From NCBI RefSeq assembly GCF_003430825.1, contig NZ_CP024047.1:248001-312000 (forward strand): a stretch of 64,000 bases of DNA, written 5' to 3'. Within the stretch, counting starts at the first letter, position 1; each line of letters starts with the position of its first letter. The DNA comes from Natrarchaeobaculum sulfurireducens. GTDB taxonomy: Archaea > Halobacteriota > Halobacteria > Halobacteriales > Natrialbaceae. This document shows, piece by piece, positions 1-64,000 of this stretch. The translations under genes and the position numbers were made by a program. Under the pieces are notes generated by a model. The model was not told where the DNA came from. It saw only the letters and a program-made list of their open reading frames with translations, and searched no databases.

Positions 1-1
1 G

Positions 2-457
2 TGTACCGTCGGCGGCACCGACGCGACCGACGCCGTCGGTTCGCTCGCCGGCGAACTCGCCCGGCCCGACGTCCAGTACGTCCTGGTTGGCACCGTTGCA
101 CCCGCCTGGTACAACCTGCTCGCACTCGCGCGCGTCCACGCGGTCGTCGACCGACCGGTGCTCGCAGTCACATTCGAGGCGAGTCCCGGCCTCGAGCCTG
201 CCCTGCGTGAAGCGTTTTCGGGTGACGCCCTCGAGCGACGTCTCGAGACCTACCACGCGTTACCCCCACGGCGCGAACTGTCGGTCAACGACGAGACGGT
301 CTACGTCAGACACCTCGGTTGCGACGCCGCAGCGGCTGCCGACGTCGTCCGAGCGTTCACCCCCGCGGGCGGCCGTCCGGAACCCGTCCGAGCGGCCCGC
401 GTGGCGGCTCGAGCCGGCGATTCGTACGCACGAGCGCTCGATGAAAGGCCCGGTTGA
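2..457 (+). CDS. DUF99 family protein (endonuclease dU-like), 5' end outside window
   Basis: The reading frame is open from base 2 and stops at 457, so the N-terminus lies before the window. The first visible residues (TVGGTDATDAV) match the conserved segment of the DUF99/UPF0215 family, followed by a hydrophobic strand (QYVLVGTVAPAWYNLL) and a Val-Leu-Ala-Val-Thr-Phe strand, as expected for its RNase H-like/endonuclease V-like fold. Haloarchaeal members are annotated as endonuclease dU, a presumed repair enzyme for deaminated bases. A uracil-DNA glycosylase follows 150 bp downstream on the same strand, which fits a repair role, although the two are not tightly coupled. The family assignment comes from recall of the motif; the catalytic N-terminal part cannot be inspected. 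Confidence 0.75.
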   Translation, partial: CTVGGTDATDAVGSLAGELARPDVQYVLVGTVAPAWYNLLALARVHAVVDRPVLAVTFEASPGLEPALREAFSGDALERRLETYHALPPRRELSVNDETVYVRHLGCDAAAAADVVRAFTPAGGRPEPVRAARVAARAGDSYARALDERPG

Positions 458-607
458 CAGTCTCTGTTAGTGACCTGTCGCGTCGCGGTGCGGTGTCTGA
501 TACTCGCCCTCGGCTTTCGACGCTTGACGCGGGCGTGGCGTCGCCGGAACACGCCCGTTCGGACGTCGACCCGAAAGAGCTAGTACCGTCCCACCTGACC
601 CACGGGT

Positions 608-1204
608 ATGAGCGAGATGGAGGACCTCTGTGTAACGGCGTGTACGCGTTGTCCGGCGCTGGTCGACTCCCGGAGCCGGATCGTCAACGGAACGGGTCCC
701 GAGGACGCCGACCTGCTGTTCGTCGGCGAGGGTCCCGGTGCGAACGAGGACGCCGAAGGTGAGCCGTTCGTCGGCCGCAGCGGTACCGTTCTCGACGACG
801 GGCTTCGGGACGTCGGCCTCGCCCGCGCGGACGTCCGGATCACCAACTGCGTCCGCTGTCGCCCACCCGAGAACCGCGACCCCACCGGTGAGGAACTCGA
901 ACACTGCCGGGGCTATCTCGAGACCGAAATCGACCGGCTGGATCCCGAGGTGATCGTCACGCTCGGGAAAGTCCCAAGCGAACACCTCCTCGAGCGATCG
1001 GTCGCGGTAACGAACGAAGCCGGAACGCTCGAGGACGTCCGCATCGGCGGGGAACCCCGGCGACTGTTGATCTGTGTCCACCCCGCGGCGACGCTGTACG
1101 ACCGCAGCCAAAAGGAGACGTTCACGGCGGCGCTCGAGCGGGCCGCGGAACTGGCCGGCGTTGGTGAGGGCGGGAGCGGACAGACGCGACTGGACGGCTT
1201 CTGA
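608..1204 (+). CDS. Type-4 (family 4) uracil-DNA glycosylase
   Basis: 198 aa, the usual length for iron-sulfur family 4 UDGs, which excise uracil from DNA as the first step of base-excision repair. Cysteines at residues 12, 15, 84 and 100 have the spacing expected of the 4Fe-4S ligands (CxxC, then two Cys 16 apart). An extra Cys sits at 81. Motif A reads GEGPGANED (residues 40-48), where the family commonly has GEAPG. Motif B is HPAAT at 158-162. The ATG at 608 is the only sensible start because the first cysteine pair lies 12 residues in. The C-terminus ends in a short QTRLDGF tail, which looks like a PCNA-interacting (PIP) box; that role is inferred. It lies 150 bp downstream of the DUF99 gene. 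Confidence 0.93.
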   Translation: MSEMEDLCVTACTRCPALVDSRSRIVNGTGPEDADLLFVGEGPGANEDAEGEPFVGRSGTVLDDGLRDVGLARADVRITNCVRCRPPENRDPTGEELEHCRGYLETEIDRLDPEVIVTLGKVPSEHLLERSVAVTNEAGTLEDVRIGGEPRRLLICVHPAATLYDRSQKETFTAALERAAELAGVGEGGSGQTRLDGF

Positions 1205-1367
1205 GGCTACCGTCCAGCAGTTTGGCGTTCTAGCTCCCAGTTACTCGCGGATCGGTGCCGACAGTGCCAGCCGGTTTCGTCGGCTGCTACCGCTGGGTGT
1301 CTCTTCCTCGCCGCACGGAATCGGACTGTGTCCGAGATGGCCAACCGAGAGTGCCCAGTCTACACCG

Positions 1368-1611
1368 ATGCCTACTCGGACGGAGTCCGATGTCTTTCGC
1401 ATCGGAGCCGCGGCGGACATGCTTCAGCTCTTCGCCGACGCCCACGAGACGGCGGTTACCATCCCGGACCTCGTCGACGCGACAGGGGTCGCTCGCTTGC
1501 CGGATTGGCCGACCATCGACCCCTTCGACAGTATTGGTGCCGTCCGGGTTCGAGAGCCGTCACAACGACACTCCGTCTCGATCGCCCAGGATGTCTGTGT
1601 GCTGAAACGGA
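1368..1611 (+). pseudogene. Remnant of a winged-helix (nucleotidyltransferase-linked) regulator
   Basis: From ATG 1368 the frame encodes DVFRIGAAADMLQLFADAHETAVTIPDLVDATG, then a disturbed stretch (VARLPDWPTIDPF) where the recognition helix should be, then SIGAVRVREPSQRHSVSI. This resembles the N-terminal winged helix of haloarchaeal HTH-nucleotidyltransferase proteins, but the recognition helix is scrambled. After about residue 80 the frame runs into Arg- and Ser-rich sequence unlike any halophilic protein. No nucleotidyltransferase GSxARG motif follows. I read it as a decayed 5' fragment. The flanks (1205-1367 and 1612-1919) hold nothing I recognise. Confidence 0.5.
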
Positions 1612-1919
1612 GCGATAGCTGGTGTCTTCGGACTCTCCGCCCTCGTTCGCGGCTCGAGCGTCGACCCGAACGAGTCAGTATCCTAACGTTCTTTACGATT
1701 GGTTGGGTACCAAACAGACGCGCACGAAAGTGCGCAGCGAGCCGGAGTCCACGGCACCAACCAAGCACTCCGGCTCACAAACGGCCCCCGCATCGCGGGA
1801 GCACGTCATGCTTTCAGTCGGTGAAATAAAGACCTGCCGACGTATTGCCGAACCAGTGTCACTGGTTCGCTAGCTGGGCTGCTCGCCGCGACGCCGGGGT
1901 CGACTATCGAAGTTCCACT

Positions 1920-2099
1920 ATGGTTTCGAAAGTCACCCTTCGCTGCGACTGTGGCACCGACATCTGCACGGACCCACCCGATGGCACGGTCACGTGTCCG
2001 AACTGCGAGTTGACGTTCGTGACGACGATCACCACACTCACTCCCGATCACGATGCACGCCGCTATCGTCAGGGCTCTCACTCGTATTGCGGCCCGTGA
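1920..2099 (+). CDS. Small zinc-ribbon-like protein
   Basis: 59 aa from ATG 1920. The N-terminal half has Cys at residues 9, 11, 16, 26 and 29 (CDCGTDIC and CPNC), a plausible single zinc knuckle or ribbon with two strand-like segments around it. The C-terminal 20 residues are less acidic and could be degraded. The gene overlaps the following HalOD1 gene by 47 bp in a different frame, which is unusually long for a haloarchaeal operon. Either the C-terminus is an extension caused by a frameshift, or the HalOD1 protein starts later. No specific function can be assigned; zinc-ribbon miniproteins of this size are common in Halobacteria and often act as regulators or protein-binding modules. Confidence 0.55.
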   Translation: MVSKVTLRCDCGTDICTDPPDGTVTCPNCELTFVTTITTLTPDHDARRYRQGSHSYCGP

Positions 2100-2271
2100 G
2101 GGTCGCGACGTGACCGACCTCCCACCGGTGTCCGACACCGTCGATCCCGAGGCGGTCGGGGCGCTACTCGAGTCCGGCACGGACGTCACCGTTCGCTTCG
2201 AGTATGCGGGGTATCGCGTGGTGATCGGACCCGAACTCGAGGCAGTGGAGGTGATCGAGGCGGACCGGTAG
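2053..2271 (+). CDS. HalOD1 output-domain protein
   Basis: 72 aa consisting almost entirely of a HalOD1 (halobacterial output domain 1) module: an N-terminal helix (IVRALTRIAAREGRDV), the LPPVSDTVDPEAVGALL segment, then the strand pair VTVRFEYAGYRVVI. HalOD1 domains occur in Halobacteria either fused to receiver/PAS domains or, as here, as stand-alone proteins; their ligand is unknown. Two more stand-alone HalOD1 genes lie within 7 kb (3456-3839 minus and 9004-9279 plus). ATG 2053 lies inside the preceding zinc-ribbon gene, so translation may be coupled to it. Confidence 0.8.
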   Translation: MHAAIVRALTRIAAREGRDVTDLPPVSDTVDPEAVGALLESGTDVTVRFEYAGYRVVIGPELEAVEVIEADR

Positions 2272-2925
2272 ACGCTGGGGGCTCGAGGTTGAACAGCGAC
2301 TCACCTGTGTTCGCTCGAGTCGGGTTCAGTACGTCTCCGCTCTGAGTGGACGTGTACTTTTCAATCTCCCTGGATGGGTGTGCTCGAGAAGTAGTCGGAA
2401 GCAGTTCGATCGGCTGTGGGTTCGATCTGTCACCCGGTGTTGAGCCGACGTGCATTAGGTCGCTATTCCGTTACAGGCTGCCCTCGTGATCCTAGGGCAC
2501 CTTCTCTAGCTTGTCGGACTCATTCACCGCTCGTTCCGTTTTATTGGGTAGTATAAATCGGCATACTGAGCCCCGCTGAGGGCTATCTTGACTGTGGGGT
2601 CAGACTATGAACACAACCAAATCGTGTTCGTGTTCATATCCGGAAAATCGATCATCGTAGGGTACGACTCTTGACGGTAGTACCGAAGTTGTGTTCTTCA
2701 GATAGAGTCCGGCGGAAAAGTTTGCAGACTGACATAATGGGTCTGCTGAATATAGAGGGTGGATGCAGCAGCCGAACACTGTTCGTTTCAGACACTCAAC
2801 GACGAAGCATCCGTTATGTATGCGTGCGTATCGATCGCTGAGGGTTCTGCCAATTCTGATAGTTGTTCAAGTAGTCGTGCAAACCCAAAGTGCGCATTCA
2901 GCAGCAAATCGATTACAGGACCAGG
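2272..2925. other. 654-bp gene-free stretch with one inverted repeat
   Basis: No frame here has haloarchaeal (Asp/Glu-rich) composition; the open frames are short and Ser- or Arg-rich. The sequence becomes AT-richer from about 2460, marking the left edge of the accessory island. The one structured element is TGAACAC (2608-2614) facing GTGTTCGTGTTCA (2624-2636): a 7-bp inverted repeat containing a second in-phase GTGTTC. It could be an operator, but no gene start is close to it. Confidence 0.5.
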
Positions 2926-3231
2926 TTACTCGTCATGGTCGTCATCGATCTGTTCATGAAACCGACATACCTCGTCGAATTTCATTCCTCGCCGTACCTT
3001 GTCTTCGAACCTGTCGAACTCGACGAACTCCTTATCCGATAATTCGGGAAGTAGGATGTGATGGAGTTCGTAACAAATCGTGAGGTACTCCCCGGAGTTG
3101 AGAGTCTCTCCCTCACGAAGAATCGGGTCAGCAGATATCGAACTCTCGTCGAGGAGCGCACGTAATACTCGCCGTTGTTGCGCTGAGAGTACCCGTTTGA
3201 TGCAATCTTGGTTACAGCGTTCGTCACTCAC
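2926..3231 (-). CDS. DUF7344-like winged-helix protein
   Basis: 101 aa. After a short N-terminus with two Cys, the sequence VLSAQQRRVLRALLDE has the helix pattern of DUF7344, the haloarchaeal winged-helix domain normally reading LSNxRRRxVLxxL. The later segment ICYELHHILLPELSDKEFVEFD matches the family's xLxHxHLPKLexxxxxxxD recognition-helix/wing block, with HHILLPEL in place of HVHLPKL. The C-terminus is strongly acidic. DUF7344 proteins are presumed DNA-binding regulators. It is one of three such proteins in the island (others at 5451-5858 and 8200-8538). Similarity is moderate, so it is a diverged member. Confidence 0.65.
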   Translation of the reverse strand: MSDERCNQDCIKRVLSAQQRRVLRALLDESSISADPILREGETLNSGEYLTICYELHHILLPELSDKEFVEFDRFEDKVRRGMKFDEVCRFHEQIDDDHDE

Positions 3232-3273
3232 AGGTCAAGTAGTTGTCACCGATCCGGCCACGCTCGTAGTCGT

Positions 3274-3459
3274 TCACTCCGAATGCTCGTTCTTTTCGAC
3301 TTCGGTGACGATCACGTCCCAGTCAGGATGTTCGACCCCATTCCGACATTCGAATCCGCCTTCCACATTGATTCCACTCTCGTAGGCCCTGCGAAGGAGG
3401 GCTTTCAGCTCCGCGTTCAATTCCTCCTTCGACGCAAGCGAGGTCTCCTCAGACGTCAT
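3274..3459 (-). CDS. Small acidic protein paired with HalOD1 gene
   Basis: 61 aa, with an amphipathic helix (KEELNAELKALLRRAYESG) followed by a compact strand region (GFECRNG, DWDVIVTEVEK). Its ATG overlaps the stop of the upstream HalOD1 gene by 4 bp (ATGA type), so the two are translationally coupled and probably act together. Similar short proteins accompany stand-alone HalOD1 genes in other Halobacteria as far as I recall, but no molecular function is known to me. It ends 42 bp before the DUF7344-like gene on the same strand, so all three could form one transcript. Confidence 0.7.
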   Translation of the reverse strand: MTSEETSLASKEELNAELKALLRRAYESGINVEGGFECRNGVEHPDWDVIVTEVEKNEHSE

Positions 3460-3839
3460 CTTCCCGCCCCCCTTTCGTGTTTCTCCACTGTGAGTTCGTG
3501 TTCTGGTGTGATAGTAATCACACCGTAGCTGTGTACGGTTATTGCGTGCCCCTCGTGCGTGAATGCAGCGTGGGTATCCCCGTTTGTCCCGTTGCGAACG
3601 CGGACGAGCGCATCTAATTCGTCGGCGTCAACAGTGGAATGGAGCGGGTCGAGTTCTACAGGATCAGTATCCATTACGTCCGCCAGCGTTGCGACAACAG
3701 CCATGCTCGCTGGTGTCTTCTCCTGATCAAACTGCGTGCGAACAGTCCCAGATTCCTGAAAGTACTCGACCGCTTCGACTCCAACCCCAGATACCGTTGC
3801 GTCCATCTTGCCCGATTCTAGCCGCCTGAGTCGGTTCAA
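3456..3839 (-). CDS. HalOD1 output-domain protein
   Basis: 127 aa. An N-terminal extension of about 40 residues (containing VEAVEYFQESGTVRTQFDQE) precedes the HalOD1 core: a helix (MAVVATLADVMDTDPVEL), the DPLHSTVDADELDALV segment and the strand pair AAFTHEGHAITVHSYGVITI. The core is complete. It is the first gene of a coupled pair with the 61-aa protein (4-bp overlap). A start at the internal Met of MDATVSGVG (residue 12) is possible; the upstream ATG at 3839 is listed because it keeps the extension. The upstream region (3840-3890) is AT-rich, as expected for a promoter. Confidence 0.8.
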   Translation of the reverse strand: MNRLRRLESGKMDATVSGVGVEAVEYFQESGTVRTQFDQEKTPASMAVVATLADVMDTDPVELDPLHSTVDADELDALVRVRNGTNGDTHAAFTHEGHAITVHSYGVITITPEHELTVEKHERGAGR

Positions 3840-3890
3840 TAAGTATACTGATTATACAGAGGGTTTAATAAAGAGGGCCTATCCGAACGA

Positions 3891-4535
3891 TCACACCGAA
3901 CTACTGAGTGTCGCTCCAATGAGGCGTCGATGCCCGCGTCGAAGGCGTGATGAGAGCGATTGCTGGGTGATGCCGAGCTCGTCAGCGATCTCTTCGAGCG
4001 ACACCTCGCGTGGGGTGTCGAAGTAGCCCCGCTCGTAGGCTAACACCAGCGCCTCACGTTGGGTCTCGGTTAACTCGTAGCCCTCGCCCTGGATCGGAAG
4101 CATTGCGTGGACGGCGGTGATTGTTATCGGAATGTCGTTTTCCTGGCAGTACTCTCGAAACTCGCCGATTGTCTCCTGACTCTCGCCGCGCACCTCGAAT
4201 CGCCACTCGTCTTTCGTACCGATTCCGGAGAGCACGACGACGTTGGCCTTGGCCAGCGCGCTCAGGATGCCGAAGTACTCTTGTTCCCACTCGGCACGCA
4301 TGAGATACTCGTCTTCGATGCTATCGACCATTCGGATGTTGCTCACGCCGGCGTGTTGTTCGAACTCAGCTTCGATGTCCTCCGTTTCCACATCGCGTAC
4401 CCAGAAGTAGGGGATAATCAGCGTCTGGTGTGGAATCAGCCGCTCCAGTTCGACCGTCCCACCCGGCAAGTTTTTGAACACACTCCCCAGTGGGAACTCC
4501 GCTGTTGGACTCGTAAACTCCATCACAGTCGCCAT
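3891..4535 (-). CDS. HTH_10 (bacterio-opsin activator type) transcriptional regulator
   Basis: 214 aa from the ATG at 4535. The C-terminal 60 residues form the HTH_10 domain typical of Bat-like regulators: LTETQREALVLAYERGYFDTPREVSLEEIADELGI, then QQSLSSRLRRGHRRL. The N-terminal about 150 residues are the associated sensor-like half (FPLGSVFKNLPGGTVELERLIP). Longer in-frame extension upstream is poor in acidic residues and crosses an inverted repeat, so I rejected it. It is divergent from the paralogous regulator starting at 4727, with a shared 191-bp intergenic region. The divergent layout suggests auto- or cross-regulation; target genes are unknown. Confidence 0.85.
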   Translation of the reverse strand: MATVMEFTSPTAEFPLGSVFKNLPGGTVELERLIPHQTLIIPYFWVRDVETEDIEAEFEQHAGVSNIRMVDSIEDEYLMRAEWEQEYFGILSALAKANVVVLSGIGTKDEWRFEVRGESQETIGEFREYCQENDIPITITAVHAMLPIQGEGYELTETQREALVLAYERGYFDTPREVSLEEIADELGITQQSLSSRLRRGHRRLIGATLSSSV

Positions 4536-4574
4536 GCGGAACCCTTCGTCTAGCAGACAAATAACCGGCATGGG

Positions 4575-4679
4575 TGGTGTATCATGGCTTCGAGACGAGA
4601 CAACGCACAGTTGTTGGCCGGGATAGTGTATGCTGCGAGCGGGGAGTCCGTTTGATACCCGGAAAGCCATGGTACACCA
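4575..4679. promoter_or_regulatory. Candidate shared operator: inverted repeat between divergent HTH_10 genes
   Basis: TGGTGTATCATGGCTT at 4575-4590 is matched by its reverse complement at 4664-4679 with 15 of 16 bases identical. The arms lie 40 bp upstream of the minus-strand start (4535) and 48 bp upstream of the plus-strand start (4727), an almost symmetric arrangement. The right arm overlaps a shorter palindrome, CATGGT-AC-ACCATG (4668-4681). Placement and symmetry suggest two binding sites for one regulator, probably one of the two HTH_10 products. Confidence 0.6.
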
Positions 4680-4726
4680 TGTCATCTCCTTTTGTACGAC
4701 CGGGCAATCTAGGCGCACAAGCGAGC

Positions 4727-5392
4727 ATGAGTGTAATAACGGAGATTCGTATCCCATCCGATGCTTTTGAACTCGGGCAAATCCTCAGTCTCGAGGATGC
4801 GTCGGCAATCGAACTCGAAACGCTCGTCCCGAGTGGGGACGTCACCGTGCCGCTCTTCTGGGTCTACGAACCGGTCGAAAACGGCTTTCTCGAAGCCGTC
4901 GAACGCTATCCAACTGTCAACACCGTCACGGAGGTGGACGTGTTCGACGACAGGACGCTAATCAGGATCGACTGGGATGCGAGCCAGGACCACCTTTTTC
5001 AGTGCATCTTGGAACACGACGGGCAGATACTGGGTGCGACTGGATCGTCGGAAGGATGGAATTTCGAGATACGGTTTTCAGACCGCGAGACATTGAGTCA
5101 GTGCCAGACCTGTTGTGAGGACGCGCACATCTCTCTGGAGCTAACCCGCATATATAATCCGACGGACCCTGAGGCCGGTCCGTGGTACGGCCTGAGTGAG
5201 CCCCAACGAGAAGCGTTGACGCTTGCCATTCGAAGGGGATACTACGATATTCCACGAGGGTGTACGACCGCAGAGTTAGCTGACGAACTCGGAATTTCCG
5301 ATCAAGCAGTGACGGAGCGACTGCGCCGTGCCATTGGGACGTTCGGGAGGTACGCACTTCTCACGCCCGAGTCAGCGGCGGAAATGGACTGA
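4727..5392 (+). CDS. HTH_10 (bacterio-opsin activator type) transcriptional regulator
   Basis: 221 aa from ATG 4727, paralogous to the divergent neighbour: both share the opening (FELGQIL / FPLGSVF), ELETLVP / ELERLIP, the PLFWV / PYFWV strand and the C-terminal HTH_10 domain (LSEPQREALTLAIRRGYYDIP, then TTAELADELGIS, QAVTERLRRAI). An in-frame ATG at 4574 would add 51 residues with basic, Cys-containing, non-halophilic composition spanning the inverted repeat, so I chose the later start. The sensor half carries a CQTCCED cluster not present in the neighbour. It probably regulates its own locus through the shared intergenic repeat; the regulon is unknown. Confidence 0.85.
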   Translation: MSVITEIRIPSDAFELGQILSLEDASAIELETLVPSGDVTVPLFWVYEPVENGFLEAVERYPTVNTVTEVDVFDDRTLIRIDWDASQDHLFQCILEHDGQILGATGSSEGWNFEIRFSDRETLSQCQTCCEDAHISLELTRIYNPTDPEAGPWYGLSEPQREALTLAIRRGYYDIPRGCTTAELADELGISDQAVTERLRRAIGTFGRYALLTPESAAEMD

Positions 5393-5450
5393 CTGTTTCC
5401 ATTATGCACCATGGGACAGAGCCAGGCAGATGGGACTACGCTATGTGAGT

Positions 5451-5858
5451 ATGGATGAGAGTCGAGAGCTGGGGACACGTGATATACAGTCAATTGATGA
5501 GGGTACCGGTTCTTCGGGGCGTGAGAGATCGCTCTCCCCCGATACGATTCTGTCGGCAGTAGCGAACGAACACCGACGCGCCACCCTCAACGCGTTGGAC
5601 AACGCTTCTGAGAAGACACTGGAATACGATGCGCTCGTAGATCGCGTTGCAGACCGGGTTCGGAACGAAGACCCGAGACGGGAGTCAGACGAACACCAAC
5701 AACGCGTCCGAATCGCACTTCACCATACTCATCTTCCAAAACTGGAGGAGGCTCGGATAATCGACTACGAGGCTGAAACGGGGCACGTCCGGTTTGTTGG
5801 CGGTGAACTGGAACAAGATCTCCTGACGTTGGTCGAGCCGTACGAGGCCTACGAGTGA
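5451..5858 (+). CDS. DUF7344 winged-helix protein
   Basis: 135 aa from ATG 5451 (an in-frame ATG at 5430 would add seven residues). The family pattern is clear: LSPDTILSAVANEHRRATLNAL, a linker, then VRIALHHTHLPKLEEARIIDYE and a final strand VRFVGG. HTHLPKLEE is the conserved recognition/wing segment of DUF7344. It lies 58 bp after the HTH_10 regulator on the same strand, so a joint transcript is possible. The predicted role is a DNA-binding switch; partner and target are unknown. The IS element is inserted about 210 bp downstream. Confidence 0.85.
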   Translation: MDESRELGTRDIQSIDEGTGSSGRERSLSPDTILSAVANEHRRATLNALDNASEKTLEYDALVDRVADRVRNEDPRRESDEHQQRVRIALHHTHLPKLEEARIIDYEAETGHVRFVGGELEQDLLTLVEPYEAYE

Positions 5859-6066
5859 CAGAATATCGGATCGACTTCTCCTCCGTTCGACCTAAATCAG
5901 CCGTATTGTACGAATATGTATTGTTCGTCGTCTTCATTCTCTGTACTGACCGATTTGACTGACCCGAATTGAAAGTTGGTCCGATACTGTATTCGCGCTG
6001 TGAGTTCAGCACGTGCTGACCGAACTATCCGATTCTTGTCGAAAACGACGTGACCGACTCAGAGCA

Positions 6067-6088
6067 TGAGGGCGCAGTAAAAAGGAGT
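6067..6088 (+). repeat. Left terminal inverted repeat of the IS
   Basis: The left end begins TGAGGGCGCAG and continues TAAAAAGGAGT. It pairs with 8086-8107, with mismatches at positions 12, 14 and 20. The target-site duplication GAGCA precedes it directly. Confidence 0.85.
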
Positions 6089-6197
6089 CCCTTTTGACGA
6101 TTCATTGGTCACAGGTAGGCACTGAAAAACTTACCGAGATTATATGCGATAGCTATACGTTACTTCAGCTCGATTAGTTGCTAAACTGGGTGAAAAT

Positions 6198-7967
6198 GTG
6201 TTTAGGGAAAACTACGAACATCAGCAGGAGAAGCTCTTTTCGCCCGTCAAAGACCTTCCTACTGGACCGAAGAAGAAATTGCGAAATCACTGGTCTACCC
6301 ATTTTTACGAACACGTCTTCACTCAGATAGATGAGAGAACGTTCGGACGGCTATACCATGGCGGGTATAGCCGTCCGAACAAGCCAGTCAACGAGTTGGT
6401 TTCGCTGGAGATTATCAAGCACCTGCTTGGACTGTCCGATAAGCAGCTCGAACATGCCTATCTGTTCGATTTTCGCGTCCGAAACGCCCTGGGTAAAGAA
6501 ACACTCGGCGACAATATCTGTGCGAAGACGTTCACGAATTTCCGCCGACGGTTGATGGAGTACGAGGAAGAAACCGGTCGAGACCTGTTGCACGAGGTTT
6601 TCCAGGATCACCGAAGTTACATCCAAGACGAGTTCGAGATTGACGCCAGCACCCAGCGGATGGATTCAACGTTTATCGAGGCTAACGTCAAGCAACTCTC
6701 TCGAATCGACCTCATCGCTAAAGTCGTTCACAACTTCCTGGACGATCTCCCTGACGAGATCGTCCAGGAACTTCCGGCTGGTCTAGACGAATTCGCCGAC
6801 ACGGAGAACCTGGAACTGTCCTATGAACTGGACCCAGGTGAGGTTGGGTCGACCATGGAAACGCTCATCGAGCACGCTGTCTGGTTAATCGACGCGTTCG
6901 AAGCGGAGGAAAACTACGCTGAACTGGAGAGCTTTGCTCATCTCCAGCAAGTCCTCGACGAACAGTGCTACCGCATTCCTGATCTCGAAGATGATCACCG
7001 TGAGCACGATGAAGACGAGGATGACGACCATCCCGGTGACTCGCCGTCACCGGGATGGGAACCACTCAGAACGTTCACATCCAGCGACGGTGAGCCAAGC
7101 CACGAGCAGGCGACCGATGAGCCAGCTCAGCCCGACGAGGACGGTCCCGAGCACGATCGCATTGGGCTGAAAAAACCTGAGGAGATCAGTAGCGGTTCGA
7201 TACAAAACCCGCATGACGTGGACGCGACTCACCGCCGGAAGGGCGGTGAGTCGTACTGCGGGTATAAAGCGAACGTCGCCGAGACCTGTGATGCGGAAAA
7301 CCCGTTTCGCCTGATCACGACGATTCGCGTTGACACGAACAATACAGCCGATGGCGACCTGTTAGCCGAAGACGTCCCAGAATTGCCAGAAGAGACCGGG
7401 TTAACTGATCTCCTCGTCGACGGCGGCTACATGCACAAAGAAGTGGAGGCGTGCTGCGGTGATCACGGGATCACGCAGCACTTCACAGGACTAACGGGGC
7501 AGCCCCCGCCTGCCGAGAAGTTGTCGCTAGCAGAAGCAGAGTGGGATGAGCATCGAATGGTTGCCTGTCCTGCCGGACACGAACCATTCGAGCAGCGATA
7601 CATGTCCGAGAGTGGTCGTATCTCAGGACGAATGGACAAAGAGTTCTGTGAAGGCTGTCCACACAAGGAGACCTGTTTCGTCAAGGAGAAAGAGGAGTTC
7701 TACAGTTACGGCTTCTACGAGCGAAAATTAGCTCTCGCCCACCGACGCAAGCGGTTGGACGATCCGGCAGAGAAGGAGTTTCTGAACTTACGCGCTGGGG
7801 CTGAGTCGTTGGTCAATGAGGTGTATCACCAGGACGGGGAGAAAACACGGTTCACCGGGACGATCAAGGTGAAAAACGCGTCGATAGCGAAAGCTATCGG
7901 GACAAATCTCAAGCGGGCCTCACGATTCCTCGAATCGGAGGCCCAGCGGAAGCAATCGGCGGGATAA
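6198..7967 (+). CDS. IS1182-family transposase
   Basis: 589 aa starting at GTG 6198 (the ATG two bases earlier is out of frame). The N-terminal part has the DUF772-like block typical of the family (GRLYHGGYSRPNKPVNELVSLEIIKHLLGLSDKQLEHAYLFD in several pieces), followed by the first catalytic Asp in RMDSTFIEAN. A long acidic insert rich in Asp, Glu and His (about residues 270-320) separates it from the second half: GYKANVAETCD, the second Asp in LLVDGGYMHKE, and a zinc-binding-looking CEGCPHKETC. The C-terminus AGAESLVNEVYHQDGEKTRF, then KVKNASIAKAIGTNLKRA, completes the DDE domain. The gene is complete and carries several strong hairpins. A T-run (GGTTTTTG, about 7981-7988) just after the stop could terminate transcription. 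Confidence 0.9.
   Translation: MFRENYEHQQEKLFSPVKDLPTGPKKKLRNHWSTHFYEHVFTQIDERTFGRLYHGGYSRPNKPVNELVSLEIIKHLLGLSDKQLEHAYLFDFRVRNALGKETLGDNICAKTFTNFRRRLMEYEEETGRDLLHEVFQDHRSYIQDEFEIDASTQRMDSTFIEANVKQLSRIDLIAKVVHNFLDDLPDEIVQELPAGLDEFADTENLELSYELDPGEVGSTMETLIEHAVWLIDAFEAEENYAELESFAHLQQVLDEQCYRIPDLEDDHREHDEDEDDDHPGDSPSPGWEPLRTFTSSDGEPSHEQATDEPAQPDEDGPEHDRIGLKKPEEISSGSIQNPHDVDATHRRKGGESYCGYKANVAETCDAENPFRLITTIRVDTNNTADGDLLAEDVPELPEETGLTDLLVDGGYMHKEVEACCGDHGITQHFTGLTGQPPPAEKLSLAEAEWDEHRMVACPAGHEPFEQRYMSESGRISGRMDKEFCEGCPHKETCFVKEKEEFYSYGFYERKLALAHRRKRLDDPAEKEFLNLRAGAESLVNEVYHQDGEKTRFTGTIKVKNASIAKAIGTNLKRASRFLESEAQRKQSAG
6341..6380 (+). repeat. Perfect 17-bp inverted repeat inside transposase gene
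   Basis: GTTCGGACGGCTATACC (6341-6357), a 6-nt loop ATGGCG, then the exact reverse complement at 6364-6380. It encodes the conserved TFGRLYHGGYSRPN segment, so the pairing comes from the choice of synonymous codons around a near-symmetric protein motif. Confidence 0.95.
6735..6770 (+). repeat. Perfect 15-bp inverted repeat inside transposase gene
   Basis: TTCCTGGACGATCTC (6735-6749), loop CCTGAC, then the exact reverse complement at 6756-6770. It encodes NFLDDLPDEIVQEL. Confidence 0.95.
7028..7058 (+). repeat. Perfect 13-bp inverted repeat inside transposase gene
   Basis: CCATCCCGGTGAC (7028-7040), loop TCGCC, exact reverse complement at 7046-7058. It lies in the poorly conserved acidic insert. 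Confidence 0.95.
7225..7253 (+). repeat. Perfect 12-bp inverted repeat inside transposase gene
   Basis: CGACTCACCGCC (7225-7236), loop GGAAG, exact reverse complement at 7242-7253. Confidence 0.95.
7451..7481 (+). repeat. 13-bp inverted repeat with one bulge inside transposase gene
   Basis: GTGCTGCG-g-TGATC (7451-7464) pairs with GATCACGCAGCAC (7469-7481) around the loop ACGG. A weaker 7-bp stem with a GAAA loop follows at 7882-7899. Confidence 0.9.
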
Positions 7968-8085
7968 ACCGGGAAAGGATTGGTTTTTGTCGATATAGCG
8001 GATGGAGAGCGACGCATTTGGCTTAAGTGTGTGATCACTGCCGGAGATGAGCATGTCATCCGGGTCGGGGTGCTCCTGCCGGAAC

Positions 8086-8107
8086 ACCCCTTTCTCCTGC
8101 GCCCTCA
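8086..8107 (-). repeat. Right terminal inverted repeat of the IS
   Basis: Read inward on the minus strand the right end is TGAGGGCGCAG followed by GAGAAAGGGGT, matching the left end in 19 of 22 positions. The GAGCA target duplication follows at 8108-8112. Confidence 0.85.
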
Positions 8108-8199
8108 GAGCATTAGTGCAGCACGACGACCCCATTTGTTTCACAACGAAAGCGGTGAACTATCCGCACACTACACGTGCGGACTGATCAAGGGGAGAG

Positions 8200-8538
8200 T
8201 TATGGCCAGCCGTCAGGTAGCTCATCTTGATGCACCTGCATCAATGTGATAAGGGGTTGAATCTCCTCGAAGCGTGATCCACGTGTGATGGTATTTGTCT
8301 CACGATCCCAATTGATGAACTCTGCTTCAGCCAGTTTCGGTAGATGCAGGTGGGACAGTTGGAGCAAGAACTGTTCGAGATCGGCGTCGTCGGACGTAAA
8401 GGCCTCTGTCTGAAACTCTTCTTCGTCACGGGGGTTCCGATTGGCGAGTGTCGAGAGGATGCGTCGCCGCGTAGGGTGACTGAGAATCTCGAACAGTTCG
8501 CCAAGAGTGGTCTCGGGTTCAGTTGTCTTTGGAATCAT
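8200..8538 (-). CDS. Winged-helix regulator (ArsR/DUF7344-like)
   Basis: 112 aa from ATG 8538. The N-terminal helix LGELFEILSHPTRRRILSTL is the classic ArsR-type start of a winged helix; the later LLQLSHLHLPKLAEAEFINWD matches the recognition-helix/wing block of haloarchaeal DUF7344 proteins, followed by the strand TITRGSRFEEI. An upstream in-frame extension to 8649 is Arg/Ser/Thr-rich and not halophilic, so I excluded it. It is predicted to be a DNA-binding transcriptional regulator with unknown effector; there are no metal-binding Cys pairs, which argues against a metal sensor. It stands alone, about 90 bp from the IS right end. Confidence 0.8.
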   Translation of the reverse strand: MIPKTTEPETTLGELFEILSHPTRRRILSTLANRNPRDEEEFQTEAFTSDDADLEQFLLQLSHLHLPKLAEAEFINWDRETNTITRGSRFEEIQPLITLMQVHQDELPDGWP

Positions 8539-9003
8539 AGGCGTAGCTTGAGTTGCGGAACGTACTGATGTGTCCCGCGTGACGGCCACGCGAAGAGAAC
8601 AAGGTGTGAGTGATCGACCGGCGCAAACCGGTTCAAGCGCCCCCTCCATAATCGGGGGCGGGCACAGTGAGTGGGCTGGTTCCGTAGTATGACATAGGCC
8701 CCCAGACGGATAAGTGTACCCTCAATGAAGGGAGAGAGTCGGTCTTGATCATTGTACCACCTGTACGTAGCGATCACTAACCCTCGCAGATCGCCTCTCA
8801 GTCTGTGCCCCATTCGCGCTATGTATCTTGCACGCCTCGCTCAACGTATACAGAAGCTGGTAGAACGGCGGTGCAAAGTACAGCGCATTACATATACTGG
8901 CACGAATCTAACATCTAATTGAACAATCCATATTTTACGAAATCTGACTAGTAAGGGTGTAACGCTATCTTTCATTCAGTCGAACCTAGGCCGAGGAATT
9001 GGG
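8539..9003. other. 465-bp gene-free stretch
   Basis: No convincing coding frame. The minus-strand open frame at 8535-8813 is rich in Arg, Leu and His and lacks halophilic acidity. The sequence is markedly AT-rich between about 8880 and 8960 (for example ATTACATATACTGG and CCATATTTTACG), which may hold the promoter of the HalOD1 gene at 9004. A short inverted repeat ACCGG-CGCAA-ACCGGT lies near 8620. Confidence 0.45.
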
Positions 9004-9279
9004 ATGGAGAAAACCAGCGAAAACCCAAATGACAAAACACACCATTTGGCGACAGCCACCCAGCCAAGCCTTCGGGTAATCGGTGCTGTCGCGGAAGCAA
9101 TGAACGTCGATCCCCTCGATTGTCCCCCTCTCTACGAAGCCATCGACATATCAGGATTGGATATGCTATTTGAAAATAGAGAGAAAACCAACGGCTCTGT
9201 TACGTTCAACTACGCCGGATACATAGTCACGGTTGACAGCAACGGAGACATAGTGGTTCACAGTCGTGAGGATACGTGA
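9004..9279 (+). CDS. HalOD1 output-domain protein
   Basis: 91 aa. HalOD1 core: helix LRVIGAVAEAMNVDPLDC (residues 23-40), PPLYEAIDISGLDMLF, then the strand pair SVTFNYAGYIVTVDSNGDIVV. All expected elements are present. The gene is preceded by AT-rich sequence and flanked by gene-poor DNA. It is the right-most member of the small-regulator island; composition changes back to the bulk genome soon after (about 9480). The ligand and partner are unknown. Confidence 0.85.
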   Translation: MEKTSENPNDKTHHLATATQPSLRVIGAVAEAMNVDPLDCPPLYEAIDISGLDMLFENREKTNGSVTFNYAGYIVTVDSNGDIVVHSREDT

Positions 9280-9549
9280 GGTCGAGACGCTTAGTTTGTC
9301 GGCAGACCTTCTGAATGGGCCTAAAGTAGGTTCGTAACTGGCTCGAATTAGTATTAATCAGAGTAAGGATATACGCGATTATTTAGCGGGTTCAAATTCG
9401 TGCCACACTTGCGCTCTGTATTCAGCAAGAGTCCTGAGATACATCACAACCTGCACATTTCAATCACGTCATCACCCCACCCTCGAGCATCCAGCACCCC
9501 TTGAGGCTGACCCGTGTCCTTATTCCCTCGGCGTCCGAATGCGACGATA

Positions 9550-9918
9550 ATGGACGGCGAAATCTCACCCGAAGCGGTCAAAGAACTTCTCGAGGACGAC
9601 GCGGACGTCTGTGTCGTCGACATCCGCGATCCGGCGAGTTTCGAGCACAGCCGTATTCCCGACAGCGAGAACGTTCCGTTCCACGAGTTGACCCAGCGTA
9701 TCCACGAACTCGAGGGCTACGACCACATCGTGACGGTCTGTCCCCACGGCAAAGCCAGTATCCAGGCCGCCAATCTCATCGGCTCCTACGAGGGAACCGC
9801 AGACGCCACCGTCGAGAGCATGGCGGGCGGCCTCGAGACGTACGGAATGCAGTTCGGCCTCGCTCGAGCGCACGAAGACGCGACGGAAGGGGCCGCCGAC
9901 GCCGAGTCACCGTTCTGA
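9550..9918 (+). CDS. Rhodanese-like domain protein (sulfurtransferase)
   Basis: 122 aa single rhodanese domain: SPEAVKELLEDDADVCVVDIRDPASFEHSRIPDSENVPF in pieces (the CH2A region), and the catalytic loop VCPHGKAS with the persulfide-forming Cys. The loop is CPHGKAS rather than the more common CRxGxRS. Such proteins move sulfane sulfur, for example in thiolation pathways; here the acceptor is unknown. A GTG at 9514 would add 12 basic residues; the ATG at 9550 gives the usual haloarchaeal N-terminus (MDGEISPE). It stands alone, 252 bp before the convergent aIF1 gene, and that gap (9919-10170) shows no gene. Confidence 0.88.
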   Translation: MDGEISPEAVKELLEDDADVCVVDIRDPASFEHSRIPDSENVPFHELTQRIHELEGYDHIVTVCPHGKASIQAANLIGSYEGTADATVESMAGGLETYGMQFGLARAHEDATEGAADAESPF

Positions 9919-10170
9919 TCGGTTCGATCGCTCGAGTTGCGACCTCTTTCGGTCTTATCGCGTTTCCGATCCGCTCTCGAGGGGGTGCGTACGCTGTTGG
10001 ACAGCAGTCAGTGACGCGACGTCACCGGCGGGGTGTGACACCGAAGACGGGGGCTGTCGATCAGCATCGCTCAGGGCGTGGTTCGCTCGAGAAAATTCGG
10101 CACTGGAGAGTACGTCGCCGATCGATCCGACGGGCCGCGAGTTCGGAAGTCGGCCTAGGTCATCGCGGAC

Positions 10171-10464
10171 TCATGCGACGTTGAAGCCGCGGTCCCGAAG
10201 GAACTCTTCGATGCGGCCGCGGTGATTGCCCTGAAGTTCGATGTGGCCGTCCTCGACGGTCCCGCCACAGGCGAACTTGGACTTGAGATCCGACGAGAGA
10301 CTGTCGAGATCGACGTCCTTCGGATCGAATCCTTCGACGATCGTTACCTCCTTACCGTATCTGCGCTCGTCAATGCGGATGGTGAGTTGCTGTTGTCCCT
10401 TGGCTACGTCTTCACAGACGCAAAGTTCCTCGGGCAGCCCGCACGTCGAGCAGACTTCCGACAT
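10171..10464 (-). CDS. Translation initiation factor aIF1 (SUI1 family)
   Basis: 97 aa. The N-terminal zinc-knuckle-like [13 protein letters not shown] is typical of haloarchaeal SUI1 proteins, followed by the SUI1 core: [50 protein letters not shown]. aIF1 acts on the 30S subunit in start-codon selection. The Met three codons further upstream (10473) is less likely because a TATA element lies 26-32 bp before 10464. It is monocistronic: the next minus-strand gene stops at 10567. Confidence 0.95.
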
Positions 10465-10489
10465 TACGTTCACAGCTACGAAATGGCCA

Positions 10490-10496
10490 TATTAAA
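10490..10496 (-). promoter_or_regulatory. TATA box of the aIF1 gene
   Basis: TTTAATA on the minus strand lies 26-32 bp upstream of the ATG at 10464, the distance expected for a leaderless haloarchaeal transcript. Confidence 0.6.
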
Positions 10497-10566
10497 CACT
10501 ATCGGGACCTACACGCCGGCGTGCGGTTCTTTTTGACACGTGCTCCCGAACGACGGCCCCGTCTCG

Positions 10567-12852
10567 TTACGATCGGCGCTGTCCGAGAATCGGTAGCTGG
10601 CCTCTGACCAGGCCGTTAACCCGCTCGATCGCGTCGTCGGCTTCGTCTCGAGTGACACCGCCGCCGTAGACGGCGCGCTCGTAGCAGTCGAGTACCGCTT
10701 CGGTCCGCGGATCGCAGGCTGGCCCGTCGTCTCCCGCTCGCTCGAGCGCTTGGAGGTATCGCCGGGCGGATTCGTTCGGCCGTCGTGGTCGGTACTCGCG
10801 CGCCAGCAGTCCCTCGAGCCGTCGGAACGCACGCTTGGCGTCTGCGTCCGGATCGCCGCGTCGGCCGTGCCAGTACAGTCCCGTGAGACGCCGAGTGCGG
10901 GCTACCGCACCGGTTCGGCGAACGCCGGCCGCGAGTCCGACCAGAAGCACGGCTCCGATCGCGGCTGTTTCGCGCGGAATCGAGAGCTCGAGCGACGGCT
11001 CTTCGTCGGTCGACGACTCGCCAGTACCGACTTCGGGGTCCTCACTCGGCTCCTCGGCGTCGGTTCCGTGGTTGGCTTCCTCGCCGTACTCGCCGTTGCC
11101 CGAGAGGAACTCTTCGCTGTCGTTGCCGTCCGTCGGCGATTCGGCGTAGCCGTCCGTGGCGTTCAGTTCGTCGCCGACGTCCTCGTCGGGCTGTTGGCCG
11201 TCGTCGACCTCGGCGTCGTGTGGTGTTTCCGCCGGTGTCCCGTCGGCGTAGGCCTCGTGGGCTGTCTCGCGGTCTGCAGGCGGCGTCGGCTCGAACGGCA
11301 CCCAGCCGTGGCCGGGGAAGTAAACTTCGACCCAGGCATGAGCGTCCAGCCCACGGACGGTGTACGTGTTCTCGTCGACCTCTTCGCCGGCCGTATATCC
11401 CGTCGCGTATCTGGCCGGGACGTCCTCGGCGCGCAGCATCTGGGTCATCGTCGTCGCGAAGTAGACGCAGTAGCCCTCGTCCATCTCGAGAAGGAACGCC
11501 TCGGCGACGTCGCCATCGGGTCGGTCGACCTCGAGCGAGTACTCCTTCGACGAGCGGAGGTAGGCTTCGATCGCGGCGGCCGTCTCGTACGGCGTCTCGG
11601 CGTCGGCAGTAATCTCGGCCGTGCGCTCGTCGAACGCACTCGAAGTCGACTCCGGCCGCTGGAGGTAGTGTTCTGTGATCTCCTCGGGGTAGATCTCGCC
11701 GGCGTGCTGGAGCTCCTCTGGCTCGGGATCGGCGACCGCGCTCTCGACGGTGTAGGTCTCGTCGGCGGCGAGGATCGAGTCGGGGTAGAGCTGGCCGTGA
11801 GCGGAGACCGTCGCGTCGTCGGCGATCGGTCCATCGATCGACAGCGGCTGGGTCGCTGCTGGGATGACGTGAAGGGTGCGCTCGGCTCGCACCTCCTGTT
11901 CGACCGTCTCGAACTCACCCGGCGGCGTCTCGAGGTCGCCTTCGAGGGCGGTCTCCTGTCCGGATCGGAGCCACTCGTCACCGGTGTAGCGATCGTAGAC
12001 GCCGGTTCGCCAGTACGACGGTTGCTCCGACTCGACGGTAAAGCGGGGCTCCGGCGAGAGGTCGACGGCACCCGCGATTCCCGAGCGCTCGGGTTCAGCG
12101 TCGATCGTCCCCTCGAGCGTTCCCTCGCCGCCGCTGGCGGCTGTCGTCGGGGTTGCGGGTCCGCTCGGGACGAAGGTGACCGACAGCGAGAGGACGATGA
12201 CGAGCGCGAGCAACACGGCGATCAGGTCGACCTGAGCGACCGAGCCGCCGCGGCGGGCGAGTTCGCCGAAGCCGACGGCCGCGATCGCCGACAGGGTTCC
12301 GAGCAGGGTAACGATCGTTCCGGCGTCGCCCGTCAGGACGAGAAAACACAGCGCGAGGCCGCCGGGAACGACGCTCAGGGCGTATCGACCGCGAAGCGCG
12401 AGGTACCACGAGAGGAACACCGGCGCGGGGACGAACGCGAGCGTCCAGGTGCCGGCTTCGACCATCTGGAGTACCGGCATCCCCGTCGCGAGCGTGAGCG
12501 TATCGCCCACCACGCCGTCGGTCGCCGAGACGAGCGCGTCGACGCCGACACCGGCCACCTCGAGGTAGTAGACGAAGCCGATCGATCCCGCCGCCAGTGC
12601 GAGGGCGGCGGCAGTCCAGGGTCGAATGGTTCGTGCCAGTACCGTCGCCAACACGATCATCGCGCCGGCGAGCGCGAACAGCGACTCCGTTCCGCCGACG
12701 ACGCGGGTCACTTCCTGCAAGACGCTGACGTACGACGCCGAGAGTACCAGCACGCTCCCGAGCGCGAGCAGCCGAAACGTCCGAGGACCTGCGGTACCGT
12801 CGCCGACCAGCTGAACGGTAGTGCGCCCGTGTATACCTGCGTCGGTGCTCAC
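10567..12852 (-). CDS. TgpA-like membrane transglutaminase (DUF3488/DUF4129)
   Basis: 761 aa. Residues about 25-230 contain six or more membrane segments (DUF3488/TgpA N-terminal region). An extracytoplasmic transglutaminase-like domain follows: catalytic Cys in EGYCVYFATTMTQMLR (Cys462), His in DAHAWVEVYF (His505), acidic partner in VPFEPTP (Glu521). An acidic low-complexity stretch (about 535-630), another membrane helix and a C-terminal DUF4129-like helical domain (about 690-750) complete it. Its start overlaps the DUF58 stop by 4 bp in a moxR-DUF58-tgpA operon, a widespread arrangement thought to work on assembly or maturation of envelope proteins. The substrate is unknown. The active-site residues are all present, so it is likely catalytic. 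Confidence 0.92.
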   Translation of the reverse strand: MSTDAGIHGRTTVQLVGDGTAGPRTFRLLALGSVLVLSASYVSVLQEVTRVVGGTESLFALAGAMIVLATVLARTIRPWTAAALALAAGSIGFVYYLEVAGVGVDALVSATDGVVGDTLTLATGMPVLQMVEAGTWTLAFVPAPVFLSWYLALRGRYALSVVPGGLALCFLVLTGDAGTIVTLLGTLSAIAAVGFGELARRGGSVAQVDLIAVLLALVIVLSLSVTFVPSGPATPTTAASGGEGTLEGTIDAEPERSGIAGAVDLSPEPRFTVESEQPSYWRTGVYDRYTGDEWLRSGQETALEGDLETPPGEFETVEQEVRAERTLHVIPAATQPLSIDGPIADDATVSAHGQLYPDSILAADETYTVESAVADPEPEELQHAGEIYPEEITEHYLQRPESTSSAFDERTAEITADAETPYETAAAIEAYLRSSKEYSLEVDRPDGDVAEAFLLEMDEGYCVYFATTMTQMLRAEDVPARYATGYTAGEEVDENTYTVRGLDAHAWVEVYFPGHGWVPFEPTPPADRETAHEAYADGTPAETPHDAEVDDGQQPDEDVGDELNATDGYAESPTDGNDSEEFLSGNGEYGEEANHGTDAEEPSEDPEVGTGESSTDEEPSLELSIPRETAAIGAVLLVGLAAGVRRTGAVARTRRLTGLYWHGRRGDPDADAKRAFRRLEGLLAREYRPRRPNESARRYLQALERAGDDGPACDPRTEAVLDCYERAVYGGGVTRDEADDAIERVNGLVRGQLPILGQRRS

Positions 12853-13895
12853 GCGATCACCCCCGTACCGTCGACGTTCGATGTTCGGTCACTCTCTCCA
12901 CCGGCTACTGACGCCGACGCAGCCAGTCGGCCGACCGGCAGTTCGGTGCCCTCGACGACGACTGTCGTTCCGGTTTCGTCCGCCCGGACCACTACGTCCG
13001 CACGCTGGCGTTCGCTCCCCTCGAGGTCGCTGTCGTCGACGATGGCCAACAGCGCGAGGCAGTCGCGATAGTGAGCGGCGTCGGTCGACGGCGGGCGGTA
13101 CTCCTCACCGATCGCGAGCCCGACGCCGACGTTGGCCTCGAAGAGGACGGTCGCGACGGTTGCAACGGCGCTCACGAGTTCGTCCGCCCGGTCGGGTGGG
13201 CCGTCGGCGGCGATCGTGATCGATCCGAGGCTGCCGTCGGCGACGTGTTCTGCGACCACGAGGTCGTCTCCCGGTCGTTTCGCGCTGGCTTTCCAGTGGA
13301 CGTCACGCCGGGGGTCCCCGCGGCGGTACTCACGGAGGTGGTCGAACTCGTCGCGTTCGTCGGCCACCGTGTCGTCGACGGCCGTCCGCAGCTCGCGGGC
13401 GGTCTCGCCGCCGAGGTCGAACAGCCGGGGGTAGACCAGCACGCTCGCCGTCGCGTCGTACTCGAAGCGACGCCTGACGAGCCCGAAGACGTCGGTGACG
13501 GTGATCGAGAGCGGCCCGACCGTTCGCTCGCCGCGTGCGTCGAGGTCGATCGCGTACTCGAGGCGCGTCTCGTCCTCCAGGGTCGTCTCGACGCACGGCT
13601 CGCCGTCGACTGTGACGAGACCGTCGCCGACGTCGTCGCGGACGGTCGCCGCGACCGAGGTGTCGCTGTCGACGGTGAGCGCGACGGTCCTGCGGTCGCC
13701 AGGAAAGCCGTCTTCGATCGGGTGTCGGCTGACCGACGGCCGGGTGAGGAGACCGGTCGCGATGACGCCGCCGACGAGTACGACGACCAGCGGGACGACG
13801 ACGGCGTTGAGCGATCGCGGGCCGTATTGCCAACTCATCGCGAGAGCAACAGCGACGACGACGACGACGGTCCAGCCTCTGATCGTGGGTCGCAT
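12849..13895 (-). CDS. DUF58 domain protein
   Basis: 348 aa. Two N-terminal membrane helices (WTVVVVVAVALAMSW; AVVVPLVVVLVGGVIATGLL) anchor a domain that carries the DUF58 signature REYRRGDPRRDVHWKASAK. DUF58 proteins associate with MoxR ATPases and often have a vWA-like fold. The C-terminal part after the signature shows alternating strand/helix sequence (SITIAADG; LVSAVATVATVLFEA) consistent with that. It is the middle gene of a three-gene operon, 45 bp after moxR and overlapping tgpA by 4 bp. Probable role: partner of MoxR in a membrane chaperone-like complex. Confidence 0.92.
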   Translation of the reverse strand: MRPTIRGWTVVVVVAVALAMSWQYGPRSLNAVVVPLVVVLVGGVIATGLLTRPSVSRHPIEDGFPGDRRTVALTVDSDTSVAATVRDDVGDGLVTVDGEPCVETTLEDETRLEYAIDLDARGERTVGPLSITVTDVFGLVRRRFEYDATASVLVYPRLFDLGGETARELRTAVDDTVADERDEFDHLREYRRGDPRRDVHWKASAKRPGDDLVVAEHVADGSLGSITIAADGPPDRADELVSAVATVATVLFEANVGVGLAIGEEYRPPSTDAAHYRDCLALLAIVDDSDLEGSERQRADVVVRADETGTTVVVEGTELPVGRLAASASVAGGESDRTSNVDGTGVIA

Positions 13896-13940
13896 CGATC
13901 TCAGGGCTCCGATGATCGTGACATACGTTGTGTAGTGGAC

Positions 13941-14933
13941 TCAGGCTCGGTCGGAATCGACGGGGACACACTCGAGGGCCTCGGCGACGATGGCGTCTCC
14001 GTCCCGGTCGCGGTCTCCCGTTCGGATTCGGTGTGCGAGCACGACCGGCGCTTCGGCCTGGACGTCGTCGGGGAGGACGTAGTCACGGGCGTCCGTGGCT
14101 GCCCGCGCCTGGGCGACGCGCAACAGTGCGATCGTTCCCCGTGGGCTAGCGCCGATCCGGGCGTGTTCGCGGGTGTAGCTCGCGAGGCGGGTCACGTACT
14201 CGCGAACCGGGCGTTCGACGCGAACGCTCGAGACGGTTTCGCGAGCCTTGACGACGGTCTGACGATCGGTCACCGGCTCGAGCGACTCGATCGGGTGGTC
14301 GCCGACGGTTCGGCCGAGCAACGCGGCCTCTTCGTCCGGATCGGGGTAGCCCAGATGGAGTTTCTTCGTAAAACGGTCGAGTTCGGCGAACGGCAGCTCG
14401 TAGGTACGGTTCGGTTCGACGGCGTTCTGGGTCGCGATGACGGTAAACGGCGCTGGCAAGGCGCGCGTCTCGCCATCGACGGTGACCTGGGTCTCTTCCA
14501 TCGCCTCGAGCAGCGCCGACTGCGTCTTCGGCGGCGCGCGGTTGATCTCGTCGCCCAGCACGATGTTCCCGAAGACCGGGCCGGGCTGGAACTCGAACTC
14601 GCGGGTCTGCTCGTTGAAGACGTTGACGCCGGTGACGTCCGTCGGCAGCAGGTCGGGCGTAAACTGGATCCGGCGAAAGCGACAGTCGACCGACCGGGCG
14701 ATCGACCGCGCGAGCATCGTCTTTCCGACGCCGGGGACGTCCTCGAGCAGGACGTGGCCGCCTCCGAGCAACGCCGTGACGACGTGTTCGACGACGTCCT
14801 GGTTGCCGACGATGACCTTCGAGACGTTCGTTTCGACCGCGGCTCCGAGGTCGGCGACCGTCGAGATCGAAAGCGGCTTCTCGGTTTCCGTCGCCTCGTC
14901 TCCGGTCGGTGACGTCGGATCGGCGTCGCTCAT
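13941..14933 (-). CDS. MoxR-family AAA ATPase
   Basis: 330 aa. Walker A at residues 66-72 (VPGVGKT), Walker B NIVLGDEINRAPPKTQ at about 123-138, sensor ATQNAVE, and the C-terminal AAA lid with GASPRGTIALLRVAQARAA. Length and motif order fit MoxR, an ATPase that acts as a chaperone with vWA/DUF58 partners. It is the first gene of the moxR-DUF58-tgpA operon on the minus strand. A non-coding 250-bp gap separates it from cspA. The ATG at 14933 begins the expected acidic N-terminal extension. Confidence 0.95.
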   Translation of the reverse strand: MSDADPTSPTGDEATETEKPLSISTVADLGAAVETNVSKVIVGNQDVVEHVVTALLGGGHVLLEDVPGVGKTMLARSIARSVDCRFRRIQFTPDLLPTDVTGVNVFNEQTREFEFQPGPVFGNIVLGDEINRAPPKTQSALLEAMEETQVTVDGETRALPAPFTVIATQNAVEPNRTYELPFAELDRFTKKLHLGYPDPDEEAALLGRTVGDHPIESLEPVTDRQTVVKARETVSSVRVERPVREYVTRLASYTREHARIGASPRGTIALLRVAQARAATDARDYVLPDDVQAEAPVVLAHRIRTGDRDRDGDAIVAEALECVPVDSDRA

Positions 14934-15183
14934 CGGATACTCCCGGCCGCTCGAGTCGCGGCGGACGATCGTGATCGGGCAGTAGCCGTGCTGACGCGTT
15001 TCATGGACGTTGGTAGGGACCTCGAGACATATGCGTTGTGCCAGTCATGTGTGTCGATGCCGGTGTGAGCGACGCTCTCGGGGTGCTCCCACGTCCGATC
15101 AGAAGATTGTTTTCCCGGCGGCAATCGAGACGGCCATGGCTGCTCGATTGACGATCGGAAAACGATACCCCTGCTGGATCGAC

Positions 15184-15378
15184 TTACAGTCGTTCGAGAT
15201 TCGTCGCGCGCGGGCCTTTGTCGGCCTGCTCGATGTCGAATTCGACTTCCTGCCCCTCCTCGAGGTCAGGACCGCCAACGTCCTCCATGTGGAAGAACAC
15301 GTCGTCGTCCGCGTCGTCAGTCTCGATGAATCCGTAGCCGCCAGTGTCGTTGAAGAATGCGACCGTACCTTTCGCCAT
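15184..15378 (-). CDS. cspA: Cold-shock domain protein CspA
   Basis: 64 aa, a single cold-shock (OB-fold) domain that binds single-stranded nucleic acid: GTVAFFNDTGGYGFIETDDADDDVFFH contains RNP1 (GGYGFIET) and RNP2 (DVFFHMED), and the C-terminal strand ends in GPRATNLERL. Halophilic Csps are more acidic than bacterial ones, as here. A GAGGTG Shine-Dalgarno sequence lies 4-9 bases before the ATG, and a TATA element about 30 bp upstream. Likely an RNA chaperone. Monocistronic. Confidence 0.96.
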   Translation of the reverse strand: MAKGTVAFFNDTGGYGFIETDDADDDVFFHMEDVGGPDLEEGQEVEFDIEQADKGPRATNLERL

Positions 15379-15402
15379 TGCACCTCTACAAAACCACGTC
15401 TG

Positions 15403-15412
15403 TAATATAAAT
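15403..15412 (-). promoter_or_regulatory. TATA box of cspA
   Basis: ATTTATATTA on the minus strand is centred about 30 bp before the cspA start. Because a good Shine-Dalgarno (GAGGTG) also precedes the ATG, the transcript may be either leaderless or have a very short leader. Confidence 0.55.
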
Positions 15413-15474
15413 GTTCGGGGGGCACTCCCTGGCCTCGCTCGAGAACCCCCGTCGTTAGCCGGGTCAAACGGCCG

Positions 15475-15717
15475 TTACCACCGTTTGCACGCCGGGCAGA
15501 CGAACGCGCCCTCGTCGTGCCAGACGCGCTCGGTCGGGCTGTCACACCGGTCACACTCGTAATCTCCCCAGGCGTACGCCGCCGTCGGCGGCTCGAGGCC
15601 GGTCTCCGAGGGCGTCCGGTCGTCGGCCGGTTCCACCTCCTGGTCGTCCGCTCCCGGTTCGAAGTCCGTGAGTTTCGCGTCCTCGGTCACGGACGGGCGT
15701 ACGCGCTCGGTCGGCAT
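15475..15717 (-). CDS. Small protein with C-terminal zinc ribbon
   Basis: 80 aa from ATG 15717. The N-terminal 45 residues are acidic and probably disordered; the C-terminus YECDRCDSPTERVW, then FVCPACKRW, carries two CxxC pairs that should bind one zinc. The motif is typical of short haloarchaeal zinc-finger proteins that may bind nucleic acid or ribosomes; none has a firm function that I know. A longer in-frame extension to 15846 is Arg- and Pro-rich and was rejected. It is divergent from the small membrane protein at 15849. Confidence 0.75.
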   Translation of the reverse strand: MPTERVRPSVTEDAKLTDFEPGADDQEVEPADDRTPSETGLEPPTAAYAWGDYECDRCDSPTERVWHDEGAFVCPACKRW

Positions 15718-15848
15718 AGTGACACCGACTCGCGGCGTCAGTGGGACGCCGGTTCGCTGTCGACGACCGTCGCGCTCGCCTCGTGGAGTGGATTCCGGAG
15801 CGCCGACGGACCGGCACGGACAAGTACCGCCGGTAACAACGCTCATAC

Positions 15849-16043
15849 ATGGAAACAGCCATGCTGTTCAACGTCATCGTTGACAATATTGTCGAGATGA
15901 ACGAGCACTTCGCCGGCGTCGCGATGGGCGACGGGCTGGCTCCCTTGCTCGTGCTGGTCGGAACGATCCTCGTCGTCTTCAGCCTCGGCGTCTTCGGCGT
16001 GTTGACCCTGGGTGCGATCGGCGGCCTCTTCACGTCGAACTGA
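15849..16043 (+). CDS. Small membrane protein, unknown function
   Basis: 64 aa with one long hydrophobic stretch (LAPLLVLVGTILVVFSLGVFGVLTLGAIGG, about residues 30-59) that can span the membrane as one long or two short helices. The N-terminus METAMLFNVIVDNIVEMNEHF is amphipathic. An alternative start at the second Met (15861) is possible. I do not recognise a family; proteins of this size and shape are common in Halobacteria. It is divergently placed to the zinc-ribbon gene. Confidence 0.65.
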   Translation: METAMLFNVIVDNIVEMNEHFAGVAMGDGLAPLLVLVGTILVVFSLGVFGVLTLGAIGGLFTSN

Positions 16044-16159
16044 GTCGGTCACTCGGAACCCCGTTCCGGATCGACGGGGCCGACGACCGCTCCGGAGGGA
16101 AGTAGCGACAATCCACCGGAAACGGCGGACGGAACCGCGGGGTCGACCGCTCGATGTTT

Positions 16160-17170
16160 CTACTCCGCCGTCGCCATCGCGAGCGCCTCGCTCGCTCGAG
16201 TCACCGCCCCCTCGAGGTCCGGACCGAGCGGCGAGCCGACGACGATCCCGTCGACGTGCTCGAGGGCGGCCGCGAATCGCTCGGCGACGGTCTCGGTCGT
16301 CCCCGCGATACAGAAGGCGTCGATCATCTCGGGCGTGACGTGGTCGAACGCCTCGGTAAGGTTCCCTCCCTCCAGGGCGTCGCTCACGGCGGCTGCGGCC
16401 TCGCGGTCGATGTCGTGGCGCGCTAACACGGGGTCGGCTGCGCCGCCGACGATGAACGCAACCGGCGGCCGGGCCGCCTCGCGGGCGTCCGCCTCCTCGT
16501 CGGCGACGCTGACGCTCGCGAACGCGAGCGCCTCGAACGGGCCGTACTCCTCGGGTCGGTCCTCGAGACCCTGCTCGAGCTGGCCGGCCGCCCATTCGAG
16601 GTCGTCTGGGTGGGCCGCGTTGATCAGGACGCCGTCACCGTGTTTCGCGCTCATCCGGAGCATGTGTGGTCCCTGGGCGCCGACGTAGACCGGAATCGCT
16701 GACTCGGGCTCGAGGTTGAGCGAGGCGTCGCGGGCGGTGAACGTTCCCTCGTGGGTGACGGTCTCGCCGGCCCAGAGGTCGCGGGCGACGTTGAACGTCT
16801 CGAGAACGCGTCGGAGCGGCCGTTCGTGTTCGATGCCGAGGTTCGAAAGCGTCGAGCGGTCGCCTGCGCCGACGCCGAAGACGGCGCGCCCGTCGCTGAC
16901 CTCGTCGATCGTCGCCGTCTGGGCGGCGAGTTTCACCGGGTGGGCCTCGTAGGGGTTGACGACGCCCGGCCCCAGGCGAAGGTCGTCGGTCGCCTCGGCC
17001 ATCCGCGAGAGCGTCACGAACGGGTCGCGGTTGAAGTAGTGGCTGCTCGAGAAGGCGACGTCGAACCCTTCGCGTTCGGCGAGGGCGGCCAGTTCGGCCA
17101 TTCGATCCGGCGGATGCTCGGGCGTGAGTTCGATCCCCCAGGTTACGTCGGTCGACCCGTGGTCGCTCAT
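16160..17170 (-). CDS. F420-dependent LLM-class oxidoreductase (Mer-like)
   Basis: 336 aa TIM-barrel of the luciferase-like superfamily. The family marks are the N-terminal GIELTPEHPPDRMAELAALAE, FDVAFSSSHYFNRDPF, LRLGPGVVNPYEAHPVKLAAQTATIDEVSDGR in pieces, the GVGAGD loop, and PVYVGAQGPHMLRMSAKHGDGVLIN. This is the pattern of Mer (methylene-H4MPT reductase) homologues, which in Halobacteria most likely act on folate-type C1 carriers or other F420H2 substrates; the true substrate is unknown. The next minus-strand gene upstream is the F420 biosynthesis gene cofE, linking cofactor and user. A bulky loop at about residues 205-235 is enriched in Ala and Glu. Confidence 0.88.
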   Translation of the reverse strand: MSDHGSTDVTWGIELTPEHPPDRMAELAALAEREGFDVAFSSSHYFNRDPFVTLSRMAEATDDLRLGPGVVNPYEAHPVKLAAQTATIDEVSDGRAVFGVGAGDRSTLSNLGIEHERPLRRVLETFNVARDLWAGETVTHEGTFTARDASLNLEPESAIPVYVGAQGPHMLRMSAKHGDGVLINAAHPDDLEWAAGQLEQGLEDRPEEYGPFEALAFASVSVADEEADAREAARPPVAFIVGGAADPVLARHDIDREAAAAVSDALEGGNLTEAFDHVTPEMIDAFCIAGTTETVAERFAAALEHVDGIVVGSPLGPDLEGAVTRASEALAMATAE

Positions 17171-17327
17171 CTGTACTCTCCCCGGACTGTGCCTCGAGTC
17201 GATACTGGCTTTCGGTTCATGTCCGCAGGTTGGCTAGCGCAGGGAAAAGGCCACCGTCACCGGAGATGGTCGCCGTGACGTCGGGGCCGAGCGCGTTCGC
17301 CGTGGGTTCCGATCGGTCACTCCCGAC

Positions 17328-18098
17328 TCAGCCGTCGAACGTCCACTCTCTGAGTGCCTCGCGCACGAGGTCGTCCTCGACCGCACGGAACAGTTCATCG
17401 CTCCCCTCGAGGTCGCCGAACGCCCAGTCGCGAACGACGACGGCAGGCACGCCGCCAGCGCCCTCGCCGGTGACGAGGTTTGCGGCGGCTGCGAGTTCGT
17501 CGACGACTGACTGGACGGTGACGCCGAGTTCGTGCCCGTCGCGGTCCAGTTCGCCACGCCAGTCCCGGCTGGCGGGCATGCCGGCCCAGCCGATCGCGAC
17601 GCCAGTCTGGCCGTGTCGGAAGGGGCGCCCGCAGGTGTCGGTGACGATCACTGCGACGTCCTCGTGACCGCGCTCTGTGAGTCCCGACCGAATCCGCTCG
17701 GCGCTCTCTGTGGGTTTTCTGGGGAGTAACAGAATGTCGTGGCCGGGAACGTTCGAGCGGTCGATACCGGCGTTCGGGGCGATGTGCCCGAACCGCGTCT
17801 CTGCCAGCACGAACGGTGCCTCGATCAACAGCTCCGAACTCTCGTCGAGGATCGCCTGGGCGAATCGCGGGTCTTTCTGTTCGCCGGTGATCGCCTCGAG
17901 TCGGCTGGCGAGCTCTCGAGCCCGGCCGCTGACAGGGTACTCCTCGAGGTCCGCCGTTCGACCCTCGGCTTTCGAGACGACCGTGCTGGCGACGGTGAGG
18001 ACGTCGCCCGGCTCGAGGGTCGTCCGAGTTGCGATCAGTTCGGCGAGGTCGTCGCCGGGACGGATCTCGGGGAGGTCCGTCACTGGCTCGAGTTCCAT
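17328..18098 (-). CDS. cofE: Coenzyme F420-0:L-glutamate ligase
   Basis: 256 aa, normal for archaeal CofE, which adds glutamate residues to F420-0 in a GTP-dependent reaction. Characteristic segments: DVLTVASTVVSKAEGR near the N-terminus, IAPNAGIDRSNVPG, LLPRKPTESAERIR, VIVTDTCGRPFRHGQTGVAIGWAGM in pieces, and ELAAAANLVTGEGAGGVPAVVVR. The TDTCGRP block contributes to the metal and nucleotide site. It lies 157 bp upstream of the Mer-like gene on the same strand. The intergenic 17171-17327 contains no gene. Confidence 0.95.
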   Translation of the reverse strand: MELEPVTDLPEIRPGDDLAELIATRTTLEPGDVLTVASTVVSKAEGRTADLEEYPVSGRARELASRLEAITGEQKDPRFAQAILDESSELLIEAPFVLAETRFGHIAPNAGIDRSNVPGHDILLLPRKPTESAERIRSGLTERGHEDVAVIVTDTCGRPFRHGQTGVAIGWAGMPASRDWRGELDRDGHELGVTVQSVVDELAAAANLVTGEGAGGVPAVVVRDWAFGDLEGSDELFRAVEDDLVREALREWTFDG

Positions 18099-18221
18099 AC
18101 TGGTGGGTTACCCACCGTCGTGAAAAACACACCGTCATCGGAGCACTGAGCGGGTCGCGGGCGGTCCCTCCTCCGGCGCAGTCCCGAAAGCGATTCCCAC
18201 CGGGCGGTCGTCGGCTCGCCT

Positions 18222-19619
18222 ATGAGCGATTCACTGGACGACGACTCGAGCCACATCGTCACTGCGTTCGTCCGCAACCGCGGCGAGGTGGTACTCCTGC
18301 GCCGGAGCGACGCCGTCGGCACCTACCACGGGCAGTGGGGTGCGGTCTCCGGGTTCGCCGAGGGCGACCCCGACGAACAGGTCCGAACCGAGATCCACGA
18401 GGAGACCGGCCTCGCCGACGATGCCATCTCGCTCGTTCGCTCGGGGCGGCCCGTTCGGTTCGAAGACGGCGACCTCGGCCGCGAGTGGGTCGTCCATCCG
18501 TACCTCTTCGACGTCGACACCCGCGAGATCGACCTGAGCGAGGAACACGACGCCCTCGAGTGGGCCCACCCGACGGTAATCGCCACCGTCGGCGCTGGCG
18601 ATGCTGACGACGCCGCTGACGGCGGACCGGTCCACGACGCCTGGGCTGATCGTGAGACGGTTCCCGAACTGTGGACGGCCTACGAGCGCGTCGCGCCCAC
18701 CGTCCGCTCCATCGCCGCAGACGACGAACACGGTGCGGCGGTCCTCTCGATCCGCGCCCTCGAGGTGTTGCGAGATCGGGCGGGGCTGCTGGTCGCCGAA
18801 CGGGCGGAGTTGGGCGTCGACCCCGAGGGCGAGCGCGAGGAACTCGCCGCGCTCGCCGAGCGCCTGCTCGAGGCGCGGCCCTCGATGGCCGTCCTTCGGA
18901 ACCGGGTGAACCGGACGATGGCTGTGGCCGCCGAGACCAGCGGTTCCGCGGACGACGCTATCGCCGTCGACTTTGCTGGTGCGCCCGCCGTTCTCGAGGC
19001 TGCCATCGCGGGGATCGACCGGGCCGTGACCGCGGACGACGGGGCTGCAGCGCACGCCGCCGACGGACTCGAGGGGCGCGTGGTGACCCTCTCGCGGTCG
19101 GACACCGTCCTCGATTGCCTGCGCCTGGGTGACCCCGCCCGAGTGTTCGTCGCCGAATCCCGTCCGGGTGGGGAGGGGGTCGACGTTGCCGAGACGCTAG
19201 CTAACGACCTCGAGTGTCCAATCACCGTCCACACCGACGCGGCTGTCGCCCACGTCCTCGAGCGCGAGGCGATCGACCGCGTCGTCGTCGGCGCGGACAC
19301 CATCTTGCCGGACGGCTCGGTGGTGAACAAAACCGGCACGCACGCTATGGCGGTCGCAGCCGCCCGAGACGGCGTCCCCGTGACTGTCGTCGCCGCCACC
19401 GATAAAATCTCGACGCGTGAGGAGGTGAACCTCGAGTCCGGGTCACGCGAGGCGGTCTACGACGGCGAGACGCCGATCGACGTGCTGAACCCGACGTTCG
19501 ATGTGACACCAGCCGACTGCGTAAGCGAGGTCGTCACCGAACGCGGTGCGATACCAAACGAAGAGATCGAGGCCGTCGCCGGGGAGTTACGGGCGCTCGA
19601 GGACTGGCGTGAGAGCTAA
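18222..19619 (+). CDS. Nudix domain - IF-2B (eIF-2B alpha-like) fusion protein
   Basis: 465 aa in two parts. Residues about 10-130 form a Nudix hydrolase domain: VTAFVRNRGEVVLLRRSD, GTYHGQWGAVSGFAEGD, and a Nudix box ending TEIHEETGL (the canonical Arg before Glu is Thr here). Residues about 165-465 form an eIF-2B alpha/MtnA/R15P-isomerase-like domain with IDRVVVGADTILPDGSVVNKTGTHA in pieces and the closing YDGETPIDVLNPTFDVTP. In Archaea IF-2B-like proteins are sugar-phosphate isomerases more often than translation factors; the Nudix half suggests nucleotide clean-up coupled to that reaction. The substrate is unknown. A Nudix/IF-2B fusion of this kind is, as I recall, a haloarchaeal architecture. 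Confidence 0.88.
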   Translation: MSDSLDDDSSHIVTAFVRNRGEVVLLRRSDAVGTYHGQWGAVSGFAEGDPDEQVRTEIHEETGLADDAISLVRSGRPVRFEDGDLGREWVVHPYLFDVDTREIDLSEEHDALEWAHPTVIATVGAGDADDAADGGPVHDAWADRETVPELWTAYERVAPTVRSIAADDEHGAAVLSIRALEVLRDRAGLLVAERAELGVDPEGEREELAALAERLLEARPSMAVLRNRVNRTMAVAAETSGSADDAIAVDFAGAPAVLEAAIAGIDRAVTADDGAAAHAADGLEGRVVTLSRSDTVLDCLRLGDPARVFVAESRPGGEGVDVAETLANDLECPITVHTDAAVAHVLEREAIDRVVVGADTILPDGSVVNKTGTHAMAVAAARDGVPVTVVAATDKISTREEVNLESGSREAVYDGETPIDVLNPTFDVTPADCVSEVVTERGAIPNEEIEAVAGELRALEDWRES

Positions 19620-19812
19620 TCCAGCCAAAACGAAGCGACAGACGGAAACCGCTCGAGCGAGTACGATCGACCGGCGGCCGTGACGAAGTGTTACCCCCAC
19701 CGAGCCCCGTGTGACGAGGGTTTTTCCCGAGCCGCCGTTCGACCTCGAGAGCGCCTCGCTCGTCGATAGCCGTGCCCAACCTTTCAAGGCCGACTCCTGC
19801 GTAGCCCGTGGC

Positions 19813-20742
19813 ATGTCACTCGATCTCGAGCGCGTCGGCGTCCACGACTCCGTCGAGACGGTCTTCCCGCCCGAAGAACTCGCGACGTACCTCGCTGCCC
19901 CCTCGTTCGAAGCCGCTGTGATCGGCGACGACGGAATCGGGGGCTGTGATGCGGTCGTCACCCTCGAGCATCGTGATGCCTTCCTCGAGTGTGAGTGGGT
20001 CCACTCGATCCAGGCTGGCGTCGATCGGTTCCCGTTCGATGCGTTCTCCGCCCACGACGTCGTCCTCACGAACAGCACGGGTATCCACGACCGAACCGTC
20101 GGCGAGACGGTCGCCGGGTACCTGCTCGCGTTCTCCCGGCGACTGCACGACCACGTGGCAAACCAGCGCGATCGGCGCTGGGGACGGCCCGACTGGGACG
20201 AGGCGTTCACACTGCCCGGAAAAACGGCTTGCGTCGTTGGCACCGGCACGCTCGGCAGCGGCATCGCCGACGTCCTCGGCGCGCTCGGCGTCCGCGTCAC
20301 CGGTGTCCGTCGCTCGAGCGAGCCCGTCCCCGGCTTCGAGGAGATCTATCCGACCGGCGAGCTACTCGAGGCGATCTCCGACGCCGAGTTCGTGATCGTC
20401 ACCGTCCCGTTGACCGACGAGACTCGCGGGCTCTTCGACGCGGCGGCCTTCGATGCCATGCGCGACGACGCGTACTTCGTCAACGTCGCCCGTGGCGGCG
20501 TCGTCGACCAGGATACACTGGTCGAGGCGCTCGAGTCGGGCACGCTCGCTGGTGCGGCGCTCGACGTCTTCGAAGACGAGCCCCTGCCCGAGGAGTCCCC
20601 GCTGTGGGGGATGGACGAGGTGATCGTCACGCCCCACTGTGCGGCGTTCACCCGCGATTACTTCCGGGACGTCGGCGACATCGTCCGCGAGAACGTCGAC
20701 CGGCTCGAGTCCGGTGAATCGCTGTACAATCGCGTGGTGTGA
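19813..20742 (+). CDS. D-2-hydroxyacid dehydrogenase, NAD(P)-dependent
   Basis: 309 aa from ATG 19813. Nucleotide-binding loop ACVVGTGTLGSGIADVLGALG, the catalytic Arg in NVARGGVVDQ, the Glu in EDEPLPEESPLW and the His in TPHCAAFT are all present in the right order. The substrate-binding half includes SIQAGVDRFPF and NSTGIHDRTVGETVAGYLL. These are the features of the formate/D-glycerate dehydrogenase superfamily acting on 2-hydroxy acids; the exact acid is not determinable. An upstream in-frame ATG (19711) would add 34 residues not typical of the family. It follows the Nudix fusion by 193 bp on the same strand. Confidence 0.92.
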   Translation: MSLDLERVGVHDSVETVFPPEELATYLAAPSFEAAVIGDDGIGGCDAVVTLEHRDAFLECEWVHSIQAGVDRFPFDAFSAHDVVLTNSTGIHDRTVGETVAGYLLAFSRRLHDHVANQRDRRWGRPDWDEAFTLPGKTACVVGTGTLGSGIADVLGALGVRVTGVRRSSEPVPGFEEIYPTGELLEAISDAEFVIVTVPLTDETRGLFDAAAFDAMRDDAYFVNVARGGVVDQDTLVEALESGTLAGAALDVFEDEPLPEESPLWGMDEVIVTPHCAAFTRDYFRDVGDIVRENVDRLESGESLYNRVV

Positions 20743-20872
20743 CCGATACCACAGCCGAGGACAGTGGCGGATTCGTCGACCGGCTCGAGTCGGCTCGAAA
20801 GGGCGGTGACCGACCCGTCGATTCGAGGGCGAGGGTTTTCCCCGCTGTGTCCAGTGTTAGTTCCTGATACCC

Positions 20873-21340
20873 GTGAGCCAGGAATCGGTAACCGAGGACC
20901 GCGAGCGATACCGTGAACGACTCGACGAACTCGACGAGACGATCGCGGCGACGATGGACCGCTGGGGGATCCCGGTTTTGCGCGTCGCAGTCGCCATCGT
21001 GTTCATCTGGTTCGGCGCGCTCAAAGTCCTCGGGGACTCGCCAGCCGCCGAACTCGTCGCGGCGACCGTCTACGTCGTCCCACCAGACCTGTTCGTCCCC
21101 GTTCTCGGGGTCTGGGAGATCCTCATTGGGCTCTGTCTGCTCTACCGGCCGCTGATCCGGCTGGGTATCCTGCTGTTGTTCCTCCAGCTTCCGGGGACGT
21201 TCCTCCCGATAGTTCTCCTCCCGGACGTCGTCTTCTACGTGTTCCCGTACGCGCTGACCGTCGAAGGCCAGTACATCGTCAAGAACCTCGTCATCATCGG
21301 GGCCGCGCTCGTGATCGGCAGCACCGTCAGAAGCGAGTGA
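20873..21340 (+). CDS. DoxX/DUF417-like membrane protein
   Basis: 155 aa starting at GTG 20873. A charged N-terminal helix (residues 1-30) is followed by four hydrophobic segments: VLRVAVAIVFIWFGALKVLG, the LFVPVLGVWEILIGLCLLY region, LGILLLFLQLPGTFLPIVLL and YIVKNLVIIGAALVIGS. The four-helix layout with WFGALK and a closing GQYIVKNL is that of DoxX-like/DUF417 proteins. Some DoxX members form oxidoreductase complexes, but others do not, so no reaction is assigned. Confidence 0.78.
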   Translation: MSQESVTEDRERYRERLDELDETIAATMDRWGIPVLRVAVAIVFIWFGALKVLGDSPAAELVAATVYVVPPDLFVPVLGVWEILIGLCLLYRPLIRLGILLLFLQLPGTFLPIVLLPDVVFYVFPYALTVEGQYIVKNLVIIGAALVIGSTVRSE

Positions 21341-21774
21341 CGACGCGGCCGCTCGAGCGGGTTCTCCGGCGACCGAACGACGACCCGGTCGTAACTGACC
21401 TGTCGACTCACCTACTCGCCGTCGCGACGGCGTAGATCAACTCTCGAGCCGGACGCCACTGGCCGAGCGCGCGCCTCGAGCGATGCGAGAGGCGCGCAAT
21501 CCGGGGAAAGGCAGGCGTTCGACCGATACTGACCGCGAGCGACGCGACAGCGGTGCGAGCGGGCCGACGACCGACGTGGAGTCGCGCGAAGCGCGACGGA
21601 ACGGAGGGAGGGTGGTCTTCGTGAGCAGCGCGAACGAAGGCTCGGAAGTCGCAGCCTGCGAACGGGGTGAGCAGGACCGTCTTCCGTAGCTTTTGATCGA
21701 AATTTCACCGAAGGACGTTGCGCGGTGCAGCAATCTGCTGCACCGTGCGACAGACTCCAGAGTAACATTTCGGT
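21341..21774. other. 434-bp gene-free stretch with purine-rich GAGCG/GCGAA repeats
   Basis: No frame shows halophilic composition. Between about 21475 and 21690 the sequence contains many short repeats of the GCGAGCG / GCGCGAAGCG / GAACGGAG type (for example GTCGCGCGAAGCGCGAC at about 21582-21598, itself a palindrome). I recall similar low-complexity purine-rich DNA between convergent haloarchaeal genes. A strong hairpin closes the region at 21718-21750. Confidence 0.5.
21718..21750 (-). terminator. Strong hairpin downstream of engB
   Basis: A 15-bp stem (13 Watson-Crick pairs, 2 G-U) with a 3-nt loop: CGGTGCAGCA (21723-21732) pairs exactly with TGCTGCACCG (21736-21745) and the pairing extends outward. 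It lies about 25 bp after the engB stop on the minus strand. No long U-run follows, so it may be an RNA-stability element rather than a terminator. Confidence 0.5.
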
Positions 21775-22395
21775 TCAGAAAAACTTGAACAGGTCGTCCC
21801 GACGCTCCTCGTGGAGGTGGGTGCGAACGGCTTCGTTGAGTGGCCCGATTCGGCCATTTTTCGCGGTGATGGGTGCGATGACGTCTTGCCACTGTTTCCA
21901 CGGCGGGTACAGTCCCAGTCGGTCACAGATCTCGTCGAGCCGCTCGTCCCTGTCGTCGACTTTGTCCATCTTGTTGACGGCGACGACCGTCGGGATGCCC
22001 AGATCCTCGAGGAAATAGTACATCTCGACGTCGTAGGGGATCTCGTCGGGGCCGGAGTGGCGGTCGATGATGTCGACGGCGCTCTTGCCGTCTACGACGA
22101 GGATCGCGACGAGGACGTTCTCGGCGTAGGTCTCGAGGTAGCGGACGATGTTTGTCTTGATCTCTTCGCGGACCTCTTCGTCGACGCCGCTCATGAAGCC
22201 GAAGCCGGGGAGATCGGTGATGACGAAGTCCTCCGCGGTCCAGTCGTAGTGGTTTGGTTTCCGGGTGACACCGGGTTTCCCGCCGGTATCGAACTTGGTG
22301 TGCCCGGTCAACTCGCGCATGAGCGTCGACTTGCCCACGTTCGAGCGACCGACGAGGACTACTTCCGCCTCGCGATCGGGACGCGTATCGAACAT
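21775..22395 (-). CDS. engB: EngB-type GTP-binding protein
   Basis: 206 aa TrmE-Era-EngA-YihA-like GTPase. G1 GRSNVGKS at residues 16-23, G2 region GVTRKP, G3 DLPGFGFM, G4 NKMD, and a G5-like IAPITAKNG. The N-terminal [11 protein letters not shown] and the late [12 protein letters not shown] fit the EngB family, whose bacterial members take part in ribosome assembly; the role in Archaea is inferred. Its ATG is at 22395 with a basic-free upstream gap of 133 bp to the divergent DUF389 gene. A hairpin lies shortly after its stop. Confidence 0.95.
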
Positions 22396-22528
22396 ACCAC
22401 GTCATAGCGTCGTCTCGAGGTTATACCTGACGTCCCGTGTCGGATTCCGCTGACTGTCGCCTCTGTCTTGTGGTCTCGGCCGTCCGTAATGGTCGGAATT
22501 ATGACCCCCGGTTGCATCAGGGGAGACC

Positions 22529-23821
22529 GTGCGGCTGGTACAGTTGACGGTGCCGACAGGCAAACGCGAGACGGTCCTCGAGACGCTCGAGGATCGCGGA
22601 ATCGATTACGTCGTGACCGACGAGAACAGTCGCCGGGAGTATACGGCCGTCGTCTACTTTCCCCTACCGACACCGGCTGTCGAAGCGGTCCTCGATGAGC
22701 TTCAGGAAGCCGGCATTAGCGAGGACGCCTATACCGTCGTCGTCGACGCCCAGACCGTCGTCTCCCGCCGCTTCGAGTCGTTACGCGAAGAGTACGAGAC
22801 GGGCGACGTCGAGTCCGATCGGATCTCGAGACAGGAACTCGAGACCGAAGCCGAAGCGCTGACACCGACGTTCGGGGTCTACGTGACGATGACGATCGTC
22901 AGTGCGATCGTCGCGACGGCGGGGCTGTTGCTCGACTCGCCGGCAGTTGTCGTCGGTTCGATGGTCATCGCGCCGCTGATCGGGCCGGCGCTCGGTGCGA
23001 GCGTCGGCTCCGTTATCGACAACGAAGACCTGTTCAGACAGAGCGTCCGCTATCAGATCCTGGGTGTCGTCCTCGCGATCGCCGCGGCGGCCGTCTTCGC
23101 CTGGATGGTCAGGGTGACGAACATCGTGCCGCCGGGCCTCGAAATCGGCGAAGTCAACGAAATCGCCGAACGGCTTACACCCGACTTACTCTCGCTCGCG
23201 GTCGCCCTCGGTGCTGGCGTCGCGGGGATCGTGAGCCTCGCCACGGGGATTTCCGTCGCACTGGTCGGCGTGATGATCGCCGCGGCACTTATCCCGCCCG
23301 CAGCGGCGGCCGGCATTGCCATCGCCTGGGGTGAGCCGTCCGCGGCGATCGGCTCGACCGCGCTTGTCCTGGTGAACGTTCTCTCGGTGAACCTCGCTGG
23401 CCTCCTCACGCTGTGGTACGCCGGGTACCGGCCCGAAAATCTCTTTTCGCTCCGACCGACCGAAGCGCGGGTCCGAAAACGGGTGGTCGGACTCGGCCTG
23501 ATCGTCCTCGTCTTCGCGGTCTTTCTCGGGGCGATCACCTACTCGTCGTTCGTCATCTCGACGTTCGAGAACGACGCGACCGACGAGATCGAACTCGTCC
23601 TCGAGGACGAGGCGTTCGCCGAGTACACGTTCCTCGAACTCGAAGTCGAGACGGGCCAGGGGTACCCGTTTTTGAGTCCCGAACGGGCCATCGTCACGAT
23701 CGGCGGCCCCCCGGACCAGCGGTCGCCCGAACTCGAGTCACAACTTCACGAGCGGATCTCCGCACAGACAGACGAGGAGATTACCGTCGAGATCAGGTAC
23801 ATCGGGCAAGTCGAACGGTAG
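22529..23821 (+). CDS. DUF389 / TIGR00341 membrane protein
   Basis: 430 aa from GTG 22529. A soluble N-terminal domain of about 110 residues (MRLVQLTVPTGKRETVLETL, followed by VVTDENSRREYTAVVYF) precedes at least six membrane helices that begin at FGVYVTMTIVSAIVATAGLL; the motif VVGSMVIAPLIGPALGASVG in the membrane part is the signature of TIGR00341. A C-terminal soluble tail (about residues 345-430) carries strand-rich sequence. The family's transport substrate, if any, is unknown to me. It is convergent with the small membrane protein at 23837, 15 bp away. Confidence 0.9.
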   Translation: MRLVQLTVPTGKRETVLETLEDRGIDYVVTDENSRREYTAVVYFPLPTPAVEAVLDELQEAGISEDAYTVVVDAQTVVSRRFESLREEYETGDVESDRISRQELETEAEALTPTFGVYVTMTIVSAIVATAGLLLDSPAVVVGSMVIAPLIGPALGASVGSVIDNEDLFRQSVRYQILGVVLAIAAAAVFAWMVRVTNIVPPGLEIGEVNEIAERLTPDLLSLAVALGAGVAGIVSLATGISVALVGVMIAAALIPPAAAAGIAIAWGEPSAAIGSTALVLVNVLSVNLAGLLTLWYAGYRPENLFSLRPTEARVRKRVVGLGLIVLVFAVFLGAITYSSFVISTFENDATDEIELVLEDEAFAEYTFLELEVETGQGYPFLSPERAIVTIGGPPDQRSPELESQLHERISAQTDEEITVEIRYIGQVER

Positions 23822-23836
23822 CGGTACTGATCGACC

Positions 23837-24112
23837 CTATCGAAACCGATCGAGCGGACTCGAGCGTTCCGTGTCGCTCGGCTCGTCGTCCTCCGAGCCG
23901 AGGAGTCGACGGCGGATCCACGCTCGCGGTCCACCGATCCGGTTGAGGAGGTACGTCGGGAAGTAAAGGGCGAACGCGCCGAGTGCCAGAAAGGCGACCC
24001 CGCCGACGAGTTCGCCTGCCTGGAGAAACGAAAGCCCCAGAAAGAACATCGGGCCGGCCATCGAGAATCCCACAGCGAGCTGAAGCATATCGAGCAGCCC
24101 CAGTCGTTTCAT
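23837..24112 (-). CDS. Small membrane protein, unknown function
   Basis: 91 aa with two hydrophobic helices (LAVGFSMAGPMFFLGLSFLQ and LVGGVAFLALGAFALYFPTYLL) and a charged C-terminal tail (RAWIRRRLLGSEDDEPSD). Its positive cluster after the second helix suggests a cytoplasmic C-terminus. I recognise only a haloarchaeal-restricted membrane miniprotein. It is 37 bp downstream of nog1 on the same strand and may be cotranscribed with it. Confidence 0.75.
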   Translation of the reverse strand: MKRLGLLDMLQLAVGFSMAGPMFFLGLSFLQAGELVGGVAFLALGAFALYFPTYLLNRIGGPRAWIRRRLLGSEDDEPSDTERSSPLDRFR

Positions 24113-24149
24113 CGGTCCACCATCTACGTCGACATCCGGGGCTGGTTGC

Positions 24150-25178
24150 TCATCCTTCGAACGGCAGTTTCGGTTCGTAGCCGACGGCTTCGACGGCTGC
24201 CTCGAGCACCCCGTCGACGTTCTCGTCGGCCTCGACGCTCATCTCGAGGTCGGCCTCGAGTTCGTCAAGGAGGCTCTCGTCCCAGGCCTCCCGGCGGTCG
24301 GTCTTGTTCGCGACGGTCAGGACGGGGATCTCGTCGAACTGGGCGGCGATCGCGTCCCGAAGCTCGAGCTGGGAGGCGAGCGGGTAGCCACACTCGGCGC
24401 TGGGGTCGACCATAACGAGCATGCAGTCGCCGAGGTGTTCGATGGCGCTGACGGCCTGGGTTTCGATCTCGTTACGTTCTGCCGGCGGTCGGTCGAGCAG
24501 TCCAGGGGTGTCGACGATCTGGTAGCGGATGTGCTCGTACTCGAAGTGGCCGACGCCGATTCCTTTCGTCGTGAACGGGTACGAAGCGGTCTCGCCGCGG
24601 GCGTTCGTCACGTCGTTGACGAACGAGGACTTCCCGACGTTGGGGTAGCCGGCGACGACGATCGTCGGCTCGTCGGGGTTGATCTCGGGCAAGTCACGCA
24701 GGGCGTTTCGCGCCTCGTTGATGAACAGCAGGTCGTCGCCGACCTGTTCGACGACGTCAGCGAGCCGGGCGAACGCCTGCTTTCGGTGTTTGCGTGCGGT
24801 GTCGACGTCGGTCTTTCGCAGCCGTGGCTGGTACTCGCCGTGAATGTCGCGGGCTTTCCGGCTCGCCCACATCACCTCCGAGAGGCTCTGGCGCAGGGCG
24901 TCCACGCCGGTCGTCTCCCGCCCACCGCCGGTCGTCGACTCGAGGATCGCGTCCGCGAGTTCGTAGTAGAAGGGGTGGACCTCGTCCTCGTACGCGAAAT
25001 CCGGCCACGCCGTCACGACGTTCTCCAGATTGTCCGAGATGATACTCGAGGCGGTCTGGAGCATCGACTGCTGGGCCTCGAGGCCGCCTTTCGCCCTGCC
25101 GGCACGTGATGCCCGCGAGAACGCCTTGTCGATCAGCTCTTCCGACGTGGGCGTCGTCGGAAGGTCTTCGAAAATCAT
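24150..25178 (-). CDS. nog1: Nog1-like GTPase
   Basis: 342 aa. An N-terminal helical domain (residues 1-165, including AFSRASRAGRAKGGLEAQQS) is followed by the GTPase domain: G1 GYPNVGKS at 177-184, G2 TTKG, G3 DTPGLLDRP, G4 NKTD. The order and the helical N-terminus match the NOG1 family, which in eukaryotes functions in 60S ribosomal subunit biogenesis; an analogous 50S role is inferred for Archaea. It sits within 2 kb of another assembly GTPase (EngB). The next gene is divergent (DUF5518, start at 25283). Confidence 0.95.
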   Translation of the reverse strand: MIFEDLPTTPTSEELIDKAFSRASRAGRAKGGLEAQQSMLQTASSIISDNLENVVTAWPDFAYEDEVHPFYYELADAILESTTGGGRETTGVDALRQSLSEVMWASRKARDIHGEYQPRLRKTDVDTARKHRKQAFARLADVVEQVGDDLLFINEARNALRDLPEINPDEPTIVVAGYPNVGKSSFVNDVTNARGETASYPFTTKGIGVGHFEYEHIRYQIVDTPGLLDRPPAERNEIETQAVSAIEHLGDCMLVMVDPSAECGYPLASQLELRDAIAAQFDEIPVLTVANKTDRREAWDESLLDELEADLEMSVEADENVDGVLEAAVEAVGYEPKLPFEG

Positions 25179-25282
25179 GGGCGTAGCTAGAACGCCCGGT
25201 CGTAAAAGGTCGTTCGTTACGAGCCGAGCAGGTGACGGTCACGCACGGAGGCCTTTTGTTCGCTCGAGGCATCGCTCGAACT

Positions 25283-25654
25283 ATGACCGACTGGCGTGCG
25301 GTACTGATCGGCTTTCTCACCGCGACGATCCTGGGCGTGCTCGGACTCACGTTGCCTGGCGTCGGCCAGCTCGCAGCAGGGCTGATCGGCGGCTTCGCCG
25401 CTGGCTATCTCGCGGGCGGTGGGCTCGGACGGGGGTTCTGGCACGGCCTCCTCGCGGGGGCACTGGGCGGCATTTTGGTCGGGCTAGTGATCGGCCTGCT
25501 CGTCGCGGTCGCCGGCTGGGTCGGCGGTCCGGCGGGCGGCCTCGCCACTGGCATTGCCGGAATCGGGATCGTCGGAGCGAGCGTCCTCGTCGCCTTTCTG
25601 TTCGCGCTCGAGAGCGCGCTGGCCGGCGCGCTCGGCGGGCTGCTCAACTCCTGA
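25283..25654 (+). CDS. DUF5518 membrane protein
   Basis: 123 aa, almost entirely hydrophobic and very Gly/Ala/Leu-rich: WRAVLIGFLTATILGVLGLTL, LAAGLIGGFAAGYLAGGGLG, GLLAGALGGILVGLVIGLLVA and a last helix IAGIGIVGASVLVAFLF, so four membrane segments with Gly-rich turns. DUF5518 is found in Halobacteria with no known function. Its ATG at 25283 is preferred to 25232 because the added residues would be basic. A convergent redoxin gene ends 27 bp after it. Confidence 0.82.
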   Translation: MTDWRAVLIGFLTATILGVLGLTLPGVGQLAAGLIGGFAAGYLAGGGLGRGFWHGLLAGALGGILVGLVIGLLVAVAGWVGGPAGGLATGIAGIGIVGASVLVAFLFALESALAGALGGLLNS

Positions 25655-25681
25655 CGGCTGACAGGCCTCCCCGAGAGCGAC

Positions 25682-26197
25682 TCACTCGAGCCCCAGGTCG
25701 CCCTCGAGATCGTCGTAGTCGGGAAACTCGGGCCACTCGCTGGCGACCCAGGCGGCCTGGACGCTCAGATCTGACTCGAGGGCGAAAAACGCGGGTCGGG
25801 GCTCGCTGAGTCCGTTCATGTCGTCGAGGTCGTGGGCGACGCCGTACGTCTCCGCAACCGCGTTTGTGGGATCGCTGAAAACCGCGAACGGACAGTCTTC
25901 GTCCTCGAGAAAGCGTGTGATGGCGTACGGCGTCGAGATCGTAACGCCGATGACGCGGCCGGCACGCTCGTCCCAGTCCCGATCGCGGAGTTCGTCCCAG
26001 ACGTATTTACCGACGAACGAGCCGATCATCGGCGTGAACACGAGGATCGTCGGCCCGTCGGCCTCGCTCGCAAGGGTCGACAGCGTTCGGTCCTCCCAGA
26101 ACTCGTCGGTTACGAGCGGCCGAGTGAAATCGGGCGCGTTGTCGCCGGGTCTGGGGTGGTCGGCTTCGGCTAGCTCGACGACGTCGAAGTCGACCAT
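25682..26197 (-). CDS. Redoxin (AhpC/TSA-like) lacking the peroxidatic cysteine
   Basis: 171 aa thioredoxin-fold protein: PGDNAPDFTRPLVTDEFW near the N-terminus, then LVFTPMIGSFVGKYVWDEL where peroxiredoxins have FxPxxxTxxC. Alignment of that motif puts Gly63 at the peroxidatic position, and the only Cys in the protein is Cys102 (DEDCPF). So it is unlikely to be a working peroxiredoxin; it may act as a structural or binding partner, or use Cys102 differently. Its start overlaps the stop of the glutaredoxin-like gene by one base (TGATG), a tight pairing that implies joint function in thiol chemistry. Confidence 0.85.
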   Translation of the reverse strand: MVDFDVVELAEADHPRPGDNAPDFTRPLVTDEFWEDRTLSTLASEADGPTILVFTPMIGSFVGKYVWDELRDRDWDERAGRVIGVTISTPYAITRFLEDEDCPFAVFSDPTNAVAETYGVAHDLDDMNGLSEPRPAFFALESDLSVQAAWVASEWPEFPDYDDLEGDLGLE

Positions 26198-26559
26198 CAG
26201 GTGTCACCTCCGCTAGCGTCGCGGTCTGCGGCTGCCGGTTGCTCTCCGACGCTCGTCTCCGTCCCGTCGCCGTAGGTCGACTCGAGGTAGTCGACGATGT
26301 TCGCGCTCTCGGCCATCGTCACGCCCGTGTCCTCGTCGACGATCACGGGGACCGTGCGGACGCCGGCGACGCGCTTGACGACGTCTCGCTTCGAGTGCAG
26401 CGGCTCGACGAACCGGGAGCGATACTCGAGGTCCAACTCCTGCAGCGTCCGGGTGACGCGCTCGCAGTACGGACACGCCTGCAGCCGGTAGAACGTGATC
26501 GGCGGGTCGGTCCTGTCGTCTCCCCCGCGACCGTCTCCTCGGCCGGTACTCGCGTTCAT
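26197..26559 (-). CDS. Glutaredoxin / GST N-terminal-like protein
   Basis: 120 aa from ATG 26559. A glutaredoxin fold with the CPYC redox motif at residues 29-32 (FYRLQACPYCERVTRTLQEL), the cis-Pro in VRTVPVIVD and the glutathione-site-like TMAESANIVDYLES that follows. The C-terminal 30 residues are acidic and disordered. Halophiles use gamma-glutamylcysteine in place of glutathione, so its thiol partner probably differs from bacterial glutaredoxins. It is followed directly by the redoxin (1-base overlap). Both Cys of the dithiol motif are intact, so it may supply the redox chemistry for the pair. Confidence 0.87.
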   Translation of the reverse strand: MNASTGRGDGRGGDDRTDPPITFYRLQACPYCERVTRTLQELDLEYRSRFVEPLHSKRDVVKRVAGVRTVPVIVDEDTGVTMAESANIVDYLESTYGDGTETSVGEQPAAADRDASGGDT

Positions 26560-26663
26560 GGCCCACTGTATCGGGACTCGATAGATAAACGTGGCGTCCG
26601 CGCCGGCAGTCGCGAGAACGGCGAAGACCACGTGTGCGGGGGTGTGCCCGCGCGACCGGACGG

Positions 26664-26670
26664 TTTAATA
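26664..26670 (+). promoter_or_regulatory. TATA box upstream of the 26695 gene
   Basis: TTTAATA lies 25-31 bp before the ATG at 26695. This spacing suggests a leaderless transcript for the small membrane protein. Confidence 0.55.
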
Positions 26671-26694
26671 CAGTCGACGTGGGCGGTAGAACTA

Positions 26695-26907
26695 ATGTGG
26701 GGTAGAGTTGCGGAAGGAATACTCTTCATCGGCATCGGCGTCGGCATCCTACTGTACTTCGCGTTCGTTCACGGCGATCCGCTGAGCACGACCGGGTACA
26801 GAGCGACCCGCACGCCCGTGTTCGGTGTTCTGGTAGGGGTCGCGAGCCTCCTGTTCGGCGCGGCACTGGTACTCGACGTCGGTCCCGACTGGCTGCTCGA
26901 GGATTGA
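26695..26907 (+). CDS. Small membrane protein, unknown function
   Basis: 70 aa with two hydrophobic helices: VAEGILFIGIGVGILLYFAFV and PVFGVLVGVASLLFGAALVL, separated by a hydrophilic loop (HGDPLSTTGYRATRT). The C-terminus is acidic (GPDWLLED). An upstream TATA element supports the ATG at 26695. No family name recalled; it resembles many two-helix haloarchaeal miniproteins. It is convergent with the halocin-like gene (stop at 27028), so it is the nearest gene on that side and might be considered as a candidate immunity or transport helper, although nothing in its sequence proves this. Confidence 0.72.
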   Translation: MWGRVAEGILFIGIGVGILLYFAFVHGDPLSTTGYRATRTPVFGVLVGVASLLFGAALVLDVGPDWLLED

Positions 26908-27027
26908 GCGCCACCCCCGAGACGCTCGATATTCCCTGCTGGATTCCGTCTGCGACGGTATGCTCGCACGGGCGTTACTACCCCGATCGGCGGGTGCACA
27001 ACACTCTGCGTCCGGAAACGATACCGT

Positions 27028-27990
27028 CTAGCCGTCGATTGCACAGTCGGCACACGCCACGCAACTCGTGATGTTGCTGAGGCTGCAAAAGGTGTAGAAG
27101 CACGCGACACAGAGGATGGCACCAGCGCCGGTCGAACCGGTTGCACAGACGGGCCGGCAGCGATGACACTCCGTCAACAAGCTGATTAGGTAGTCTGCGC
27201 ATTCGGTACAGGGCTGTCCACACGGGGAGACGAGATCCCCGAGTTCCGCGGCGAGAATTCCCGATACTTGGTCGATAATGATGTCCCGCGCCAGGTTTTG
27301 CGATTCGACGATCGGCACCGCTTCGGAATCCTCGTCGATCGCGTGCGCCGAATCTTGCAGCGCTACTTCGTCTCCGTCTGCCACGTCGATCAGGTACGAT
27401 TCTACGTCGAAATCCCGTCCGTCCGAAGCGCTCGTGAAAATATCGGCCCTGAACCCGTCGATGTCGGTCCCGGTGTAAACCGTCGACGCGTCCCCCTCTA
27501 TCGGAACCGTCGAGAGAGCCTTCCGCTCCTCTCGAGGAGTGGCGGCACGTCTAAATACTGCTTCGGATTCACCCCCCGATAGCGCGGCGTGGGTGTTATT
27601 TGGCACGTCTCGATACGTCGGCGGGGTGTTCGCAGTGTTTCCATTTTTGAAGTGGAAGACGGCATCTACGTCATCGTCGCCTTCTCCGACGCGAAGGGTT
27701 CCGTACTCGAACTCCACTTTCGTCACTACGGTATCGTTCCCTTCTCCGATCGTTTTCTGTTCTACGTCCGCATCGGTCGGGATCCCTTCCTCTCCCAGCT
27801 CCTCGAGGATCGATCGCACTTCGGGAACTTCGGTTAGGTGCGCTATCTCCGAGACCCGTGCATCCTTCCAGGCGGAGACCGCTCCGCTGAGTCCGGTTAT
27901 TCCTCCGACCCCTACGCTCGCACCGACCGCGGTCTTTCGCAACACGTCCCGCCTGTTCGTTCCGCTCGATTGGTTAGTTTGCTGTCCCAT
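27028..27990 (-). CDS. Tat-exported halocin C8-like precursor with 12-Cys C-terminus
   Basis: 320 aa in three parts. Residues 1-40 are a twin-arginine signal (TNRRDVLRKTAVGASVGVGG, then ITGLSGAVSA). Residues 41-256 contain no Cys and are acidic: helix SEVPEV-like RSILEELGEEG, strands KVEFEYGTLRVG, VDAVFHFKNG, and a later FDVESYLIDVADGDEV. Residues 257-320 carry all twelve Cys (257, 261, 264, 275, 278, 282, 294, 297, 302, 310, 313, 316) and a hydrophobic Gly/Ala centre. This domain order, Tat leader then an immunity-like middle and a small Cys-rich hydrophobic tail, is that of halocin C8 precursors, in which the N-terminal part (HalI) gives immunity and the tail is released as the peptide antibiotic. 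C8 has ten Cys, here there are twelve. No dedicated exporter is adjacent. Confidence 0.7.
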   Translation of the reverse strand: MGQQTNQSSGTNRRDVLRKTAVGASVGVGGITGLSGAVSAWKDARVSEIAHLTEVPEVRSILEELGEEGIPTDADVEQKTIGEGNDTVVTKVEFEYGTLRVGEGDDDVDAVFHFKNGNTANTPPTYRDVPNNTHAALSGGESEAVFRRAATPREERKALSTVPIEGDASTVYTGTDIDGFRADIFTSASDGRDFDVESYLIDVADGDEVALQDSAHAIDEDSEAVPIVESQNLARDIIIDQVSGILAAELGDLVSPCGQPCTECADYLISLLTECHRCRPVCATGSTGAGAILCVACFYTFCSLSNITSCVACADCAIDG

Positions 27991-28011
27991 ACAGTAGAAA
28001 ATTAATACATT

Positions 28012-28019
28012 CTATATAG
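28012..28019 (-). promoter_or_regulatory. TATA box of the halocin-like gene
   Basis: CTATATAG, centred about 26 bp before the ATG at 27990, within the AT-rich stretch 27997-28025. It is one of the clearest TATA elements in the window. The remaining 28021-28310 interval up to the next gene contains no coding frame I can support. Confidence 0.65.
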
Positions 28020-28310
28020 TATTTTCTGCAGATGCGAACGGGAAACATACGGCCGTACTCGAGACTTGGATAGAGTGGCGAAGGCTCGGGATGAAACGGG
28101 TGTAAGAAACGGAAAACCGGGTGCCGTAGCGACGAAAGATGGTCGTTGTAATAGGGCGGGGCGCTCTCAGGAGCGTAACTGCACGGTTCGCATTGCGAGA
28201 CTTCGGCGTGACAACCGCGAGGTCCGCCGGCGGACCGATTCGAGGGGGTGCGCGAGGCGAGCGCGTTTCATAAAGCGTTATTCGCTCCGGGTGCGAACGT
28301 GTCACAGCTA

Positions 28311-29705
28311 ATGGCGCTGTCTCTGCTGCTGGAACTTTCGGTTCCGCTAGCCGCGTACGATCTTCCCTTCGTGGATCTGGCGGTTGATCAGTCCACCGTG
28401 ACCACCGTGGGAGTGCTCGCGGTGATCGTCCTCATCGGACTCTCCGGGTTCTTCTCCTCCTCGGAGATCGCGATGTTCAACCTGCCAAAACATCGCCTCG
28501 AGGGGATGGTCGACGACGACGTGGAGGGGGCAGAGCTGGTCAAACAGCTCAAAGAAGACCCGCATCGGCTGCTCGTGACGATTCTCGTCGGGAACAACAT
28601 CGTCAATATCGCGATGTCGTCGATCGCGACTGCCTTGCTCGGGCTCTATTTCGGTGGGCTAGTGGCGGTCGTTCTCGCGACGTTCGGCATCACAGCAATC
28701 GTCCTGCTGTTCGGCGAGAGCGTTCCGAAATCCTACGCGGTCGAAAACACCGAATCGTGGGCTGTCCGCATCTCGAAGCCGCTGAAAGCGACGGAGTACC
28801 TGCTGTTTCCGCTCATTGTTCTTTTCGATTACCTCACTCGCCAGGTCAACCGGCTGACGGGGTCGACCGGAGCGATCGAGACGCCCTACGTCACTCGCGA
28901 CGAGATCCAGGAGATGATCGAATCCGGCGAACGCGAGGGCGTTCTCGAGGAAGAAGAACACGAGATGCTCACCCGCATCTTCCGGTTTAACAACACGATC
29001 GTCAAGGAAGTGATGACGCCACGCCTCGACATCACGGCGGTTCCGACGGGCACCGACATCGACGAAGCCATGGAAACCTGTATCCAGAGCGGCCATGCGC
29101 GTATCCCGATCTACGAGGGGAGCCTCGACAACGTATTGGGCGTCGTCCACATCCGTGACCTCGTCCGGGATCTGAACTACGGCGAGACCGAAACCGACGA
29201 CCTCGAGCTCGGCGACCTTATCCAGCCGACGTTACACGTTCCCGAGTCAAAAAACGTCGACGAAATGCTCTCCGAGATGCGTGAAAACCGCATGCACATG
29301 GCCATCGTGATCGACGAGTTCGGCACCACCGAAGGCATCGTCACGATGGAGGACCTGATCGAAGAGATCGTCGGCGAGATCCTAGAAGGAGGAGAGGACC
29401 TCCCGATCGAGGAACTCGACGAACGGACCGTCCTCGTCAGGGGCGAAGTCAACATCGAGGAGGTCAACGAAGCCCTGGAGATCGAACTTCCCGAAGGCGA
29501 GGAGTTCGAGACGATCGCTGGCTTCATCTTCAACCGCGCCGGCCGACTCGTCGAGGAAGGTGAAGAGATCACCTTCGACGACGTCCGTATCACCGTCGAG
29601 AGTGTCGAGAACACCCGTATTATGAAAGCTCGACTGCACAAATTCGAAGAACCAGTCGACGATGAGGTGCCGGAAGCCAACGGTACCCCAGACGCCTCCG
29701 AGTAA
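28311..29705 (+). CDS. CNNM/CorC-type DUF21-CBS membrane protein
   Basis: 464 aa from ATG 28311 (GTG at 28299 is also possible). The N-terminal DUF21/CNNM membrane domain (about residues 1-200) has four hydrophobic segments, [17 protein letters not shown], and [14 protein letters not shown]. Two CBS motifs follow ([49 protein letters not shown] in pieces), then a C-terminal CorC_HlyC transporter-associated domain ([34 protein letters not shown] in pieces). These proteins are Mg2+ (or divalent-ion) transport or sensing factors; the CBS pair probably binds ATP or adenosine derivatives. Complete and single. Confidence 0.93.
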
Positions 29706-29758
29706 CTCACGTTCCTCGCCCGTTTTCGTTCGTGCTCGTTTCTCTGTCGTGAGCCGCG

Positions 29759-30487
29759 TCACGCGGTCGCAGCGACCCGTTCGACTTCGTCGGCGACGTC
29801 GCGCGGGACGACGATCCGCCGAGGGCCGGGGACGTACTGTCCGCCGGGCTGAGCGTAGGTGAGCCCGACGATAGCAGCCCCGCCGACCTGCCGGGTCGAG
29901 ACGCCGACGATCACTTCGAGGTCGATCGCCTGGTCGGGATCGGCCAGATAAAGGACGCCTTCGTCGGTATCGAGCGCGCCGCGAGAGCTGAGAAACGAGG
30001 CGAGTACGAGTGCTAAAAGCGCAACCGGAAGCGTGAACGCGGCGAGTAAGGTAAACGGGCCGGCGCCGACGTCGCCGAGTGCGTCACCCTCGGAGACGAT
30101 CCGTCCGGCTCCCATCAGCCCGCCGATGACGACGGCCATCGCGAGCGTACCGACGGCGGCGTCGACCGCCCGCTCGAGGCTCCGTTCGGAGGATACCGAG
30201 ATCGAGAGGGCGGTAGCGACTCGCTCGAGGCGTCGTTCGGCACGAGGGTCGACGGCGAGAACGAGGATGGTGACGGCGATCGCCGCGACCGCGGCGACGA
30301 CGACCGACCCGACGCCTCCCTGGGCGGCGACGTCGTACAGTCGCCAGAAGGCGATAATGGCGATCATCGCGAAGAACGTCCCGACGCCGAGTGACCACAG
30401 GAGACGGACGAGCCGCGACGTCGACGCGTCGCGTCGCCACTGAATCGTCTCGGAAGCGTTGGGGTCGACGGGAACGTCCTCGTCCAT
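29759..30487 (-). CDS. Membrane protein, unknown function
   Basis: 242 aa from ATG 30487. Four to five hydrophobic segments: LVRLLWSLGVGTFFAMIAIIAF, GSVVVAAVAAIAVTILVLAV, VGTLAMAVVIGGLMGAG and PFTLLAAFTLPVALLALVLAS. The C-terminal 60 residues are soluble and strand-like, with LDTDEGVLYLADPDQAIDLEVIVGVS followed by VGLTYAQPGGQYVPGPRRIVVP in pieces, so the protein has a cytoplasmic or external domain after the membrane part. I do not recognise the family. It lies 62 bp downstream of the PiT transporter on the same strand and may be cotranscribed with it. A longer in-frame extension to 30625 is basic and was rejected. Confidence 0.78.
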   Translation of the reverse strand: MDEDVPVDPNASETIQWRRDASTSRLVRLLWSLGVGTFFAMIAIIAFWRLYDVAAQGGVGSVVVAAVAAIAVTILVLAVDPRAERRLERVATALSISVSSERSLERAVDAAVGTLAMAVVIGGLMGAGRIVSEGDALGDVGAGPFTLLAAFTLPVALLALVLASFLSSRGALDTDEGVLYLADPDQAIDLEVIVGVSTRQVGGAAIVGLTYAQPGGQYVPGPRRIVVPRDVADEVERVAATA

Positions 30488-30549
30488 AGTCGAACTCGAG
30501 ACCGATCGGGTAAAGACCGTTCGATGTCGCTCGAGCGCCTGCCTCGAGG

Positions 30550-31740
30550 TCAGAGGAACAGCCAGGCGAAGGCAGTGTAGCCGGTGAAGGCAACGAGGAT
30601 CGAGCCGGCGAGCGAGAGCGTCCACGCGAGCACCGTATACGCCATCTTGCTCGCACTGACGCCGCCGCCGGCACCGGAGGCGGCGTAGCCGCTACCGATG
30701 ATCGAGCTGACGATGATCTCGTTGAACGAGACGGGGATGCCAAAGAGAACGGCGGCCTGGGCGATGGCGAACGAGGGAATGAGCGCGGCGATCGACCGCC
30801 GAGGGCCGAGCGAGGAGTAGTCCTGTGAGATCGCCTTGATCATCCGCGGGGCCCCGGTCCACGATCCGATGAGTAAGCCGACGCCGCCGCCGAGCAATAA
30901 CGCGATCAATGGGAGGCCGACGTCGTCGGACAGCGGGATCAACGGCCCGATCGCCAGCCCAACCTGGCTCCCACCAGCGGAGAACGCGACGAGTCCCCCC
31001 ATCACCAGGAGGAACCGCCGCTGTGCTCGTTCTGGATCGTTCCGAACGGCCAGTGCGGTCGGCACCGTCCAGAGCAGTATCATCCCGAGGGTGCCGAGGA
31101 CGATCCCCACCGCTCGAGACACCGGAAGGACGCCGCCCGCCGTTTCGGCAAGCGAAGCGCCGCCGTCGGGTGGCCCGAGGACGGCGAACTCGATGTTCGC
31201 GACGAGCAGGCCGACGATGCCTGCCAGCCCGATCATCACGTATCGTTCGGGAACCGGTTCGTCCCGCAGTGCACGGGCGATGACGTACGCGAAGAAGACG
31301 CCGACGAACGGCGTCAGAATCCACATCGCCGCGATCTCGGTGTAGGTTCCCCAGGCGGGGTCACCGCCCATCGCGAGTCCGGCACCGATGACGGCTCCCG
31401 TCGCCGTGAACGCCGTCGCTATCGGATACCCCGAGAAGACGCCGATCGCGACCAGTACAGCGGCGATGATGAGCGCGATCGTCGCTGCTGACGGCGAGAG
31501 TGTTACCCCGTCGATCAGGTCCCCGCCCATCGTCTCGGAGACGTTCGCCCCCTGGAGGACCGCCCCCGCAAAGCCGAGGATACCGACGAAAAAGCCGGCT
31601 CGCATCACCGAAATCGCGTTCGCGCCAACGGCAGGGGCAAACGGCGTCGACCCGCTCGAGCCGGCGCCGATCGCCCAGGCCATGAAGAGACTGGCAACTG
31701 CGGCGACCAGAAACGTCACGAGCGTCGCGATCTCGACCAT
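30550..31740 (-). CDS. PiT-family phosphate transporter
   Basis: 396 aa with about ten hydrophobic helices. PiT family signatures occur twice, in degenerate form: near the N-terminus GSSGSTPFAPAVGANAISVMRAGFFVG in pieces with GAVLQGANVSETM, and in the second half FGIPVSFNEIIVSSIIGSGYA in pieces with MIKAISQDYSSLGPRRS. The core idea (GAN ... GxxxGxxVxxT) is recognisable, but several canonical residues differ from bacterial PitA, so the ion coupled to phosphate may also differ. Its upstream region is shared with the amino-acid ABC importer and contains two similar palindromes. A membrane protein of unknown function follows 62 bp downstream. Confidence 0.85.
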   Translation of the reverse strand: MVEIATLVTFLVAAVASLFMAWAIGAGSSGSTPFAPAVGANAISVMRAGFFVGILGFAGAVLQGANVSETMGGDLIDGVTLSPSAATIALIIAAVLVAIGVFSGYPIATAFTATGAVIGAGLAMGGDPAWGTYTEIAAMWILTPFVGVFFAYVIARALRDEPVPERYVMIGLAGIVGLLVANIEFAVLGPPDGGASLAETAGGVLPVSRAVGIVLGTLGMILLWTVPTALAVRNDPERAQRRFLLVMGGLVAFSAGGSQVGLAIGPLIPLSDDVGLPLIALLLGGGVGLLIGSWTGAPRMIKAISQDYSSLGPRRSIAALIPSFAIAQAAVLFGIPVSFNEIIVSSIIGSGYAASGAGGGVSASKMAYTVLAWTLSLAGSILVAFTGYTAFAWLFL

Positions 31741-31835
31741 CTATGCGGCCGTACCAGCGGCCCATACAAGTGTGTGCCGACCTGGATCGACGACTTCGAG
31801 ACTGTGTGGGTCGTCGACGGTCTCGAGGGAGGTGA

Positions 31836-31907
31836 TACTGCCGGACAGTGTGAGAAGTCGCCACTCCCGTCCGGCGAATGCGCTCCAGTGACTACTGTCT
31901 GACAGTA
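31836..31907. promoter_or_regulatory. Two similar 15-bp palindromes between PiT and ABC importer genes
   Basis: TACTGCCGGACAGTG (31836-31850) and TACTGTCTGACAGTA (31893-31907), 57 bp apart and identical in 12 of 15 positions. The second is a perfect 7-bp inverted repeat with a 1-bp centre. Both sit upstream of the minus-strand PiT gene (start 31740) and upstream of the plus-strand ABC operon (start 32046). The shared consensus TACTGYC-K-GACAGTR suggests binding of one dimeric regulator. The rest of the 305-bp interval 31741-32045 shows no gene. Confidence 0.55.
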
Positions 31908-32045
31908 TGGGTCGAGGGTACCACCCTGATGGGCGCGCCGTGCGCTACCGTTTGACGTTTTGCCGTTTTGGTACTCAATCCGTTCGAAACATTCGTCTCG
32001 AATCTTAACACCTAAACCATCGCCAGGGTACTACCACGTAGAGCA

Positions 32046-32891
32046 ATGGTGGATCAGTCACGACAGTTCGACAGGCGGAAGTACCTGCAACTATCCGGTG
32101 CGGTGGGACTCGCTGGCGTCGGCCTCGCTGGCTGCCTCGAGGATGCCAACGGCGACGACGACGCCGGGACGGACGACGACGACGCTGACGACGATGCTGA
32201 TGACGATAGCCAGGAGATCGTCGCCGGAACGGCCCCCGGATTCGAGCCGTTCGAGATGGTCATCGACGGCGAACTCGTCGGCTTCGACATCGATCTGCTC
32301 GAGGCCGTCGTCGAGGAGACCGACTACGAACTCGCTGGCTGGGAAGAACTCGAGTTCGACGGCCTCATTCCAGCCCTCGAGAACGAGAACATCGACGTTA
32401 TCGCGGCCGCGATGACCATCACCGACGAGCGAGAGGAGACGATCTCGTTCAGCGACTCCTACTATAGCGCTGACCAGTCGGTACTCGTCCAGAGCGGCGG
32501 CGACGTCCAGCCCGACGACCTCGAGGACCTCGAAGGCCTGAACGTCGGTGCCCAGTCGGGGACGACCGGCGAGGGGATCGTCCAGGACGAACTGATCGAC
32601 GAGGGCCTGATCGACGAGGGCGACTACGACTCCTACGACAACTACGTCCTCGCCGTCGAGGAACTCGAACGCGGGACGCTCGATGCGATCATCATCGACG
32701 AACCGGTCGCCGAATCGTTCGCTGCCGACCGTGAGGTCGAAATCGCGTTCACCTTCGAGACGGGTGAGGAGTACGGCTTCGGCGTTCGACAGGACGACGA
32801 CGACCTCCAGGCTGCGCTCAGCGAGGGCATCGAGGCCGTCGAAGAGTCGAGTGAGTACGACGAGATCACACAAGAGTGGTTCGACGAGTAA
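32046..32891 (+). CDS. Amino-acid ABC transporter substrate-binding lipoprotein
   Basis: 281 aa. Tat-type leader DRRKYLQLSGAVGLAGVGLAGC, with the lipobox Cys at residue 30, followed by an Asp-rich linker. The SBP_bac_3 domain then has IVAGTAPGFEPFEMVIDGELVGFDIDLLEAVVEE in pieces, the AAAMTITDEREETISFSDSYY ligand-loop region and QSGTTGEGIVQDELI. This is the family of solute-binding proteins for polar amino acids such as glutamine. It starts a four-gene importer: this protein, permease, ATPase, permease. The specific amino acid cannot be read from sequence. Confidence 0.93.
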   Translation: MVDQSRQFDRRKYLQLSGAVGLAGVGLAGCLEDANGDDDAGTDDDDADDDADDDSQEIVAGTAPGFEPFEMVIDGELVGFDIDLLEAVVEETDYELAGWEELEFDGLIPALENENIDVIAAAMTITDEREETISFSDSYYSADQSVLVQSGGDVQPDDLEDLEGLNVGAQSGTTGEGIVQDELIDEGLIDEGDYDSYDNYVLAVEELERGTLDAIIIDEPVAESFAADREVEIAFTFETGEEYGFGVRQDDDDLQAALSEGIEAVEESSEYDEITQEWFDE

Positions 32892-32900
32892 CCTGAGTAC

Positions 32901-33779
32901 ATGCTAGGTGCGCTCGTCGAGCCGTCTGTGGCCGCGCTGGCGGTCTCGCTGTCGGCGTTGCTCGATCCGTCGGTATCGGTTTCGATAGCGGATGCGATCC
33001 AGCCCGCCTTCCTCGAGGGGTTCGTCTCGACGTACCTCGGTGACGACTGGCAGTTCGTCTATCGAAACGCGGACTACTTGCTATGGGGTGCGGGCGTGAC
33101 CGTATTGCTGACGCTTACGAGCATCCTTCTCGGCTTCATCGCCGGCTTTCCAGCGGGAGCGATCGAGGTGTACGGCTCTGGTTACTCGAAGGCGTTCGTC
33201 AGGAAAACCGGCGTCCTGATCCGTGGGACGCCGATCCTGGTGATCATGATATTCACCTATTTCGTGTTACCGATCGAGATCGTCCTCGTGGCTGCCGAAC
33301 TCGGGCTGCGAGCGCTCGAGTTCGTGCTCGGGCCGACGCCGGTCGCCGTCCCGACGGACGTCCCCGAGGCGTTCATCGCGGCGACGATCGCGCTGGGCTT
33401 TCGGAGTGCGGCTTACCAGTCTCAGATCTTCCGTGGCGCACTCCAGAGCGTCGACGACGGGCAGATGGAAGCCGCCCGTTCGATCGGCATGAGCCGACTC
33501 GAGGCGATCCGACACGTGATGGTCCCACAGGCGATGCGTCGGAGCGTCCCTGGCTTTCAAAACGAGTTCACCATCGTCTTGAAAGACACGTCGATCGCGT
33601 TCGCGATCGGCCTCGGCGAGTTGTTAAAGCGCAGCCACGACCTCTTTATTCAGGAGACGACCGCCGTACTGGAGGTAATTATCTTCATCAGCCTGATCTA
33701 CTTCGTGCTGACGTTCGGTACGAATCGGCTGCTCGATTACCTGAGTTACAGATTTGCGATTCCGGGTGAGTCAACGTGA
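32901..33779 (+). CDS. Amino-acid ABC transporter permease
   Basis: 292 aa. HisM/GlnP-type inner-membrane permease with the TM topology YLLWGAGVTVLLTLTSILLGFIAGFPAGA, PILVIMIFTYFVLPIEIVLV and a final VLEVIIFISLIYFVLTFG. The EAA loop reads ARSIGMSRLEAIRHVMVPQAMRRSVPG in pieces, which contacts the ATPase. An insert around residues 125-160 is somewhat larger than in bacterial homologues. It overlaps the ATPase gene by 4 bp, and starts 9 bp after the substrate-binding protein, so one operon. Together with the second permease it should form the heterodimeric channel. Confidence 0.93.
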   Translation: MLGALVEPSVAALAVSLSALLDPSVSVSIADAIQPAFLEGFVSTYLGDDWQFVYRNADYLLWGAGVTVLLTLTSILLGFIAGFPAGAIEVYGSGYSKAFVRKTGVLIRGTPILVIMIFTYFVLPIEIVLVAAELGLRALEFVLGPTPVAVPTDVPEAFIAATIALGFRSAAYQSQIFRGALQSVDDGQMEAARSIGMSRLEAIRHVMVPQAMRRSVPGFQNEFTIVLKDTSIAFAIGLGELLKRSHDLFIQETTAVLEVIIFISLIYFVLTFGTNRLLDYLSYRFAIPGEST

Positions 33780-34558
33780 CCGATACCGAGACGACTACCG
33801 AGTCGACCGACGTGAAGCATCGTTCCCAGTCGCTGTTGCGGATCGAGGACGTCTATAAGTCCTACGGCGACGAGCGCGTCCTCCGTGGCGTCTCCCTCGA
33901 GATCGACCGCGGTGACGTCGAGGTGCTCGTCGGCCCGTCCGGCTCGGGCAAATCGACCCTACTTCGGTGTCTCAACCGACTGACCGAGGTCAACGATGGC
34001 CAGATCTATCTCGGTGACCTCGAGGTGACCGGCGAGACGAACGCCGACGAGATCCGCCAGCAGATCGGCATGGTGTTCCAGGACATCAACCTGTTTGCCC
34101 ACCTCACGGCGCGCAAGAACATCATGCTCGGCCTCCAGAAGGTCCGCGGGATGGACAAAGAGGACGCGCGCGACCGCGCGGACGCCGAACTCGCACGGGT
34201 CGGGCTGGCCGATCAGGCGGAGTCGTATCCGGCCCAACTCTCCGGCGGACAGAAACAGCGCGTCGGTATCGCCCGCGCGCTCGCGATGGACCCCGAAGTG
34301 ATGCTGTTCGACGAGCCGACGAGCGCACTCGATCCCGAACTCAGTAACGAGGTGCTTGCAGTCATGCGCGAACTCGTCGCCGAGGGAATGACGATGGTCG
34401 TCGTTACCCACGAGATGCGCTTCGCTCGCGGAGCCGCCTCGAGTATTTCCTTCCTCGAAAACGGCGAGATCGTCGAACGCGGCTCGCCCGATCGAATGTT
34501 CGACGACCCGACCCACGAGCGAACGAAACGCTTCTTCGAGAGCATCAGCCATGAGTGA
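33776..34558 (+). CDS. Amino-acid ABC transporter ATP-binding protein
   Basis: 260 aa, GlnQ-like. Walker A GPSGSGKST, signature LSGGQKQRVGIARAL, Walker B VMLFDEPTSALDP and the switch His in MVVVTHEMRFA. An N-terminal extension of about 22 residues (MTDTETTTESTDVKHRSQS) precedes the usual start IEDVYKSYG. It powers the importer by ATP hydrolysis at the cytoplasmic face. It overlaps the first permease gene by 4 bp, and the second permease gene starts 52 bp downstream. Confidence 0.95.
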   Translation: MTDTETTTESTDVKHRSQSLLRIEDVYKSYGDERVLRGVSLEIDRGDVEVLVGPSGSGKSTLLRCLNRLTEVNDGQIYLGDLEVTGETNADEIRQQIGMVFQDINLFAHLTARKNIMLGLQKVRGMDKEDARDRADAELARVGLADQAESYPAQLSGGQKQRVGIARALAMDPEVMLFDEPTSALDPELSNEVLAVMRELVAEGMTMVVVTHEMRFARGAASSISFLENGEIVERGSPDRMFDDPTHERTKRFFESISHE

Positions 34559-34610
34559 CGCCCGTCCCTGCGAGGGGTCCAGTTTCCGTCGCGGAGGTGT
34601 CCGTGCGTAA

Positions 34611-35609
34611 ATGAGCGTCTCGAAAGGGCTCGGTCTCGAGCGACTGCGCGCCTCGAGCATCAGCGGCGAGCGACAGGTCTTGTTCGCAGCCCTCGCCGTC
34701 TTTTGGGCCTGGCTGCTCGTTCGCTGGGTGTACGACTTTACGCTCGGTCGGTGGGGCGTCGGTCCCGGTGCAGGCGAGAACTTCATCTCACCCGCGCCGG
34801 TCGAGGCCGTCGCCGCGACGCTCGAGGGCTCGGTCGTCGCCCTCGGCCCCGTTCGGCTGCCGGTCGACTGGCTCGCCGCACTCGTCGATGGCGTCGCCCT
34901 CGCGATCGACATCGGCCCTGCGTTAGCGACCGGTGCGTGGTATACGGTCGTCATCACGTCGGTTGCGATCGTTCTCGGCTTCTTCATCGCCGTTCCGATG
35001 GCGGTGCTACGCGTCTATGGCGGGCCGTTCCGCTGGGTTTCACTGGCGTATACGGAACTGATCCGGGGGACGCCGCTTCTCGCGCAGCTGTTCGTCCTCT
35101 ACTATACCCCGTATTTAGCGATCTGGCTCAACGACATGGAAACCGTCGGACAGGGGTTCGTTCCCGATTACGCCTTCTGGATCGCCATCATCGGCTTTAC
35201 GATCAACGGCTCGGCGTATCAGGCCGAGTACATCCGCGGCGCACTCGAGAGCGTCGACGAGGGCCAACTCACGGCGGCCCGCGCACTCGGCCTCTCGAAA
35301 CTCGAGGGCATCCGACACGTCGTGTTGCCCCAGACGCTGCGGTATGCCATCCCGGCGTGGACGAACGAACTCGTCTACCTGATCAAGTACTCCTCGCTGG
35401 CGGGCTTTATCACCGTCCCGGAGCTGTACTACCGTGCGAGTCGAATCGCCTCCTCGACGTTCGAGTACACCCCGATCTTCACGCTGCTCGCGCTGGTGTA
35501 CATCGGCATCGTCCTGTCGGCGACCGAACTCATGAGCGACGTCGAACGGCGCGTCTCCGTTCCCGGCATTGGCGGCGCTGACGGTCGCCAGCAAGGCGGG
35601 ACAGAGTAG
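34611..35609 (+). CDS. Amino-acid ABC transporter permease (second subunit)
   Basis: 332 aa. A longer N-terminus than the first permease with an extra helix (VLFAALAVFWAWLLVRWVYDF), followed by a HisM-like membrane domain: GAWYTVVITSVAIVLGFFIAVPMAVL, IRGTPLLAQLFVLYYTPY and the EAA loop ARALGLSKLEGIRHVVLPQTLRYAIPA in pieces. The periplasmic-side loop (about residues 60-110) is Gly/Ala-rich. It completes the importer with the first permease and GlnQ-like ATPase. It is convergent with the DUF5828 gene (19 bp apart). Confidence 0.93.
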   Translation: MSVSKGLGLERLRASSISGERQVLFAALAVFWAWLLVRWVYDFTLGRWGVGPGAGENFISPAPVEAVAATLEGSVVALGPVRLPVDWLAALVDGVALAIDIGPALATGAWYTVVITSVAIVLGFFIAVPMAVLRVYGGPFRWVSLAYTELIRGTPLLAQLFVLYYTPYLAIWLNDMETVGQGFVPDYAFWIAIIGFTINGSAYQAEYIRGALESVDEGQLTAARALGLSKLEGIRHVVLPQTLRYAIPAWTNELVYLIKYSSLAGFITVPELYYRASRIASSTFEYTPIFTLLALVYIGIVLSATELMSDVERRVSVPGIGGADGRQQGGTE

Positions 35610-35628
35610 CGTCGACTCGAGGCGACGC

Positions 35629-36351
35629 TCAGTTCGTCGTCGACTTCGACGTGTTGTCGGGCTCCGGCGGCGGTTCGACACCCTCGATCGCCTCGGCCGC
35701 ATCGGTGTCTTTCTCGACCTCGACGTGCCAGCGGTCGACCTCGTCTTCGTACTCCGCGAGCAATGCCGAGATGTCGTCTTTCAACACGTCGTCGTTGACG
35801 TTGACCTCGAAGACGAACCCCTCGCCGTTGTCCACGCCGCGGGTCGACTGCTGGATGTTCGCGCTGACGAGTTCGTTGTCGAAGTAGTACGGTGCGAGCT
35901 GGGTCATCACGTTCTGGTAGACGGTGTCCTCGACGCGTCGCAACGCTTTTCGACCCGCCGAGTCGGCGGCCCGCGCGACGTAGTCGATCGACTCTTTCCA
36001 GTTGTCGACGGCCGCCCCGGTGTCGTCTTCCTCGAGTTGTTCGTAGGACTCCGAGAGCTTCTCGCCGGCGGTCTTGATGTCTTCGTCGGGCCGTTTACCC
36101 GCCTTCTCACCTTTGCCTTCCTCGACGTGGGCCTGCTCTGCGGTCTTCTCGTTGACGTCTCTCTCGAGAGTTTCGTGGGCTTTCGGTCGCCACTCGTCCC
36201 ATTCATCGAACGCGCGGGCGAACCTGGCGTCGTGATCGCCGTCGGGGTCGTGAACGCCGGCGTCGCGGAGCGCGTGCGTGATACGTTCGCCGTGTTCGAC
36301 GACGTCGCCCCAGTCGCCGCGAACCTTGAACCCCGAGATACTCTCTTCCAT
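35629..36351 (-). CDS. DUF5828 protein
   Basis: 240 aa, highly charged and predicted largely helical: VVEHGERITHALRDAGVHDPDGDHDARFARAFDEWDEW in pieces, ERDVNEKTAEQAHVEEGKGEKAGKRPDEDI in pieces, then a mixed C-terminal domain FVFEVNVNDDVLKDDISALLAEYEDEVDRWHVEVEKD in pieces and a disordered acidic tail. This is a Halobacteria-only family (DUF5828) with no known function. It is soluble and has no signal peptide. A TATA-like element (TTTATAGC, minus strand, 36381-36388) precedes its start. Standalone, convergent with the ABC importer operon. Confidence 0.85.
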   Translation of the reverse strand: MEESISGFKVRGDWGDVVEHGERITHALRDAGVHDPDGDHDARFARAFDEWDEWRPKAHETLERDVNEKTAEQAHVEEGKGEKAGKRPDEDIKTAGEKLSESYEQLEEDDTGAAVDNWKESIDYVARAADSAGRKALRRVEDTVYQNVMTQLAPYYFDNELVSANIQQSTRGVDNGEGFVFEVNVNDDVLKDDISALLAEYEDEVDRWHVEVEKDTDAAEAIEGVEPPPEPDNTSKSTTN

Positions 36352-36657
36352 TCGACTGGCGCGGTGGTAAGGCGTCGACCGCTATAAACTTCGTTGCTCC
36401 GACGAAAAGCGCCGCCCTCCCAGATCTTAGCCGATCGATCCCGTCGGTCGCTCACCTGTTCTCACAGGCCGTGCTCGCTCGACGCGCCACTGCCCTGGCT
36501 CAGAAGCGACTCACAGCTGTGTTGAATCGGTCGCCGATGCTCGAATCCGTCGCGAATCGGGGCTCCCATGAGCCGTGTCCCACTCGCCGACCGAGAGAGT
36601 AACACGCACTCGACGCGGACCGATACCATCAACTGCACAGCCCGTGGCGGTTATCGT
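36352..36657. other. 306-bp intergenic region between DUF5828 and upp
   Basis: It holds the putative promoter of the DUF5828 gene: a TATA-like TTTATAGC (minus strand) about 30-37 bp before the 36351 start. Nothing resembling a tRNA or a coding frame with halophilic composition was seen. No strong TATA box is visible immediately before the upp start at 36658. Confidence 0.45.
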
Positions 36658-37335
36658 ATGCCGATCGAAGACCGGGATAACGCCTATCTCGTTACCCACG
36701 CACTGGCCAAGGACACCCTCTCGCGGCTGCGAGACGTCGAGACGGAACAGGTAAGCTTCCGCAAAGGACTCGTCAAGCTCGGGCGCATCTGTGGCTACGA
36801 GATCATCGACGGCCGCATGGAGACTGAGTACGTCGAAATCGACACCCCGCTCGAGGAGACTATGGGCGAGCGCGTGAAGGGACTCGACGACGTCGTCATC
36901 ATCAACGTCCTGCGCGCGGCGACGCCGTTCGTCGAGGGGCTGTTGAAAGCGTTCCCGCGGGCCCGACAGGGCGTCATCAGCGCGAGCCGCGACGAGGAAG
37001 CTGGCCGCGACGAAGACGGTTCGTTCCCCATCACCGTCGACTACGTGAAACTGCCCGAGATCACCGAAGACGACACCGTCATCGTCGCCGACCCGATGCT
37101 CGCGACGGGCTCGACGATGGGGACGGTTCTCGAGCACGTCATCGAAAACTCCCCCGAACCCGAACACCTGATCGTCCTCTCGGCGGTCTCAGCGCCTGAA
37201 GGGTTGCTTCGCGTCAGCGAGGAGGTTCCCGAGGCCGACCTGCTGACGGTCTCGATCGACGACCGACTCGACGACGACGGCTTCATCGTCCCCGGACTGG
37301 GCGACGCCGGCGACCGCGCGTTCCGAACGACCTGA
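36658..37335 (+). CDS. upp: Uracil phosphoribosyltransferase
   Basis: 225 aa from ATG 36658. It converts uracil and PRPP to UMP in pyrimidine salvage. The PRPP loop DPMLATGST is at residues 145-153, and the uracil-recognition Pro-Gly-rich C-terminus ([16 protein letters not shown]) and SRDEEAG are present. The N-terminal [15 protein letters not shown] is also family-typical. An in-frame ATG 30 codons upstream would add basic residues, so was not chosen. It is monocistronic, convergent with an S9 peptidase. Confidence 0.95.
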
Positions 37336-37423
37336 TCCGACTCCCTTCTCGGCGACGGGCATCGGCGCTCGAACGGACACAGACGGACTCCCACAGCCAA
37401 GGCAACCCGCAGCGACGTGTCGA

Positions 37424-39520
37424 TCACTCCTCGTTCTCACTCGGCGCGCTCGAGAGTCCCGCGTTCTGCTCGCGCTCGAGGGCTGGCAGCGCGTCGTGGT
37501 ACGCGGAGTAGCCGTCGAACCAGCGGACGATGCGCTCGAGTCGGTCGACGACGTGGGCGGGTTCGCCGGATCGGGAGAGTTCGTGGCCCTCGCGTGGGTA
37601 GCGGACGAGCCGGGTGTCGACGCCGTGTTTCTGCAGGCCGAGGTAGAACAGTTCGGCGGTGTTCGCGGGCGTCCGGAAGTCCCGATCCGAGTGGAGCACG
37701 AGCGTCGGTGTGTCGACCTCGGGGACGTGGGCGACCGGCGACTGCTCCCAGAGGAACGCGGGTTCTTCCCAGGGCGTCGTGGCGAAATCGCCCTCGAGGA
37801 GGTGGAAGGCGTCGGTCGAGCCGTAGAAGCCGGTGAGGCCGTAGACGCCGCGCTGAGAGACGGCCGCGGTGAAGCGGTCGGTGTGGCCGACGGCCCAGGC
37901 GGTCATGAACCCGCCGAAGCTGCCGCCGGTGACGAACACTTCCGCTTCGTCGACGTACTCGCGTTTGCACACTTTATCGACGCCGGCGAGCACGTCGGTC
38001 AGCGTCACCTCGCCCCAGTCGCGCTCGATTGCCATCGCGTGGTCTTCGCCGTAGCCGGTCGAGCCTCGTGGGTTACACCAGAAGACGACGTAGCCGCGAG
38101 CGGCGAGCGTCTGGAACTCGTGCCACATCGTCCCCGACGTCGTCCACTGGGCGTGGGGACCGCCGTGGATTTCGACGACGAGCGGGTAGCGTTCGTCGGT
38201 GTCGTCGGCGTCGAACGTCGGCGGCGTCAACAGCCAGCCCTGGATCGATTCGCCCTCGCTTTCGAATCTGATCTCTTCGGGCTGGCGCACTGCTCGCTCC
38301 GAGAGGTACCCGTCGTTGATCCGGGTCAGCCGGTGGACCTCGTTGCCTCCGCGGGTCGTGACGAAGACGTCGCCGGGATGGTCCCACTCGCTCTGGACGT
38401 ACGCGACCGCGTTCTCGCCGACCGAAACCTCCTCGACGGTCGCGCCGTCGCCGTAGATCCGCCGTGGCTCCGCGCTCGCGTCGGCCGGGACGGCCCAGCA
38501 CACCTGCGACCCTTCATCAGGCGTCAGGAAATACAGCTCCTCGCCGTCGGGCGTCCACTCGACGCCGACGCCGCGGGCGATGGTCCGATCGAGCGGGTCG
38601 GTCGGCGTCACTTCCGCGTCCGTCTCGGGATCGTAGACGCGAATGTCCGTCTGGCGCATCGATGCCTGCTCCTCGGGGGTGTACTCGAACGCGACCCGGC
38701 CGTCTTCCGTCGCCGCCAGCGAGTTTGGGCCGAGCCAGCCGGTCGTCTCGGTCACTGCTTCGACGTCGCCCGTCTCGAGGTCGTGGGCCAGCACCGCATA
38801 GCGCAGCGAGTGGTCGGGCTCTTCGCCGACCTTGCTTGCATAGTAGACCGTCCCGTCGTCACCCCACGTCGGCGCGATGTGGTCTGCGTCGCCGTCGGTC
38901 AGACGGGTGATCGACCGGTCCGCGGCCTCGGCGTCATCGTCCGAACTCGAGTCACTTCCCTCGGGACCCTCCTCGAGCGCCGCCGCAACGTCCAGCACGT
39001 AGACGTGGCTCCGTCGGCCGTCGAAGTATTCCGTGGCGGCACGGTAGATCGAGCGGTCGATCACGCGCGGATCGGGTGTTTCGAACTCGTAGTCGGGGTC
39101 GACCGCGTAGTCGCGACCGTCCTCGCGGTCCGCGGCAGTGACCGACTGGCTGAAACAGAGCTGCGAGCCGTCGGGGCTCCACTCGAGGCTCCCAACGCCG
39201 CCGACGACCTGAGTTAGTTGGTGAGCCTCGCCACCGTCGGTCGGCAGGAGCCAGACCTGCTCGCGGTCGCCTGCGCCGCGCGTGCTTACGAAGGCCAAGA
39301 GGTCGCCGTCTGGACTCCAACGGGGCTGGCTGTCGACGCCGTCGTTGGCCGTAAACTGCCTTGTCTCGTCGCCGCCGACGGGGACGACGTGGACCGTTGC
39401 GGTGTACGAGTCGTCGTCGGGTCGACGACGGACGAATGCGATGCGGTCGCCCTCGGGTGACAGCTGGGGGTCCTCGGCGTGGACGAGGTCGTGGTAGTCG
39501 CGTGCTTGGATCTCGTTCAT
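37424..39520 (-). CDS. S9-family (prolyl oligopeptidase-like) serine peptidase
   Basis: 698 aa from ATG 39520. The N-terminal two thirds form a beta-propeller made of repeated blades (for example QPRWSPDGDLLAFVSTRG, GSLEWSPDGSQLCFSQ, GVEWTPDGEELYFLTP). The C-terminal alpha/beta-hydrolase domain has the nucleophile Ser in GGSFGGFMTAW, the Asp in LVLHSDRDFRTP, and His in YPREGHELS. This is the acylaminoacyl-peptidase subfamily, which releases N-acylated or short peptides in the cytoplasm; no signal peptide is seen. An earlier in-frame ATG (39535) would add only five residues. It ends 88 bp after upp, on the opposite strand. Confidence 0.93.
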   Translation of the reverse strand: MNEIQARDYHDLVHAEDPQLSPEGDRIAFVRRRPDDDSYTATVHVVPVGGDETRQFTANDGVDSQPRWSPDGDLLAFVSTRGAGDREQVWLLPTDGGEAHQLTQVVGGVGSLEWSPDGSQLCFSQSVTAADREDGRDYAVDPDYEFETPDPRVIDRSIYRAATEYFDGRRSHVYVLDVAAALEEGPEGSDSSSDDDAEAADRSITRLTDGDADHIAPTWGDDGTVYYASKVGEEPDHSLRYAVLAHDLETGDVEAVTETTGWLGPNSLAATEDGRVAFEYTPEEQASMRQTDIRVYDPETDAEVTPTDPLDRTIARGVGVEWTPDGEELYFLTPDEGSQVCWAVPADASAEPRRIYGDGATVEEVSVGENAVAYVQSEWDHPGDVFVTTRGGNEVHRLTRINDGYLSERAVRQPEEIRFESEGESIQGWLLTPPTFDADDTDERYPLVVEIHGGPHAQWTTSGTMWHEFQTLAARGYVVFWCNPRGSTGYGEDHAMAIERDWGEVTLTDVLAGVDKVCKREYVDEAEVFVTGGSFGGFMTAWAVGHTDRFTAAVSQRGVYGLTGFYGSTDAFHLLEGDFATTPWEEPAFLWEQSPVAHVPEVDTPTLVLHSDRDFRTPANTAELFYLGLQKHGVDTRLVRYPREGHELSRSGEPAHVVDRLERIVRWFDGYSAYHDALPALEREQNAGLSSAPSENEE

Positions 39521-39672
39521 ACTCGATAGAAACATCGACTGGGTGAAATGACTTCTGTCGCACTGATCCGGCGTCGCCGCGACGAGGGCACGGCTATCTC
39601 ACCGTCGACAACGGTGGTGGCTGGCTGCCAAACCACATATGCCTGGTACATTTTCTTACAGACAGACGAGCG

Positions 39673-39981
39673 GTGATCGCGTTCTTCCTCCCGCTGAACA
39701 AGGTACTCGTCCCGTTCGCGTTCGTCTTCTCACAGGGTATCCTGCTCCACCGCGACGGCGCGGTTGTCTCCGTTTTCCTGATGGTGCCGGAGATCCCGCT
39801 GTTGATCGCCGAGGGTCTGCTCGCGATGGCCGGTGTTCCCTCGGCGCTGACGATCTTCGCGGTCACCTTCCCGCTGCGGCTGGTCGGCCTGGCGATTCTC
39901 GTCGGGCTCACTTACCAGAACCGCTCACGCACACCGGAACCGACCGGTGAACCCGCTGCTCCCGCGGCCAGCGACGCCTGA
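39673..39981 (+). CDS. Small membrane protein, unknown function
   Basis: 102 aa starting at GTG 39673. Two or three hydrophobic helices: MIAFFLPLNKVLVPFAFVF, then VVSVFLMVPEIPLLIAEGLLAM, then LTIFAVTFPLRLVGLAILVGL, followed by a Pro/Ala-rich C-terminal tail (EPTGEPAAPAASD). I do not know the family; the start is uncertain because no in-frame ATG exists near it. It is convergent with the ion-channel-like gene (19 bp between stops). Confidence 0.6.
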   Translation: MIAFFLPLNKVLVPFAFVFSQGILLHRDGAVVSVFLMVPEIPLLIAEGLLAMAGVPSALTIFAVTFPLRLVGLAILVGLTYQNRSRTPEPTGEPAAPAASDA

Positions 39982-40000
39982 GTGCTCGCACTCCCCGTTC

Positions 40001-41005
40001 TCACTCCGCTCGGTTTATCCGCGGCCACTGCCACCCGTCGGCCTGAACGATCCCCAGGAGCTTTCGTCGGCGGTCATCGAGATCATCGGTCGCGTCCGCA
40101 AACGCCTCGTCCTCGACTGTTGGCACGCCCCGCTCGCGCAGTTGCTCGAGGTCCGGCTCCGGCGGCACGTCTTCGGCCGGCTCGATGAACGCCGTATCCA
40201 GCGTCTCGAGATAGCTGTCGACGCTCGAGCGGGCGTCTGCGACCAGCGTCGGATTCGGTGCCGCGTCGTCGGGAATCCCGTGGCGATAACACGTCAGTGC
40301 TTCGTCAAGGATTGGAACGGCAACCGCTGATGCCCGGTCGCTTCCCTCGCTGTGGTAGTAGTGGAGGATCGGGTAGGACTTGTGCTGGTCGGCGAGCACC
40401 GAGAGGTCGTCGGCCATCGACTCGAGGGGCAACTCGAGGCCACGAAACTCCTCGTCGCTCCAGGAGGTCGCAACGAAGGCTTCGGGCCGCTCGCCGAGGC
40501 CGGTGACGTCGCTGGCGAACGACCGTTTCTGTGAGACGGCACCCAGCACTGACAGCAGATACGAGACCGCGAGCGTGACGAAGGCCATCCCGGTCGCCGT
40601 CGTGAACGCGCTGGCGATTTCCCAGGTGCCCGTCGTGGGCGTGTAGTCGCCGTTGCCGTTCGTGAACATCGTGTACGCGACGTAGTAGAACCGGCCGGTC
40701 CAGTCCGCTGGCTGGCCAGTGTGTGCACTGACCAGCGCCGTCGAGCCGCCGGCGAACAACAGCGTCCAGCCGACCCAGAGCAGGCCGATCCACGTCGCGA
40801 GCGTCGCTGCGAGGATGAGCGGGCCGGCAAGCGAGAGCGCCCGCGAGCGATTCTTTCGTATTCGACGGAGACCCCGCCAGATACCGGTCGTCAGGCGACC
40901 CGAGATCGGCCCGGAGCCGCCGTCGACCCACAGCGTCGTCCAGAGAAGGTCCACGACGACGAGAACGAGGATGACGATACCCGCGACGAGAAAAACCGGT
41001 TGCAT
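40001..41005 (-). CDS. Ion-channel-like protein with atypical pore filter
   Basis: 334 aa. Membrane helices at residues about 5-25, 58-85 and 128-158, with a pore loop between the last two (RFYYVAYTMFTNGNGDYTP). In potassium channels this loop ends TVGYGD; here it is TNGNGDY (residues 115-121), so the ion selectivity is unpredictable. A long cytoplasmic C-terminal domain (about residues 165-334) with charged helices follows; it has no obvious RCK nucleotide-binding motif. The family is haloarchaeal and the domain most similar to Ion_trans_2. The protein is probably membrane-embedded and tetrameric, by analogy. It sits alone between a small membrane protein and tbp. Confidence 0.78.
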   Translation of the reverse strand: MQPVFLVAGIVILVLVVVDLLWTTLWVDGGSGPISGRLTTGIWRGLRRIRKNRSRALSLAGPLILAATLATWIGLLWVGWTLLFAGGSTALVSAHTGQPADWTGRFYYVAYTMFTNGNGDYTPTTGTWEIASAFTTATGMAFVTLAVSYLLSVLGAVSQKRSFASDVTGLGERPEAFVATSWSDEEFRGLELPLESMADDLSVLADQHKSYPILHYYHSEGSDRASAVAVPILDEALTCYRHGIPDDAAPNPTLVADARSSVDSYLETLDTAFIEPAEDVPPEPDLEQLRERGVPTVEDEAFADATDDLDDRRRKLLGIVQADGWQWPRINRAE

Positions 41006-41180
41006 GTGACAGGCATTCGCCGCGAACGACCGTTAACGATCGGCCGGCGAATCCGTCGACCGATATCGATCGAAGAGTATCCCGTTCGCTGACTATGCCG
41101 GCGAACCGGTCGGTAGAGATCGACGATGGATCGAGAACGCGGCGTCAACCGGACGTCGCTCGAGCGACGCGGGTGGACGA

Positions 41181-41741
41181 TTACTCGAGCAGACCGAGGT
41201 CTTCGAGTCGAGAGACGATCTTGTCGACGGCGTGTTCGGCGTCTTTGGGCTTCTTGCCGCCCGTGATGACGAGTTTGCCGGAGCCAAACAGGAGCGCGAC
41301 GACCTCGGGTTCGTCGAGTCGGTAGACGAGCCCGGGGAACTGCTCGGGCTCGTACTCGATGTTCTCGAGGCCGAGACCGATCGCGATCGCGTTCAGGTTG
41401 AGGTTGCGACCGAGGTCCGCGGAGGTGACGATGTTCTGGACCACGATCTCGGGGTCTTCGTTCACCTGAATCTGGAGTTCACGGAGTTTGTCGAAGACGA
41501 TACGAAGACTCTCGTGAACGTCGTCGGTGCTTTTCGCGCCGGTGCAGACGATCTTCCCCGACCGGAAGATCAACGCGGCGGATTTAGGATTTTGAGTGCG
41601 GTAGACGAGACCGGGGAACTGCTCGGGGTCGTAGTCGGCCCCCTCGAGGTCCATTGCGACGCTCTGGAGGTCGAGTTCCTGTCCGATGCCGGTCGACGCC
41701 ACCACGTTTTCGATGTTGATGGTGTCCTTCGGATCCGTCAT
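41181..41741 (-). CDS. tbp: TATA-box-binding protein
   Basis: 186 aa, two imperfect repeats of about 85 residues (residues 8-95 and 98-186), each with the saddle motif DPEQFPGLVYR / EPEQFPGLVYR and a strand ALIFRSGKIVCTGAKS / ALLFGSGKLVITGGKK. The first repeat begins INIENVVAS and the second IVVQNIVTS. It binds TATA elements and recruits TFB and RNA polymerase. Haloarchaea often have several TBPs; this one has the complete pseudo-symmetric sequence typical of the housekeeping copy (TbpE-like). A clear TATA box precedes it. Confidence 0.97.
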   Translation of the reverse strand: MTDPKDTINIENVVASTGIGQELDLQSVAMDLEGADYDPEQFPGLVYRTQNPKSAALIFRSGKIVCTGAKSTDDVHESLRIVFDKLRELQIQVNEDPEIVVQNIVTSADLGRNLNLNAIAIGLGLENIEYEPEQFPGLVYRLDEPEVVALLFGSGKLVITGGKKPKDAEHAVDKIVSRLEDLGLLE

Positions 41742-41766
41742 AAACCAGTTAAAAAGACGTATTTAA

Positions 41767-41778
41767 GGTTTATAAAGG
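41767..41778 (-). promoter_or_regulatory. TATA box of tbp
   Basis: CCTTTATAAACC on the minus strand lies 26-37 bp before the ATG at 41741. A second AT-rich CTTAAATACG overlaps the next ten bases toward the gene. Leaderless or near-leaderless transcription is likely. Confidence 0.6.
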
Positions 41779-42060
41779 TTGGTGCCGCCCACCGGAATGA
41801 CCGGTATATATGACTGTATCGGCTGACGAAACGGTGTTCTCCGAGAGTGCTGAACGGACCGTTCGCTGCAAACTCGTCGTCCTGGCTGTTTCAAACACGA
41901 ACGCTATCGGGTAGCCAACCGGACTCCAGTCGTCCCGACACTCGAGTCGAGACGGCTGTTTGGAAAACGTTTAGTCGAGTCGGTTGAAATCACGGGCGTA
42001 CCCCACGGCCGACGGCGTACCAATACAGCGATCTGAACCTTTCTTCCCTCTCACGCTCAA
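41779..42060. other. Intergenic region between tbp and the antiporter gene
   Basis: It contains a second AT-rich motif GGTATATATGACTG near 41806-41820 that could be a promoter for transcription to the right, although it lies 240 bp before the antiporter start. The rest shows no coding frame, no tRNA and no clear hairpin. A short CACCGG...CCGGT dyad lies at about 41789-41806. Confidence 0.4.
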
Positions 42061-44127
42061 ATGACTCCTCCGTTTCTGTCACTCGAGATGTTCCCTGCAC
42101 CGATGCTCGAGGATCCGGTGTACGTGTTCACCCTCGCGTTAGCCGTATTCCTCCTCGGGCCGTTACTGATCAAACGACTCGGCCAACCCGGGATCGTCGG
42201 CATCGTTCTTTTCGGCGTCGTGATCGGACCGAACGGGACTGGACTCGTCGAACACGGCGACGCCATCGAACTGCTCGGTACGGTCGGATTGGTCTATCTC
42301 CTGTTTACCGTCGGTCTCGAACTCAACTTACGCGGGTTTCAACAGGCACCACAGAATGCAGCGATATTCGGCCTGACGAGTTTCTTCATCCCACTGTTAG
42401 CCGGCATCGCTGTCTGTACGACGCTTCTCGGGTTCGACTTCTGGCCTGCGTTGTTGCTCTCTGCGGTGTTCGCCTCACACACCCTGCTCGCATATCCCCT
42501 GGTCAGTCAGTACGACGTCACGCAGAACCCGGCCGTGACGGCTGTCTTCGGTGGTATCCTATTTACTGACACGATCGCGTTGACGATTCTGGCGATCGTC
42601 CTCGGCGTCGCAGAGGGTGGGCTTTCTGCACTTCTCGTGGTACAGATTTTCCTCTCGCTTGCGATTCTGTTCGGCGTCGTCTGGTTCGTGATCCCACCGG
42701 TCGCCCGGTGGTTCTTCCACAATCTCAGCGACGAGAGCTACTTCGAGTTCCTCTTCGTGCTCCTCGGCGTCTTCGCCGCGGCGAGTCTCGCGGAAGTCCT
42801 CGGTATCGATGCCATCCTCGGTGCGTTCGTCGCCGGGCTCGCGTTCAATCGGCTGATCCCATCGGGCGGGACGCTGATGAACCGGATCAACTTCGTCGGA
42901 AACGCCTTTTTCATCCCGTTTTTCCTGTTGCACGTCGGCATGCTCGTCGACGTCGGCGTCATCCTCGACGGCTGGCGAACTCTCGAGGTCGCCGTGGCCA
43001 TTATCGGGACGATGCTCATCGCCAAGGCGATTGCTGCGGGACTCGTGAGCCGAATTCTCGGCTTCGGACCCAACGAGACGGGTGTCATGTTCGGCCTCTC
43101 GAGTGGCCAGGCCGCGGCTGCACTGGCGATCACCCTGCTGGGATTCGAGGTGGGACTGTTCGGGTCCGACGTGCTCAACGCGGTCGTGTTGATGTTGCTC
43201 GTGACGGCCATCGTCAGCCCCTGGGTGACCGAACGCTACAGCCGGCGGCTGGCACTCGCTGAAGACGTCGATCCCACGGGTGACGACTCCGTCGACCCCC
43301 GCATTTTGCTCCCTCTCGTACCTGGCTCCGAGCACCAGCGTGATCTCCTCGAGTTCGCGTTCGTCCTTCGGGACCGGTACGGGACCAGCCCGATTCACCT
43401 GCTGTCGGTCGTTCGACCCGACGCGAGCGGAAAGACGGAAACACAGGTCGCCGAGGTCGAATCGGAACTCGAGGACGTTGCCGAGTTCGCCTACGCCGCA
43501 GAGACGCCGATCGAGACCGAAACGCGGGTAAACCACAACGTCGCTTCGGGGATCGTCAGGGGTGCCATCGAGACGCGATCCGACCTCGTCGTCCTCGGCT
43601 GGCAAGGAACCCAGTCGTTCGGCCAGCGCATCTTCGGGAGCACCATCGATCAGGTCCTCGACCAGACGTCGCTACCGGTGTTCGTCACGCACTTCGGCCA
43701 TCCCGTGAACACGACGAGCCATCTTCACGTCGTCCTCCCCCGCGGCGTCGATCACCACGACGGGTTCTACGAGGGCGTCTACAAGACCAAGCGACTGGCC
43801 GACGTGCTCGGTGTGCCGATTACCGTCTACGTCTTCGAGGCGAACGTCCACCAGTATCAGCAGCTGTTCGACCTCGTCGAAATCGACGTTGGCGCGACGT
43901 TCGAGTCAGTCGCCTCCTTGGACGAGTTACAGCGACGGCTGTCGAAGACGACGGGACCTGATGACCTCGTCGTGACACTTTCGGCGAAACCGGGGACGAT
44001 CGGCTGGCAGGACGAACTCGAGACGCTTCCCAACCGACTCGTCGAACTTCCCTCGCGGTCGTTCGCCGTTCTCTACCTCCGAGACGATGAACCCGAACGC
44101 GACACGAGATTCCTCCGGATCGACTGA
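42061..44127 (+). CDS. CPA2-type cation:proton antiporter with C-terminal Usp domain
   Basis: 688 aa. Residues about 15-395 form a 12-13 helix sodium(potassium)/proton antiporter domain (KefB/NapA type) with GQPGIVGIVLFGVVIGPNGTGLVEHG, LLFTVGLELNLRGF, LGIDAILGAFVAGLAFNRLIP in pieces and LSSGQAAAALAITLLGFEVG. The rest is a soluble domain with universal stress protein features: ILLPLVPGSEHQRDLLEFAFVLRD in pieces, VASGIVRGAIETRSDLVVLGWQG, FGSTIDQVLDQTSLPVFV in pieces, followed by a second related half. It probably controls internal cation or pH and couples activity to a nucleotide or stress signal. The fusion is common in Halobacteria. Confidence 0.9.
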   Translation: MTPPFLSLEMFPAPMLEDPVYVFTLALAVFLLGPLLIKRLGQPGIVGIVLFGVVIGPNGTGLVEHGDAIELLGTVGLVYLLFTVGLELNLRGFQQAPQNAAIFGLTSFFIPLLAGIAVCTTLLGFDFWPALLLSAVFASHTLLAYPLVSQYDVTQNPAVTAVFGGILFTDTIALTILAIVLGVAEGGLSALLVVQIFLSLAILFGVVWFVIPPVARWFFHNLSDESYFEFLFVLLGVFAAASLAEVLGIDAILGAFVAGLAFNRLIPSGGTLMNRINFVGNAFFIPFFLLHVGMLVDVGVILDGWRTLEVAVAIIGTMLIAKAIAAGLVSRILGFGPNETGVMFGLSSGQAAAALAITLLGFEVGLFGSDVLNAVVLMLLVTAIVSPWVTERYSRRLALAEDVDPTGDDSVDPRILLPLVPGSEHQRDLLEFAFVLRDRYGTSPIHLLSVVRPDASGKTETQVAEVESELEDVAEFAYAAETPIETETRVNHNVASGIVRGAIETRSDLVVLGWQGTQSFGQRIFGSTIDQVLDQTSLPVFVTHFGHPVNTTSHLHVVLPRGVDHHDGFYEGVYKTKRLADVLGVPITVYVFEANVHQYQQLFDLVEIDVGATFESVASLDELQRRLSKTTGPDDLVVTLSAKPGTIGWQDELETLPNRLVELPSRSFAVLYLRDDEPERDTRFLRID

Positions 44128-44157
44128 TTTCGCGGCGAGTCGAACCCGCTCGAGCGG

Positions 44158-45006
44158 CTAGTGCCGACCTTGCGCTCGAGTTGCACGTCCAGCGAGGAGG
44201 ACCAACACTGCTGCGCCGACGCCCGCACCGATGCTCTCGACGAGGAGCACTGAATCCGTCAGCGCAAGCGTACTGGCGCCGACGAGTGTGGCGGGCACCA
44301 GCACGACCGCCGTGGCTGTTCGGTTCCGTCGAATGCGGTTCGTCACGCCCCAGGCGACGGCGGCTCCTACCCCAGCGGCGCCAGTGACCGCAGTCTCCCG
44401 GTCGGCACAGACCGCCTCGAGACAGACCGTCCGTGGCGTCGGTCCGAACGCGATACCGGCGGCGACGGCCAGCAGACCGAGAGTCGCTGCAACCGCGAGC
44501 GTTCGTCCGGGGTTGTGGCGGGCGAAGCGCTCCATCGCCCAGAGGTAGCCGATGGCGACCGTCAGCCCGGCGACGATGTCGACCAGATAGTGGACGCCGA
44601 GGACGACTCGAGAGAACGAGATGGCCACGACGAGAACGCCCGCGAGCGCGAGTCGACGCCGTTGTCGGCCTCCCTCGAGCGACAGTGCGAGCGCGCCGTA
44701 GACGACCGCGCCACCGAGGGCGTGGCCGCTCGGGAAGCCGGTCGTCGCGGTCTCGATCAGGTGTAACTCACTCGGCGGCCGACCCAGGGCGAGTATCGCT
44801 TTCAGGCCCGCGAGGATCGCACCGCCGCCGATGACGACGCCGAGGAGGGCAATCCCTCGCTCGCGTTCCAGAACGAGCGTTCCGACCACGGTCACACCGA
44901 CCAGGACCGAGAGATCCCCGAGCCGCGTCATCGCCTCTGCGGCCGGAAACAGCCACTCGGGGACGAGCCGCTGTACCGCCTCGACTTCGCCGAATCCGCG
45001 ATCCAT
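44158..45006 (-). CDS. PAP2-superfamily phosphatase
   Basis: 282 aa membrane protein carrying all three PAP2 motifs: KAILALGRP (residues 69-77), PSGH (92-95) with FPSGHALGG, and SRVVLGVHYLVD (132-143), where His139 is the nucleophile. Six or more helices surround them, and a C-terminal hydrophobic extension (about 165-282) with five short helices is larger than usual. These enzymes hydrolyse lipid or undecaprenyl-type phosphates on the outer membrane face; the archaeal substrate is unknown, perhaps polyprenyl diphosphate. It is convergent with the antiporter (30 bp) and divergent from the tRNA methyltransferase. Confidence 0.9.
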   Translation of the reverse strand: MDRGFGEVEAVQRLVPEWLFPAAEAMTRLGDLSVLVGVTVVGTLVLERERGIALLGVVIGGGAILAGLKAILALGRPPSELHLIETATTGFPSGHALGGAVVYGALALSLEGGRQRRRLALAGVLVVAISFSRVVLGVHYLVDIVAGLTVAIGYLWAMERFARHNPGRTLAVAATLGLLAVAAGIAFGPTPRTVCLEAVCADRETAVTGAAGVGAAVAWGVTNRIRRNRTATAVVLVPATLVGASTLALTDSVLLVESIGAGVGAAVLVLLAGRATRAQGRH

Positions 45007-45133
45007 CGGACCGGTCTACTTCGTCCCTGGGCTTGTCAGTTGGGGGTCGGCAACCGGACGGTGATGGGTGACGTTCCTGCGTCGGATCACCGAAAACGGT
45101 AGGCTGATACGCGAGCCCCGGCGTACATCGACC

Positions 45134-46261
45134 GTGTACCTGCTCGAGCTCGGCGGTGAGGACGACGCGTTCGCAGCGTGTGAGGCGACGAGTGCTGCCA
45201 CCGGGGTCCGTCGCCTCGCCCCTGGCCTCGCCCTTGCGGACGCCATCGTCTCAGACCGGATTCGCGGGCTGGCCTACACCCACCGCGCGAGCAGTCTCAT
45301 CGGCCACACCGACGCCGGCGTCGACAGCGCCCGAGCGCTGCTCGAGGCCGCCTCGATCGGCCGTGAGGGCTCGGTCGCGGTACGGGCGACGGACGTCCAC
45401 GGCTCGACCGGCGTTAGCACGAGCGAGGCCGAACGGACCCTCGGTAAGGTGTTAGTCGACCGCGGCTTCGCCGTCGACCTCGACGATCCTGACCACGTCC
45501 TCCGTGCGACGTTCTCGGCCGGTCGACTCGAGCCCGACGGAGCCGTCGAGGCCGACGAGGCCACGGGCGACCTCCTGACACCGCTTTCGGCTTCTGAGGT
45601 GGGCGTCGAGGCCGAATCGACCGACGACACTCCGCGCGGAGAGTGCGTCTCGGTCTGTGCGCTGGGATGGCTCACAGCCGAGAGCGTTCGGGACTTCGGC
45701 GACCGTGCGCCGACGGACAAGCCCTTCTTCCAGCCTGGCAGTATGGATCCCCTGCTCGCCCGTGCCGTCGCGAACGTCGCGGGTGCCCGTCCCGGTGCGA
45801 CGATCCTCGATCCGATGTGTGGGACCGGCGGCGTCCTCGTCGAGGCCGGTCTCGTCGGCGCGGACGTCCTCGGCACCGACGCCCAGGCGAAGATGACCGA
45901 GGGTGCCCGCGAGAACTTTTCTCACTTCCTCGAGCCCGCGGCCCCCTCGCCCGTCGGCGTTTCTCGCGGCTCCTGGCACGTCGGCCGCGGCGACGCGACC
46001 CGACTCCCGCTTGCGGACGGCGCGGTCGACGGCGTCGTCTTCGATGCCCCCTACGGACGCCAGTCGAAGATCGAAACTCATCGCCTCGAAGACCTCGTCT
46101 CCGGCGCGCTCACTGAGGCCCGACGGGTCGCGTCCCGGGCCGTCGTCGTCGCCGACCGCTCCTGGGCGACGGCGGCGCGCGAGGCGGGCTGGGAGCTCGA
46201 GGCGGCGTTTTCCCGCCGCGTCCACCGATCGCTGACGCGGTACGTGCTGGTGCTTGGCTGA
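45134..46261 (+). CDS. tRNA (guanine(10)-N(2))-methyltransferase, Trm-G10
   Basis: 375 aa from GTG 45134, which begins VYLLELGGEDDAFAACEA, the typical opening. An earlier GTG at 45068 would add a basic leader. The N-terminal part (about 1-160) is the THUMP-containing RNA-binding region (HRASSLIGHTDAG; ATFSAGRLEPDG). The methyltransferase domain has SAM motif I ILDPMCGTGGVLVEAG and a motif IV variant VFDAPYGRQS (usually DPPY). It methylates G10 in the D-arm of tRNAs. It is followed by a small conserved protein gene. Confidence 0.88.
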   Translation: MYLLELGGEDDAFAACEATSAATGVRRLAPGLALADAIVSDRIRGLAYTHRASSLIGHTDAGVDSARALLEAASIGREGSVAVRATDVHGSTGVSTSEAERTLGKVLVDRGFAVDLDDPDHVLRATFSAGRLEPDGAVEADEATGDLLTPLSASEVGVEAESTDDTPRGECVSVCALGWLTAESVRDFGDRAPTDKPFFQPGSMDPLLARAVANVAGARPGATILDPMCGTGGVLVEAGLVGADVLGTDAQAKMTEGARENFSHFLEPAAPSPVGVSRGSWHVGRGDATRLPLADGAVDGVVFDAPYGRQSKIETHRLEDLVSGALTEARRVASRAVVVADRSWATAAREAGWELEAAFSRRVHRSLTRYVLVLG

Positions 46262-46344
46262 TCGGCTGTCCGTCGACGGACCTCCCCAACGGGTGGCAAT
46301 CGTGGGTCCAATTTATCACCGAGGGGCCCCGACGTCAACACGTC

Positions 46345-46566
46345 ATGAATCCGGAAACACTTCGCGAGAAACTCGAGCAGAACGGCGAACTGATGGTCAA
46401 AGTAACGGAGTTCGACTTCCCGCTCGAGCTCCATCTTCACGACACCGAGATCGGTGACGAGGTCGTTACCCTCGACCTCGCCGACGGCTCCCTCGAGTTC
46501 GCGGTCGACGAGGTCGTCGCCGCCTGGAAACACTATCACTCCCTGGCCGACTACGGCCTCGAGTGA
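46345..46566 (+). CDS. Small acidic conserved protein
   Basis: 73 aa: helix METLREKLEQNG-like start (NPETLREKLEQNGELMVKV), strands VTEFDFPLELHLHDTEIG, VVTLDLADGSLEFAV and a closing helix DEVVAAWKHYHSLADYGLE. The mix of helix-strand-strand-helix suggests a compact domain. It is well conserved-looking and acidic, 83 bp after the Trm-G10 gene on the same strand, so a joint transcript is possible. I do not know the family name or function. A convergent thioesterase gene ends 31 bp after it. Confidence 0.8.
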   Translation: MNPETLREKLEQNGELMVKVTEFDFPLELHLHDTEIGDEVVTLDLADGSLEFAVDEVVAAWKHYHSLADYGLE

Positions 46567-46597
46567 TCGACCGGGAGGTCGTCGGTCGGTCGAGGCG

Positions 46598-47035
46598 TTA
46601 GTAGTCGGCCTCGAGCGCTCGGCGTCGGAGCCGCGCTCCGTCGTCCGTGTCGACGGTGAGTTCGGGAACCGGCTGTGGCGTACCGTCGTCATCGATTGCG
46701 ACGAAGGTGAACGACGACTCGGTCGTTTTTTCGGTCTCGCCCGTTCGGGGCTCCTCGCGCCAGGCCTGGAGGGCGACGTGGATGCTCGTCCGTCCCGCGT
46801 CGTAGACGTACGCCTCGACGAGCGCCGTATCACCGATTCCGATTGGACGCTCGAAGTCGAGTTCGTTGACGCGTGCGGTGACGCAGGTCTCGCCGGCAAA
46901 GCGCATCGCTGCCATCGCGCCCACCTCGTCGAGCCACTTCATCAGGGTGCCGCCGTGGAGGGTGTCGTTGTTGTTCGCGTGGTTCGGCTGGACGCGAAAT
47001 CGATTCTGCAGGTGCGTCTCGAGAACGCTTGGCAT
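46598..47035 (-). CDS. Acyl-CoA thioesterase (hotdog fold)
   Basis: 145 aa single hotdog domain with the BFIT/YciA-type motif: NHANNNDTLHGGTLMKWLDEVGAMAAMRFAG in pieces, containing the catalytic Asn and Asp positions (HGGTLMKWLDE), and CVTARVNELDFERPIGIGDTALVEAYV in pieces. It hydrolyses acyl-CoA thioesters; chain length is unknown. In Archaea these often serve CoA recycling or isoprenoid metabolism. It is the fourth of several small minus-strand genes upstream of rfc, but without overlap; the gap to the next is 57 bp. Confidence 0.92.
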   Translation of the reverse strand: MPSVLETHLQNRFRVQPNHANNNDTLHGGTLMKWLDEVGAMAAMRFAGETCVTARVNELDFERPIGIGDTALVEAYVYDAGRTSIHVALQAWREEPRTGETEKTTESSFTFVAIDDDGTPQPVPELTVDTDDGARLRRRALEADY

Positions 47036-47092
47036 AGCGTCCCGTTCGCTCGGGCGCGGGATAACTGCCCGGACTCTCGAGGCCGGCGGCGC

Positions 47093-47518
47093 TCAAGCGG
47101 TTGTGGCGGCGAATCGAGCCCGAGTCGCTCGAACGGTCGCACCGAGCCCGAACATTGCGGCCCCGAGCGAGACGGCCCATCCGAGAGTTGCCGTGTAGTG
47201 GCCAGTGAGCAACAGTCCGAGGAGGATCGGCAGCGAGAGGGCCACGGCAGTGATCACGCCGAGCCACAGCGGCCCGCGGATGCCGGAGCCGAACAGCCGA
47301 TAGAGTCCGAGCCCGGCGAGTGTCCCGATGGCGGCACACGCGACGACCACGTTCGTCGTTCCCAGCTCAGCCAGCGGCGGTGCGTCGTTCGTCGCGAGCA
47401 ACAGAAAGCCGACGACAGCGGCGATCGTCGACACTCGATCGAGGAGTGGGCCACGACTCGAGGCGAACGGCTCTGCGTCGCGGTCGGTCCCGTCCGAGTC
47501 GGCCGTCGGTGCGCTCAT
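47093..47518 (-). CDS. Membrane protein, unknown function
   Basis: 141 aa. A hydrophilic N-terminus (SAPTADSDGTDRDAEPFASS) is followed by four hydrophobic helices: DRVSTIAAVVGFLLLAT, NVVVACAAIGTLAGLGLYRLF, LWLGVITAVALSLPILLGLLL and LGWAVSLGAAMFGLGATV. No motif I recognise. It starts 9 bp after the rfc stop on the same strand and so is probably cotranscribed with it. Function unknown. Confidence 0.75.
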   Translation of the reverse strand: MSAPTADSDGTDRDAEPFASSRGPLLDRVSTIAAVVGFLLLATNDAPPLAELGTTNVVVACAAIGTLAGLGLYRLFGSGIRGPLWLGVITAVALSLPILLGLLLTGHYTATLGWAVSLGAAMFGLGATVRATRARFAATTA

Positions 47519-47527
47519 TTGTCGTTC

Positions 47528-48532
47528 TCAGGCGTCTCGTCCAAGTTCGGCAAGCAGGTGCGAGACGTGGATTCGGTCGCTCGACCCCTCTGATAGCTCG
47601 AACTCGACGTCGGCGGCCAGCCGGTGGATGCGGGCGAGTTTCTCGCCCTGGTAGCGCTTGCGGGCGACGCCGAGGATCTCTTCGAGGACCTCCTCGCCGT
47701 CTAATCCTTCGTCGACGAGCAGGTCGTCGAGAGTCTTGCGCGCGTCGATAAACGCACCCGACTCGGCATCCTCGAGCATCGACTCGACGTCCTCGTCGAG
47801 GCCGACCTCGCCGATGGTCTCGTAGGCCGCGCTCATCGTGAGTTCTCCCTCTGCCTCGACGGTCGTCTGGGCGGCGAGGATCGCCTGGCGGAGGTTGCCG
47901 TTGGCGTAGCCCGCGACGAACTCGAGGCCGTCGTCGTCGTAGTCGGCGGCTTCGGACTCGACGATCCGCGCTAAGACGGCCGCGGTCTCTTCGGTCGTCG
48001 GCGATCGGAAGGGAACGGGGAAACACCGCGAGCGGATCGGCGGGATGAGTTTGGAGGGCTGGCGCGTGGCGATCACGAACTGCGTCGTCCGGTGGTGTTG
48101 TTCCATGATCCGTCGCAGCGCCTGTTGGAAGTCCTCGCGGACGTCCTCGGCGTTGTCGAGCAGGATCGTCTTGTACTCGCCCGAAACCGACGCGTAGCTC
48201 GCGGACTCTTTGAGGACGCGGTTGATCATGTCGCGTTTGGACAGCCGCGAGCGGCCGACGAGGAACTGCTCGAACCGCGGGTCGTTCTTGATCTCCGTCT
48301 TGGTTCGTGAGAAGAAATCAGCGACGTTGATCTCGATCAGGTCGTTGTCGGGGTCTGCGTGTGCCTCGTGAGCGAGCGCGCGCGCTGCGGCGGTCTTGCC
48401 GCTGCCCGGCGGGCCCTGCAGGAGGAGGTTGATCGGCTCCTCGACGGCCCGCTGTAAGTACTCGCGAGCGTCGTCCTGTGGCAACTCGGCCAACTCCGGG
48501 GCGTGCGTGTCGGTCCACAGCGGCGCGTCCAT
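47528..48532 (-). CDS. Replication factor C small-subunit homologue (clamp loader)
   Basis: 334 aa AAA+ protein: Walker A GPPGSGKT, Walker B region TILLDNAEDV (a divergent version of the usual LLDEAD), sensor 1 FVIATRQPSKLI and the SRC arginine-finger motif in IRSRCF. The lid and C-terminal collar helices follow, including YANGNLRQAIL (sensor 2). Haloarchaea encode more than one small subunit; this looks like the divergent second one (RfcC-type), which probably contributes structure more than ATPase activity because Walker B is altered. It is the first gene of a two-gene unit with a membrane protein. Confidence 0.9.
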   Translation of the reverse strand: MDAPLWTDTHAPELAELPQDDAREYLQRAVEEPINLLLQGPPGSGKTAAARALAHEAHADPDNDLIEINVADFFSRTKTEIKNDPRFEQFLVGRSRLSKRDMINRVLKESASYASVSGEYKTILLDNAEDVREDFQQALRRIMEQHHRTTQFVIATRQPSKLIPPIRSRCFPVPFRSPTTEETAAVLARIVESEAADYDDDGLEFVAGYANGNLRQAILAAQTTVEAEGELTMSAAYETIGEVGLDEDVESMLEDAESGAFIDARKTLDDLLVDEGLDGEEVLEEILGVARKRYQGEKLARIHRLAADVEFELSEGSSDRIHVSHLLAELGRDA

Positions 48533-48686
48533 CGGCCGGCCCTACGGACGGCCGAGGTAAGAATCGGTCGATTACGTCGCCCGTGTGGCGGGTGAGGAGA
48601 GGCGATGGACTCGGTGTGACTGTTTTCGGTTCGTTCGGAACGACGACCGAAAGCGGCGATATCCACCGAGAGGCCGCGCTCGATAC

Positions 48687-49883
48687 TTACTGCCGGAGTG
48701 AATCGGCCATCCGTGCCGGGAAGCCGAAGATGAGTTCTCGCCACGAGCGTTTTTCCTCGTCCGAACGAAGTCGGGCTCGGAGACGCTGGCTGAACAGTTC
48801 GACGAGCAAAATCAGGACGAAGATCACGAACAGCGTCGCCATCATCTCCTGATAGTTGAGCTGATTTTGCTGTGCGGCGACGATCGCACCAAGTCCACCG
48901 GCACCGATAACCCCGACGGTGACCGCTGCCCGAACGTTGATCTCGAAGATGTACAGCGTCCAAGCGATGAACGAGGTCCGAACCTGACTGAGCATCCCGA
49001 AAAAGACGATCTCCGATTTGTTTGCACCGGTCGTCTGCATCGCCTCGATCGGCCCGTCCTCTAGCTCCTCTAGGTCCTCGACAAACAGCCGCCCGAGGTT
49101 TCCGATGGTGTTGAAGCCGATTGCGAGCGTGGCAGCAGTCGCCCCGAGTCCAACGAGCGCAACGAAGATGAGCGCCCAGATGATCGCCGGGATCGCCCGA
49201 ATAAACGACATGACCGCTCGGAAGACGAAATTAAACGGGAACGGGAGGACGCGCTCGGTCGCAAGGATGCTGAAAAGCAGCGCTAGCGGGAAGCCAAGCA
49301 CCGTCCCTACCAGCCCCATCGCGAGCGTCGTTCCGGCCTCGCCGAAGATCGAGAAGATTCCTAACTCGACGAAGACGAACGCATACAGATCCGTCAGATT
49401 AACCGGAAACTGAAAGATCAACGACCCCACCTCCGGATCGTAGATCAGGTTCATGTCCCTGATGAACTCCCAGTAGACGCGAACGTCGATAATCCGGACG
49501 GAGAACCCACCGAGGTCCGTTATCTCGGCCATCGGGAAATACTCCGTCATCCGACTCGAGAAGTGACCCCACGTGAAGTCCGTATCGTCGTCGAAAAACT
49601 CCGTCGCTGCAAAACCTTGATATGTTAGAAATCCTAAGAGCCCGGCCAGCGCAGCCCAGCCGATCGCTCGCTGTTTGCGCGTCTCCTTGATGCTCTCGAA
49701 CTGGCGATTTATCTCATCGTCGCCGTCGGATGGCTGTTGATCGACGACACCACCATCCGGCATCGGCTCTAGTGAGTCTGTATCCACCCGTTCTTGCTCG
49801 TCACGTGCGCCCTCCGTCCGGACGGCACGCTTCGAGTCCCGGCTATCGCCGTCGGCTTGATCAGCTGGTCCACGTTTCTGCAT
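48687..49883 (-). CDS. phnE: Phosphonate/phosphate ABC transporter permease PhnE
   Basis: 398 aa. A hydrophilic N-terminal extension of about 70 residues (DEQERVDTDSLEPMPDGG) precedes the first membrane helix WAALAGLLGFLTYQGFAA. The permease core has GTTLAMGLVGTVLGFPLALLFSILATERVLPF in pieces and an EAA-like loop EAMQTTGANKSEIVFFGMLSQV in pieces; GVIGAGGLGAIVAAQQNQLNYQ is typical of PhnE. The extension is longer than in bacterial PhnE; the true start may be the Met at 49763. It is last in phnD-phnC-phnE on the minus strand, five bases after phnC. No C-P lyase gene is nearby. Confidence 0.9.
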   Translation of the reverse strand: MQKRGPADQADGDSRDSKRAVRTEGARDEQERVDTDSLEPMPDGGVVDQQPSDGDDEINRQFESIKETRKQRAIGWAALAGLLGFLTYQGFAATEFFDDDTDFTWGHFSSRMTEYFPMAEITDLGGFSVRIIDVRVYWEFIRDMNLIYDPEVGSLIFQFPVNLTDLYAFVFVELGIFSIFGEAGTTLAMGLVGTVLGFPLALLFSILATERVLPFPFNFVFRAVMSFIRAIPAIIWALIFVALVGLGATAATLAIGFNTIGNLGRLFVEDLEELEDGPIEAMQTTGANKSEIVFFGMLSQVRTSFIAWTLYIFEINVRAAVTVGVIGAGGLGAIVAAQQNQLNYQEMMATLFVIFVLILLVELFSQRLRARLRSDEEKRSWRELIFGFPARMADSLRQ

Positions 49884-49888
49884 ATGAA

Positions 49889-50686
49889 TTATGATGTCGT
49901 CTCCTGTCTGGATGTGGCGGATGAGTGTGCGTCACCGGTCGACCTCTCGCCGACGAACATCCCGTCCGTATCGATATCGCCGTATATCTTATCGATTGCA
50001 TCGAGGGTCAACTCATCCCGATAGCCATCGAACACCTTCTTTCCGTTATGTAATCCGATAAACCGCTCACCGTATTTCCGTGCGATGTTGACTTGATGTA
50101 GGCTGATGAACGTACTCAAATCCCGATCGTCCGACGCCCGCCGGAGATAGCGCATTACGTCCTGTGCACTTCCCGGATCCAGACTCGCAACGGGCTCGTC
50201 AGCAAGGAGCACCTCTGATTCTTGGACCAAGGCTCGAGCGATGCCCACCCGTTGCTGTTGGCCACCGCTCATTCGACGAGTCTTCTGTTCGGCTTCGTCG
50301 AGCAATCCAACGGTGTCGAGCGCACGGAGCGCTCGCCGTTTTTCCTCCTTGCTCTGGAGTCTGAAAATGTTCGAGAGGAGGCCGGTCCGATTGATGCCGC
50401 CAGTGAGTGCGTTCGAGTAGGCGGACATGTCGCCGATGAGGTTGTGCTGCTGGAAAATCATCGCGACATCGGGTCGGGGGGCGGTCATCGGTTCCCCGTT
50501 GATCAGAATGCGTCCCTCGGTGGGTTCGTTCAGCCCACACATACACCGTAACAGTGTCGATTTTCCGGACCCGGAAACACCGAGGATGATGACGAACTCG
50601 TTTTCCTCGACTTCGAACGAGAGGTTCTCGAGGGCGACGGTGTCTCCGTAAGTTTTTCTCAGTCCATCGACGACGATCTTACTCAT
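49889..50686 (-). CDS. phnC: Phosphonate/phosphate ABC transporter ATP-binding protein PhnC
   Basis: 265 aa. Walker A GVSGSGKST, signature MSGGQQQRVGIARAL, Walker B VLLADEPVASLDP, and a switch His in ISLHQVNIA, all in the PhnC style. The insert TGGINRTGLLSNIFRLQSKEEK is characteristic of PhnC proteins and distinguishes it from amino-acid importer ATPases. It powers the PhnE channel. Second gene of the phnDCE unit; it starts 59 bp after phnD and ends five bases before phnE. Confidence 0.94.
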   Translation of the reverse strand: MSKIVVDGLRKTYGDTVALENLSFEVEENEFVIILGVSGSGKSTLLRCMCGLNEPTEGRILINGEPMTAPRPDVAMIFQQHNLIGDMSAYSNALTGGINRTGLLSNIFRLQSKEEKRRALRALDTVGLLDEAEQKTRRMSGGQQQRVGIARALVQESEVLLADEPVASLDPGSAQDVMRYLRRASDDRDLSTFISLHQVNIARKYGERFIGLHNGKKVFDGYRDELTLDAIDKIYGDIDTDGMFVGERSTGDAHSSATSRQETTS

Positions 50687-50745
50687 TACTCAAATCGGTA
50701 ACTTCTCGGTTGTGGTTGTTTGGTTGGTCGCGGTTGCCGGGTCAG

Positions 50746-51870
50746 CTATGCCAGGTCGTCGTAGTCGATGCCGAGATCCGCTGCGAAGTCCGCGATCGGA
50801 TCGTAATCGGACGCGTCGGCCTCCTGAATACCCGTAAACCAGAGCAGGTGGTCGTCGAACTCCTGCCAGTCGTCCGCATCGACGTCCCAGTCGTCGATGT
50901 CGAAGTCGTCGTCCTCCTCGAAGGCATCGAGCACCTCGTCGTCGATGTCCAAGGCCAGGTCTTCGGCTAACTGGTGTGCATCGTGGCCCAGGACGTCTTC
51001 GTCCGCGTTGATCAGGAACTCGTCGATCTCCGCTCGGAGGTCATCGTCCCACTCACCGTTTGCCACGATCGGTGCTCGTGGAAGCGGTGGTGACGCCTCC
51101 AAAAGCCGGAGATCGGTGCTGTCCGAGCCTGCTCCGTCGAATTCGGCGGAGATGTCCGCGACCTCCGGGAAGTTATCCGCTATCTCGTCCGGTGAGATGT
51201 TCGGAATCGTCACGAACTCTCCTGCACCGGCCGCAGCGATCGAGTCGTCGTCCATGAGCTGGCCGAGGGCAATGTCGTGTGCCTGATCGCCGATCCACTC
51301 GAAGTCCTCCGCCGATCCACCGTCGACTGCGTTCCCGAGGTCGAGCCCGTTATCTTGGAGCATCCACAGCGCCGCAATGCCACCGGAAATAGAGCCGAGA
51401 CTCCCACCAACGACGGTCTCTCCGTGCAGGTCGTCTACGCTCTCGATGTCGCTGTCCGCTCTCGCGACGAGCGTCGAAAAGTACTGTGCCGCACCGAACT
51501 GGATACGCATTCCACAGACGCTGACGTCGCTTCCGAGTTCGAGTACGGCCACCGGGGACGTATCGGCGAGCATCCTGTCGCCTTCCCCTGCTCGAGAGAG
51601 GTTTTCGACGGTTGCGTTGTACGTCTGTGCGACCGTCGTACGCACTTCGACGTCGAACTCCTCTTCGATGCTCCTGATCAGCGGTCCGTACTGTACTTCG
51701 ATATCCAGCGTCTCTTCGGCGGGGTTCAGGACGAACTCGATGGTGTCGGTCTCCTCACCATCGTCGTCTGCCCCCGTTTCCACACAGCCAGCCAGCGCAA
51801 GGGCACCCGCGGCCCCCGATGCAGTTAAAAATCGACGCCTTGTTTTCCCACCGACGGAGTACTCCGGCAT
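50746..51870 (-). CDS. phnD: Phosphonate/phosphate-binding lipoprotein PhnD
   Basis: 374 aa. A Tat-lipoprotein leader: KTRRRFLTASGAAGALALAGC with the lipobox Cys at residue 29. The mature protein has the PhnD-like fold: FVLNPAEETLDIEVQYGPLIRSIEEEFDVEVRTTVAQTYNATVENL in pieces, FSTLVARADSDIESVDDLHGETVVGGSLGSISGG in pieces. It is longer and more acidic than bacterial PhnD. First gene of phnDCE. Its substrate could be phosphonate, phosphite or phosphate; genes for phosphonate breakdown are not in the window. Confidence 0.92.
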   Translation of the reverse strand: MPEYSVGGKTRRRFLTASGAAGALALAGCVETGADDDGEETDTIEFVLNPAEETLDIEVQYGPLIRSIEEEFDVEVRTTVAQTYNATVENLSRAGEGDRMLADTSPVAVLELGSDVSVCGMRIQFGAAQYFSTLVARADSDIESVDDLHGETVVGGSLGSISGGIAALWMLQDNGLDLGNAVDGGSAEDFEWIGDQAHDIALGQLMDDDSIAAAGAGEFVTIPNISPDEIADNFPEVADISAEFDGAGSDSTDLRLLEASPPLPRAPIVANGEWDDDLRAEIDEFLINADEDVLGHDAHQLAEDLALDIDDEVLDAFEEDDDFDIDDWDVDADDWQEFDDHLLWFTGIQEADASDYDPIADFAADLGIDYDDLA

Positions 51871-52218
51871 TCCGGTTGGGTGTTACTATCACGGTATCAA
51901 TAATGTTTCTATCCCTGTGATATTGCGAGCCGACGGATCTCCGGCCGGGTGACGCTCCGTTGGCCCGACAACCGTTCGGATTTTGTACCAGTGCCAACGA
52001 GGGAGTGACATGGTCTGTCAACTCCGAATCGGCTGCCGCGGACTGGCTGGGGTGTGGAAGTCGGCTGCCTGTTCATGCGCCACAAGACCTCAGTCTGTGA
52101 GCCGCCGTCGGAACGGCGGCAACCGAAGACAGCCGTCCATCGAGCTCGAGTACACAGTCGAGGATCCCGCCGCGGGCCACGACGTCCCCCTCGAGAGCGC
52201 CCACGCATCCGTTACCGA
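51871..52218. other. 348-bp intergenic region between phnD and the HD hydrolase
   Basis: The minus-strand side near 51905 has an AT-rich stretch (AACATTATTGATACCG read toward phnD) that could contain the phnD promoter. A plus-strand open frame (51983-52222) overlaps the next start by 4 bp but has Cys- and Arg-rich, non-halophilic composition, so I do not annotate it. Nothing else is recognised. Confidence 0.45.
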
Positions 52219-53394
52219 ATGACCCTGATCAAAGACGCCATCCACGACTACATCGAGCTCCGTCCGATGGCGGAGGCGGTGCTCGACACCCCCGAAATGC
52301 AGCGACTCCGTGCGATTCGCCAGCTGAGTACCGTCCAGTTCGTCTATCCGTCGGCGAATCACACTCGCTTCGAACACAGCCTGGGGGTGTATCACCTTGC
52401 GTCACAGGCCGTCGACCGACTCGAGGTGGACGCCGACCTCGCCGAACGGCTTCGGGCGGCGGCGCTCGTCCACGACGTCGGCCACGGCCCGTTTGGCCAC
52501 CAGACCGAAGCCGCCATCGAGCGCCACCTCGGTCGACACCACGACGAGATTGGCTGGCTGCTCGCCGACACCGAGCTCGGCGACGTTCTCGAGGCTCGCG
52601 GCCTCGACCCCGACGCAATCGCCGAAACGGTCGATGGTGGCGGCCCGCTCGGCGAACTCGTCTCCGGCACGCTCGACGTCGACCGCATGGACTACCTCGT
52701 TCGTGACGCCCACCACACTGGGGTGCCCTACGGCACGATCGACCACGCTCGACTCCTCCATGCGCTGCGGGTGGTCGACGGTGAACTCACGTTCGAGGCG
52801 GGCAACGTCGCCACCGCAGAGAGTGCGCTCATCGCCCGGACCCTGATGAACGTGACTGTCTACCGACACCACGTCTCCCGGATTGCGGGGGCGATGCTCG
52901 ACCGCGCGAGCGAGCAGTTGCTCACCGGAGGGGACGTCACGGCCGAGCGCTTCGCTCGCTTTACTGACGCCCAGCTCTTAGCGGCGTTCGAACGCTACGA
53001 ACCGACCGCAGACACCGCCAGACGGCTCCAAGAACGTCACCTGTACAAACGTGCGATCTGGCTTCCCCACGCGAGCGTCCCGGACGGTATCGTCGGCCTC
53101 GAGTACGACCGAACTCGAGACATAGAGCGTGAAATCGCCGAGACCGCCGGCGTTCGGTCGGAAGAGGTCATCGTCGACAGCCCCGCCGAACCACACACTC
53201 CGGAGTCACGCGTCAGAATCGTCGGTGACGGCGAACGCCGCCGTCTCGAGGAGCGCTCGTCGCTCGTCTCCGGCCTCGAAGCCTGCTCGCGCGAACTCTG
53301 GCGATTCGGAGTCTACGCGCCCGAAGCCCACCTCGAGTCCGTCACCGAGGCAGCGGCCGCCGTTCTGGGCGTCGAGGCCGATGTCGTCCCCTAA
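52219..53394 (+). CDS. HD-superfamily phosphohydrolase
   Basis: 391 aa from ATG 52219. HD residues: His53 in RFEHSLGVYHL, His85-Asp86 in LVHDVGHGPFGH, Asp at 155/158 in LDVDRMDYLVRD. This arrangement (RxRRLxQ-like RLRAIRQL, H...HD...D) is that of dNTPase/SAMHD1-like enzymes and related YpgQ-type hydrolases. It probably hydrolyses a nucleotide or nucleotide derivative; the precise substrate is uncertain. Earlier in-frame starts (52054) would add 55 basic residues and were rejected. It is convergent with the DUF7282 protein gene. Confidence 0.92.
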   Translation: MTLIKDAIHDYIELRPMAEAVLDTPEMQRLRAIRQLSTVQFVYPSANHTRFEHSLGVYHLASQAVDRLEVDADLAERLRAAALVHDVGHGPFGHQTEAAIERHLGRHHDEIGWLLADTELGDVLEARGLDPDAIAETVDGGGPLGELVSGTLDVDRMDYLVRDAHHTGVPYGTIDHARLLHALRVVDGELTFEAGNVATAESALIARTLMNVTVYRHHVSRIAGAMLDRASEQLLTGGDVTAERFARFTDAQLLAAFERYEPTADTARRLQERHLYKRAIWLPHASVPDGIVGLEYDRTRDIEREIAETAGVRSEEVIVDSPAEPHTPESRVRIVGDGERRRLEERSSLVSGLEACSRELWRFGVYAPEAHLESVTEAAAAVLGVEADVVP

Positions 53395-53421
53395 CAGTCC
53401 TCTGGCACGGAGCACCCGACG

Positions 53422-54609
53422 CTACTCGTCGTCGTCGCCGTCAGTGCCGTCATCATCGCTATCGTCGCCAGTCTCGCTGTCATCATCGTCGTTCTCGTCA
53501 TCGTCCTCGTCGTCAGCCTCGAGTTCGTCGGCGACGTCCTCGAGCGTGAACGTCGTCTCGACGGGCTCGTCGTCGTGTTCGATCGTCGTCGCCGCGTCGG
53601 GATCCGCGGGGTCGCCTTCGTAGAGGGCCGCCCGCAGTTCGTCGTCGTCTTCGACGGTGGCGTTCTCGTCGAACTCGACGGTGACGTTCTCATGGTCGCC
53701 GGTCTCGAGTTGCTCGCTCGTGCCGAGGCGGTCGTCGGTCTCGTTGTCGTAGACAGCGACGAACCCTTCGGCGGGGATCGCGACGTTGGCGGTCACCGAG
53801 TCGTCGTCCGCGTCGACGACGTCGACGGACGGATCGGTGTGGAACTCGAGGTCGACCGTCTCGAGCGCGCCGTCGCCGGCGGTGTAGACGCCAACGGTCC
53901 GTTCGCCGGAGTCGAGCGAACGCGTGTCGATCTGGGCACTGGCCTCCTGGGACTCGCCGGGCTCGAGGTCGAGCGTCTGCTGTTCGACGAGTTCGCCGTC
54001 GATCCGGAACTCGACGGGCTGTTGGATCTCGAGGTCGGTCGGATTCTCGATCTCGGCGACGACCGTGATCGTCTCGTTCGTCGTCGCCGTCGCGGGCGCG
54101 TCGACGGATTCGACGGCAAAGGAGTCGAGCATCGGATCGTCGTCGTCCTCGCTGGTGACGGTCGCCGTGTCGCTTACTGGGAAGCCGTCAGCGAGGTACG
54201 GATGATCTTCCTCGCCGTCGGTTTCGTCGTAGGCAAACGTCTCGTCGTTGGTCGTGTCCTGATGAACCGTCGCGGTGAGGCTGCCGAGCAGTTCGGGGCC
54301 CTCTTCGTCCTGTTCGACGGTAACGCTCTCGTGTGTCCCCTCGCCGAGATACGCAGAAACCGCGAGTTCCTCGCCGTCGTCGTCGGTCAGGACGACGAAG
54401 CCACCGTCCGAGAGGGTCACCTCGTCGACGGCTACGACCGTTCCGTTCCCTTCCTGGTCCTCGAACGTGATCGACGCCTCGGGGTCTTCTTCCACGCCGA
54501 AGATGGCGGGTGCCTGTCCGATGAGTATGCCAGCGGCCAGGACGATCGCGATCGCTAGCAAGATTGCGACGAGTCGCTTGATGGTTCCCAGGATCGATCT
54601 CGAGCTCAT
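53422..54609 (-). CDS. DUF7282/CARDB surface protein, membrane-anchored
   Basis: 395 aa. One N-terminal membrane helix (residues 10-32, KRLVAILLAIAIVLAAGILIG) anchors an external region. Two DUF7282-like units (about 45-155 and 258-348), each with the pattern VxVDEVTLSDGGFVVLTDD / VTANVAIPAEGFVAVYDNE, then LGxxxxLxxGxHExVTVExD, flank a CARDB-like Ig segment (about 160-250; VESVDAPATATTNETITVVAEIENPTDLEIQQPVEFRIDG in pieces, with the hallmark PGESQEASAQI). The C-terminal 45 residues are an Asp/Glu/Asn low-complexity tail. No enzyme motif; likely an adhesion or cell-surface protein. It is divergent from rnz, with repeats between them. Confidence 0.88.
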   Translation of the reverse strand: MSSRSILGTIKRLVAILLAIAIVLAAGILIGQAPAIFGVEEDPEASITFEDQEGNGTVVAVDEVTLSDGGFVVLTDDDGEELAVSAYLGEGTHESVTVEQDEEGPELLGSLTATVHQDTTNDETFAYDETDGEEDHPYLADGFPVSDTATVTSEDDDDPMLDSFAVESVDAPATATTNETITVVAEIENPTDLEIQQPVEFRIDGELVEQQTLDLEPGESQEASAQIDTRSLDSGERTVGVYTAGDGALETVDLEFHTDPSVDVVDADDDSVTANVAIPAEGFVAVYDNETDDRLGTSEQLETGDHENVTVEFDENATVEDDDELRAALYEGDPADPDAATTIEHDDEPVETTFTLEDVADELEADDEDDDENDDDDSETGDDSDDDGTDGDDDE

Positions 54610-54616
54610 TGGGGGG

Positions 54617-54764
54617 TCGGTGCCGATACCGACTGTACGACCTCGAGGGTTCTAAACGCGTCGTCCGTTCGCACGGTCGGCTAACTCGACTGGTTCGCTG
54701 ACGAACGCGCTGCGTCGTCGCTCGAGGTGGCGGCCTCGGTACCGATACCGACCGTACGACCTCG
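54617..54764. repeat. Two near-identical 29-bp direct repeats upstream of rnz
   Basis: 54617-54645 and 54736-54764 are identical in 27 of 29 positions (start TCGGTRCCGATACCGA, end GTACGACCTCG), 119 bp apart in the intergenic space between the DUF7282 gene (start 54609) and rnz (start 54809). Each carries the dyad CGGTA-CCGA-TACCG (one mismatch in the first copy). One copy lies just upstream of each divergent gene, so they look like duplicated promoter/operator elements. Confidence 0.7.
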
Positions 54765-54808
54765 GCCGATCGAAGCGGGTTTAGTCACGCGTCGTCGAAC
54801 ACGTATCG

Positions 54809-55741
54809 ATGCCACTGTGCGTGACGTTTCTGGGGACGGCCGGTGCGGTTCCGACGACCGAGCGGAACCCGAGCGGACTCTTCGTCGCCAGGGGGGGTGA
54901 CCAGTTGTTGTTCGATGCCGGTGAAGGGACCCAGCGCCAGATGATGCGTTTCGGAACTGGATTTTCGATCTCACACCTGTTCGTCACGCACCTCCACGGC
55001 GACCACGTCTTCGGGATTCCCGGCCTGTTGCAGACGATGGCGTTCAACGACCGCGAGGAACCGCTGTCGATCCACACGCCGTCCGGCACGCGTCGGAAGA
55101 TCCGGGAACTCGTCACCGCACTCGACAACAGCCCCTCGTTTCCCGTCCACGTCACCGAAGTCGGCGACGGTGACGTCCCCTATCGCGGCGACGAGTACGA
55201 GGTCCGGGCGTTCGAGACCGACCACGACACCCGCTCGGTCGGCTACGCGCTCGTCGAGGACGACCGTAAGGGCCGGTTCGACCGCGAGCGCGCCGAGGAA
55301 CTCGGCGTCCCCGTCGGGCCGAAGTTCTCGCGGCTCCACGAGGGTGAGCCAGTCGAACTCGAGGACGGCACCGTCGTCCGCCCCGACCAGGTCGTCGGCG
55401 AGCCTCGGCCCGGCCGATCGATCGTTTACACGGGCGACACCCGGCCGACCGTCAGCACGATCGAAGTCGCCGACGAACCCGATCTGTTGATCCACGATGC
55501 GACCTTCGCCGACGACGGGACCGACCGCGCGGCGGAGACGGCCCACTCGACCGCCCGCGGGGCTGCCGAGATCGCCGCTCGAGCGGGCGCGAAACGGCTC
55601 GCGCTGGTACACCTCTCCTCGCGCTACGCCGGCTATACGGACGACCATGTTTCCCAGGCCCGCGAGGGCTTCGACGGCCGGGTGTTCGTCCCCGACGACG
55701 GCCACGAACTCGAGGTTCCGTACCCGAACGCCGAGGAATAA
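54809..55741 (+). CDS. rnz: Ribonuclease Z (tRNA 3' endonuclease)
   Basis: 310 aa metallo-beta-lactamase fold. FLGTAGAVPTTERNPSGL at residues 7-24, zinc motif THLHGDH at 60-66, downstream Asp in VYTGDTRPT and His in LVHLSSRY. The family-specific GTQRQMMRFG block and the short PGxxD-type insert are present. It cleaves tRNA precursors at the 3' end of the mature tRNA. Length is normal for archaeal RNase Z. It is divergent from the DUF7282 gene, and 59 bp after its stop the histidine kinase gene ends on the opposite strand. Confidence 0.95.
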   Translation: MPLCVTFLGTAGAVPTTERNPSGLFVARGGDQLLFDAGEGTQRQMMRFGTGFSISHLFVTHLHGDHVFGIPGLLQTMAFNDREEPLSIHTPSGTRRKIRELVTALDNSPSFPVHVTEVGDGDVPYRGDEYEVRAFETDHDTRSVGYALVEDDRKGRFDRERAEELGVPVGPKFSRLHEGEPVELEDGTVVRPDQVVGEPRPGRSIVYTGDTRPTVSTIEVADEPDLLIHDATFADDGTDRAAETAHSTARGAAEIAARAGAKRLALVHLSSRYAGYTDDHVSQAREGFDGRVFVPDDGHELEVPYPNAEE

Positions 55742-55799
55742 CGGCCCGTCTGCGGACCCGTGGTCGGATTCGTCCCGGACCGATGCTCGGTGACGAGGG

Positions 55800-57503
55800 T
55801 TACTCGTTGACCGCGTCGGCTTTCGGGAGCGTGGCCGTCGCCGTCGTTCCGGCGTCGGTCACCTCGAAGGTCAACTCACCGCCTGATTTCTCGATCACCC
55901 AGTCGGTCAGCCAGAGCCCAGCGCCGCTGCCGTGTTCGAGGGCCGACTCCGAGCGGTTACGCAGCGCCTCGAGTTCGTCGGCCGGGATGCCGGGACCGTT
56001 GTCTTCGATCGTCGTCTGAATCGTTTCGTCTCGCTCGGTTATCGTCACCTCGACTCGCGGCTCGTCCCGTTCTGCATGGACGATCGCGTTCTCGAGGAGG
56101 TTCGCGACGGCGCTTTGCAATTCTGGATGGGCCGTAACCCAGGCCTCGCCGGGACCGACACACGTCGCGTCCACGTCGGGACAGGCCGCCTCGAGTGCCG
56201 CGACGGTCTCGGTCAGAATCGAACGCAGGTCGTGGACGGATCGCTCGTGGCTGGTACCGAGGACGTTCTCGATACGCCGGGCTTTCTGACTCGTCCGCTC
56301 GAGTTCGTCCGCCCGTTCGACGATCGTCTCGGCGTACTGTCTCGCCCGCGCTGGATCCGTCTCCCCGTCGGCGATCTCTTCGGCGTAGCCACGAATGTAC
56401 TGCAGTTCGGTCCGAAGGTTGTGCCGAAGCACGCGCGAGAACAACTGTTGTAAGAGTTCGAACTCCTGTTGTCTCGTTTTGAGCGACGTGATGTCACGCA
56501 GCATGAGGATCGTTCCGACGTCGTTCGAATCGATCGACAGCGGCGTCACCGTCAGGGAGACGTGTCTGACCTGGCCGCTATCGACGATGCTGAGTTCCGT
56601 CTCGAACTCCCGGCGGCTCTCGAGGCGCTCGAGCAGCGAGGGATGGTCCGAAAACAGCGTCGCCACTCGCATCCCGAGGACGTCCTCGTCGACGTCGAAC
56701 AGATCGGTTGCGGCCTCGTTGACGTCGGCGACGTGGCCGGTGGCGTCGACGACGACCAGCGCGTCCGGGATGGTCTCGACCGCGTTTCGCCTGGCAACTG
56801 GGACGAGAGTGAACAGTCGGTATCGAAAGACAGCGGCGGTCCACAGCGATGCGGTGACGAGGAACCCGAACGGCCCGGGATCGACGTACGCCGGGAGGGG
56901 TACCTCGACGGTGAACCCGAGGGCGGCGACTGCGGCGACGACGAAGCCGACAAACAGGATCAGTGTCTGTCGTCGATGAATGCCGGACGAGCGAACGGCG
57001 TCGGCGAGTAAAAGCGCAACTCCACCGAGCCCGAGGACGGCGTAGTTGTACGTCGTGTGTACGTAAAACCACCATCCGTGCTCGACTTCGAGCGCCCCGA
57101 TACCCGTGACCGTTGTCGTCGGGTGGACGACGAGGTGATGCCACGTGTTGGTCGCGTACAACACCTGCGTCAGCAACGGGATCGCGAACAGGAGACTCCA
57201 GCCGAGATAGCCGAGTCGGAGCCGACGGCGGCGGGTGTACTCGAGGGCGATGACGGCCCAGCCGATCGCTATGAGGTTCGCCGCGAACAGACGGAGTCCC
57301 CAGAGACCCCGAAAGGTCGTTTCGGTGGGGTGGACGATGATGAGGCCCGACGCGAGGTTCCAGAAGAAAAATCCCACGAGCGTCACGCTCAGTCCGCGTG
57401 AGCCGGGCGTGTGGCTATGTCGATGTGCGAGCCACAACATCGTTGCGATGGGAAAACAGGTCGCGACCACTATCGACCCCGCCACCGCCTGTCCTGTATT
57501 CAT
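55800..57503 (-). CDS. Membrane sensor histidine kinase (7TM-PAS-HATPase)
   Basis: 567 aa from ATG 57503. Seven N-terminal helices (for example AVAGSIVVATCFPIATMLWLA, LILFVGFVVAAVAALGFTV) form a histidine-kinase 7TM sensor. A PAS domain (IPDALVVVDATGHVADVNEAATDLFDVDEDVLGM in pieces) follows, then the phospho-acceptor region LLQQLFSRVLRHNLRTELQYIRGYAEE (H box) and the ATPase domain with N box NLLENAIVHAE, G1 EDNGPGIP and G2 HGSGAGLWL. A full sensor kinase, but no response regulator gene is adjacent. Earlier in-frame start at 57605 was rejected as non-halophilic. The signal is unknown. Confidence 0.93.
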   Translation of the reverse strand: MNTGQAVAGSIVVATCFPIATMLWLAHRHSHTPGSRGLSVTLVGFFFWNLASGLIIVHPTETTFRGLWGLRLFAANLIAIGWAVIALEYTRRRRLRLGYLGWSLLFAIPLLTQVLYATNTWHHLVVHPTTTVTGIGALEVEHGWWFYVHTTYNYAVLGLGGVALLLADAVRSSGIHRRQTLILFVGFVVAAVAALGFTVEVPLPAYVDPGPFGFLVTASLWTAAVFRYRLFTLVPVARRNAVETIPDALVVVDATGHVADVNEAATDLFDVDEDVLGMRVATLFSDHPSLLERLESRREFETELSIVDSGQVRHVSLTVTPLSIDSNDVGTILMLRDITSLKTRQQEFELLQQLFSRVLRHNLRTELQYIRGYAEEIADGETDPARARQYAETIVERADELERTSQKARRIENVLGTSHERSVHDLRSILTETVAALEAACPDVDATCVGPGEAWVTAHPELQSAVANLLENAIVHAERDEPRVEVTITERDETIQTTIEDNGPGIPADELEALRNRSESALEHGSGAGLWLTDWVIEKSGGELTFEVTDAGTTATATLPKADAVNE

Positions 57504-57705
57504 TGATTCGCTGTCACCGATTCCAGCAGCCGTCGACGCATCCGACCCCGTAGGTATCAAACGAGTACAATTTCTTATAAGTAGTATGGCCGATAGGTGG
57601 GTCAACTATACTGGCCACTGCACGTCAGTGTGCACATCGTTGCAGTTGTTGTGTGGTGTCATAGAACAAGTAGTACACCAAAGAGCAGGGTGAACGCTGA
57701 GGTGG

Positions 57706-57990
57706 ATGAGTTCACCGACCCTGCAAGATGATCCTAAAGAACTGAACAACACAGACGTCTGGCTTAGCTGTGGATTCGATCGACCGCCGTCCAGAGACCC
57801 GGTCGATCGCTTCCTCACTGACCTCGAACACGTAATCGACGAGGGCTTCGACGTGACCCACTCTATCGATTCGACAGACGTGAGGACGATGCCAGCCGGT
57901 CAAGATGCGTCGAAATGCTACGATCAAACGGCTGAAGGGAACTCCTCTATCATATCGGTAGGCTCGAGTTCGCGTCGGATTTATACCTGA
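57706..57990 (+). CDS. Hypothetical small protein, possibly a remnant
   Basis: 94 aa. The first 55 residues are acidic and soluble (LQDDPKELNNTDVWLSCGFDRPPSRDPVDRFLTDLEHVIDEGFDVTHSIDSTDV in pieces), plausible as halophilic protein, but the end is Ser-rich and looks truncated. No motif is recognised and the surrounding 57504-57705 and 57991-58009 are non-coding. It may be a small orphan gene or the beginning of a lost one. An antisense frame over the same DNA is basic and rejected. Confidence 0.3.
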   Translation: MSSPTLQDDPKELNNTDVWLSCGFDRPPSRDPVDRFLTDLEHVIDEGFDVTHSIDSTDVRTMPAGQDASKCYDQTAEGNSSIISVGSSSRRIYT

Positions 57991-58009
57991 CTCGGCCCTA
58001 GGGCCGGTC

Positions 58010-59983
58010 GTGAGCACGCGAACGAGTGCGCTTGATGCAGTCGTTTTCGGGGTCGACGTCCAGAGCGGTGACGTGCGTGGCGATGCGCCCTCCTACGCGC
58101 TCGTCGTCCTCGAGGGTGAGGACGTCAGGCGGGATGTCGTCTCTCACCGGAAGCTCAGGCGACTGATCGATGACGAGAAGCCAGCCATCGTCGCGACGGA
58201 CAACATGTACGAGCTGGCCGCCGACAAGGACCAGCTCGTCCACTTTCTTGGCTCGTTACCAACCGAGACGATGCTCGTTCAGGTGACCGGTGACGAACGA
58301 CCTGAACCGCTCTCGCGCGTCGCGAGACGCCACGGCATCCCCTACGGCAAGGAGCCGATGAAAGAAGCCGAGGCTGCAGCGCGACTGGCCGCCCACAACG
58401 TCGGGTACGAGGTCTCCGCGTTTACCGACACGACCACCGTCAAGGTCTCGAGGGGCCGGTCGACCGGCAGCGGCGGCTGGAGCGAGGATCGGTTCACCCG
58501 GCGCATCCACGGCTCGGTCAAAAAGCGCGCCCGCGAGGTCGAGTCGGAACTCGAGCGGGTGAACCTCGAGTACGACGTCGAGATCCGCGAGGCCTACGGC
58601 GGCTATGCGAACGCCGTCTTCACCGTCGAGGCTCGGCCGGCCGACATCCCGGTCTCGCGAAATCGGTCGGGCGACGTCCGCGTCGAGATCGAACGCGAAC
58701 GACGCGACGGGATCGAGTTCCGCCCGCTCGCGAAACGCCACGACCACGTCGTCGTCGGCATCGATCCGGGGACGACGACCGCCGTTTCCATCGTCAGTCT
58801 CGAGGGCGAAGTGTTAGACGTCTTTAGCTCGCGTACGACCGATACGGCCGCAGTGATCGAGTGGATCGTCGAACGGGGCCGTCCGATCATCGTTGCGGCG
58901 GACGTGACGCCGATGCCCGAGACGGTCGAAAAGTTCCGCCGGAGCTTCGACGCCGCGGGCTGGACGCCCGAGCGCGACCTCCCGATCGACGAGAAACAAC
59001 ACCGGACCCGCGACCACCCATACGACGATGACCACCAGCGCGATGCAATGGCCGCGGCGCTGTACGCCTTCGACGCGCACGAAGACCAGTTCGGCCGGAT
59101 CGACGCCAAACTCCCGGCCGGGATCGACCGCGGCGAAGTCATCGCCCGCGTCGTCGCCGGCGAGGAGAGCGTTGAAGCCGTCCGCAGGGATCTCGAGGAC
59201 GACGACGAACCCGAAGCTGAATCCACTCAGCCGGAACCGCGCGAACTCACCGCCGAAGAACGGCGTATCCGGGACCTCGAGCGACAGGTCGAACGCCTCC
59301 AGTCACACGTCTCGACGCTCGAGGGCCGACTCGAAGACCGAGACGACCGGATCGATGAACTCGAGGGCGAACTCGAGGCGAGTCGCCGGAAAGAACGCAA
59401 GGAAGTCCGCCGAAACCGCGAGGTGACCCGCTACCGTCGGAAGGCCGAACGCCTCGAGTACGAACGCGATGAGGCCCGTGAGACGGTCGAGGCGCTCGAG
59501 GAGAAAGTCGATCGGATGAAAGCCCTGTGGAAGCTCGATCACTCGAACTTCAGCGACGTCTCGGCGAAAAAAGAGGGGCTCGTGCCGGTCAAAGTCGTCG
59601 AGAAGTTCACGAAGGGGGCGCTCCGTGAAGCCGACGAACAGTACGGGATCGCCACTGGTGACGTTGTTTATCTGCGTGATGCGAGCGGCGCGGGTCGGTC
59701 GACCGCGGAGTTACTCGCCGGATTCGAGCCACGGGTCGTCCTCAAAGACGGCGGGCTTTCGGAGATCGCGGACGAACTCCTCTTCGAGAACGAGATTCCG
59801 GTCGGTCCGGCTGGTGACGTGGCGATGCAGGAAGTCGACGAGCTCGCGGTGGCCCGCGAGGACGACGTCGAGGCCGTAATCGACGACTGGCGCGAGCAAG
59901 CGAAAAAACGGGAACTGGACCGCAAAGCCGCGATGGTCGATCAACTCATCAGTGAACACCGGGCCGGTAACAACGAAGTCTGA
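58010..59983 (+). CDS. DUF460 protein with RNase H-like fold and coiled coil
   Basis: 657 aa starting at GTG 58010. Two RNase H-like halves: FGVDVQSGDVRGDAPSYALVVLE at the N-terminus and VVVGIDPGTTTAVSIVSLEGEV at about residue 245 (the Asp of GIDPGT is the usual metal ligand). The DUF460 central part includes AADVTPMPETVEKFRRSF. A long coiled coil (about 420-500; REIRDLERQVERLQSHVSTLEGRL in pieces) separates a C-terminal domain (DVSAKKEGLVPVKVVEKFTKGALREADEQYG in pieces). Archaeal DUF460 proteins are predicted nucleases of unknown target, perhaps resolvase-like. The protein is complete; next to it on the other strand is a small membrane protein. Confidence 0.9.
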   Translation: MSTRTSALDAVVFGVDVQSGDVRGDAPSYALVVLEGEDVRRDVVSHRKLRRLIDDEKPAIVATDNMYELAADKDQLVHFLGSLPTETMLVQVTGDERPEPLSRVARRHGIPYGKEPMKEAEAAARLAAHNVGYEVSAFTDTTTVKVSRGRSTGSGGWSEDRFTRRIHGSVKKRAREVESELERVNLEYDVEIREAYGGYANAVFTVEARPADIPVSRNRSGDVRVEIERERRDGIEFRPLAKRHDHVVVGIDPGTTTAVSIVSLEGEVLDVFSSRTTDTAAVIEWIVERGRPIIVAADVTPMPETVEKFRRSFDAAGWTPERDLPIDEKQHRTRDHPYDDDHQRDAMAAALYAFDAHEDQFGRIDAKLPAGIDRGEVIARVVAGEESVEAVRRDLEDDDEPEAESTQPEPRELTAEERRIRDLERQVERLQSHVSTLEGRLEDRDDRIDELEGELEASRRKERKEVRRNREVTRYRRKAERLEYERDEARETVEALEEKVDRMKALWKLDHSNFSDVSAKKEGLVPVKVVEKFTKGALREADEQYGIATGDVVYLRDASGAGRSTAELLAGFEPRVVLKDGGLSEIADELLFENEIPVGPAGDVAMQEVDELAVAREDDVEAVIDDWREQAKKRELDRKAAMVDQLISEHRAGNNEV

Positions 59984-60048
59984 ATCCGCTCGCGAGGATC
60001 ACAGACGTCAGACTGACAGCACGGTGGATGGCAGATGGGATGGTTCGA

Positions 60049-60228
60049 TCAGAACAGCCCCCACTGGCTGAGCAGTCCGGAGACGAGCGAGCGAACAGCC
60101 AGCCCCAATCCGGCGATAGCGAGCGCCAGTCCGGCAGCGATCACGAGGTTCTCGTAGGCGATCAGGCCGATGCCAGCGAGCAACATGACGATCCCGATGA
60201 TACCCAGTGGACCGAGATTTCGTAACAT
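60049..60228 (-). CDS. DUF7470-like small membrane protein
   Basis: 59 aa: MLRNLGPLGIIGIVMLLAGI, then a second helix LVIAAGLALAIAGLGLAVRSL, ending SGLLSQWGLF. Two-helix miniprotein with a basic N-terminus and Gly-rich helices, like haloarchaeal DUF7470. Its ATG at 60228 lies about 25 bp downstream of a TATA element. No function known. It sits between DUF460 and aIF1A, on the opposite strand. Confidence 0.8.
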   Translation of the reverse strand: MLRNLGPLGIIGIVMLLAGIGLIAYENLVIAAGLALAIAGLGLAVRSLVSGLLSQWGLF

Positions 60229-60247
60229 ACCCAGGGGTGTCGAGGCG

Positions 60248-60258
60248 AGCGAAATAAA
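60248..60258 (-). promoter_or_regulatory. TATA box of the 60228 gene
   Basis: GGTTTATTTCG on the minus strand, 20-30 bp upstream of the start at 60228, in the leaderless position. Confidence 0.55.
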
Positions 60259-60366
60259 CCACGTGGTTCAGCGGTGTCGGAAGCTGCCGTTGGCGCCGAC
60301 AACTGCTGGCGACCGACCCAACTCGATCGATAAAGCATTAATGTGGTCGGAATCGAACGCTGGCGC

Positions 60367-60657
60367 ATGGGCAATGACGGCAAAGGCGGTCGCAAGAACC
60401 TCCGGATGCCCGAAGACGACGAGGTCTTCGCGACCGTCACGGATATGCTCGGAGCGAATCGGGTGAAGGTACGCTGTGCCGACGGACAAGAACGTACGGC
60501 ACGCATCCCCGGAAAGATGCAAAAGCGCGTCTGGATACGCGAGGACGACGTCGTCCTCGTCTCCCCGTGGGATTGGCAGGACGAAAAAGCCGATATTACC
60601 TGGCGATACGAAAAAGCCGACGCCGACCAGCTACGACGGGAAGGACACATTCAGTAG
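60367..60657 (+). CDS. eif1A: Translation initiation factor aIF1A
   Basis: 96 aa from ATG 60367. S1/OB-fold protein with the family sequence [38 protein letters not shown] in pieces and [26 protein letters not shown]. It acts with aIF1 on the 30S subunit in start-site scanning and initiation. An ATTAATG motif at 60337-60343, 24-30 bp upstream, may be the TATA element. Eight further upstream residues (ATG 60343) would be basic, so 60367 is preferred. It is followed by the convergent HemAT gene, 18 bp away. Confidence 0.96.
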
Positions 60658-60675
60658 CTCGTCACTCACCTCTTT

Positions 60676-62211
60676 TCAATCGAACGTCGACGACGGCCCG
60701 CTCTCCGTCGCGGCGACGAGCCGTTCGATCTCGGCGGCGATTTCGTCGACCCGTTGGGACTGTCGATCAGTCGCCGCCTCGATCGAGTCGGTCGCCCTGG
60801 CTATCTCGGTCGCGCCGTCGAGGGCGTTATCGGCCATCCCAGCGACCACTTCTGTACTCGCCGCTAAGTCGTCGGTCGCTGCGGCGACCTCTTCGGTGCC
60901 GTTGCTCGCCTCCTTGACGGTCGATTCGATCTCCTGGAGACTCGAGACCGTCTCCGAGACGTGGTCAACGCCGCGCGAGACCGCTTCGTTTGCGTCCTCG
61001 AGACTGTCGACGGTCGATTCGGTATCGTCTTGAATTGCCGACACCATTCGCTCGATCGTTGTGGCTTCTTCCTGGGATTCCTCGGCGAGGGATTTGACCT
61101 CGTTCGCGACGACGGCGAAGCCATCGCCAGCTTCCCCGGCAGTGGCCGCCTCGATCGAGGCGTTGAGCGCGAGCAGGTTCGTCTGGTCGGCGATATCGTT
61201 GATGACGGCGACGATTTCGTCGATTCGCTCGACGCTGTCGCGTAGTTCGTCGACGGTTTCGGTGACGTCGTCGGTGCGAGCGGCCACCTGTTCCATTTCG
61301 TCGATCGCTTCTTCTGCGGTTTCCGTCGCCCGCGTCGCTGACTGTTCGGCATCTTCGGTGGTTGCACTCACCTCCTCTGCGGTCGAGGCGATCTCTTCGA
61401 CGGTCGCGCTCAGACTCGAGACTTCGGCGGCCGTCTCGCTCATCGACTCGGTCTGTTCGGCCGCCAGTCCTTCGATAGTCGCAGTCTCGTCGTTGACCGC
61501 GGCCGACGCCTCGCGGAGGTCTTCGAGCGAGTCGTCGACGGATTCGACTACCTCACGCTGTTGTTTGAGCCGTTCGCTATCCTTACTGTAGGAGTGAAGA
61601 TAGGTGTCGTTGACGACCTGCATGTCGAGGTTCGTCCCGCGGATCACCGCCGCCATGTCGGCGAACCCCTCCTCGATTGCGTCGGTGACGTCGTCCGCCG
61701 CGTCGTCGCCGTCGGTCCCCTCGAGTGCGGCCGTCGCCTGCTCGAGCGTTCGATCGCGAAGGGCCTCGAGGAACGCGACCGAGATATTCGCGAACATTCC
61801 GCCGAAGTAGTACAGCGGCATCTCGAGGCGGTCGTGGAGCCGTCCGATCCGCGTCCGATGCGTGTAGTATCGCTGGTCGTAGGTGCCGCCGGTTAACGTC
61901 TCGAGGTACCCTTCGACGATCCGTCGAATCGCCTGGAGATCCCGCGGTGATCGATCCAGAATCGCTGCCGTTCGCTGGTTCTCGGTAATCGGTTCGAGGA
62001 ACGCGTCGACGAGGTCGTCACGGTTCGCGCCCACGACGTCGTTGAGCGCCTCGAGCCGACGTTTGTCTTCGTGGGTGAAGTCGACGAACGACTGTCGCCA
62101 CCGAACGTTCGACTCGGTCAGGCCGAGTTCGTCGACGAGGCGGTCGGCCTCGTAATCCATCCCGATTGATTCCCCCGGTGCCACCGACGCCCCTGGTTCT
62201 GGGACCTCCAT
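60676..62211 (-). CDS. hemAT: HemAT-type globin-coupled aerotaxis transducer
   Basis: 511 aa. The N-terminal globin-coupled sensor (about residues 25-185) includes the helix block [24 protein letters not shown]; His126 in RIGRLH is the likely proximal haem ligand. No membrane helix is predicted. The rest is a methyl-accepting signalling domain, whose conserved hairpin is [15 protein letters not shown] preceded by [23 protein letters not shown] in pieces. It senses oxygen and signals to CheA. Residues 1-17 may be a non-translated extension; the Met at residue 18 (62160) is an alternative start. No other che genes are in the window. Confidence 0.92.
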
Positions 62212-62339
62212 GCGGTTCCGTGCGAAGGTGCCCTTGAAAAGTGTACTGGCTAGATGCTCCTACTCGTACACTTCGAGTTCTGAGGTGGCGAATTAACGAA
62301 ACAGGTCCGCCCAGTGCCGTGGGGTCGACGCGCCGATCC

Positions 62340-63452
62340 TTACAACCTGGCGACGTCCTCGATGGCGTCGGTCAGTTCCTCGATCGACTCGAGGTCGTGT
62401 TCGCCCATGTGGCCGATACGGAACGTCTGCTCGCCGAGTTGCGAGCCGTAGCCGTTCGAGAAGACGAAGTCGTACTCCTCGCTGACAGCGTCGATCGTCT
62501 CGGCGACGTCGATCCCCTGGGTGTTCTCGATACAGCTGACCGTCTGGGATTCATAGCCCGTTTCGGGGAACATCTCGAAGTGTTCACGGGCCCACTCCTG
62601 GGTGTACTCGGCCATCTCGCGGTGGCGTGTGTCGCGGGCTTCGTGACCTTCCTCGAGCATGTGTTTCATTTGCGTGCGGTAGGCGAGCATGACCGGGATG
62701 GCGGGCGTCGAGTGGGTCTGGCCCTTTCGGTCGTAGTAGTCGAGACAACGCTGGAAGCCGCCGTACCACGAGGCGGTGTCTTTCTCGAGTTCGCGTTCGT
62801 AGGCGTCGTCGCTGACGACGCAGACGGCGAGCCCAGGCGGCATCGCGAACGCCTTCTGCGTCGACGTGAAGATGACGTCGATGTTGTGCTCGTCGATGTC
62901 GACGTAGTCGCCACCGAGTGCGGAGACGGCGTCGACGACGAAGTAGGTGTCCGGGTACTCGGCGACGACGTCACCGATCTCCTCGATGGGGTTGCGCACG
63001 CCCGTGGAACTCTCGTTCATGACGGTCGCAACGACGTCGTAGTGGGTGTCGCTCTCCTCGAGTTCCGCGCGGATGTCCTCGGGTTTGATCGCGTCGCCCC
63101 ACTCGTACTCGAGGCGGTCGACGTTCTTGCCGAGTCGCTCGGCGACGTTGGCGTGGCGCTCGCTGAAGCTCCCACAGGTCGGAACGAGGATGTTCTCGTC
63201 GACGAGGTTGAGCGTCGAGGCCTCCCAGAACTCCGTCCCCGAGCCCGTGAGGATGATCACGTCGTTGTCGGTACCGAGGAACGTCTTGGTGTCCTCGACG
63301 ATGGTCGTATAGAGGTCGGTCATCCGGTCCATCCGGTGGCCGAACATAGGCTCGCACATCGACTCGATCACGTCCTCACGTACCTCGGTCGGACCAGGGA
63401 TGTACAGCTTCTTCTCGGGATAATTGTCAGTATACTCGCGTTTGTTGGTCAC
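62340..63452 (-). CDS. Class V aminotransferase (alanine-glyoxylate / serine-pyruvate type)
   Basis: 370 aa from GTG 63452 (a GTG at 63461 adds three residues). The start MTNKREYTDNYPEKKLYIPGPTEVRED is in pieces the family opening (IPGPTEV). PLP-binding Lys200 lies in FTSTQKAFAMPPG, and the Asp in FVVDAVSALGGDY pairs with the cofactor ring nitrogen. The C-terminal GYESQTVSCIEN and FRIGHMGE complete the fold. It probably transfers the amino group between a small amino acid and glyoxylate or hydroxypyruvate; which one is not clear. It stands alone. Confidence 0.92.
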   Translation of the reverse strand: MTNKREYTDNYPEKKLYIPGPTEVREDVIESMCEPMFGHRMDRMTDLYTTIVEDTKTFLGTDNDVIILTGSGTEFWEASTLNLVDENILVPTCGSFSERHANVAERLGKNVDRLEYEWGDAIKPEDIRAELEESDTHYDVVATVMNESSTGVRNPIEEIGDVVAEYPDTYFVVDAVSALGGDYVDIDEHNIDVIFTSTQKAFAMPPGLAVCVVSDDAYERELEKDTASWYGGFQRCLDYYDRKGQTHSTPAIPVMLAYRTQMKHMLEEGHEARDTRHREMAEYTQEWAREHFEMFPETGYESQTVSCIENTQGIDVAETIDAVSEEYDFVFSNGYGSQLGEQTFRIGHMGEHDLESIEELTDAIEDVARL

Positions 63453-63552
63453 GTAAACCACCTGATAGCGTCCACTGGGTGGCGAGACGGTATGGTACTT
63501 TTGATGGCTCCAAGAACGAGAGGATAATCCCTGAACGATTCGGGGTGGCCGG

Positions 63553-64000
63553 TCAGTCGGCGCCCGTCCCGTGTGAGATACGACCCGACTCTCCCGTGTC
63601 GTACTCGCCGTGGACGTCGTCGCCGGCCAGGTACTGGTTCCCGTCGACGACGACGCCGCGTCCTGCCGTCGGGCGTCGCCGTGGCCCGTAGCCGATCATC
63701 GGACCGACCTGTCGCCACAGGACGTCGATCTTACACAGCGCGAAGCCGGCGACGATCAGCGCGAAGCCGGCGATCGTAGCGAGCGTGATCGTCTCGCCCA
63801 GCGCGGCCCAGCCGACGACCGCCGCCACGACCGGAACGGCGTAATTGACCAGACTCGCCTCGGTGGCACCCACCCGCTCGAGTAACAGGAAGTACGCCAG
63901 AAAGCCACCTGCGGTACTGACGACGCCGAGGTAGAGGAGTGCGGCGAGCGCGGACGGTGCCACCGCCCCGCCGAGCCCGCCCTCGGCGGGGTGGAGGATG
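63553..64000 (-). CDS. EamA/DMT-family transporter, 5' end outside window
   Basis: The frame stays open to the window end, with upstream residues ...ILHPAEGGLGGAVAPS. The visible C-terminal half has four hydrophobic segments (APSALAALLYLGVVSTAGGFLAYFLLL, TEASLVNYAVPVVAAVVGWAALGE and LATIAGFALIVAGFALC), characteristic of the second EamA repeat of drug/metabolite transporters. The remaining hydrophilic tail (about 50 residues) ends GESGRISHGTGAD. The start and first repeat lie beyond 64000. Substrate unknown. Confidence 0.85.
   Translation of the reverse strand, partial: ILHPAEGGLGGAVAPSALAALLYLGVVSTAGGFLAYFLLLERVGATEASLVNYAVPVVAAVVGWAALGETITLATIAGFALIVAGFALCKIDVLWRQVGPMIGYGPRRRPTAGRGVVVDGNQYLAGDDVHGEYDTGESGRISHGTGAD

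Follow-up and report, generated by a model that had tools for sequence, protein, structure and literature searches.

What is left for a peroxiredoxin-fold protein to do once its peroxidatic cysteine is gone and its gene shares a base with that of an intact glutaredoxin (Grx)? The question arises at one locus of the haloarchaeon Natrarchaeobaculum sulfurireducens, in the window analysed here (64,000 nucleotides of NZ_CP024047.1, positions 248,001 to 312,000), whose relevant features are collected in Table 1. The initial annotation had read at this locus a redoxin with glycine at aligned position 63 in place of the catalytic cysteine and only one other cysteine, encoded directly behind an intact CPYC Grx gene with a one-base overlap. 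All of this is borne out: the column in question is cysteine in nine of nine canonical peroxiredoxin (Prx) rows, the single cysteine of the window redoxin is residue 102 (the C of EDEDCPF), and the coordinates, the strand and the overlap of the Grx gene are confirmed. The closest named relatives of the genome belong to Natrialbaceae, among them the MAG Natrialbaceae archaeon B1-Br10_E2g2 at 80%. A sigma-70/terminator scan, a method ill-suited to archaea, returned nothing.

Table 1. Features of the redoxin/Grx pair in the window (window coordinates) and of the second pair at locus L003 (coordinates of that locus)
Feature	Coordinates	Strand	Basis
Cys-less PrxQ/AhpE-fold redoxin (pseudo-peroxiredoxin), 171 aa	25682..26197	-	AhpC-TSA match and AlphaFold2 model
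Redoxin codon 63 (Gly, GGT) at the peroxidatic Cys position	26009..26011	-	Alignment to canonical Prx
CPYC glutaredoxin / GST_N_3-like partner, 120 aa (P0001)	26197..26559	-	Pfam
Grx CPYC active site, residues 29-32	26464..26475	-	Translation; CP[YF]CE in 126/127 loci
TGATG one-base stop/start overlap, Grx to redoxin	26195..26199	-	Stop TGA 26199-26197, start ATG 26197-26195
L003, second pair: redoxin	1453-1932	-	Locus reading
L003, second pair: divergent CPxC Grx	2037-2273	+	Locus reading
L003, second pair: convergent cupin	2301-2735	-	Locus reading

The redoxin is an AhpC/TSA homologue (Pfam AhpC-TSA, 54.3 bits against a cut-off of 26), and its AlphaFold2 model, computed from an alignment of 50 sequences, is a peroxiredoxin fold (pLDDT 93.1, pTM 0.90) in which the cysteine position lies in the first turn of helix 61-72. 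The best Foldseek match of this model is Bcp4 (3hjp; E 1.4e-10, TM 0.77), and VIA-align places AhpE (5c04; Z 20.6, rmsd 2.0, 147 aligned) in a tie with it (Z 20.5). The archaeal PrxQ/BCP proteins (Bcp4 3hjp, PrxQ 2cx3, 2ywn/4g2e) have their fold and sequence ancestry in common with the window redoxin, which differs from them in lacking both the PxxxTxxC motif and an active-site arginine in register. AhpE of Mycobacterium tuberculosis is a 1-Cys Prx reduced by the Grx-like mycoredoxin-1 together with a low-molecular-weight thiol. In function, too, there is a likeness, as both systems match a Prx fold with a reductase of the Grx type; in the haloarchaeal pair, however, the peroxidatic cysteine is gone, the Grx has nothing to reduce, and the genes are overlapped or fused. 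In the hybrid PGdx of Haemophilus, an active Prx5 followed by a Grx, both domains share one chain and are catalytically intact; fused haloarchaeal relatives of the window pair share the single chain, but their order is Grx-redoxin, their redoxin is PrxQ/AhpE-like and without the Prx cysteine, and most pairs, that of the window included, are split. Thiol chemistry has also been lost, and the fold reused for binding, in Cys-less thioredoxin-fold pseudoenzymes such as the calsequestrin domains; by analogy the haloarchaeal redoxin could be of this kind, with the difference that its gene is obligately coupled to that of a thiol enzyme. PMC3091736 describes a further family of Prx-like domains, whose Cys sites are shifted or absent. 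Peroxidase duty is covered in the same genome by an intact PrxQ encoded elsewhere (motif PGAFTSVC, L002).

The partner matches Pfam GST_N_3 (59.5 bits) and Glutaredoxin (44 bits), both above cut-off, and its CP[YF]C active site is that of the dithiol, CPYC class of glutaredoxins; against NCBIfam no named Grx equivalog exceeded its cut-off, the best score being that of Uxx_star (35.1 bits, cut-off 66). Over 127 partner loci, a set not reduced to distinct sequences, the active-site motif is kept in all except one, V70 is found in 126, and P71, E84 and S85 in all 127; we take V70/P71 to be the cis-Pro loop, and E84/S85 the ES motif, by which a Grx recognises the gamma-glutamyl moiety. Such retention is consistent with the earlier proposal that the Grx carries the chemistry. 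The one exception comes from a draft assembly (L149, genome G021, around 1554-1754 on the minus strand), in which the redoxin is kept and the Grx is readable in its C-terminal part only, without the CPxC half, which reflects either an assembly error or a degraded partner.

The pair is close to universal in the class. A redoxin orthologue is present in 189 of 194 Halobacteria genomes, and a phylum-wide sample of 148 genomes gave matches at E<=1e-20 for 23 of its 24 Halobacteria, the remaining 124 genomes, from other classes, having none. The five genomes without an orthologue (G020, G046, G093, G104 and G119) yield remote matches only, the best at 2.2e-18, and the type-1 Grx is absent from the same five: a Grx search at 1e-20 comes up empty in G020, G093 and G119, and in G046 and G104 the top-scoring Grx fall in family 2 (see below) and in the unpartnered group. 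Every one of 113 distinct redoxins lies directly behind a Grx gene on the same strand; the junction is a one-base overlap in 89, a four-base overlap in two, another overlap in one, a gap of 0-10 nt in 20 and a gap of 51-150 nt in one. The open PMC subset of the literature yielded no paper recognised as being about this Grx-redoxin pair.

These 113 redoxins were obtained from 128 loci (L001, L005-L033, L040-L117 and L149-L168) in several draws with overlapping species, one of them made with patterns derived from the redoxin of the window itself, and in this subset of the orthologue-bearing genomes residue 63 is Ala in 80, Gly in 16, Ser in 10, Thr in five, Pro in one and Cys in one. Whether Gly63 is fixed had been put forward as a check; it is not, and a special role for this glycine is rejected on the ground that alanine is the commonest residue. 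It is the lack of cysteine that is fixed, in 112 of 113, the aligned stretch as a whole containing none in 89 sequences, one in 21 and two in three. The initial annotation had also allowed that the window copy might simply be inactive should most orthologues keep the cysteine; they do not, and this inactive-copy reading is rejected given the spread of the orthologues over nearly all genomes and their shared lack of it. The lone orthologue with Cys63 (L033, genome G045) is nested in the Cys-less clade and makes a natural revertant-like case. In genus g6 (L115-L117) the redoxin, 193 aa long in L117, carries an insertion at about residues 74-80 by the numbering of the window redoxin and is still Cys-less and Grx-paired.

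Other positions of the former active site have changed as well. The position of the catalytic threonine is Ser, Ala or Asp in nearly all redoxins of the window's family (family 1). Column 135, arginine in nine of nine canonical and 11 of 11 family-2 rows, is proline in the window; over 105 family-1 rows it is Pro in 42, Val in 34, Leu in 20 and Ile in five, and it is Pro in eight of eight fusions. Family 1 has an invariant arginine of its own one residue ahead (R134), and the idea that this is the catalytic arginine retained was withdrawn, as the register puts the canonical one at column 135. Other residues have become fixed: 20 columns are invariant among 50 redoxin sequences, the newly invariant residues include R26, E32, W34, M57, G59, Y65, P110, M127, P156 and F158, and M57, G59, Y65 and R134 show no variation across the 61 non-redundant sequences of family 1. 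On this sequence evidence the redoxin loop is rebuilt under constraint and not merely decayed. Median dN/dS is 0.33 for the redoxin and 0.22 for the Grx, by a rough NG86 estimate over the 588 of 595 pairs that passed a dS filter, distant pairs included and some of them near saturation; together with the class-wide conservation, these medians exclude chance.

Fusion has occurred naturally. A query with the fused protein P0002 over 391 Halobacteria genomes retrieved eight uninterrupted Grx-redoxin open reading frames, in three families, and one more comes from a plasmid. P0002 itself, from Natronorubrum aibiense (NZ_CP045490.1), has the Grx in front with its CPYC kept and the redoxin cysteine replaced by serine; the fusion of G418 (L217), one of the eight, is identical to it. 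The fusion on the Halorientalis marina plasmid NZ_CP095488.1 (L210:2698-3522) reads RPFC instead of CPFC, so that the Grx nucleophile is lost and both domains of this plasmid copy are without one. Cupin genes flank the plasmid pairs L208 and L210. The fused redoxins carry a different loop, PLNWGGKS. No fusion was present among the first 104 loci (L005-L033 and L040-L114), the fused forms having come to light via plasmids and the fused-protein query, and back-translated patterns gave no match on viral contigs.

A second and more distant Cys-less redoxin (33% identical, C3:3105921-3106397) exists in the window's own genome, next to a divergently transcribed CPYC Grx. Its family, family 2, is found in 36 of 194 Halobacteria genomes, and in all 30 loci fetched (L169-L198) the cysteine column is Ala, Thr or Asp. 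A CPxC Grx adjoins the redoxin in 26 of these and none was found beside it in the other four; exactly those 26 also have a cupin gene after the Grx. Cys17 is conserved in 30 of 30 family-2 redoxins, so this family is not thiol-free.

In the redoxin tree each of three groups is set off by a single branch: family 1 with the fusions (99/98), family 2 (98/99) and the canonical Prx (100/98). The Cys-less redoxins together are separated from the canonical Prx at 100/98; the rows for the family-2 loci L192 and L194, which a sequence pattern had classed as canonical, were dropped from this tree and from the alignment with canonical Prx. In the Grx tree, which has 83 columns only, 35 partnered rows (18 operonic, nine divergent and eight fused) are set apart from 20 unpartnered haloarchaeal Grx by one branch (95/93). 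Both trees group the fused with the operonic forms and leave the divergent form outside. The plasmid fusion L210 nests inside the split-pair clade in redoxin and Grx trees alike, apart from the seven other fusions; the redoxin trees support a clade of these seven at 93/86 and 64/71, the Grx tree at 95/90. The separate placement of L210 implies at least two fusion events. The simplest reading of these sequences would be a single ancestral Cys-less redoxin/Grx pair whose two genes were duplicated together and underwent fusion on more than one occasion. As the redoxin tree is unrooted, with a root assumed among the canonical Prx, a single loss of the cysteine is likewise only the simplest reading.

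Of the split redox machine first proposed for this locus, it is the coupling of two proteins that is supported, by adjacency, the conserved overlap, the joint absence from five of 194 genomes, the fusions and the clade of partnered Grx. For the window, calling the two genes fused in expression is accurate, and in some relatives they are literally a single open reading frame. Some of the linkage may nevertheless be plain conservation of gene order, since the pair sits among unrelated conserved genes: the class-wide arrangement (L040-L114) is a divergent CNNM/CorC gene (68 loci), Grx, redoxin and Sua5 (67 loci). In the window CNNM is still near (28248-29705), the Sua5 neighbour is missing, and the close neighbours are a gene for a Tat-signal, Cys-rich protein and DUF5518/NOG1-type genes. 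The former (27028-27990, minus strand) has a Tat-signal-like match just below cut-off (TIGR01409, 15.9 bits), no Pfam match and a Cys-rich C-terminal stretch, which to our eyes resembles a halocin C8-type precursor.

A possible link to oxidative stress comes from Haloferax. In Haloferax marinum the distance to the rpoA1-type gene is 85 kb for the Grx of the pair and 12 kb for another Grx; set against the position of rpoA in H. volcanii, these distances alone suggest that the Grx of the pair is HVO_0251 and the 12-kb Grx HVO_0337 in that species. HVO_0337 was set aside as the Grx of the pair, the two genes being distinct in H. marinum. According to the portion of PMC9426492 consulted, OxsR ChIP-seq peaks lie ahead of both HVO_0251 and HVO_0337 under hypochlorite, and HVO_0337 rises 12-fold in an oxsR-dependent manner. 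Archaeal or haloarchaeal Grx and gamma-glutamylcysteine are discussed in PMC7278568 and PMC9240420, the consulted parts of which do not mention this redoxin.

Near-universal in the class, the haloarchaeal pair of Cys-less redoxin and Grx points to a two-part redox device, and both the single-chain fusions and the existence of a second Cys-less redoxin/CPxC Grx pair support a two-part functional unit. The gene pairing, the fixed loss of the cysteine and the natural fusion are direct observations; we infer the physical complex, its docking face, the thiol used and the clients. In the reading that we prefer, and to which we give about an even chance, the redoxin would serve as a conserved subunit, a pseudo-peroxiredoxin without catalysis of its own, which docks a Grx of the gamma-glutamylcysteine type and aims it, the two forming a thiol-disulfide device of haloarchaea. 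The ancestor of the redoxin would have been a PrxQ/BCP-type peroxiredoxin. Descent from it would have cost the redoxin its peroxidatic cysteine, and within this branch also the in-register position of the catalytic arginine, and would have left intact the Prx fold and with it the face where a Grx would normally dock to reduce a Prx. It is at this same face that Grx-like proteins reduce canonical Prx; with no cysteine left to reduce, a transient enzyme-substrate contact may have turned into a lasting non-covalent complex. The Grx, through its CPYC motif, would supply the only conserved thiols of the pair. Its conserved cis-Pro loop and its ES motif make the use of a gamma-glutamyl thiol probable, namely of gamma-glutamylcysteine, which stands in for glutathione in haloarchaea. 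Under oxidative stress the redoxin could then aim the Grx at certain client proteins, thiolated or oxidised, or shield it or set it allosterically for them.

The same rebuilt loop can be read in another way, as a composite active site: the nucleophilic Cys29 of the Grx would enter the former Prx pocket in trans, and the two proteins together would reduce peroxides, persulfides or sulfenates, the redoxin contributing the pocket and the Grx the thiol. The four residues invariant throughout family 1 argue for a pocket rebuilt and not eroded, the fusions hold both modules in one chain, and the consulted part of PMC7278568 describes a Grx-like PDO reducing a Sulfolobus Prx; but the deviating loop of the fusions means that the pocket is not uniform, the catalytic arginine column is mostly Pro, Val, Leu or Ile in family 1, and we consider this reading unlikely. 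Taken to its end, it would make the pair a split peroxidase, the Grx lending its cysteine to the emptied Prx pocket. Such a reductase of peroxides, persulfides or sulfenates would depend on gamma-glutamylcysteine, would be near-universal yet unrecognised in haloarchaeal redox physiology and would have been fused into one chain at least twice, a proposal that we hold to be distinctly unlikely.

Co-expression in an oxidative-stress operon could also be the whole of the connection, with the redoxin acting on its own as a holdase chaperone or sensor that kept a moonlighting function of Prx. A chaperone function of Prx is known (see, for example, PMC6590489), and the operon form by itself would suit co-regulation; the repeated fusion to a Grx, the divergent pair and the separate clade of partnered Grx require more than that, which leaves this explanation rather unlikely. 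The one-to-one coupling and the translational overlap are also what modulator/enzyme pairs display, and the redoxin might inhibit or store the Grx as a plug on the CPYC site that oxidative or ionic stress would release; in that case the fused proteins would be locked in the inhibited state unless some gate opened them, and we regard this as very unlikely. That the redoxin is a decayed peroxiredoxin, a relic without function, agrees with the absent cysteine, the replaced threonine and the altered arginine column, and it is almost certainly wrong in view of the retention of the gene across the class, its median dN/dS, its invariant columns and the fused forms.

In the plasmid record examined, the annotation of the two members of the pair goes no further than 'GST N-terminal domain' and 'redoxin domain' proteins. 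Should the redoxin indeed be a docking subunit, the pair would be a clear evolutionary case of a Grx-Prx contact made permanent after the substrate cysteine was lost, and it would offer a handle on how redox control based on gamma-glutamylcysteine reaches its targets.

Follow-up and report, generated by a model that had tools for sequence, protein, structure and literature searches.

The window analysed here, a stretch of 64,000 nucleotides from Natrarchaeobaculum sulfurireducens, carries a precursor gene (27028..27990, minus strand) that is real, conserved and functional, and its product ends in a tail of 12 cysteines predicted to be closed by six nested disulfides. We consider it fairly probable that this product is a Tat-exported, self-contained precursor, the tail of which would be set free by a protease and would act as a microhalocin-type peptide on related haloarchaea. 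On the wider reading our confidence is evenly balanced: the gene would belong to an unnamed, polymorphic family of haloarchaeal antimicrobial precursors with a common middle and interchangeable nested-zipper tails (four to seven rungs, six here), and halocin C8 would stand for a second family, unrelated in sequence, with the same zipper in the pattern 1-10, 2-9, 3-8, 4-7, 5-6.

Layout of the precursor and its promoter

The open reading frame runs from an ATG at 27990 to a stop codon at 27028-27030 and encodes 320 amino acids; a spurious ORF is ruled out because it is conserved in relatives. The preliminary description had divided the protein into a Tat leader, an acidic cysteine-free middle and a tail with 12 cysteines, and both the reading frame and the composition bear this out. 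The leader (residues 1-40; 27871..27990, minus strand) is conserved in the family. It contains NRRDVLRK at residues 12-19 with the twin arginines at 13-14, a hydrophobic stretch, and a plausible cleavage site AVSA/W at residues 37-41, with cleavage likely after AVSA. Judged by this twin-arginine signal, the window protein qualifies as a Tat substrate; the model TIGR01409 gives it 15.9 bits, slightly below the cut-off of 16.7, and matches 7 of 20 family members. The middle (residues 41-256; 27223..27870, minus strand) has 48 Asp/Glu against 16 Lys/Arg, a pI of 4.1 and no cysteine. The tail (residues 257-320; 27031..27222, minus strand), with a GRAVY of +0.73, holds all 12 cysteines of the protein, at positions 257, 261, 264, 275, 278, 282, 294, 297, 302, 310, 313 and 316. 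At the cysteine frequency of the window's larger called ORFs, 0.67%, the probability of 12 cysteines among 64 residues by chance is ~2e-14. This segment, with an approximate N-terminus, is the presumed released peptide.

Upstream of the gene lies an AT-rich promoter in a window with a GC content of 63%. Within this AT-rich stretch, a TATA-like box CTATATAG (28012..28019, minus strand) is centred ~25 nt before the ATG, a distance that fits a leaderless haloarchaeal transcript and supports the predicted start codon. An 8-mer with >=7 A/T occurs at the right upstream distance in 28 of 38 family genes.

A common middle with tails of different cysteine number

Relatives of the precursor occur in 19 of the 125 genomes of the taxonomic family. 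In a profile search over 391 genomes of the class, 137 had a match at E <=0.001, many of the matches covering the leader region alone. The set that we analysed consists of 42 full-length members, plus one plasmid copy and one split copy. In all 42, leader and middle are poor in cysteine (0 or 1) and the tail is rich in it, with 8, 10, 12 or 14 cysteines, the exception being a tail that has an additional cysteine 44 residues upstream. Tails with 12 cysteines are present in both halves of the family tree. A profile of the middle domain detects members whose tails escape the 12-Cys profile, marking the middle as the shared scaffold of the family. Overall, the family looks polymorphic, with tails of 8-14 cysteines on a shared middle. 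The genome of N. sulfurireducens itself holds one paralogue with 37% identity and the same 12-Cys pattern (C3:765316-766311) and a more distant one with 8 cysteines (C1:53776-54576).

Searches against known families returned little. For 20 members, Pfam and NCBIfam gave Tat signals and chance matches and nothing else, and neither the tail nor the middle of the window protein matched a family in either collection. No relatives were found in the phage records and viral contigs searched, and a single-protein scan of genome contigs gave one match, which was spurious. Solved structures gave no match either, by sequence search or by fold search with a weak model of the tail.

The tail can be either the best or the worst conserved part of these proteins, depending on the pair compared. 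In the orthologue pair L006/L010 no other part is conserved as well as the tail (dN 0.028, dS 0.47, dN/dS ~0.06), which is under strong purifying selection. In the tandem pair at L013, identity is 81% between the middles (dN 0.11, dS 0.47) and 44% between the tails (dN 0.54, dS saturated). The two comparisons fit an effector tail that would be conserved inside lineages and renewed between copies, atop a common middle. Since such similar middles serve strongly different tails at L013, a tail-specific immunity role of the middle becomes less obvious. One further member (L014:1498-2352) is split by a single in-frame stop between middle and tail, into 184 aa without cysteine and then 100 aa with 10 cysteines; this copy is either a pseudogene or a case of separate translation.

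Paired loss of cysteines predicts six nested disulfides

The tails were assigned to 12 cysteine slots by spacing alone, and 40 tails fit. L089, L107, L016 and L085 lie beyond the fit limit of the script and were left out of the slot counts. Among the 40 tails, the missing slots were C2 and C11 in 15, C4 and C9 in 5, and C6 and C7 in 5, always jointly except in L004. C1, C3, C5, C8 and C10 are invariant, and C12 is absent in L004 alone. In L004, the sole exception to paired loss, the last two cysteines are gone and the C-terminus is aberrant; all three frames of this C-terminus were read and no obvious frameshift was found. Inspected by eye, the 8-cysteine tails of L089 and L107 are compatible with the loss of two pairs, C2+C11 and C6+C7.

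To place these losses, a tree was built from leader and middle, with the tails excluded. It contains about ten state changes: 5 (6) for C2/C11, 2 for C4/C9 and 3 for C6/C7. On well-supported branches there are two independent contrasts per pair, all concordant, and the control pairs shown lack such concordance. For a single pair, the contrasts are too few for a sign test to become significant. The evidence from co-loss is strong because all three pairs are complementary (i+j=13). Under a random-pair model of paired changes, the probability that ten changes are all nested is ~4e-11, and that six of six are nested is ~6e-7.

The simplest reading of the co-loss is that C2-C11, C4-C9 and C6-C7 form disulfides, and nesting adds C1-C12, C3-C10 and C5-C8. 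We regard this as a strong inference from the aligned tails. In the window protein, the disulfides predicted in this way from paired cysteine loss in relatives are C257-C316, C261-C313, C264-C310, C275-C302, C278-C297 and C282-C294. As C1, C3, C5, C8, C10 and C12 hardly vary, their pairing might depart from full nesting. Judging by the literature that we found, the prediction of nested disulfides is a new one; a search for experimental disulfide connectivity gave none.

The spacings 3-2, 2-3, 2-4 and 2-2 place the cysteines of each arm roughly on one face of a helix. AlphaFold models from single-sequence input were poor for the full protein and for the tail (pLDDT 36 and 62.5), the tail being modelled as all-helical. 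These models hint weakly at a stapled hairpin that is probably helical. Small antimicrobial helical hairpins with nested disulfides as staples are known from plants, the alpha-hairpinins. The likeness is one of description, and the plant peptides differ in having two disulfides only and in coming from another kingdom.

The pattern of loss also bears on whether the tail might instead bind a metal or cluster, as a metallothionein-like domain. Many cysteines and CxxC spacings would suit such a domain, but the cysteines are lost pairwise and not in fours, Tat export ends in the oxidising outside, and there is no similarity to metal- or cluster-binding families. We hold this explanation to be very improbable.

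Relation to halocin C8

Halocin C8 is the best-studied archaeal antimicrobial, and as founder of its family it is a proven one. Its precursor (ProC8 = HalI + HalC8) resembles the window protein in having a Tat leader, an acidic cysteine-free middle and a C-terminal, hydrophobic, cysteine-rich peptide of 60-80 aa, so that the layout noted in the preliminary description does equal that of halocin C8 precursors. The same description had gone further and placed the protein among relatives of halocin C8, with two extra cysteines and a different disulfide set. Only the last of these points agrees with our results, as the predicted pairs do differ.

Membership in the halocin C8 family is contradicted by the searches. 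The preliminary description had named a tail unmatched by halocin families as the outcome that would refute it, and with TIGR04449 this outcome was obtained; nor was there a match to any proven halocin by sequence or profile. TIGR04449 (cut-off 24 bits) did not match the whole window protein, the tail or the middle up to E 10. The same model is above its cut-off in 51 of 392 genomes of the order, and it scores 28 bits on a C8-type gene in the same genome (G000:C3:878473-878694). A profile-profile comparison of the two families aligned the Tat leader region alone, with hhalign probabilities of 0.1% for the middles and 0.8% for the tails. No similarity of the middle to the C8 middle was detectable, and at the sequence level homology to HalI is not indicated. 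As yardstick for the tail we used the C8 sequence at L030, which we take to be identical to halocin C8. The cysteine spacing of the window tail, 3-2-10-2-3-11-2-4-7-2-2, differs throughout from that of C8, 2-7-3-7-13-7-8-8-5, and does not fit the common C8-type spacing 2-7-3-7-(9 to 14)-7-(7 or 8)-(7 to 9)-(5 to 7). Because of this, and because tails with 8, 10, 12 or 14 cysteines exist in this family, with the 12-Cys type represented on both sides of its tree, the label of two extra cysteines is misleading. The genetic surroundings differ as well: each of three C8 loci inspected has a gene of ~270 aa upstream and a gene for a membrane protein of ~535 aa nearby, neither of which is present at the window locus. 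The C8-type peptide encoded in the same genome (C3:878473-878694) has 10 cysteines with the spacing 2-7-3-7-11-7-10-12-5, and this genome holds at least four Cys-tail precursors from two families.

What the two families do have in common, beyond the layout, is a nested pattern of cysteine co-loss. The number of cysteines is even in 59 of 61 distinct tails of the C8 family. With the spacings read by eye, C3 and C8 are jointly missing in L152, L157 and L160; the outermost pair, C1 and C10, is missing in L141, L151 and L159; and L050 and L155, which belong to a subtype with shifted inner cysteines, lack C5' and C6. The exceptions are L149 (9 cysteines), L135 (11) and L170, and L158 is degenerate. 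This suggests that a nested topology, a feature proposed here and no established hallmark of the C8 family, is probably common to two families unrelated in sequence, for which distant homology and convergence are both possible. A solved structure for halocin C8 was sought, and none was found.

A plasmid locus brings the two families close together. The copy on the Haloferax larsenii plasmid pHl5678-1 (WP_258303652.1), annotated as 'hypothetical protein', is next to a gene for an M48 protease and 3.4 kb away from an annotated 'halocin C8-like domain-containing protein'. At this locus (L124; NZ_CP078064.1, 144722-163762), the member, the M48 protease, a rhomboid protease, the C8-like gene and a TATA-binding protein all lie within ~8 kb, and a gene of 68 aa lies directly 3' of the halocin C8-like gene. 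Strain NCIM 5678, which carries the plasmid, is listed in a review as producer of halocin HA3 (13 kDa) (PMC11509114).

It could be argued from the common layout, from nested co-loss in both families, and from their co-occurrence in one genome and near each other on one plasmid, that the window protein is a true halocin C8 member, with the same fold and a HalI-type immunity middle, that has diverged past sequence detection. A model that finds the C8-type copy in the same genome yet misses the window protein even at E 10 argues against this, as do the unrelated middle and tail profiles (0.1% and 0.8%), the different cysteine spacing and the missing ~270-aa and ~535-aa genes. We think this divergence scenario unlikely, and favour a separate family.

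Genomic neighbourhood and candidate partners

The divergent upstream neighbour of the precursor gene encodes a CNNM/CorC-type protein (28248-29705). Downstream are a convergent 70-aa protein with two TM segments, a glutaredoxin-like protein and a peroxiredoxin. In several genera, family genes have peroxiredoxin, glutaredoxin and CNNM genes close by (window 25682-29705; L097, L094, L090). Such shared surroundings suggest an old chromosomal position for the precursor, and where they are common to loci across genera they fit a stable housekeeping role equally.

This is the point at which a different function deserves weight, namely that the tail remains attached to a secreted protein as a disulfide-rich domain for structure, adhesion or the cell surface. 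Some members do keep their chromosomal surroundings across genera, and no bacteriocin cassette surrounds the window gene. Against a surface domain speak the variation of the tails in cysteine number and sequence over a common middle, the tandem copies with diverged tails, and the patchy occurrence of the family (19/125 genomes). On balance, we judge a permanently attached tail to be decidedly unlikely.

As stated in the preliminary description, no dedicated exporter lies beside the gene, and a peptide-modifying enzyme is likewise absent there. The latter observation counts against the tail being a RiPP substrate (a lanthipeptide or other thioether peptide) that is matured by an enzyme before export. 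A cysteine-rich C-terminus would be in line with such a substrate and archaeal lanthipeptides exist (PMC10105419), but PF05147 (LanC-like) has no match in the whole genome (G000), and the long middle and the Tat leader are out of keeping with it. Enzymatic maturation of this kind appears extremely improbable.

Next to the window gene we found no conserved gene for immunity, export or processing. The convergent 70-aa two-TM protein (26695..26907, plus strand), immediately downstream, is a weak candidate for a partner or immunity protein. Its position is suggestive, yet relatives of this protein are not found beside precursors of this kind, and we rejected it as the cognate immunity protein. Across the family, small genes with 2-4 TM segments were found near 16 of 28 family genes (15 by script plus one added by hand) versus 22 of 92 controls (p 0.002, with related loci partly retained), mostly downstream.

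Another candidate partner or immunity gene emerged from the loci of relatives. It encodes an unnamed membrane protein family of ~300 aa with the signature PEYTGENRCxxCTxxN ... RGYLVPGTPxLTKRY ... VESCC, which matches no known family. Copies are found at L088:2086-3045, L089:7852-8757, L105:4184-5089, L106:5967-6809, L107:8675-9676 and L108:351-1217, and also at L034, L043, L077 and L163. In ten loci the gene adjoins a precursor, with both families represented, against a rough expectation of ~0.3 in the sequence examined at about 1-7 copies per genome. It is absent from the window and flanks two other precursors of the same genome, and may serve the window precursor in trans.

An M48 (HtpX-type) metalloprotease gene adjoins members in three independent settings, at L090, at the syntenic loci L096/L098/L100 and at the plasmid locus L124. 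We rejected M48 as a dedicated processing enzyme, since M48 genes are frequent, with 6-13 in each genome, and the neighbourhood of the window gene contains none.

A model for export, release and action

In the mechanism that we propose, the precursor would leave the cell by the Tat route, which would make folding and oxidation possible before or during export. The tail (about residues 257-320) would fold into an antiparallel, probably helical hairpin with the six nested disulfides as a zipper. The middle would serve across the family as an escort or holding domain, preventing activity of the tail and keeping it in solution at high salt, and it may also be involved in immunity. An extracellular or membrane protease would then sever the tail from the acidic middle, freeing a compact, hydrophobic peptide that would attack the envelope of competing haloarchaea. 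The genome contains six S8 protease genes. Among haloarchaeal precursors, activation by proteolysis is on record for HmHapP (HFX_0892), a secreted precursor that a halolysin-type protease activates outside the cell and that can serve as a model for release (PMC12893001). The likeness is again by description: the active peptide of HmHapP is the N-terminal part with two helices, and those parts of the source that describe it give no sign of a cysteine-rich tail (PMC12893001).

Sequence alone thus yields a precise structural prediction, 64 residues with six nested disulfides. By the same reasoning the disulfide pattern of halocin C8 can be predicted as well, and ordinary peptide chemistry is enough to test the two predictions. 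With its zipper of disulfides, a compact peptide stable at molar salt would make a useful scaffold. To our knowledge, the genes of archaeal antimicrobials are known in very few cases. If our reading is true, dozens of candidate halocin genes would be added to them, from a family whose sole annotated copy found is named 'hypothetical protein'.
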